25,695 bases of DNA from a virus: positions 1-25,695 of the IMG/VR virus record IMGVR_UViG_3300018426_002259; one strand, 5' to 3'. Positions 1-25,695 of the stretch are shown one piece after another (positions within the stretch are counted from its first letter, which is position 1; each line of letters starts with the position of its first letter). The translations under genes and the position numbers were made by a program. The notes below the pieces were generated by a model. It was not told the origin of the DNA. It saw nothing but the letters and a program-made list of their open reading frames with translations, and made no database searches.

Positions 1-795
1 AACGAGCGTAACATTCCTTGTATAGTCATCAATCACACGATGCTCAGTGCCTTCGTGATCCGTCCATCGTTGTAGCATAAGGTTATTCCAGTTGTAGCCT
101 TTGCTGTTACGATCCTCGAATGCTTCTAGTAATCCAACTTTGTTCTTAGTGCCTTTTCTGCGAACGCCTGGATAAGCAGAAAACACATTGTCAGTTGGAT
201 CGCCTCTCATACATTTCTCAAATAATAGCCAAGCAGGATCTGGTGCTGGCTTTGCTTCTTTAGTCTTCTTATCAATAACCGGCTTGCCCTTTTCATCAAA
301 GTAACCTTCGTGAGTAATAGTAACACCAGTGACGCCGTTGTATTGTTTGACATTAGGCGCAATAAGTTGCACAAAGTCGCTGTCTGTGCTGATAATAATA
401 TGCTCGTCCTCAGGATGATTCTGTATCCAGCCAGCAATGAGATCATCTGCCTCAAGAACACTATTATGCAGAACTGTTGTATTTGTTTCAGTTTGTAAGA
501 ATATCTTGAGTTGATCCAGTGTCTCCCAAAAGGCTACGTCTTCTATCTTTTGTTCTTCTGGCAGTGCCTCACGCCCTTCGTGACGATTTCGCTTGTAACG
601 CTCGTAAAAATCCTTACGCCACGAACGCCCTTCTAAACATACAACGACATGATCCGCCTTAAAATCCTGCCAAGCCTTCTTGATAGAAGCGAGTGTAATA
701 TGTAAGCTCATACCTAGCTTGAGATCCAAATCACCACGGACCACATGGCGAGCACGGAAGAAACAGTTTGTCAAATCTACAAGAATATACTTCAT
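1..795 (-). CDS. rnh: T4 RNase H-like 5'-3' exonuclease (FEN family), 3' part cut by window edge
   Basis: Open from an ATG at 795-793 to the window edge (265 codons, no stop), so the C-terminus is missing; T4 RNase H is about 305 aa. It begins MKYILVDLTNCFFRAR, the N-terminal Asp block of FEN/5' exonucleases. Further metal-ligand blocks are EADDLIAGW (residues 115-123) and TDSDFVQL (137-144), with GDPTDNV plus a PGV turn (198-211) typical of the helix-hairpin-helix entry. The family removes RNA primers and flaps from lagging-strand fragments during phage replication. An AAGG lies 6 bases before the ATG, and a strong promoter stands immediately upstream (827-855), so it is probably expressed early as its own unit. 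The family call is firm; the symbol follows T4 usage. Confidence 0.9.
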   Translation of the reverse strand, partial: MKYILVDLTNCFFRARHVVRGDLDLKLGMSLHITLASIKKAWQDFKADHVVVCLEGRSWRKDFYERYKRNRHEGREALPEEQKIEDVAFWETLDQLKIFLQTETNTTVLHNSVLEADDLIAGWIQNHPEDEHIIISTDSDFVQLIAPNVKQYNGVTGVTITHEGYFDEKGKPVIDKKTKEAKPAPDPAWLLFEKCMRGDPTDNVFSAYPGVRRKGTKNKVGLLEAFEDRNSKGYNWNNLMLQRWTDHEGTEHRVIDDYTRNVTLV

Positions 796-826
796 AACAA
801 CCTTAGATTGGTGTGACTAAAATTTA

Positions 827-855
827 ATTGTAACATACATATATAGAAAAGTCAA
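827..855 (-). promoter_or_regulatory. sigma70-type promoter for the rnh-like gene
   Basis: On the minus strand, TTGACT (850-855) and TACAAT (827-832) are separated by exactly 17 bases, 31 bases upstream of the rnh ATG. The TGA stop codon of the preceding 101-aa gene (852-854) is embedded in the -35 hexamer. It matches the pattern of four other sites in the window, which supports it as a host-RNA-polymerase early promoter. Confidence 0.8.
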
Positions 856-1157
856 GACTTGATTTCTTCAGCTAGAATTTGACGAGCTACACCTTTGAAC
901 CATTTTTCAACTATTTCTTCAGATGTTTCACCAGTATAGCCAGCATCTAGTAAACACTCAATAAATTCATTATTCCAATCTAGCTCAAAAAATCCATTTC
1001 TAATATTTTTTGGATCAACATTAGTATCTAATACTGCTACCCAAGGCTGTTTCTTGCGTGTAGCTATTCGTTTTTCTTTCTCTAAAACTTGCCGACGTTC
1101 TTCCTCTGGTGTAAGAGGTTCTTCTTTACGCCATGTGAAATAATCTTTTAGACTCAT
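852..1157 (-). CDS. conserved phage hypothetical protein, 101 aa
   Basis: I do not recognise a function. The start at 1157 (MSLKDYF) is chosen over the in-frame ATG at 1187 because it gives an ATGA overlap with the queE stop, as for most neighbours. The N-terminal third is charged and probably helical (PLTPEEERRQVLEKEKR). The C-terminal half has an acidic, aromatic stretch (GFFELDWNNEFIECLLDAGY) followed by an amphipathic helix. From memory, similar small proteins occur beside queE or rnh in marine T4-like phages, but I cannot confirm that here. It is last in the folE-queE operon, so a role tied to that operon is possible but unproven. Confidence 0.75.
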   Translation of the reverse strand: MSLKDYFTWRKEEPLTPEEERRQVLEKEKRIATRKKQPWVAVLDTNVDPKNIRNGFFELDWNNEFIECLLDAGYTGETSEEIVEKWFKGVARQILAEEIKS

Positions 1158-2023
1158 GTTCCCCATCCATTGCCGTATAAGTCGCATTGTAGCCTAGGGC
1201 TGAATCGCCATCCACGCTCCAATGCTACATCAGCAATTCGTTTTTTATTTTCATTATATATCTTAGTAGTGCCGCCTAATGGCATAATATAGATTGGCGC
1301 ATAGACGCCCGCTCTACGATATGCTTCATCAGCTTCATATACATCATCAATATCTCTCTCATCCTCAATAACAAATTTGAAATACATATTACAATTCGCA
1401 ATCTCACTCAACTGCTTTGCTACGTCAGGACGAACAGCATTTTTAAATGGCTCTCCAGAGATGCTCAGTTTAGGACTACATGCCCAAGTTACTTTTATAC
1501 CACGAAGATTTAAATATTGTTCAAAACGAGCATTTAGAAACTGAGTTGTATTAGTTTCAACTGTTAGATTTCTCAGTGATTCCATTTTAGGATGATCTAA
1601 TAGCTCGGGCCAAAATCTTTGCCACAGCAGAGGCTCGCCGCCTGTTAAAATAAAGTGAATGTCTTGTTGGCAGTTGGTAAGCCAATCACCATGTGGAGTT
1701 AGCCCAACCATAGCACTGGCAACCTCATCTGCAGTTTGATTTTTCATATATTTTTTGAACTGTGGATATATAGAAGCATATGTATCACAGCCAGAATTTA
1801 CAATAGGTAAATCCTCAAATACATCTACTTTATCTAATACTCCATCGTCTAATAGTGCCTGTACCTCAGCATTTATTTTGCCTTTAGGTGTATCTCTTGG
1901 TAGTCCAAAATTCATACACCGAAAGTTGCATCCAAAGGTACGCAAAAATACCGATGGAGTGCCTACAAAGTTACCTTCGCCTTGGACGCTATAAAACGCC
2001 TCAGAATATCGTAGCGTTTTCAT
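1154..2023 (-). CDS. queE: QueE-like radical SAM 7-carboxy-7-deazaguanine synthase
   Basis: 289 aa from the ATG at 2023, which overlaps the folE stop as ATGA and has AAAGGA about 8 bases upstream; an in-frame ATG at 2050 would reach further into folE. QueE converts 6-carboxytetrahydropterin to 7-carboxy-7-deazaguanine using SAM and a 4Fe-4S cluster. Family marks are YSVQGEG (residues 11-17), GTPSVFLRTFGCNFRC (21-36) and the SAM-binding TGGEP (127-131). The cluster motif is unusual: Cys32 and Cys36 are present, but the position of the third Cys is Phe39 (CNFRCMNF). A Cys at 79 (NSGCDTY) is the likely third ligand, implying an insertion in the loop. FolE directly upstream supplies the first pathway step. 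The family call is strong; activity depends on the atypical cluster. Confidence 0.88.
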   Translation of the reverse strand: MKTLRYSEAFYSVQGEGNFVGTPSVFLRTFGCNFRCMNFGLPRDTPKGKINAEVQALLDDGVLDKVDVFEDLPIVNSGCDTYASIYPQFKKYMKNQTADEVASAMVGLTPHGDWLTNCQQDIHFILTGGEPLLWQRFWPELLDHPKMESLRNLTVETNTTQFLNARFEQYLNLRGIKVTWACSPKLSISGEPFKNAVRPDVAKQLSEIANCNMYFKFVIEDERDIDDVYEADEAYRRAGVYAPIYIMPLGGTTKIYNENKKRIADVALERGWRFSPRLQCDLYGNGWGT

Positions 2024-2703
2024 CCTCCGTGTCCTTTCATACTCAAACATAGCGTATAAAACTCTTGCTTGATGCTAGGATCCTCTAAAAATGCTCCTAG
2101 CAATACAGCAGTAGTCATATCGCTTTCGTGTTCCCTCACGCCTCTATGTGTCATACAATGATGCTCTGCTTTTACTAGAACAGCCACGTGTGGAGTCTTA
2201 GCAAATTCTTGTAGCTCGTTAGCTATTTGTGTAGTCATCTCTTCTTGTATTTGAGGACGCTCTGCAATATGATGAATGAGCCTGTTGAACTTGCTAAGTC
2301 CAATAACCTCACCGTTAGGGATAATACCTACCCAGCATCTTCCTACAATATTTTGAAAATGATGAGCACAAGTAGAACGAATAGAAATAGGTCCCGAAGC
2401 ATACATGGATTTATAGCCCATATTAGGAAATGCAGTTACCTTAGGGCGTTTAGCATATCTGCCACGGAATATTTCATTAATATACATTTTAGCAACACGA
2501 CGAGCAGTGTCGTTTGTGTTGTGATCATTGTCAATATCAATGACTAAACTTTTGAGAACTTCTTTGAACTTGTCAGCTACTTCTGCTTGTAACAGTTCTA
2601 ATTCGCCTTCGTAAATATAGTCAGATATATTTTCATTTGAGACGTAGCTACTATCACCGTCGATGATTCTGCTACGAATAATATCACTAATTTGTTGTGT
2701 CAT
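2020..2703 (-). CDS. folE: GTP cyclohydrolase I
   Basis: 227 aa, normal length for the family. It opens GTP to 7,8-dihydroneopterin triphosphate, the first step of both folate and 7-deazaguanine synthesis. Zinc ligands are visible: Cys112 and His115 in STCAHHF, and Cys183 in EHHCMTHRGVR. The signature GLSKFNRLIHHIAERPQIQE (135-154) is almost canonical. The adjacent queE, and a DpdA-like gene elsewhere in the window, point to deazaguanine supply for DNA modification rather than folate. The ATG at 2703 has AAGGA 8 bases upstream, and a perfect-consensus promoter lies at 2735-2763, making this the first gene of a folE-queE-101 aa operon. Confidence 0.95.
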   Translation of the reverse strand: MTQQISDIIRSRIIDGDSSYVSNENISDYIYEGELELLQAEVADKFKEVLKSLVIDIDNDHNTNDTARRVAKMYINEIFRGRYAKRPKVTAFPNMGYKSMYASGPISIRSTCAHHFQNIVGRCWVGIIPNGEVIGLSKFNRLIHHIAERPQIQEEMTTQIANELQEFAKTPHVAVLVKAEHHCMTHRGVREHESDMTTAVLLGAFLEDPSIKQEFYTLCLSMKGHGG

Positions 2704-2734
2704 TTGTTTTCCTTGAAAAAGTGCTTATAATTTC

Positions 2735-2763
2735 ATTATACACTTATTTAGGCCTATTGTCAA
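2735..2763 (-). promoter_or_regulatory. perfect-consensus sigma70 promoter for folE-queE
   Basis: Minus-strand TTGACA (2758-2763), 17-base spacer, TATAAT (2735-2740), 31 bases before the folE ATG. The -35 and most of the spacer lie inside the last codons of the upstream 162-aa gene. This restarts transcription after the AT-rich cargo block and would allow early expression of the deazaguanine genes. Confidence 0.88.
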
Positions 2764-3232
2764 TAAGATTCTGTCTTTTCTCTACAATTTCTTTGTAATA
2801 TGATTCTGTCCAAAAATCATAATAGTTTGTGTTTTGTTTTATGACATTGCTTTTGTCAATTAATTCTCGGAGTGGCTGAACTAATAAAAGTCCATAATAA
2901 TTATTGTTTGTTTTTATTTCGCCTATAAAGTTGTTTTCTTTTGGATGATCCCAAGCTACCCATAAATCTTTTTTTGTAGCTAGTTTTTGAAAATCATCAG
3001 TAAACCTTATAAGCCATTCTGCTGATATGTGCTTGTTATATAATATTACTATCTTTTTATTTTGTGGAAAGTTATTAAGATAATAGTGTAAGTCGGATAC
3101 AATATTAAAAGTTTCTTTAGTAACAATTGATTCTCGATATTTGGCTATAAATGGACATATACTATTGCCGCCTAATTCTTCCACAGGTTTAGCTAAGTAG
3201 TCAAAATATTTTTGAAGATTTGTGTTATTCAT
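2744..3232 (-). CDS. uncharacterised 162-aa protein at the end of the pentein/transporter cassette
   Basis: I do not recognise the family. The N-terminal third contains ELGGNSICPFIAKYRESI (residues 19-36) with a single Cys-Pro-Phe. The middle has a hydrophobic strand (KKIVILYNKHISAEWL), followed by DLWVAWDHP and YGLLLVQPLRELI, suggesting a small mixed alpha/beta fold. There is no signal peptide or membrane segment. It starts at an ATGA overlap with the upstream pentein gene and has the same low-GC character, so it probably belongs functionally to that cassette. Its 3' end carries the folE promoter. Confidence 0.75.
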   Translation of the reverse strand: MNNTNLQKYFDYLAKPVEELGGNSICPFIAKYRESIVTKETFNIVSDLHYYLNNFPQNKKIVILYNKHISAEWLIRFTDDFQKLATKKDLWVAWDHPKENNFIGEIKTNNNYYGLLLVQPLRELIDKSNVIKQNTNYYDFWTESYYKEIVEKRQNLIDNRPK

Positions 3233-4551
3233 TCTCTATCAATATCTAGTGTGTAACAATGAACACCGCCATCTAAAATCCAACGATGTCTTAATCCAAG
3301 TTGTGTAATTGTAATACCTGCTTGTTGGAAGAACTCATTTCTGCCCTCACCAAATATCGAACCCATTATCTTTTTTGGAGCATATGTTAGGGCATTATAA
3401 TCAAAATCACCCCTTTGATCATAGCCTCTCAATGTTTTTAAATAGTGAGCTAACACTGACTCTTTTGGCTTGGTTTTCTCTATAAAATTTAGTATCTCCC
3501 AATTTTGAATATTGTGAGGAACCTCTAAGATACCGCCATTATAGGCATCATCGACAGATATAATTTCTTTTACAATACCTTTATATAAATCATGCATACT
3601 GGTAGCAATACAGTCTTTATCAATAGGATTAGCGCCACCATCAATATGTCCAGGGACACTATCTAGTTCTATAAATTTAACATTAGGGTGAGACTTTTTT
3701 ACTATATTTGTAAGAAAATCATAACCTTTTTTAGTTCCTTGTGGAGTCCCAATAATTCTGTCATCGAATTTGAAAAAAGATGCGGCATGCAATAATGGTA
3801 TATTTTTTAGTTTTTTGCTGGTATAAATGTATAATGATTCAACTTCTTGTTTAAACGCATCCATAGAGGTAATAAGATTTTTCCTATAGTCATTTATGAT
3901 GCGCAGATAACCATTATAATTACTAATGCGAAATGTATTCCAAGGTGTAGGAGGTTTTCTTTTTAGCTTATCTAATTGTTTTCTTATGTTGGTATCCATC
4001 GTATTAATAGATGTAGAATTTAGATCAGTTATAGCACCATATACAAAATTAGCGCAAGCGTTCTCTATCTCTCTGTTATTTGGATCAACCATATGATGTA
4101 TAGTTTTTCCTTGTTTAGCTAAATCATCAAAAGCATCTTTCCAATATAGCCATTCATTCCATCGGCTTGGATATGATAACTTGCATATAACAATATCATT
4201 TCCGTAGCTAAAACACCAATCTCGAATTGAGCTTGGACTACTAGGAGGTGAACTTTGTCGATGTTTTATTTCCTCATAGTATTTGCTAATATTAGGCCTA
4301 TATACTTTGACTCCTTGGCTTTCTAAAAATTTTTGCATAATATCTAAATCCTCATTTGTTTCTTCATGAACTTGGATTAGATGATTTAATATACTTTCTT
4401 TTTTAGATTGCCTAGCGTAAAGTCTTTTTTTGTCATCTTGTTTGAGTTTTACAGGTGTTGATATAGAAGCTATATCTAGCAAATACTCTTTAGGAAAAAC
4501 TTTTCCAATAAAGACTGTTTTTAATTTTGAATATTCGTTATAAATGCTCAT
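3229..4551 (-). CDS. amidinotransferase-like pentein-fold enzyme (copy with intact catalytic motifs)
   Basis: 440 aa, close to glycine/inosamine amidinotransferases in length. Family marks in order: N-terminal strand EYSKLKTVFIGKV (6-18, the 'E.d.Lk.vivG' opening); IRDWCFSYGNDIV (109-121), equivalent to the R-D...G-N block of arginine:glycine amidinotransferase; VPGHIDGGANPI (299-310) with the presumed catalytic His302 and Asp304; and LDGGVHCYTLDIDRE (426-440) with the presumed nucleophile Cys432. Family members transfer an amidino group from arginine, or hydrolyse guanidino groups, through a Cys thiouronium intermediate. The substrate cannot be told from sequence. It overlaps tctA by 4 bases and has a divergent paralogue at 7767-9029. 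Cytosolic; no signal peptide. Confidence 0.75.
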   Translation of the reverse strand: MSIYNEYSKLKTVFIGKVFPKEYLLDIASISTPVKLKQDDKKRLYARQSKKESILNHLIQVHEETNEDLDIMQKFLESQGVKVYRPNISKYYEEIKHRQSSPPSSPSSIRDWCFSYGNDIVICKLSYPSRWNEWLYWKDAFDDLAKQGKTIHHMVDPNNREIENACANFVYGAITDLNSTSINTMDTNIRKQLDKLKRKPPTPWNTFRISNYNGYLRIINDYRKNLITSMDAFKQEVESLYIYTSKKLKNIPLLHAASFFKFDDRIIGTPQGTKKGYDFLTNIVKKSHPNVKFIELDSVPGHIDGGANPIDKDCIATSMHDLYKGIVKEIISVDDAYNGGILEVPHNIQNWEILNFIEKTKPKESVLAHYLKTLRGYDQRGDFDYNALTYAPKKIMGSIFGEGRNEFFQQAGITITQLGLRHRWILDGGVHCYTLDIDRE

Positions 4552-5987
4552 GCGTAGTTTATCCGATTAGGTTTAAAGATAGTCCATAAAAATAATAGTA
4601 CAATTAGACTTAATATACTTAAGAACAACGGACGATCAAGCAATTTGTCAATCGTATAAATTTTTGTAATTTGAAGAGTTAGTGCCTCTACTCTATCTGC
4701 TAGTATAAATCCTAATAGTAATGCGGGTCTTGAAAATTTATAGTATTTAGCACCTATTCCTAAAGCAGAGCAAAAAATTAATATGGCATAATCTTCCCAT
4801 CCTCCAGTATATTGAACACAAGCCCATATGATAAACAGCACAAGAAATGGGAAATAATATCTATAAGGAACAGATGCTATTCTAGAAATATATGGAGTAA
4901 ATAATAAACAAAATATTCCTACAATAACAGTAGCCCACATAAATCCATAAGTTAAGCTATCAAAGAATTTTGTATCATATGCTAAGTCAGGAGTTCCTAG
5001 CTCAAAGTTTAGCGACATAAACAGAGCCATAAGAATAGCAGCAAACCCTGCGCCAGGAATACCAAAAAGAACAGTAGGAATCATGCTTGTAGCTTTTTGT
5101 GCATTATTAGATCCCTCAGGACCTATAACCCCTTTTATATTCCCGTCACCAAACTTTTCTGTAGGATGTGCTGCTACAGTGCTGCCATATGACATCCAGT
5201 CGCTCATAGCACCGCCTAATCCTGGTAGTAAGCCAATAAATGCCCCAATAAACCCACCACGCATTGCGTCCCATTTATTTTGCCATACAGCATGAATTCC
5301 ATTTATTGTTTGTTTTATATGATCTGTTCTTTTTTCTTTTATGAGCTGTTTACCATTTTTCAAACCATCTAGTAGTTCAGGAAAAGCAAATAACCCTGCT
5401 ACCATAGGCATAAGCTGAATACCATCTCCTAAGTATATCCAGCCCATAGTCCAGCGATCTGAGTTAGTGCTGGGATCTGTACCAATGTAGCCTAATAAAA
5501 GCCCCGCTATGACAGCGATAAGTGATCTTATATACCATTTACTAGAGACTAGCCCAACACAAGCTAGAGCGAGCATAGTAAAAGCCCACAGCTCAGGAAT
5601 GCCAAAATACATAATAAGCTCAACATACCATGGTAGTAGGGCAAAGGTTAGAGTTCCCCATAATAAGCCATTTACAGTTGACGTAGTAATAGCAGCAGAT
5701 AGAGCATAGGTTGCATAACCTTGTTTTGCTAATGGATGCCCATCAACCATTGTAGCGGCAGCAGAGTTAGCACCAGGTATATTCAATAATATACCAGAAT
5801 ATGTATCTCCAGTGGTGCTAGCAGCAACTACTGCCATACAAAAGATTACACCTAAATAAGGATCGTTAGCAAAGTAACTGATGAAGGGAAAAAGAGCCAC
5901 TAGTCCTGTAGTGGCTCCTGCAGAAGGAATAATACCTATTATCAACCCATAAAAAGTACCTGCAAATAGTGCTAGGATTTCTTCCAT
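4548..5987 (-). CDS. tctA: TctA-family large membrane subunit of a tripartite tricarboxylate transporter
   Basis: 479 aa, slightly short at the N-terminus (family about 500), hydrophobic throughout with roughly 11-12 membrane segments. Both family glycine motifs are present: FYGLIIGIIPSAGATTGLVA near the start and GAFIGLLPGLGGAMSDWMSYG in the second half, as expected for the duplicated TctA fold. TILLNIPG-type and FGIPGAG blocks are also visible (GILLNIPGAN, VLFGIPGAGFAA). It would sit in the host inner membrane and import a carboxylate-type solute delivered by the periplasmic TctC next door, driven by an ion gradient. It overlaps tctC by 16 bases. No TctB small subunit is encoded between or beside them. 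No disruption is seen, so it appears intact. Confidence 0.93.
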   Translation of the reverse strand: MEEILALFAGTFYGLIIGIIPSAGATTGLVALFPFISYFANDPYLGVIFCMAVVAASTTGDTYSGILLNIPGANSAAATMVDGHPLAKQGYATYALSAAITTSTVNGLLWGTLTFALLPWYVELIMYFGIPELWAFTMLALACVGLVSSKWYIRSLIAVIAGLLLGYIGTDPSTNSDRWTMGWIYLGDGIQLMPMVAGLFAFPELLDGLKNGKQLIKEKRTDHIKQTINGIHAVWQNKWDAMRGGFIGAFIGLLPGLGGAMSDWMSYGSTVAAHPTEKFGDGNIKGVIGPEGSNNAQKATSMIPTVLFGIPGAGFAAILMALFMSLNFELGTPDLAYDTKFFDSLTYGFMWATVIVGIFCLLFTPYISRIASVPYRYYFPFLVLFIIWACVQYTGGWEDYAILIFCSALGIGAKYYKFSRPALLLGFILADRVEALTLQITKIYTIDKLLDRPLFLSILSLIVLLFLWTIFKPNRINYA

Positions 5988-7036
5988 ACAAGGCTAGGCT
6001 TATATACACTTGCCAATCCAAGTGCTTCTTTATTGAATTTGACTAAGTTTTTGAGTGCCGGCTCGGTGACGAATGTCATTAGCTTATTTCTTTGAATATC
6101 GCCATAAGTTCCAATCCGCCATTGATAGTTACCAACTTTTTCTTTAAACACTTTTCTAGATGATGGATCTGCTGACATTCTATCTAATGCTGTAACTATC
6201 TTATTTTTATAAGGACTATCTTTCTTGATCCAAAGTGCTTTTTGCAATCCATCTCTAAAACTTTTTACAAGTTTATATGTATCGTAAAACTCACCTTTTG
6301 GTTCCTCTCCCCATTTCTCTTTGAATAAGGTTTCTAGTTGTTTTCCAGGAAAGTTTGGATCATCTAAATGAAATCCAGTAATAGCTTCTAGCAATCCATG
6401 GTGAAACCATACTTCAGCATTATCGTTAGATGCGACATGCTTTCGGTATGCTGCTGGATTTTCTCTAGTAACATTTAACTCACCACGCTTGAATGCCAAT
6501 CGTCTCTCAGCAGTGCTCATACCAGAAACCCAAGACACTTTGTCTTTGAAGCAAGAGATATATTCATCTACTGATTTTCCTGGCCCACACATTAACAAAG
6601 TAATAGCAATTGCCTCAGGAACACAACCGCTACAAGCACCGATAGTTGGGTTATCTACATTTTCGTTTTTAGGCTTACCAACAATAATGTTTAGATTCAT
6701 TAGTCCTACAGAGTCATATTCTCTGTAATCATAATCAACCTCTTCTTGTAAAAATGACACACCGTTGCCACCATGTGATACCATTATGGTTTTGTCATCA
6801 AATTGTAAATTGTTATGGAATTCATTGAAACCTGGAATATCTCTGGCGCCAGGAATAAGCACAAGTTCAATATCTTCGCCTAAAAACTTTTCTAATTCCT
6901 TGCTGACAATCTCAGCCCAAACAGTTGTTCCGCCACCTGGCTTTTGCGGCACAACAAATTTATATGTTGCAAAAGCAGTATTTGATAGTATAATAGATGT
7001 GAGTGTGATAATAATAAATAATAATAATTTTTTCAT
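5972..7036 (-). CDS. tctC: TctC-family periplasmic solute-binding protein
   Basis: 354 aa with a clear Sec signal peptide: MKKLL, a hydrophobic core of about 15 residues, then AFA before Thr24 as the likely signal peptidase I site. The mature protein opens YKFVVPQKPGGGTTVWAEIV, the usual TctC/Bug strand followed by the Gly-rich ligand loop. Later blocks are MVSHGGNGVSF and the long helical C-terminal half typical of the family. It would bind the transported solute in the host periplasm and deliver it to TctA. It overlaps the upstream methyltransferase gene by ATGA. It has several Cys residues (GACSGCVPEA, LLMCGPG, YISCFKD), which is more than I expect for this family and may form disulfides. 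Ligand unknown. Confidence 0.85.
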   Translation of the reverse strand: MKKLLLFIIITLTSIILSNTAFATYKFVVPQKPGGGTTVWAEIVSKELEKFLGEDIELVLIPGARDIPGFNEFHNNLQFDDKTIMVSHGGNGVSFLQEEVDYDYREYDSVGLMNLNIIVGKPKNENVDNPTIGACSGCVPEAIAITLLMCGPGKSVDEYISCFKDKVSWVSGMSTAERRLAFKRGELNVTRENPAAYRKHVASNDNAEVWFHHGLLEAITGFHLDDPNFPGKQLETLFKEKWGEEPKGEFYDTYKLVKSFRDGLQKALWIKKDSPYKNKIVTALDRMSADPSSRKVFKEKVGNYQWRIGTYGDIQRNKLMTFVTEPALKNLVKFNKEALGLASVYKPSLVWKKS

Positions 7037-7743
7037 GTTATATATTTTTTTATAAAAGTAATTGGCTTTTCAGCTACAACAAATATCCTCCCAAATGAAT
7101 CATCTTCAAGAGTTAGGATAGTTAAGTTTAAGAGTTTCATTACATTTAGGATAAAATCTCGATTCCAAGGAAAAAACTGTATCCATTTACTAGCTGGATT
7201 TGTATGTTCTATTCCTGGATTAAATCGCAAGTATATAACACCTTTGTCAGCTAGCATATTAACAGCATGAGTTAGTTCACCCACTACTTTATGAACGGTT
7301 CCAAAATTTATGCTACCTAATGCTAATATGGCATCAAACTCAAAATCTGGGTTATAGTCTAATAATGGAACTTGAACATCAGCCGCTCTACAATATGGAT
7401 CTAATCCAATCAAGTTGTTAATTTTGCCTTTGAAAAAGTTTTCAGCACAACCAATATCTAAAACTTTGCTAGGAAGTCTAGCATTAACAGTTGGAATTAG
7501 ACTTAGTCCAGAATGGTTATACTCTTCTAGTTGCGGAGTCCAAATCTCACCAAAATAACGATGTAATACAGCATTGTCAATAAGATTTACAAGGCGAGAT
7601 ATACTTGAAAAGTTTAAATCATCTTTGGGTATGCTAACACCAAATGTATATTTTATAGCTTGATGTAACTTTGGTTTATCAAATAATAGGTGTGGAGAGC
7701 TAAATAATAAATTTTCAAGCTCGTTATAAATTTTAATATTCAT
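7033..7743 (-). CDS. class I SAM-dependent methyltransferase-like protein
   Basis: 236 aa. The SAM-binding motif I is SKVLDIGCAENFF (92-104), followed by NLIGLDPY (110-117), where the acidic residue after beta2 would contact the SAM ribose. FDAILALGSINFG then matches the motif IV region, with VIYLRFNPG further on. The first 90 residues form a helical cap with no motif I recognise. The substrate is unknown: small molecule, protein or DNA are all possible. There is no DPPY/NPPY motif typical of amino-DNA methyltransferases, which argues weakly for a small molecule. It lies between pentein copy 2 and tctC, so it may act on the same metabolite. A possible late promoter lies just upstream. Confidence 0.78.
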   Translation of the reverse strand: MNIKIYNELENLLFSSPHLLFDKPKLHQAIKYTFGVSIPKDDLNFSSISRLVNLIDNAVLHRYFGEIWTPQLEEYNHSGLSLIPTVNARLPSKVLDIGCAENFFKGKINNLIGLDPYCRAADVQVPLLDYNPDFEFDAILALGSINFGTVHKVVGELTHAVNMLADKGVIYLRFNPGIEHTNPASKWIQFFPWNRDFILNVMKLLNLTILTLEDDSFGRIFVVAEKPITFIKKYIT

Positions 7744-7766
7744 AATAATATCATAATATAATACTA

Positions 7767-9029
7767 TTATTTATCTAAAGAGCCTTCTCTATCAATGTCT
7801 ATGGTATAACATCGTATATCTCTTTTTAGTGTATTTTGATGTCTTAATCCAAGATTATGAGCTCTTATATTTTGAACATACATAAAATAATCTCGGCTAT
7901 CACCAAATATACCACCAACTGTTTTATAAGGCTCATACGTTATGGCGTTATACTCTAGATTATATTGATCCTCTTTATCACAAAGTACTCTCATATATGT
8001 ATTAATCTTTGAGTCAGGATCAATAGTTAGGTTTATATGATTGTTGTGCCTAGAAGGAGTTAATAATAATCGTGGATTAGTTATCTGGTAATCTTGAAAA
8101 GTTTTAGTTCCAGTAACAGAGTGTTTTATAATGTTAGGCGAAAACCGATCATATAAATCTGTCATAATTAAATCTGAGCAAATTGGGTTTGACGATTTTG
8201 TTATGCAACCAGACTCTCCTAAAATATTACAAAAATTTATATCATATTTTGATAATAATATTTTTTTAAAATTACTATACCCTTTTTTATTACCTAAAGG
8301 TGAACTAATAATTTTTCCGTCATGTTTGAGATATGATGAAGTATGAGTTAAAGGATATTTTTTTAGGGCAGAATTAGAATATATATAAGTTGGCTCAACT
8401 TCGTCTTTAAATCTAGGATTATCTTTTGATATGTATAAATCTTTAATTGTTTTTTTATAATACGATTTACGAATCTCGTCCCATTCAGAGTTAATATTTT
8501 GAATTTGAGAAAAATTAAATTTTAGATCTTTTAATACTCTGCGTTGAGAATGAGTTTCATATCGATCTAATAAAGAGTTTGATATTTTGGCAAACACATC
8601 AAAGTCAAATTCATTTTCATCTACTATGTGATGTATTGTTTTTCCTTGCTCTCCTAACTCGTCAAATACATCTTTCCAATATAACCACTCATACCAACGA
8701 TTTGGACAATAGGTTTTAGATAGTATAATGTCATCACCATAGCTAAAACACCAATCTCGTATTGTGCTGGGGTTTGGTGGAGCTGATTTAGTTTTATCTC
8801 TTACTTCCTCATAATACTTGTTAATATTGGGTCTATATACTTTTACACCTTTACCCTCAAAAAATTTTTGAAGAGCATCTAAATCTTTATTAGTTTCTTT
8901 ATGGATTTTTATAAGAGTAGGCAGTATATCTTTATCAGAAGGCGATGCAAGTTCCTTTAGGCATTCTGTAGGTAACAGTTTGCCTATAAGAATAGTTTTT
9001 AGTTTTGAATACTCGTTATATACACTCAT
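7767..9029 (-). CDS. amidinotransferase-like pentein paralogue lacking the catalytic His motif
   Basis: 420 aa, clearly paralogous to the 3229-4551 product: both open with YNEYSKLKT, share RDWCFSYG, a WLYWKD block, GKTIHH and a C-terminal CYT(L/I)DIDRE. The block GHIDGGANPI of the other copy is here GCITKSSNPI (274-283), so the presumed catalytic His is Cys275 and the following Asp is Thr277. The glycines before the nucleophile (GGVHC) have become RDIRC, although Cys407 remains. The central region is more divergent. It is therefore probably a pseudoenzyme, regulatory partner or altered enzyme, perhaps forming hetero-oligomers with the intact copy. It starts at an ATGA overlap with the 84-aa gene and opens the low-GC cargo block. 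Confidence 0.75.
   Translation of the reverse strand: MSVYNEYSKLKTILIGKLLPTECLKELASPSDKDILPTLIKIHKETNKDLDALQKFFEGKGVKVYRPNINKYYEEVRDKTKSAPPNPSTIRDWCFSYGDDIILSKTYCPNRWYEWLYWKDVFDELGEQGKTIHHIVDENEFDFDVFAKISNSLLDRYETHSQRRVLKDLKFNFSQIQNINSEWDEIRKSYYKKTIKDLYISKDNPRFKDEVEPTYIYSNSALKKYPLTHTSSYLKHDGKIISSPLGNKKGYSNFKKILLSKYDINFCNILGESGCITKSSNPICSDLIMTDLYDRFSPNIIKHSVTGTKTFQDYQITNPRLLLTPSRHNNHINLTIDPDSKINTYMRVLCDKEDQYNLEYNAITYEPYKTVGGIFGDSRDYFMYVQNIRAHNLGLRHQNTLKRDIRCYTIDIDREGSLDK
7768..7775 (-). promoter_or_regulatory. possible T4-type late promoter (GATAAATA)
   Basis: Minus strand GATAAATA, 7 of 8 matches to the T4 late -10 TATAAATA, placed 24 bases before the methyltransferase ATG, similar to the spacing of the better late site at 17007-17014. 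It overlaps the last codons of pentein copy 2. Similar 7/8 matches occur by chance elsewhere in this AT-rich sequence, so this is weak. Confidence 0.3.
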
Positions 9030-9280
9030 TTTGTTGATTGAAAGGATAAAGTAATACCACCTGGACCTGCTGATAATTCATATGTGTGCCAACGGTTTGA
9101 AAGGTTGATATCTAATTTATTAAAACAGTAAATAGAGACATATTTGTCGTCGTCTAGTGTATCTACGGCATCAATTGTGTTAGTTGCGTAATCAATGCCA
9201 ACATTATAAAGATGATTGATTCTCTCAGGATCATCTTTCCAAGGGGAGTCTAATTCTCCAACTGGAATGTGCATAATCAT
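9026..9280 (-). CDS. hypothetical protein, 84 aa
   Basis: No family recognised. The start at 9280 overlaps the phosphoribosyltransferase stop as ATGA; a second Met two codons later is an alternative. The sequence begins MIMHIPVGELDSPWKDDPER, has an acidic centre (DAVDTLDDDKYVSIYCF) and ends ITLSFQSTK. It looks like a small soluble beta-rich protein. It overlaps the downstream pentein gene by ATGA, which supports it as a translated gene. It marks the junction between the operon of nucleotide/sugar enzymes and the AT-rich cassette. Confidence 0.7.
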   Translation of the reverse strand: MIMHIPVGELDSPWKDDPERINHLYNVGIDYATNTIDAVDTLDDDKYVSIYCFNKLDINLSNRWHTYELSAGPGGITLSFQSTK

Positions 9281-9843
9281 TTGTCATATAATCCTACATT
9301 TTCCCACGGATATACAACCCAAACATCATCGTCTGCTTTGTTGACTTCCGTAGCATAATACCTTACCAAGTCAAATTCGCTTGATAGATTTTCAGTTAGT
9401 ACAGCAAATCTTACATTATGATTCCAAATGTCTTTCCAAGCGGGGTTAGTAGCTAAACAGTTACTTTCCCAATCCTTCATAATCCATTTGAAAGTTCTAC
9501 CAGTGTCATTGATGTCATCAATGACTAAAATATTTTTGCGTTTCTCAGGAACAGATCCAGTATAGCCAGAATTGGCACTTCCATCCTCAACTACGCCATA
9601 GCCAAACGCATCCTCAGCCATAATACAGTTAGATTCGTTTGATTCGTTGCCATTGTTGCGGAAACTAACAAGCAAACTGTCAGCAGGAATATCAAGCATA
9701 TTGCTAAGGATAGTAGCGGGTACATTTCCGCCACGAGTAATACCTACAATATAATCAGGACGCCAACCGTCAGCATACATTTGATTAGTTATACTGTGGC
9801 ACATACGCTCAATGTCGTGCCAAGAATACCATAGTTTTTTCAT
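9277..9843 (-). CDS. type I phosphoribosyltransferase, Gpt/xanthine-guanine-like
   Basis: 188 aa. The PRPP-binding loop is NILVIDDINDTGRTF (104-118); the PPi loop region YIVGITRGG (31-39) and the C-terminal VWVVYPWENVG match the xanthine-guanine PRTase (Gpt) class. This class joins a purine base to PRPP to make the nucleotide. An insertion of about 25 residues (NNGNESNESNCIMAEDAFGY region) precedes the PRPP loop and may set base choice. Next to deazaguanine genes it might salvage guanine-type or 7-deazaguanine bases, but ordinary purine salvage is just as compatible. It overlaps both neighbours by ATGA. Confidence 0.85.
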   Translation of the reverse strand: MKKLWYSWHDIERMCHSITNQMYADGWRPDYIVGITRGGNVPATILSNMLDIPADSLLVSFRNNGNESNESNCIMAEDAFGYGVVEDGSANSGYTGSVPEKRKNILVIDDINDTGRTFKWIMKDWESNCLATNPAWKDIWNHNVRFAVLTENLSSEFDLVRYYATEVNKADDDVWVVYPWENVGLYDK

Positions 9844-10097
9844 TGTTCCTTTTGTTTTGAATGGTAATCGTCTCTACAAATATGATATAAATCTATAAAA
9901 TTTTTATAAGCCTTATCTAGCGCAGGATATACTTTACACATATCTTCAATTTCTCCTGTGTGTAACGTCATTCCTGGACTAAATCTAACTTTAGTAAATG
10001 TTCCTGGACCATCTAAATAGTCGGTGTATTCATATACTGCCACTGTTAGATCCTCTGGTGGTATGTTAATTTTCATGGTGTTTGCTAATAGTTTCAT
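9840..10097 (-). CDS. hypothetical protein, 85 aa
   Basis: No family recognised. The ATG at 10097 is preferred because an AAGG lies 8 bases before it, although it overlaps the glycosyltransferase 3' end by 32 bases; an internal ATG at 10076 (MKINIPPED) would overlap by 11 bases. The N-terminal half is beta-like (LTVAVYEYTDYLDGPGTFTK), and the C-terminal half is helical and ends in the charged YHSKQKEQ. It overlaps the downstream phosphoribosyltransferase by ATGA, so it is translated in the same unit. Confidence 0.7.
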   Translation of the reverse strand: MKLLANTMKINIPPEDLTVAVYEYTDYLDGPGTFTKVRFSPGMTLHTGEIEDMCKVYPALDKAYKNFIDLYHICRDDYHSKQKEQ

Positions 10098-11145
10098 ATA
10101 AAGCCTTGCCAGAAAAATATTGGTTTTGTACTTTATCTTTCTGCTCCTTTATATCGAGGAGATATGTAGAGTGGTTCTCCATAAAATCATGGATACGCTC
10201 TATAATATCTTCTTTATGCATTTCGTAGCTATCCCAGCTAGATGTCCATTCGCTAGGATATTTGAATTTGTCAATTGCCATCTCACTATAGGATAGCCTA
10301 TCTGGCACCATAGGAATAGCATTTACAAGAACACCCTCATACCAACTGATACCGAGGGTTTCTTGTAAGTTAGCAGAGAATACAATTTTAGCTTGCCCTA
10401 GCAAGTTATGATATTGATGTTTTGTAAGCTCAGTGTCTTGACATACAACAAATTCATACTCAGGCAAACTTTCTTGTAAATCTCTAAAAATATTTACTTG
10501 CTTTTCGGGCGCCAGCCTATGCGGAAATAAAATCATATCCTTTTTAGGCATTCCATGGCACCCAAACATAGCAGAGTCTAGATATTCCATGGGCCAACCG
10601 ACCTTGCGAATACCATTTAGTAACTGTCTATCTATATCAGCTTCGTTCTCCCAAAAAGTAGATACGAATAAGTTTATGTGGAATTGTGTGGCAAAGAAGT
10701 TGTCATCATAACATTCATACATTGCCATTTCAGTGTTACGCACCCAAGGCTTATTTCCTATAAGTCTGCCGAGGAAATCATGTGGATCGTAACTACCAGC
10801 GTGCCATAAGCCACCAATTCGAATGCGAACGCCCAGTAACTCAGCCATGTAACGAAGCTGGAGTACAGTTGGGTTCCACGCATCTGTATATAAGAAATAA
10901 TCTCCATCATTTATCTTTCCTTCACAAAATAACTCTCCAATGAGCTTTAGTTGTTCGCTTTTATAAACATTAGTTCCACCAAAGTTTAAGAAAGCACCGG
11001 GGGTGGTAGATTGTACTACTTCACCCCCACTCACGATTATAGGATCAATCCCTGTCGCATCACGTAACTGAGGCGCTAGATGTTGCTTCCACTGTTTAGT
11101 GTAGCGAGTATCTACTGCCTCCAAATCCACGATATAAACAGTCAT
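10066..11145 (-). CDS. GT-B fold glycosyltransferase (GT4-like)
   Basis: 359 aa. The C-terminal Rossmann half carries ILFPHRLAPEKQVNIFRDL (205-223), the strand and helix that start the nucleotide-sugar domain of GT-B enzymes, and QETLGISWYE (261-270), an E-x7-E motif binding the donor sugar nucleotide. The N-terminal acceptor half includes DGDYFLYTDAWNP and IRIGGLWHAGSYDPHDF. It is cytosolic with no membrane segment. The acceptor is unknown. It lies in the operon that starts with the QueD-like gene and near the DpdA-like gene, so DNA-base glycosylation is a reasonable idea, but a virion or host-envelope glycan is not excluded. It starts at an ATGA overlap with the 61-aa gene. Confidence 0.8.
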   Translation of the reverse strand: MTVYIVDLEAVDTRYTKQWKQHLAPQLRDATGIDPIIVSGGEVVQSTTPGAFLNFGGTNVYKSEQLKLIGELFCEGKINDGDYFLYTDAWNPTVLQLRYMAELLGVRIRIGGLWHAGSYDPHDFLGRLIGNKPWVRNTEMAMYECYDDNFFATQFHINLFVSTFWENEADIDRQLLNGIRKVGWPMEYLDSAMFGCHGMPKKDMILFPHRLAPEKQVNIFRDLQESLPEYEFVVCQDTELTKHQYHNLLGQAKIVFSANLQETLGISWYEGVLVNAIPMVPDRLSYSEMAIDKFKYPSEWTSSWDSYEMHKEDIIERIHDFMENHSTYLLDIKEQKDKVQNQYFSGKALYETISKHHEN

Positions 11146-11327
11146 CTTTGTTCTCTTTTCCGTTTCTTTTCTTGTGTTCTACACCAAGCCATATATCCTT
11201 CCCAAACTTTATCGCCTTTTTTGTATAAGGACGCCTCGTGAAAGGGTTTGCCTTCAAAACGGCAATAATCACGGAAAGCATCCAAGTCATCAAAAATTTT
11301 GCGAATCAAAGGATCTTTAATAGCCAT
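11142..11327 (-). CDS. conserved small phage protein, 61 aa
   Basis: Function unknown. Small, basic and mostly helical, with FRDYCRFEGKPFHEASLY and a Trp-rich WEGYMAWC segment. An AGAGG lies about 7 bases before the ATG at 11327, and the stop overlaps the glycosyltransferase start as ATGA. I recall comparable small proteins in marine T4-like phages, but no function is attached. A longer reading frame at 11096-11293 on the same strand overlaps it and is rejected. Confidence 0.7.
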   Translation of the reverse strand: MAIKDPLIRKIFDDLDAFRDYCRFEGKPFHEASLYKKGDKVWEGYMAWCRTQEKKRKREQR

Positions 11328-11335
11328 ATAACCTC

Positions 11336-11710
11336 TTACTCATAATAAATTGAACAACCATTTTCCCCGTCCTCTGATACATCAATAATAACAGAGCGTC
11401 CGAGGTATTTTTCTTTAATACACTTATATAAATCATCAGCGATCATCTCACAACTCTTGTAATCGAGTTCGAGAGCTCCAGTGGTGAAGAGTTTCTCACA
11501 CCATCGCTTGAACTGGATAAATTCTACTTCCCTGTCGTCGTGGAACACTTCTAGTTGAACTTTGAAGTGAAAGATATGACGGTGGGGATGCCCAAGGAAA
11601 CTTACATCATATTCATCTCCTGTAGCGAGGTTAGGGTCAGTTAGAGCTGCAGGGTAATAGTGAATACCCTCTTTGCGAAAAGTGACCCAAATATATCTTT
11701 TAGATTCCAT
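11336..11710 (-). CDS. queD: divergent QueD/PTPS-family protein (6-carboxytetrahydropterin synthase-like)
   Basis: 124 aa, the usual size for the T-fold family. The zinc-type histidine block is GHPHRHIFHFKVQLEVF (40-56), equivalent to HGH followed by the long beta strand. Then come EVEFIQFKRWCEKLF (family 'DF..lk'), KSCEMIADDLY (85-95, family 'PTaEnia') with Glu88, and VSEDGENGCSIYY (111-123, family 'v.E....a.Y'). QueD makes 6-carboxytetrahydropterin from dihydroneopterin triphosphate, bridging FolE and QueE. The catalytic Cys expected shortly before the HxH motif is absent, and the LDH motif reads LDY, so chemistry may differ. First gene after the promoter at 11731-11759; AGGA sits 9 bases before the ATG. 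Confidence 0.65.
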   Translation of the reverse strand: MESKRYIWVTFRKEGIHYYPAALTDPNLATGDEYDVSFLGHPHRHIFHFKVQLEVFHDDREVEFIQFKRWCEKLFTTGALELDYKSCEMIADDLYKCIKEKYLGRSVIIDVSEDGENGCSIYYE

Positions 11711-11730
11711 AATATCATCCTATATAATTT

Positions 11731-11759
11731 ATGATATAATATATTTACTTAAATGTCAA
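11731..11759 (-). promoter_or_regulatory. sigma70-type promoter for the queD-like operon
   Basis: Minus-strand TTGACA (11754-11759), 17-base spacer, TATCAT (11731-11736), 20 bases upstream of the QueD-like ATG. As at 827-855, the stop codon TGA of the preceding gene (11756-11758) is inside the -35 hexamer. It would drive the queD-like to 84-aa genes and possibly the pentein cassette. Confidence 0.72.
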
Positions 11760-12313
11760 GTTAGTGTTAAAAATTTGTCATCAGTATTTTCATCAGCGTT
11801 CAATACGCTGTCACTGCTATACTCATGCCAACTAGTAAAGTTCTTTTTGCGGGTTAGCTCATGAAGATGGTGTGTCCATACTCCAGGGTTGGAATACCCC
11901 CAAGTAGTGTCATCAAGTTTTAGCGTAGCATTGTAACCAAGTTGTGCTAGATATGGCATTTTTACACTAATCATAGGAATAAAGTTTTCATTTTCGCACC
12001 AGCCATACTCTAATATAGCTTCAGCATACTTTACATCAAAATCTAGTGCTACAAAGTAATTGTTGTCATCCTCTAAACATCGCTTGATAACAGTATCCCA
12101 ACGATTCCAATCAGCTTCGTTTTCAGGGTTGAAAGACTGCGTTGTACCAAAATAGATTTGCCTTACTTTATGCCTCATAGCTTTGTATAAAATATCCTCA
12201 ACAGGCGGAGTATCTACTACAAATAGCGTATATAATCCATGAGCAATAGTATGCTCTACTTCATTGCCTGTAAAATAAGTAACTTTTTTTCGTTCGCCTG
12301 TATCTAGTGCCAT
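11756..12313 (-). CDS. conserved phage protein of unknown function, 185 aa
   Basis: I do not recognise a catalytic family. The N-terminal part reads VTYFTGNEVEHTIAHGLYTL, then a strand VRQIYFGTTQSFNPENE and YFVALDFDVKYAEAILEYG, suggesting an alpha/beta fold. FIPMISVKMPYLAQLGYNATLKLDD is followed by NPGVWTHHLHEL, a His-rich segment that could bind metal. From memory, related proteins occur in marine T4-like phages near deazaguanine genes, which I cannot confirm here. It overlaps the upstream dehydrogenase by 10 bases and is the last gene before a new promoter, whose -35 contains its stop codon. Confidence 0.75.
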   Translation of the reverse strand: MALDTGERKKVTYFTGNEVEHTIAHGLYTLFVVDTPPVEDILYKAMRHKVRQIYFGTTQSFNPENEADWNRWDTVIKRCLEDDNNYFVALDFDVKYAEAILEYGWCENENFIPMISVKMPYLAQLGYNATLKLDDTTWGYSNPGVWTHHLHELTRKKNFTSWHEYSSDSVLNADENTDDKFLTLT

Positions 12314-13200
12314 TGTATATAACCTCTGCTATATTGTTTATCTCGAACTACACCATCATCAAATGCCGCAGCCCACTCAGTATCACGATTATAACCTTTA
12401 GTCCAAAACTTATCAACATTCAATTGCTTCTTACTAATCATGTCCTCAGCCTCATACATACAATCTAAAAACAATGGCGTTCGTGGGCTTGGAAATACCA
12501 TGGTACATGCCTTCCACAGCAGATTGCTGAAGTCAGTTGTAACAGGTTTTTGTGCCGCAAAAATTACCAAGGCGTTATTGTTTAAGATTGGCTGTGAAAA
12601 TACATAGTTAGTAGCACTCAAGTCAATAACTACATCATAAGTCCCCTCATATTCAGATTTTAGCTTTTTCTTCCATAGGTGAGGATTGCTGCTTCCTACA
12701 ACATCAATTTTGAATTTATAATCGTTTTGTCTAAGTTTTGTATAAGCTACCCAAGCAAGGAATCCACTACCTAATAGTAGTAGCTTCTTTCCTCTGCCTT
12801 GTCTAGCTAGTAGTTGATCCTTAGCTTGCTCAATTACATTTAGCCCGCAAGCCACTGGTTCTAATATATAGCGTGGGTGTGCTTCGGGGACAGGTACAAA
12901 CTCCCCGTCACGAACGTTATAATAGTCCGCATACGCAGGTTCTCCACGTGTAGCTACTATATCGTGTGTTTTGACATGCACTACATTTCTACCAACTTCT
13001 ACTACTTCGCCCAATCCTTCGTGTCCTTGCATATGTAATGGGAGTGGTCCAAACTTGCCGCTCATCATATCAATATCAGATCGGCATACACCTGTCATTA
13101 GTGATTTTACACAAATCTCATTATCACTGACAGGAGGCTTTTCCCATTCTACTTCTTCAAACTTTCCTGTGCCATCCGTTGCTAAAAGTCTTACCTTCAT
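12304..13200 (-). CDS. MDR (zinc alcohol dehydrogenase-like) oxidoreductase
   Basis: 298 aa, shorter than the usual 340-380 because the structural-zinc lobe with its four Cys is missing. The catalytic-zinc residues are visible: Cys39 in TGVCRSD, His60-Glu61 in MQGHEGLGEVVEVG and Glu114 in ILEPVACGL. The nucleotide-binding domain starts KKLLLLGSGFLAWVAY (138-153), a GxGxxA-type loop. Such enzymes oxidise or reduce an alcohol or sugar with NAD(P). It lies between a MocA-type oxidoreductase and an unknown gene, in the same unit as an SDR epimerase and the DpdA-like gene, suggesting a shared sugar or polyol path. Substrate unknown. Confidence 0.83.
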   Translation of the reverse strand: MKVRLLATDGTGKFEEVEWEKPPVSDNEICVKSLMTGVCRSDIDMMSGKFGPLPLHMQGHEGLGEVVEVGRNVVHVKTHDIVATRGEPAYADYYNVRDGEFVPVPEAHPRYILEPVACGLNVIEQAKDQLLARQGRGKKLLLLGSGFLAWVAYTKLRQNDYKFKIDVVGSSNPHLWKKKLKSEYEGTYDVVIDLSATNYVFSQPILNNNALVIFAAQKPVTTDFSNLLWKACTMVFPSPRTPLFLDCMYEAEDMISKKQLNVDKFWTKGYNRDTEWAAAFDDGVVRDKQYSRGYIQWH

Positions 13201-14075
13201 AGTAGTCCTAATTTGTTGTGAATGAATAAATCAATATCAAGTTGCCTAATCCAAAACTCGTCATTAGCTATTTGACTTACAGAATCTAAAATCATAGCCC
13301 TATATGCATCTTCAGGGCATAGTCCATAATGATACTGTATTGTTGGACCATCCTCAGTGTTGAAGATAATAAGTCTTCTGTCCTCAAGTCCATTAGCCCA
13401 GTTAGCAGTAAGTGTCCATTTGTCATTAAAGACAAACCGGCACTCATCATCAACATCATATATTCCTCCAGGATAAATGTCTCCGTATTCAGTTTCTGTA
13501 ATATTTTCTAGTAGATGGTTTTGTGCTGAGAATCTAACTTGTAGCTTATCAGTTTTCCAGTCAGGATTGAGCGCAATAAAAAAGCTCAATAAGTGTGGCA
13601 TCAAGTCTCTGCTTACTCCTCCCCATGCACATTTTTTAGTTGTAAACCAACTGCCAGGATGTGGAATACGCATACGGTTTTCCCATACGAAATTTACAGA
13701 ACTAGCACTCTCGGCAATATCATTGTAATTGATTAGTTCTCTTCTCCACATATTATTTTTTACCATCATAATTCTAGTGGAGCGATAATCATTTAAAAGT
13801 CTATGCCACGCTTGAGAAGTTTCCAATCCAGGCTTCTCAACAAACATAACATCTACATTATGATTCTCAAGAATCTCTCTTGCTATCGTTTCGTGTGTAA
13901 AGTTAGGAGTGCAAATATGTGCTGTTTGAAATGACATTCTCAACGGCATTTCTGAAACTTCTGTATAGTTGCCTAAATTATTCAAATCAACAGTAACAGT
14001 CTCCCAACCTAGTTCTTTGTATATTTTGTAATATAAAGAACCAATACCTAACCCAACAATTAGAGCTCTTTTCAT
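13197..14075 (-). CDS. GFO/IDH/MocA-family oxidoreductase
   Basis: 292 aa. N-terminal Rossmann fold RALIVGLGIGSLYYKIYKE (3-21) with a GxGxGS loop, then AHICTPNFTHETIAREIL (52-69) and FVEKPG (78-83). Together these are the defining 'TPn..H' and 'EKP' blocks of the family. The C-terminal domain (about 110-292) has the mixed sheet used for substrate binding (GGVSRDLMPHLLSFF). Members oxidise or reduce sugar and cyclitol derivatives with NAD(P). It overlaps both the DpdA-like and the MDR gene by ATGA, so the three are translated together. Substrate unknown. Confidence 0.85.
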   Translation of the reverse strand: MKRALIVGLGIGSLYYKIYKELGWETVTVDLNNLGNYTEVSEMPLRMSFQTAHICTPNFTHETIAREILENHNVDVMFVEKPGLETSQAWHRLLNDYRSTRIMMVKNNMWRRELINYNDIAESASSVNFVWENRMRIPHPGSWFTTKKCAWGGVSRDLMPHLLSFFIALNPDWKTDKLQVRFSAQNHLLENITETEYGDIYPGGIYDVDDECRFVFNDKWTLTANWANGLEDRRLIIFNTEDGPTIQYHYGLCPEDAYRAMILDSVSQIANDEFWIRQLDIDLFIHNKLGLL

Positions 14076-15532
14076 GATGCTTCCTCAAAAAGGTTGTTAT
14101 AGAAAGTTGTGGCATTTTTCATTTTCTTGCCAGTAAATCCTCTAGTACCTCGAATGCCATCAAGATAGTTTTGATACTCATCATTTAGTGCGTTTGCTTT
14201 ATCTCTGTCGTCTGTAGCAAAAATATCATTGACGACATCTCTGAATGCTACTACGTCAAACATTTCACGAACTAATACACCAGGAACAATGCCTTTGTCA
14301 TATTGCCTGTTAGCTTCTTGTACAGCATTTATATGAGTCCATACATTATGTGACATTAGCAAGCAGTATGAGAACGAGTCCCAAGATGTAAATCCAATTT
14401 TACCAATTTTGTTTTTATCATTAGGCCCATATACACATACATCTTTAGCAGTCATGCCAATGGATATAGGTGAATCCTCAAATACTTTCCAACATCCTTC
14501 TCTTACCCAAGCATCTGCTAATGGTGTAGGATCTGTATGGAATTTTCTATCATCAAATGATGCTTCCATTCTATAACCCCATTTGCCTCTGTCAGGTGTT
14601 TCTGTAGCGCAATATACTTGCCCGTTGGCAGTTGCTAAAAATGGACTAGCACAATCAAAAGTAATCATAAAGTTTTCGTTATGATTTTTTCGAATAGCTC
14701 TTTGTATGTCTGTTAGCATAAGCGCCCATTCAAGTTTTGATGTGCCTAAAAAGTGCATTACATCCTGTACACCTTTTTCTAATAATCCGTCAAATCGTAA
14801 CGCAATCAATCTTTTTATAGCTAAATGGATATCGCACATATTTTGCCCACCCATAGCCCAGCCACTGAAGTGATCAGTGTATTGCTTAGGGTCGCAATAC
14901 TTTTTCATCTGATCATACCATTCGTCTGCTTCTGTATGGTTTTCGCCTTGTAATACGTTTAGGAACTTACACGCACCTGTTTTATTTTTCATAAAATAGT
15001 CGTTGTTTACTTGTGTTCCATTTACGCCTTCCTGGAATGTGTTGATTCCGCTAGCAGCTCTTCCTTCAGGTGTTTTACGCACCCATGTTGGTATATCTAG
15101 GATCATTCCATAATCCATATACGCATCCATCCAAGTCAATACTAGCTCACGCTTCTTTTTAGCTTTAGGACAGTTAGGATCTTTCCAGTCACCTTCCCAT
15201 ACACCTTTGCCAATCTGAAATCCTCCAGAGTCACCTAACATCCAAGTATTATCACGATCTCTATTGCGGATCATGTCCTCTTTCTCAGCCTTCTTATTGA
15301 TGTCTAGAATTGCGTGTCCTGCTGAGTATAAGGACCACTTATACTTGTAAATACCTTCATTTTGATTTAGCCAGTTGAGGCTTTCCATCCCATTAGTCAT
15401 TGGAGGAATAAATCGTGAAGGATCTACATAATTTATAAATCTTTGTTTACCAATAAATGTAGCATAAAAAGTGCTTAGGGCTGGTAAGAAGTGTGCATAG
15501 TCTTTTTGATGTTTAGTTAAGTCAGTATTCAT
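14072..15532 (-). CDS. dpdA: DpdA-like DNA 7-deazaguanine transglycosylase (TGT fold)
   Basis: 486 aa, longer than bacterial tRNA-guanine transglycosylase (about 375). The TGT active-site series is present in order: LGDSGGFQIG (99-108; Asp101 binds the base), LNVLQGE (191-197), FSGWAMGGQN (222-231), MHFLGTS (259-265) and FMITFDCASPF (288-298), with Asp293 as the likely nucleophile. The C-terminal zinc site of tRNA TGTs is not visible. DpdA enzymes exchange guanine in DNA for a 7-deazaguanine, in phages giving resistance to restriction. FolE, QueE and a QueD-like protein in the same window supply the precursor. A tRNA-acting enzyme is the alternative, but phage context and length favour DpdA. 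ATGA overlaps on both sides. Confidence 0.85.
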   Translation of the reverse strand: MNTDLTKHQKDYAHFLPALSTFYATFIGKQRFINYVDPSRFIPPMTNGMESLNWLNQNEGIYKYKWSLYSAGHAILDINKKAEKEDMIRNRDRDNTWMLGDSGGFQIGKGVWEGDWKDPNCPKAKKKRELVLTWMDAYMDYGMILDIPTWVRKTPEGRAASGINTFQEGVNGTQVNNDYFMKNKTGACKFLNVLQGENHTEADEWYDQMKKYCDPKQYTDHFSGWAMGGQNMCDIHLAIKRLIALRFDGLLEKGVQDVMHFLGTSKLEWALMLTDIQRAIRKNHNENFMITFDCASPFLATANGQVYCATETPDRGKWGYRMEASFDDRKFHTDPTPLADAWVREGCWKVFEDSPISIGMTAKDVCVYGPNDKNKIGKIGFTSWDSFSYCLLMSHNVWTHINAVQEANRQYDKGIVPGVLVREMFDVVAFRDVVNDIFATDDRDKANALNDEYQNYLDGIRGTRGFTGKKMKNATTFYNNLFEEAS

Positions 15533-16245
15533 TTTTGTTCATTTAGAAATTTCACTATATCGTATTTAGGTTTGAATCCTAAATTTTCTAATTTTTTAAT
15601 ATTAGCGCAGGTTTGCATTCTTTCATTTGGTGCGTCTAATCTGATGGGAGTGTCTGCGGGTGCTAGGCTTGATACTTGTACAGGTTTGCCAGTACCAATG
15701 TCAATAGTGCCGCCATATTGGCTGCCCATTAGTAATTCAATAGCATCTAGCAAATCTTCCATATGTATAAAGTCACGTGAGTGATTTGTAACATATTCTA
15801 ATTTACCATTTAGCAATTTATCAACAAACATTCCTTTACGGGGCGTTTCATTATATACAGTATGAAATCGCATTCCTAGTGTTCCTCTGTAACGCCCGCC
15901 TGCCATTTCCATACAGAATTTTGAAGCAGCATAAGGATTCAAGTCTGGTTCTGCAGCAGAAGAAGAACTCGCATAAAGAATGCGAGTATCAGGACCGTGA
16001 ACGCTAAATAGCCGTTTGGTGGCTTCAACATTGTTGAGCCAATATGCCGCAGGATCTTTAATACTTTCTCTAACACCGCTCAACCCCGCTAAGTGAATAA
16101 TCAAATTGAATTTTTCCTTTAGCGAGATAGTATTGATATCATGTCCATCTACTAAATCATAACCAACAATACTGTTGTTTTTCTTTAGTCGATTTACAAG
16201 GGCAGTGCCAATATAGCCTCTATGCCCTGTAACAAGAATGTGCAT
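15529..16245 (-). CDS. extended-SDR NAD(P)-dependent epimerase/dehydratase
   Basis: 238 aa, short for the family (about 310). NAD-binding loop TGHRGYIG (6-13), then HLAGLSGVRES (51-61), a Ser-rich catalytic strand ILYASSSSA (89-97), YAASK (105-109; catalytic Tyr105/Lys109) and RDFIHMEDLLDAI, the usual 'r.fi.v.D...a' block. Members act on nucleotide sugars (4-epimerases, dehydratases, reductases). The stop of the sliding clamp gene overlaps its ATG by one base (TAATG), and it overlaps the DpdA-like gene by ATGA. A nucleotide-sugar substrate feeding the glycosyltransferase at 10066-11145 is inferred from context only. Confidence 0.88.
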   Translation of the reverse strand: MHILVTGHRGYIGTALVNRLKKNNSIVGYDLVDGHDINTISLKEKFNLIIHLAGLSGVRESIKDPAAYWLNNVEATKRLFSVHGPDTRILYASSSSAAEPDLNPYAASKFCMEMAGGRYRGTLGMRFHTVYNETPRKGMFVDKLLNGKLEYVTNHSRDFIHMEDLLDAIELLMGSQYGGTIDIGTGKPVQVSSLAPADTPIRLDAPNERMQTCANIKKLENLGFKPKYDIVKFLNEQK

Positions 16246-16979
16246 TATTTTGCCTGCGCTGGCAGGATGTAATCATATACTGTAAGTCCGCTATTTACGG
16301 AAATCTTCATAGCTCCATCATCTGATAGGAACATCTCAATTTTGCCATCCAAGTTTAGAATGGACTGAATTTGTGATACTGGATAAGTCCAAGTATTTTT
16401 TAGTGTTTGTCCATCAACACCATGAGACTCAAATACAAACTGCCCAGCGTGTGAAGCAGCATCACCAAATGAGAATACTAGTCCTTCTTTTGTTTTACTA
16501 ATATTGACGTGTGGCTCCTCAGAGTGTGCTTGCGACATAAGTTTCAATCTAGAGATAGCAGCCGCAGTAGGTTCAAACTCAATACCCCAGTTAGCACCTT
16601 TAAATTTTACTGTGCGGAGTTTAGTCTCAATAATAGTTTTATTCATAAAGCGATAATCATTTTCAAAGTCACCTGCTGAATTCTCAAAATGAATATGGCT
16701 AGGAAATGTCTCATCATTCCGTGTGTCTGTTACAACCTCAATTTTTGCGTTTTCTTGATACTCTGGATTTTTCAAATGTAAGTTTAGCTTATCAAGATTT
16801 GTCATGCCAAACACGCCATCAAACTCTTCTACACGATCCTTTGTTTTAGCATATAGAATAATGCTACGATCATCTGCGATACTGTTAATATTAGTTTCGT
16901 CCTCATCAGTAGTGACTTTCAAAAGTCCAAGGCCGAGGGTGTGAGTATGAGACACAATGTCTTGCAAAATATCTTTCAT
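16245..16979 (-). CDS. 45: DNA polymerase sliding clamp, T4 gp45-like
   Basis: 244 aa (T4 gp45 is 228). Sequence similarity to T4 gp45 is low, but the pattern fits the trimeric clamp: an N-terminal helix (MKDILQDIVSHTHTLG), alternating strands in two similar halves, FDGVFGMTNLDKLNLHL (53-69, the interdomain helix and 'l..l...l' segment of clamps), a second helix EPTAAAISRLKLMSQ (136-150) and a terminal strand pair ending VYDYILP. The clamp encircles DNA and tethers polymerase; in T4 it also activates late transcription. AGGAG lies before the ATG, a TATAAATA late promoter 28 bases upstream, and an early-type promoter further upstream inside gene A. Parts of it are echoed in genes A and B. Confidence 0.8.
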   Translation of the reverse strand: MKDILQDIVSHTHTLGLGLLKVTTDEDETNINSIADDRSIILYAKTKDRVEEFDGVFGMTNLDKLNLHLKNPEYQENAKIEVVTDTRNDETFPSHIHFENSAGDFENDYRFMNKTIIETKLRTVKFKGANWGIEFEPTAAAISRLKLMSQAHSEEPHVNISKTKEGLVFSFGDAASHAGQFVFESHGVDGQTLKNTWTYPVSQIQSILNLDGKIEMFLSDDGAMKISVNSGLTVYDYILPAQAK

Positions 16980-17006
16980 AGTTCTCCTAAAAATGTGTTG
17001 ATATTA

Positions 17007-17014
17007 TATTTATA
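17007..17014 (-). promoter_or_regulatory. T4-type late promoter TATAAATA for the clamp gene
   Basis: An exact TATAAATA on the minus strand in the 38-base gap before the clamp gene, 27 bases between the motif and the ATG. It is the only exact match I found in an intergenic position. It implies expression by gp55-programmed RNA polymerase late in infection. Confidence 0.65.
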
Positions 17015-17017
17015 GAG

Positions 17018-18343
17018 TTATACGTCATCTTCTTTATTTAATGGCATAAAAATATAGCTATACAAGCCATACTTTGTTTTTACTGTTAGCATTAGTTTGC
17101 CTTCATCTGAGATGCGAAAAGTTTTCTCACCTGCCATTTCTAATACGGCATTAACGTGAGATACATTATATGTCCATTCTTTGTTTAGATAGCCAATTGG
17201 TAGTCTATAGCCTTTAGTATCCTCTTTCTTAATTATAACTTGATTTCCAGTTTTTGTCAAGGATCTTTCACTGTTTTGTATTTGCTTAATGTTTGCTTGG
17301 CTCACCTCAAAAATAGCTACCTTTTCACCATCATATGTTGTATTAGCAACCGCCTGTGCATTACTATCAACTCTAGCTTTAGCTAAATCCTGTGTTAGCC
17401 CAGATGGCGTAGCAGGTGTTGGTAATGTTACTGGATACTCTAGTCCTTCTACAAAGTCTCCTGCGGATGCTATTATTTGAGTCGTACTCATATCAAGAAT
17501 AGCACTAGGATCTGTAACTGAGGCAGCTACTGTTGTAGGAGATTTAGTTGGGGCTGGAGCAGGCGCTGGATCTTGCTCAGTTACTGCCTTTGTTGCCGGA
17601 GGTGGTGGAGGCGCAGGAGGTGGTGGTGGAGGTGTAGGGCGAGGGCGAGGAGCTTTTGTAGCATCAGGCACTCTGTATCCACCAACGCCAATCTTTCTAG
17701 ATATTAGATAAATGTCACTAGGGTTAGCAAGTCCAACAGTCAATGAATCTGAAAAGAAAGTAGCCAACCATGGATTAGTAGATGATATATTACCAGATAC
17801 TTTTGCTTGTGATTGGGCCCAAGAGCCATACACCTTAGCAAAAGAAAATTGTTTACCAGGGCCTGTAGTGTTCCACTGCCAATTCCACGGCATATTAACA
17901 TTTACTTGAACTGCTATATATACTGCTTTAGATTTAGGTATTCCAGATTTATCTAAAAAGTTATAAGGAGCAACATCCCATTTACTGATAGGTTGTCGTT
18001 GTAGTTGTAAGGTTCCGTGTGGAACTTTATTCCCAGAAAATATATCCCACATACTTTGTGCCATTTTTGGATTAGCTGGTGAGATAACAGGCCTACTACC
18101 TGCTTTGAGATGATAAAATTTTTCTGTTTGAGTGTAGATATTAATTATTCTATAATCAGTAATAGAACTAGAATTTCCATATGATGTGTCTAAATCTCTT
18201 ACTAAATTAGTTCCCCATTTAGATGAGATTTCGCCTTTGGCTCTGAGCTCAGCCTCGTGTATTATCATATGAATAACTGATGTAGTTTTACTAACATCTT
18301 TTCGATCAGCCCTAACACTAATACCGAGAACAGCGCCAATCAT
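17018..18343 (-). CDS. gene A: chimera with a clamp-like C-terminus behind a proline-rich linker
   Basis: 441 aa. Residues 1-226 form a domain I do not recognise, Trp/Tyr-rich (PWNWQWNTTGPGKQ, AKVYGSWAQSQAK) and without signal peptide. Residues 228-268 are a proline/alanine linker with runs of six and five prolines. Residues about 340-436 resemble the second half of the clamp encoded next door: KEWTYNVSHVNAVLEMAG (388-405) against NTWTYPVSQIQSILNLDG, then ISDEGKLMLTVKT against LSDDGAMKISVNS and YSYIFMP against YDYILPA. The start overlaps the gene B stop as ATGA with AGGGG just upstream. It may be half of a divided second clamp, or a virion-associated protein that borrowed a clamp module. Confidence 0.8.
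   Translation of the reverse strand: MIGAVLGISVRADRKDVSKTTSVIHMIIHEAELRAKGEISSKWGTNLVRDLDTSYGNSSSITDYRIINIYTQTEKFYHLKAGSRPVISPANPKMAQSMWDIFSGNKVPHGTLQLQRQPISKWDVAPYNFLDKSGIPKSKAVYIAVQVNVNMPWNWQWNTTGPGKQFSFAKVYGSWAQSQAKVSGNISSTNPWLATFFSDSLTVGLANPSDIYLISRKIGVGGYRVPDATKAPRPRPTPPPPPPAPPPPPATKAVTEQDPAPAPAPTKSPTTVAASVTDPSAILDMSTTQIIASAGDFVEGLEYPVTLPTPATPSGLTQDLAKARVDSNAQAVANTTYDGEKVAIFEVSQANIKQIQNSERSLTKTGNQVIIKKEDTKGYRLPIGYLNKEWTYNVSHVNAVLEMAGEKTFRISDEGKLMLTVKTKYGLYSYIFMPLNKEDDV
17232..17260 (-). promoter_or_regulatory. perfect-consensus sigma70 promoter inside gene A, upstream of the clamp
   Basis: Minus strand TTGACA (17255-17260), 17-base spacer, TATAAT (17232-17237), inside codons for residues about 362-371 of gene A. 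Exactly the same layout as the intergenic promoters in this window. It would transcribe the clamp gene and the dpdA unit about 250 bases downstream, independently of genes B and A. Confidence 0.7.
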
Positions 18344-20742
18344 GATTTACCCCTGCCTATTGTGTAATCTGTATCTTTTATATAATATGGACCATATATA
18401 CTATCATGTGATATCTCACAAGTAATACCACCAAATGTAAAAGTATAACTGCCTTCCATTGGAATTGGATTTATATCTACACGATGTGGATTTTTCCTAG
18501 TATATGGTTCACGCCTAGGATAGCTTGTAAATATTAGCCCATTGCCGGTATCGTGTCTTGCTTGGCATCGTGCAGTAGTATGGCCCAATTCAATCCAAGG
18601 ACCATTCCATTCATCGCTTACATAAAATCTATTTTTATCTACAATAGAATGAACATAATATTTTTTATTTGCTTCAAGCCCAGAGGCTGCTGGAGGATTT
18701 ACAAACTGTATTGGTTGGCGCTCTCTGTACGCAAACCAAAAAGTATCATCAACAAATATATGATGAACATGATGCTTTATAGTAAACTCAAAGTTACAAA
18801 ATGGCAATTCTAGAGCTTCGCCATTTGGTATATCAGTTATTGTAAATCTTGTTCTAATAAATTTTTCTGTTGGTGATGTAGATCTATTTGATTTGTCAGG
18901 ATATCTTGCTTTAGGGTTTAGCAAATCCTCAATTGGATCTCCAGTATTTTCATTTAGCAATACAGGCTTTTCAGTATCTAAATATACCTCAACTTCATCT
19001 GTTGATATAATTTCTTTGATATAATATTCTTTCTTTGGATCTAATGTAGCTTGTGCCAATGCTTGTGCAGAATCAGGATTATTTTCAAATTGTACTTTCA
19101 TTCCTGGCACTAGATAATCTATAATATGACGACTATTATAATTTGGATCATTTCTTGTAGCATCATTTATAGGATGTTCCATTTCTAGTGCGTTGTCTTG
19201 TATTTCCATCCAAAATTCAAAATCAGCAAATCTAAATGAGTATGGATCGCCATCAGCAGCATCCACAATGCTAAAGGTATTACAATCAACTATTTTATCA
19301 ATTTTAAATATTTTTCCTCTAGGAATTCCTACTTGTAACAGTGCTTCAGCAGAGTCTGCAGGATTCTCAAATCTTACAGGCATTCCTTCATAAAAACGGC
19401 TTGTGTCCTCAGTTTTTAGATAACCACTTTTTGTATCGGGTATTTCATCCCGCTGTTCCCCTAATCCATCAGTTGACGGGCTTACTACTATATACTCTGG
19501 TTTGACACCCGTAATGAGCCCTGTGTACCACGCAATAGGCTCTGCTCGTGTAGTAAACTCATATATAATGCGTGGAACATATGTTCCAGAGATTGTAGGC
19601 TCAAATAACATTTGTCCTTCTTTAGGATTATCTTCACCAAACTCTACTTCCATCATATATTGATATAATCCAGGAACAGATGAATGATTTCCTATTTGCT
19701 TAGTATAAATATCAAACTGCCTAAATTCATCGTATGTTACAGACATATCTTTAAATCTACGAATAGTAGCATCTGACATTTTGAATGTTATATTCCACAA
19801 TGACTCTGAAAAATCTACCATAGGAAATATTTTAGGCGTAATATCTTTTTTGTGTATTAGAGGAACTTGATCATTAAATGACTTATCATCATTTACAAAA
19901 TCTATTCTAGATGAAACATATTCTCCATCTTCATTTACACTTGTAATTTTTACATTAGAACCTTTAGCATATTCGTTTAGATTGCGTAACTGTTCCCATA
20001 GCTTGCCTAAGTTATCCATACCAAAGTCTTTGTTGAACGCACGGATTTTCTCATCTGTTTGTCCTACAAAGTATATGTCTTTTTCAGGTGATACTGCTTC
20101 TAAAAATGTATTATCTTGTACTATCTCAATCCTGCCAGCCCAAGCCTTATTGAATCTTATATACTGTGAAGCATTTTGTGATGACGCTAGACGAATTTTA
20201 TTATTTTCCAATAACTCGTATATATAATATTTAGAGTTCGTGCTTAGTCCTGCTTCAGCTACTATATCTGTATTTGAAGGAAAGTTTTCAAATATTACTT
20301 TCATTCCTAAGTCTAAAAATGATGGATCTTTGATTACTACATAACTTCTATTATGTCGTATAGTAAATGAAAAATTAGAATAAGGAACTTCAATAATATC
20401 TTTAGTTGTAGGAGTTGTTCCTACTGTAAATTTAGTACAGTAGTCATTACACCATAGTGTATTGACATAATAGATTTTATTAGTGTCTAACTGTGCATTT
20501 GTTAGCGATTGTGTAGATCCATCTGGCGAGGTTAGGAATTGAACAGGCATTCCAACTTCTAGCCATGGAGTTAGTTGTGGAGATGTTGTAAGTTGATGTG
20601 TTCGAGGATCAATATCTAAAATCTTACCATATAAGTCAGGTATAATTTCAATAGCTTCGTCTTTGATATGATAAAAGTTTAGAAACTCAAAAAATGATGC
20701 ATACCAAGTATGTTGCAAGATATCTAGTAATTGATTCCTCAT
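18340..20742 (-). CDS. gene B: clamp-like domain interrupted by virion-type repeats, 800 aa
   Basis: Residues 1-36 (MRNQLLDILQHTWYASFFEF...) parallel the clamp N-terminus. Residues 216-299 align without large gaps to clamp residues 34-115: NKDFGMDNLGKLWEQLRNL against DGVFGMTNLDKLNLHLKNP, then VKITSVNEDGEYVSSRIDFVN against IEVVTDTRNDETFPSHIHFEN. Residues 313-340 resemble the second-domain helix (ATIRRFKDMS against AAISRLKLMS). Between 37 and 215, and again from 390 to 800, there are five repeats of the form 'GM.V.F.N.......YYI..I', a module I associate with marine phage structural proteins. It overlaps the preceding 162-aa gene by one base and gene A by four. Known function: none; a clamp-derived replication or virion factor is inferred. 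Confidence 0.8.
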   Translation of the reverse strand: MRNQLLDILQHTWYASFFEFLNFYHIKDEAIEIIPDLYGKILDIDPRTHQLTTSPQLTPWLEVGMPVQFLTSPDGSTQSLTNAQLDTNKIYYVNTLWCNDYCTKFTVGTTPTTKDIIEVPYSNFSFTIRHNRSYVVIKDPSFLDLGMKVIFENFPSNTDIVAEAGLSTNSKYYIYELLENNKIRLASSQNASQYIRFNKAWAGRIEIVQDNTFLEAVSPEKDIYFVGQTDEKIRAFNKDFGMDNLGKLWEQLRNLNEYAKGSNVKITSVNEDGEYVSSRIDFVNDDKSFNDQVPLIHKKDITPKIFPMVDFSESLWNITFKMSDATIRRFKDMSVTYDEFRQFDIYTKQIGNHSSVPGLYQYMMEVEFGEDNPKEGQMLFEPTISGTYVPRIIYEFTTRAEPIAWYTGLITGVKPEYIVVSPSTDGLGEQRDEIPDTKSGYLKTEDTSRFYEGMPVRFENPADSAEALLQVGIPRGKIFKIDKIVDCNTFSIVDAADGDPYSFRFADFEFWMEIQDNALEMEHPINDATRNDPNYNSRHIIDYLVPGMKVQFENNPDSAQALAQATLDPKKEYYIKEIISTDEVEVYLDTEKPVLLNENTGDPIEDLLNPKARYPDKSNRSTSPTEKFIRTRFTITDIPNGEALELPFCNFEFTIKHHVHHIFVDDTFWFAYRERQPIQFVNPPAASGLEANKKYYVHSIVDKNRFYVSDEWNGPWIELGHTTARCQARHDTGNGLIFTSYPRREPYTRKNPHRVDINPIPMEGSYTFTFGGITCEISHDSIYGPYYIKDTDYTIGRGKS
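18643..20559 (-). repeat. five degenerate 'GM-V-F ... YY-I' protein repeats in gene B
   Basis: Units begin near residues 62, 145, 452, 546 and 674 of gene B: VGMPVQFL, LGMKVIFEN, EGMPVRFENP, PGMKVQFENNP and RQPIQFVNPP. Each is followed 20-25 residues later by IYYV, KYYIYEL, KIFKIDKI, EYYIKEI or KYYVHSI and then an F/Y-V strand. The first two lie in the first insertion of the clamp-like domain, the last three after it. Confidence 0.75.
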
Positions 20743-21230
20743 TAATCTTTCTTTTCTTGATTAACTTCGATGTATGCTGTTCCATCTTTTTCTTTTAGTG
20801 TAAGCCTAACATCTTTAATTTTTCTATATGATTTTTCTATATCAAAACATTTTACATTGATATTTTTAGCGGCTAGCATACTATCGAATGTCATACCTTT
20901 GCCAATTAGATTATGGATATCCATATAACCACAATCCATGCCTAATCCGTACATTCCTTCGTCAAAGCCAAATACATCATATAATACATATCTATAAGAT
21001 CCATTTGCTTTGACATCTCCGTTATGGATTTTTTTGCATACGTGGTAAAACGCTCGCTCCTTGTCTTCATCATCGAGCCCTTCCCAAAACTGCATAGCTT
21101 CTCGTTCGTATTGTTCCATAGCCTTTACATAATATTCGCGAACCTTCTCCATCTCTGGAGAGTTTAACACATCTTTCAATGTTTGTTTCTTTTTATCGTC
21201 TTTTTTTTCTTTCATATCACCCAAACTCAA
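20742..21230 (-). CDS. conserved T4-like phage protein next to DNA polymerase, 162 aa
   Basis: Function unknown. A Lys-rich N-terminus (MKEKKDDKKKQTLKDVL) is followed by helices containing AMQFWEGLDDEDKERAFYHV. A conserved-looking core, SYRYVLYDVFGFDEGMYGLGMDCGYMDIHN, is of a type I recall in small proteins of marine T4-like phages. The C-terminus is a short beta region (VRLTLKEKDGTAYIEVNQ). The ATG at 21230 lies 14 bases inside the 3' end of the polymerase gene; a second Met at codon 6 (MKEKK) is possible. Its stop shares one base with the gene B ATG (TAATG), so the three are probably coupled. Confidence 0.78.
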   Translation of the reverse strand: MSLGDMKEKKDDKKKQTLKDVLNSPEMEKVREYYVKAMEQYEREAMQFWEGLDDEDKERAFYHVCKKIHNGDVKANGSYRYVLYDVFGFDEGMYGLGMDCGYMDIHNLIGKGMTFDSMLAAKNINVKCFDIEKSYRKIKDVRLTLKEKDGTAYIEVNQEKKD

Positions 21231-23886
21231 ATAATGCTTTAAATGTATTGTCCTGTCTAGTGTCAGTCAAATCATATTTTAGAACACCAATTAGATTATC
21301 TAATTTACTATCAATAATAGCATTTTCCATAGCCTCATGATCGAACGGCAATGCTTTGAACCAATCTGGTAATCGAAGCTCGTCTGTTGGATATGCTACT
21401 GATGTATATCCTAGTGGATTTTGCTTTAGCTTGCATACAATAACTTTCATGCCATCCACAATCTCCATACTGTATTTATCGTGGTTCATAACCCGTAATG
21501 TGTTCCAGTTGAGACTTGCTCTAACGTGCCCTGGCAAGTTAGCTTTACCCTGCTTCTCTTCCAATGCTCTAAAGTGTCCAATTTTATTAGCTCTCTTAGG
21601 AGATCCTTTTTCCCAGCCCGGACGCTCTTTGAATTGTATTCTAAATTGCGTAATGCGTTGTAGAATAGATTCTTCAGATTCTTCCTTTAGCACCATCATT
21701 AGAATTTCCATCAAAAACTCTTGCATAAAGACAGGAGTATCTGATCGACGCAAATCTAAGCCCATAGCTTTGATTTTTCCATCTTTGCCATCTATGTCCT
21801 TGCGATCACCTTCTAAGTCATACACTAGGGCAGCATAACGTTTCTTAGTAATGTATAAGCCTGACTCAGCAACAATCTCACGCCCAGCAGCAATAACATC
21901 AGAACGGCTAGCTGGACAGTGAAAAGCGTCCCGCATAAAATCTGTAAAAGTAGTATTTGTTGCTTCAGCTACCTGATCGTATAGTGTAATGACTGTGTCT
22001 TTGTCCCACGGGATTTTTCCATCTTTGATATCATCCTTTAGTGTATTATACGCCGAAAAATATACAGAGTCAGTATCACCATATATTACAGCATCGCCTG
22101 TGTGATCATACTTTCCTGTAATAGTTTTATTGACTTCTGCGGACATATGCTTTACAATAGCTCTACCCGTAAGTGTAGTGGATTGCCCAATACGCTTGTC
22201 AAAAAATCTACAGCCAGCATTTAGAATAGCACCATACAGAGAGTTTAGATTAATTTTCTTTACTAGCTGCCGTTTATCCCAAAATGCTATCTCAAGCTCG
22301 TTACCAGCCTCAATAGCTTTTTTCTTCATAGCTTGGAGTTCTTTACGTTCAGCATACCAACGTTTCAAAATACCAGGAATGACACCTTCAAATTCTGTTG
22401 TAAATATTGTGCCATTCGCAGATAGCATCCATGGAGTATGTGAATTGAATATAAGTTCATATACTTCAGCAGCAGACAATACTTCTGTCTCGCCATTTTC
22501 AAAATCAATAGTAATCATTATATCACGCCGTTGCTGCATTACTGCCTCATACTCTAGCGTGCCAAACATTCCTTCCCACGCACCAGCAAAAGACTTCTTT
22601 TCAAGCTCCTGCGCCTCTTTGAGCATTTCATCAGTAGCCTCTGGGCGTAGCTGTCCTACAATAGTTTCAGGTGCCATGTTGAGGGATCTAATAACACTAG
22701 GATACAGAGAGTTCAAGTCCATTGAACCAATCCATTTGTGTAGCCCTTTCTTTGGAAATGCTACATATGCTCCTGCTGCCTGCGTAGCACCTTCTACCAT
22801 AGGCGGGCGATTAGGAACTCTCAATCCTCTGTGATGTGCTTCATTGATAATAGCTTGCTCAATAACTGCTACCGCTCCCATTGTTGTTTGTAGCAATACA
22901 GTATTGGCGTGAGCTAGAATATTGCTGAGGTCGATAAACTTTAGCTTTTTGTCCAGTTTATCTAGCAGAGCTACGTCCTGCCGATTGTATTCTATAAACG
23001 TGCGAAAATCGTTGTTATATAGCTGGTCCAGCGTACCTTCGTATACCGTTTTGTTTTCCCCAACCTCTAGCTCGCCAATTGCATCTAATCTGTAGCTGTG
23101 ACGCTCCTCATATGTATATTTACGATATAAATCTAGCGAGTCTAAATGCACACGTCCTACTAGATCATATGTTTCTGCTTTTTTGCCATATCTTTCGAAC
23201 TCTCGTTTCTTTGGCAATTGTTTCCATAAACAGAAACGCCTTGTATCGTTTTTACTGAGAACACGACTTACACGATTTACAGTATATGGGATATCATAAC
23301 CCTCTGAGTTCCATCCGCTCAATATGTCTGCGTCATCGATCAAATCTAGAAATGTGTCTAGCATTTCCTTCTCAGTTTCAAATAACATAACGGATTTGCC
23401 CCATTGCGCCATTTGTTCCCTAGCTTGCTCAATAGGTAGTCCTTTAGGAGGAACTGCTAGTGTAATAAGTGCTTCAAGCCATTGTAAATGAACTGTAATA
23501 GCAGTAATAGGCATAAATGGATCAGACGGATTAGCAAATCCACGTTCTGGATCAAAATCAGTCTCAATATCCCAAAATGCTATGTTCAGCTTTGGAGCTT
23601 CTAAGTTTAGATAGTTCTCACTAAGACATTGGAACACGGGATTGATGTCAGCCTCAAATAGACGGCTATTTTGATACATGGCTTTCTCCCTACGAAAATC
23701 TTTTGTACTTTTGCAAGTAATTCTAGTAAGGGGATCTCCATAGACAGATTTATGCTTGCCTTTTTTATCCTCTACATAAAAAGTATATTTTACGGGATAT
23801 TCAATATATTTGCGTTCGCCTTCCACACGTTCTACAATGCGGATGATATCAGCTTCCTTATCAAAGAAGCCGTCTATGTAACTCAT
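21217..23886 (-). CDS. 43: family B replicative DNA polymerase, T4 gp43-like
   Basis: 889 aa, matching T4 gp43 (898). Exonuclease motifs: AFWDIETDF (103-111), SGWNSEGYDIPY (190-201) and EYNRQDVALL (299-308). Polymerase motifs: MDLNSLYPSVI (389-399, motif A), KKINLNSLYGAILNAG (543-558, motif B) and IYGDTDSVYF (601-610, motif C). All catalytic Asp and Glu residues are present, so both synthesis and proofreading should work. The extreme C-terminus DNTFKALFEFG resembles the clamp-binding peptide at the end of T4 gp43. It sits after a dsbA-like gene (TAATG overlap), under the promoter at 24177-24205. The C-terminal end overlaps the next gene by 14 bases. Confidence 0.97.
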   Translation of the reverse strand: MSYIDGFFDKEADIIRIVERVEGERKYIEYPVKYTFYVEDKKGKHKSVYGDPLTRITCKSTKDFRREKAMYQNSRLFEADINPVFQCLSENYLNLEAPKLNIAFWDIETDFDPERGFANPSDPFMPITAITVHLQWLEALITLAVPPKGLPIEQAREQMAQWGKSVMLFETEKEMLDTFLDLIDDADILSGWNSEGYDIPYTVNRVSRVLSKNDTRRFCLWKQLPKKREFERYGKKAETYDLVGRVHLDSLDLYRKYTYEERHSYRLDAIGELEVGENKTVYEGTLDQLYNNDFRTFIEYNRQDVALLDKLDKKLKFIDLSNILAHANTVLLQTTMGAVAVIEQAIINEAHHRGLRVPNRPPMVEGATQAAGAYVAFPKKGLHKWIGSMDLNSLYPSVIRSLNMAPETIVGQLRPEATDEMLKEAQELEKKSFAGAWEGMFGTLEYEAVMQQRRDIMITIDFENGETEVLSAAEVYELIFNSHTPWMLSANGTIFTTEFEGVIPGILKRWYAERKELQAMKKKAIEAGNELEIAFWDKRQLVKKINLNSLYGAILNAGCRFFDKRIGQSTTLTGRAIVKHMSAEVNKTITGKYDHTGDAVIYGDTDSVYFSAYNTLKDDIKDGKIPWDKDTVITLYDQVAEATNTTFTDFMRDAFHCPASRSDVIAAGREIVAESGLYITKKRYAALVYDLEGDRKDIDGKDGKIKAMGLDLRRSDTPVFMQEFLMEILMMVLKEESEESILQRITQFRIQFKERPGWEKGSPKRANKIGHFRALEEKQGKANLPGHVRASLNWNTLRVMNHDKYSMEIVDGMKVIVCKLKQNPLGYTSVAYPTDELRLPDWFKALPFDHEAMENAIIDSKLDNLIGVLKYDLTDTRQDNTFKALFEFG

Positions 23887-24146
23887 TAGTTATCCTTGCC
23901 AACAGTTGCTACCAATGTCTCCAAATCTTCAAATTCGTCTGCTACTTTATGCCATTCGGCTTTGTGTGCGATTTTAATAGCTTTTGTAATAAGCGAGGGT
24001 TTGATGTTCAATTCCTCTGCTACTGCTTTGACTGTATCTCGCAAGCCTTCTTGTAAGTCTTGCACTTCTTGCATTACAATCATTCCTTCATTTACTAATC
24101 GTTCTAGTTTTGCTTTTTCGTCAATGCCATATACGCGATTGCTCAT
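23886..24146 (-). CDS. dsbA: DsbA-like small DNA-binding protein (late transcription)
   Basis: 86 aa; T4 DsbA is 89 aa. It is helical and charged, with LQEGLRDTVKAVAEELNIKP (34-53 region) and ITKAIKIAHKAEWHKVADEFEDLE, which follow the layout of T4 DsbA, a double-stranded DNA-binding protein that assists at late promoters. Similarity is weak and judged by eye, so the name is tentative. AGGAG lies 7 bases before the ATG at 24146, directly after a consensus promoter. The stop overlaps the polymerase ATG by one base. Confidence 0.65.
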   Translation of the reverse strand: MSNRVYGIDEKAKLERLVNEGMIVMQEVQDLQEGLRDTVKAVAEELNIKPSLITKAIKIAHKAEWHKVADEFEDLETLVATVGKDN

Positions 24147-24176
24147 AATACTCCTATAAGATGTGTTATATTTTTA

Positions 24177-24205
24177 ATTATATACGAAAAAAGTGAAAAT
24201 GTCAA
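24177..24205 (-). promoter_or_regulatory. perfect-consensus sigma70 promoter for dsbA-43 and following genes
   Basis: Minus strand TTGACA (24200-24205), 17-base spacer, TATAAT (24177-24182), 31 bases before the dsbA-like ATG. It starts right after the hairpin at 24207-24224. It is likely the early promoter of the replication operon that includes polymerase and genes B and A. Confidence 0.88.
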
Positions 24206-24206
24206 G

Positions 24207-24224
24207 TGCCGCCCGAGAGCGGCA
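24207..24224 (-). terminator. hairpin after the low-complexity gene, possible terminator
   Basis: TGCCGC - 6-base loop - GCGGCA, a 6-bp GC-rich stem starting 9 bases after the stop of the upstream gene. On the minus strand it is followed by CTTGACATTTT rather than a clean T run, so termination may be weak. The plus strand has AATTTTT after it, but no plus-strand gene is present to terminate. Confidence 0.5.
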
Positions 24225-24232
24225 AATTTTTA

Positions 24233-25695
24233 TCATCCGCCTGTTCGTTGCTTCTGAAAATAGTTAGCTGCCGCAGTCTTGCTAGGAACTTTTCCTCTTC
24301 CTCCTGATCTTTGCTGTTGGAAATAATTCTTTTGCTGTGAGGTAGCTCGTTTTGGTACTGCGCCACCTGTTCTTTGCTTTTGGAAATAGTTTGCTTGATC
24401 ATTTGTAGCTGGTGGAACATAACCTGTGGGAGCTAGTTGTGGACCAAACTCTGGACCAGCATTGGTTTTTGCTGCTACTTTAGTCTGTGGCGCTGTTTGC
24501 CCATTACCTTTTATAAAGAACTGCTTATTGACTGGATCTAAAACTACTGGAACTCCTTGTCCTTTGAATTTCCCACGCTGTCCAACTGCTGATGGATCCA
24601 CAACAATTGTCTGACCATTTGCTGGAGCCGGCTTTCCTTGTCCAGCAAATGTAAATACAGTTCCGTTATATTTTACCATCTTACCACTTGTTCGGACTCC
24701 TGGTGTAAGAGCGTTTGGATTTGCTTGCTGTGCTGATACAGTTTGTGCGGCAGGCTGTGCATTTTGATTCATTCCAGGAAGTTGTGCTGGTGGAGCCTGT
24801 GCTACATTTTGCTGTGCGGCAGGTTGTAACCCAGCTTTATTCAGTGCTTGTTGGAATCCGTGATCTACTGTGCCAGGTGCTTCTGGTCCTGGTAAGTTAG
24901 CGGCTGTTTTGCTGGCATTAGCAGGATTTGCTGCTGCCGCTGCTAACCCTGGATCTACTCCTGCTGGAGCCTGTGGAGCTGGAGCTTGAGGTGCCGCTGG
25001 CCCTGGAGCTTGTTTAGTTAGGAACATTCTTCCGTGAGCTAGTTCAACTGTAGCTCCTACATTTTCTTTGCCAGGGGGTGGTGTCATACCCAATGCTTTC
25101 CATGGAACTGAAATAACTTCTCCAACCCCTGGAGCTGGTTGCCCTTGTCCTGCAAAGTTATAGGCTTTTCTATTATACAAAATTTTAGCAGCTGATTTAC
25201 TTACACGAACACCTTGTGTTAGTGGTGCTGTTTTAAGTCCTGTAGGTGCTTGTCCGCCACCTTGCTGTTGTTGAACTGGTGATGCTGTGTTAGCTCCTCC
25301 AGAATTTGGAAACTTTGGAGCTGAATCGCTGTAACGTTTAGGCGGTGGAGGCGCTTGTATATTAGCGTCTTGATTTCTAGTATCTGATGGATCTGGATAT
25401 GCAGGCGCACCCGGAGTTGTTCCTCCACCCTGTTGCTGTCGTTGAGTTCTTGAATCTTTTCGAGCTGCCATTGCTGCCCAGTCAAGTCCACCACCACCCT
25501 GCGGTTCTTCAGGTGCTGCTGCACCACCCTGCGGTGCTGGAGGTGGTGCTGGAGCATTCGCCTGAGATTGCTGAGCGCCACCTTTTTGTGCGCTAACAAC
25601 TCTTTTTTCCAGATCTTTAACTGTTGCGTTATTTATTTTAGGCATTTCTGCTTTTGGAACACCTTTATCTTTAGCTACTTTCGCTGTTGCTTGAT
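24233..25695 (-). CDS. low-complexity Pro/Gln/Gly/Ala-rich protein, 5' end beyond the window
   Basis: The frame is open across the window edge: 16 more codons (QATAKVAKDKGVPKAE) precede the Met at 25645, which has no good ribosome site, so the true start is probably outside. The visible part (about 486 aa) is largely disordered. Two similar blocks, ILYNRKAYNFAGQGQPAPG and MVKYNGTVFTFAGQGKPAPA, form short ordered beta modules, each followed by a 'V....F' strand. The tail has three 11-residue units of the type NYF-Q-QR-GG. No function recognised; a virion-associated or nucleic-acid-binding scaffold is a guess. It ends 9 bases before a hairpin. Confidence 0.75.
   Translation of the reverse strand, partial: QATAKVAKDKGVPKAEMPKINNATVKDLEKRVVSAQKGGAQQSQANAPAPPPAPQGGAAAPEEPQGGGGLDWAAMAARKDSRTQRQQQGGGTTPGAPAYPDPSDTRNQDANIQAPPPPKRYSDSAPKFPNSGGANTASPVQQQQGGGQAPTGLKTAPLTQGVRVSKSAAKILYNRKAYNFAGQGQPAPGVGEVISVPWKALGMTPPPGKENVGATVELAHGRMFLTKQAPGPAAPQAPAPQAPAGVDPGLAAAAANPANASKTAANLPGPEAPGTVDHGFQQALNKAGLQPAAQQNVAQAPPAQLPGMNQNAQPAAQTVSAQQANPNALTPGVRTSGKMVKYNGTVFTFAGQGKPAPANGQTIVVDPSAVGQRGKFKGQGVPVVLDPVNKQFFIKGNGQTAPQTKVAAKTNAGPEFGPQLAPTGYVPPATNDQANYFQKQRTGGAVPKRATSQQKNYFQQQRSGGRGKVPSKTAAANYFQKQRTGG
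24236..24394 (-). repeat. three 63-base-spaced repeats encoding ANYFQKQRTGG-type units
   Basis: The protein tail carries ANYFQKQRTGG (24362-24394), KNYFQQQRSGG (24299-24331) and ANYFQKQRTGG (24236-24268), each starting exactly 21 residues after the last. Linkers are basic (AVPKRATSQQ, RGKVPSKTAA). The last unit is the very C-terminus of the protein. Confidence 0.9.

Follow-up and report, generated by a model that had tools for sequence, protein, structure and literature searches.

Heteromeric clamps, such as archaeal PCNA1-3 and the 9-1-1 complex with its Rad9 tail, are mixed rings of specialised paralogues, some of which carry appended regions. To our knowledge, none of them has a subunit that is divided over separate genes and bears repeat insertions. 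In phages, the closest described relatives of the genes analysed here are T4 gp45 (phrog_223) and the RaK2-like family phrog_12062, with which they share a homologous family, a neighbouring polymerase gene, and an intact clamp in the same genome. The known members of both families are single proteins of 220-250 aa, whereas the second copy in this phage is divided in two and has about 970 residues added. Engineered split yeast PCNA (3l0w, 3l0x) is likewise a subunit made of two polypeptides, which self-assembles non-covalently (PMC4092866), and its ubiquitin version has a module at the break. That protein is a laboratory construct, whereas the present split is natural, lies at another break point, involves large modules, and is only proposed to assemble. 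Phage enzymes that were split into separate genes by insertions are also able to reassemble, as reported for the replication proteins NrdA of Aeh1 and gp43 of phages 25 and 44RR (PMC2988022). In contrast to those cases, the gene that is split here has an intact paralogue at its side, and neither a homing endonuclease, an intein nor an intron was seen: the interrupting segments had no match in Pfam or PHROGs, and the window had none in Rfam. Finally, vaccinia G8R, a predicted PCNA-like late transcription factor (PMC2674943), is similar in being a viral protein with a predicted clamp fold and a possible use in transcription, but it is a single chain without a split and comes from an unrelated virus.

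The window, meaning the whole 25.7-kb contig that was analysed, comes from a marine jumbo phage. Its minus strand carries, in order, a polymerase gene, a small gene, gene B, gene A, the ordinary clamp gene, an epimerase gene and further genes (Table 1). The polymerase gene, as identified by its profile match, places B and A in the replication region. The overlaps of the small gene with B and of B with A suggest that the three genes are translationally coupled. The earlier note on this DNA had described A and B as coupled genes followed directly by the genuine clamp gene; the start/stop overlap was found, and the open reading frames confirmed the order. T4-type late promoters (TATAAATA) occurred at a frequency no higher than chance.

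Table 1. Positions of the split clamp, its parts and the neighbouring genes in the window (L005 and L126 are related contigs)
Feature	Position	Strand	Basis and remarks
Family B DNA polymerase	21217..23886	-	phrog_262, 1.7e-200
Small gene between polymerase and B	20742..21215	-	Overlaps B start (TAATG); L126 counterpart at 46% identity
Gene B, 800 aa	18340..20742	-	ORF; clamp profile 1.4e-17; front and middle of split clamp, two added segments
B residues 1-22	20677..20742	-	Compared with clamp N-terminus; residues 1-12 align, marginal
B residues ~23-203, first insertion	20134..20676	-	About 2 copies of a degenerate repeat (GMxVxF...YYV)
B residues 204-394	19561..20133	-	Matches clamp ~20-194, including FGMxNL
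B residues 395-800, C-terminal extension	18343..19560	-	About 3 more repeats and a tail
B stop/A start overlap, ATGA	18340..18343	-	AGGGG upstream; 4-base overlap also in L005 and L126
Gene A, 441 aa	17018..18343	-	ORF; clamp profile 1.9e-7; N-terminal domain, proline-rich linker, clamp tail
A residues 1-230, N-terminal domain	17654..18343	-	With linker, a separate gene in L126
A residues 231-330, proline-rich linker	17354..17653	-	Sequence; L126 counterpart also proline-rich
A residues 386-437	17033..17188	-	Gapless against clamp 193-244, including WTYxVS
Ordinary clamp gene, 244 aa	16245..16979	-	phrog_12062, 3e-31; profile link to T4 gp45

The ordinary clamp gene is a member of phrog_12062, a family to which no function has been assigned. 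Relatives of this family lie directly after the polymerase gene in RaK2-, 121Q- and Munch-like jumbo phages, and two of them carry a clamp annotation. A family member from a Vibrio phage matched both phrog_12062 (6e-55) and the gp45 family phrog_223 (6.7e-5), and an hhalign comparison of the ordinary-clamp family with nine gp45 proteins was collinear over 185 columns (probability 53%, E 1.4e-4). The gene is therefore homologous to gp45/phrog_12062-like clamps over most of its length, with the polymerase adjacent in relatives. A direct search of PDB sequences with the clamp profile returned chance matches only. Neither the RaK2 paper (PMC3622015) nor the paper on its relative CBB (PMC5259590) reports a gp45, and RaK2 ORF102 (positions 5995-6738 of L103) is a phrog_12062-family gene without annotation. 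Because these papers lack a gp45 and phrog_12062 is linked to gp45 by sequence profiles, phrog_12062 is probably the clamp that RaK2-like jumbo phages had seemed to lack.

When a profile built from 48 related clamps was run against all open reading frames, it matched B at residues 209-350 and A at residues 384-432, at the values given in Table 1. With a broader clamp profile the match to B was lengthened to residues 209-394, and phrog_12062 itself also matched B (5.1e-7). By hhalign, B was aligned to clamp residues 27-193 (98%, E 4e-14) and A to residues 192-240 (93%, E 2e-7). In shuffle tests, B 309-381 against clamp 124-184 gave a Z of 11, and A 386-437 against clamp 193-244 gave a Z of 19. 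The earlier note had recognised the back of a clamp in the C-terminus of A from its WTY.VS block, and the gapless alignment and the profile match bear this out. Its equation of B 216-299 with clamp 34-115 was real but ended too early, as the match runs on to clamp residue ~193. Its equation of residues 1-36 of B with clamp 1-36 proved weaker: only residues 1-12 align, and with the position fixed their score was reached by 2 of 300 shuffles. The columns of the B N-terminus (1-22) are largely invariant among relatives.

Outside these segments the two proteins do not look like clamps. No resemblance to the clamp was found in B beyond residues ~384-460 or in A 1-230 and 300-385. A clamp tail within B past residue 395 was considered and rejected because there was no signal; A 320-385 likewise gave no signal as the front half of clamp domain II, and including the L126 homologue brought no gain. 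The N-terminal domain of A had no database match. Five degenerate repeats were recognised in B, divided between the first insertion and the C-terminal extension, and none of them had a match in Pfam, PHROGs, PDB or 21 virus records. The claim that virion-type repeats had invaded the clamp thus stands for the insertion of the repeats and finds no support for their virion type. It is improbable that B and A belong to the virion, with clamp-fold segments put to a new use and the repeats serving as structural modules. The repeats looked virion-type in the initial sequence reading, and one relative of the clamp, from phage PA5oct, is labelled a 'structural protein' (by annotation only), but the family libraries, solved structures and phage records searched offered no match for the repeats, no homology to known virion modules was found for the repeats or for the A N-terminal domain, and both genes sit between polymerase and clamp.

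In terms of predicted structure, the two proteins differed. AlphaFold modelled residues ~391-430 of A at a pLDDT of 76-94 by block, from an input alignment that contained clamp rows. When the A tail was compared with PDB by Foldseek, human PCNA was the top match (probability 0.99, 2.6 Å over 55 columns), and engineered split yeast PCNA (3l0w/3l0x) was also among the matches; the E-values were weak because the segment is short. A search of BFVD with the A model returned one unnamed protein of 95 aa (probability 1.00) and was otherwise uninformative. The model of full-length B had a mean pLDDT of 38 and was left out of the fold searches; the clamp fold of B is predicted from homology. The structure prediction proposed earlier as a check thus supports the A tail, which falls on PCNA, and says little for B.

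Taken together, B (to clamp residue ~193) and A (193-244) cover the length of one clamp with no gap and essentially no overlap. Homology over the length of a clamp is present in B and A joined and in neither piece alone, with the first ~25 residues marginal. Because the pieces meet at one point essentially without overlap, the alignments suggest one interrupted clamp gene rather than two partial copies. B and A together have preserved 55 of the 126 conserved clamp sites as compared with 19 of the 114 variable ones, the pattern is similar in L126, and such a preference would be expected of proteins that still adopt the clamp fold. These results support the earlier description of a second, divergent clamp that is split over two coupled genes, holds inserted repeat modules, and lies beside the genuine clamp. 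We consider it somewhat probable that B and A are a duplicated and fissioned clamp whose pieces reassemble around the appended modules. With no clamp similarity in A 320-385 or in B beyond ~395, the pieces are separated by about 1,200 bases within B and 1,150 within A, and these segments might hinder reassembly.

The same arrangement was found in related contigs. The close ones are 81-100% identical, and L005 retains the B/A overlap. In L126, the order of polymerase, small gene, B, A and clamp recurs, which answers the earlier suggestion to look for the A/B/45 order in other phages. B of L126 is 51% identical to that of the window, its own clamp 64% and its polymerase 80%; the N-terminal part of A is there a separate gene (8448-9377, 27% identity to A), and the clamp tail has a gene of its own (126 aa, 42% identity). 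The contigs that bear B are mostly short and several end inside B, as might be expected of an assembly or sequencing artefact, but an artefact or a chance similarity is barely credible and is already contradicted by the agreement of independent profiles and by the same organisation in several contigs, including one as distant as L126. Among the best 80 loci of each scan, B and A were not found outside the window's group, and no second full-length clamp was present in any fetched relative (101 distinct clamps; best 80 loci per scan). Neither B nor A occurred in the phage collection searched, and B was absent from the bacterial and archaeal genomes searched. In relatives, the interval between polymerase and clamp carries variable cargo genes. 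The polymerase of another contig, L007, is as far from that of the window as the polymerase of L005 is (dS 0.91), while its B is closer (dS 0.56 vs 0.98), which suggests recombination.

Compared with L005, B had a dN/dS of 0.13, which indicates purifying selection; the polymerase had 0.07. Within B, the clamp segment (0.123) was as low as the insertions (0.117 and 0.138). For A, selection was measured over 101 N-terminal codons, a stretch that leaves out the clamp tail. The constraint on the clamp segment of B and the preferential retention of conserved clamp sites argue against the pieces being remnants of a duplicated clamp that lost clamp function and were kept for useful inserted modules. 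Such remnants would agree with the very high divergence of the clamp parts, and we regard them as very unlikely.

Phylogenetic trees placed the split copy within the marine clamps, near the ordinary clamps of its own phages, on a branch of 6.4-6.9 changes per site. The earlier note had proposed a tandem duplication of gene 45, and both the position of the split copy and the tree would fit this history; the long branch keeps it from being proven, and an origin outside the marine clamps is statistically compatible (p-AU 0.41). In two split-clamp phages, the only two independent lineages on which the comparison rests, the ordinary clamp is also ~9-14 points more diverged than the polymerase predicts. 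Its mean identity to other clamps is 0.59-0.65 as compared with the usual 0.72-0.79 at equal polymerase identity, and at 78-82% polymerase identity it is 0.646 vs 0.787. This acceleration is consistent with co-evolution with a partner in a mixed ring, and it could instead reflect relaxed constraint. The clamp of L184, a contig without B and A, is unusually diverged as well; in that contig, polymerase and clamp are separated by genes resembling those of sugar metabolism.

A fast-evolving ordinary clamp fits any close partner. B, whose clamp piece amounts to the first domain and one half of the second, could act on the ordinary clamp as its partner or regulator, capping, opening or recruiting it, with the A tail as a separate adaptor. 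The extremely long branch, the large segments between the clamp pieces, and the free-standing tail gene of L126 would agree with such a role. Nevertheless, the near-exact complementarity and the conserved positions kept in both pieces are best explained by a single fold, and we find a regulator of this kind unlikely.

If B and A are instead one fissioned clamp, the following course may be proposed. A tandem duplication of the clamp gene would have given a second copy, which was later split by insertion; judging from the clamp-fold alignment, the break would fall in the second clamp domain, where it would part the two strand-helix-strand repeats from each other. The two coupled chains, B and A, would fold jointly and complete a single clamp subunit, much as the parts of engineered split PCNA do. 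Such a subunit may combine with the ordinary clamp in a mixed ring or make a ring of its own; mixed rings are formed by heteromeric clamps, whereas here such a ring is a proposal. The loaded ring would carry the B repeat modules and the extra domain of A round the DNA, in replication or in late transcription. That the two chains reassemble, join the ordinary clamp in a mixed ring, and are loaded on phage DNA as a decorated ring is put forward tentatively, as a possibility that we hold with some doubt.

Several other genes on the minus strand of the window were also observed. A TctA-family tricarboxylate transporter permease (4548-7036; Pfam 4.6e-96), unusual in a phage, lies next to a gene resembling its periplasmic binding protein, and this transporter region is flanked by a pair of similar genes (3229-4551, 440 aa, and 7767-9029, 420 aa) that both match phrog_25854. 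FolE and QueE genes are present together with a conserved gene that has a GDSGGFQ motif (14072-15532 and 1154-2703). The motif presumably recalls tRNA-guanine transglycosylases, although this gene had no profile match. The combination of the three genes suggests that the virus modifies its DNA with 7-deazaguanine. A low-complexity protein (24233-25693) ends in three copies of NYFQ(K/Q)QR(T/S)GG.

The phrog_12062 assignment supplies a candidate for the clamp thought to be missing in RaK2-like jumbo phages. Few replication proteins are as constrained as sliding clamps. If the proposed reassembly is true, a natural two-gene clamp would show how far a working ring can be broken and decorated, it would be a natural counterpart of engineered split PCNA, and it may represent a new way to bring proteins to phage DNA.
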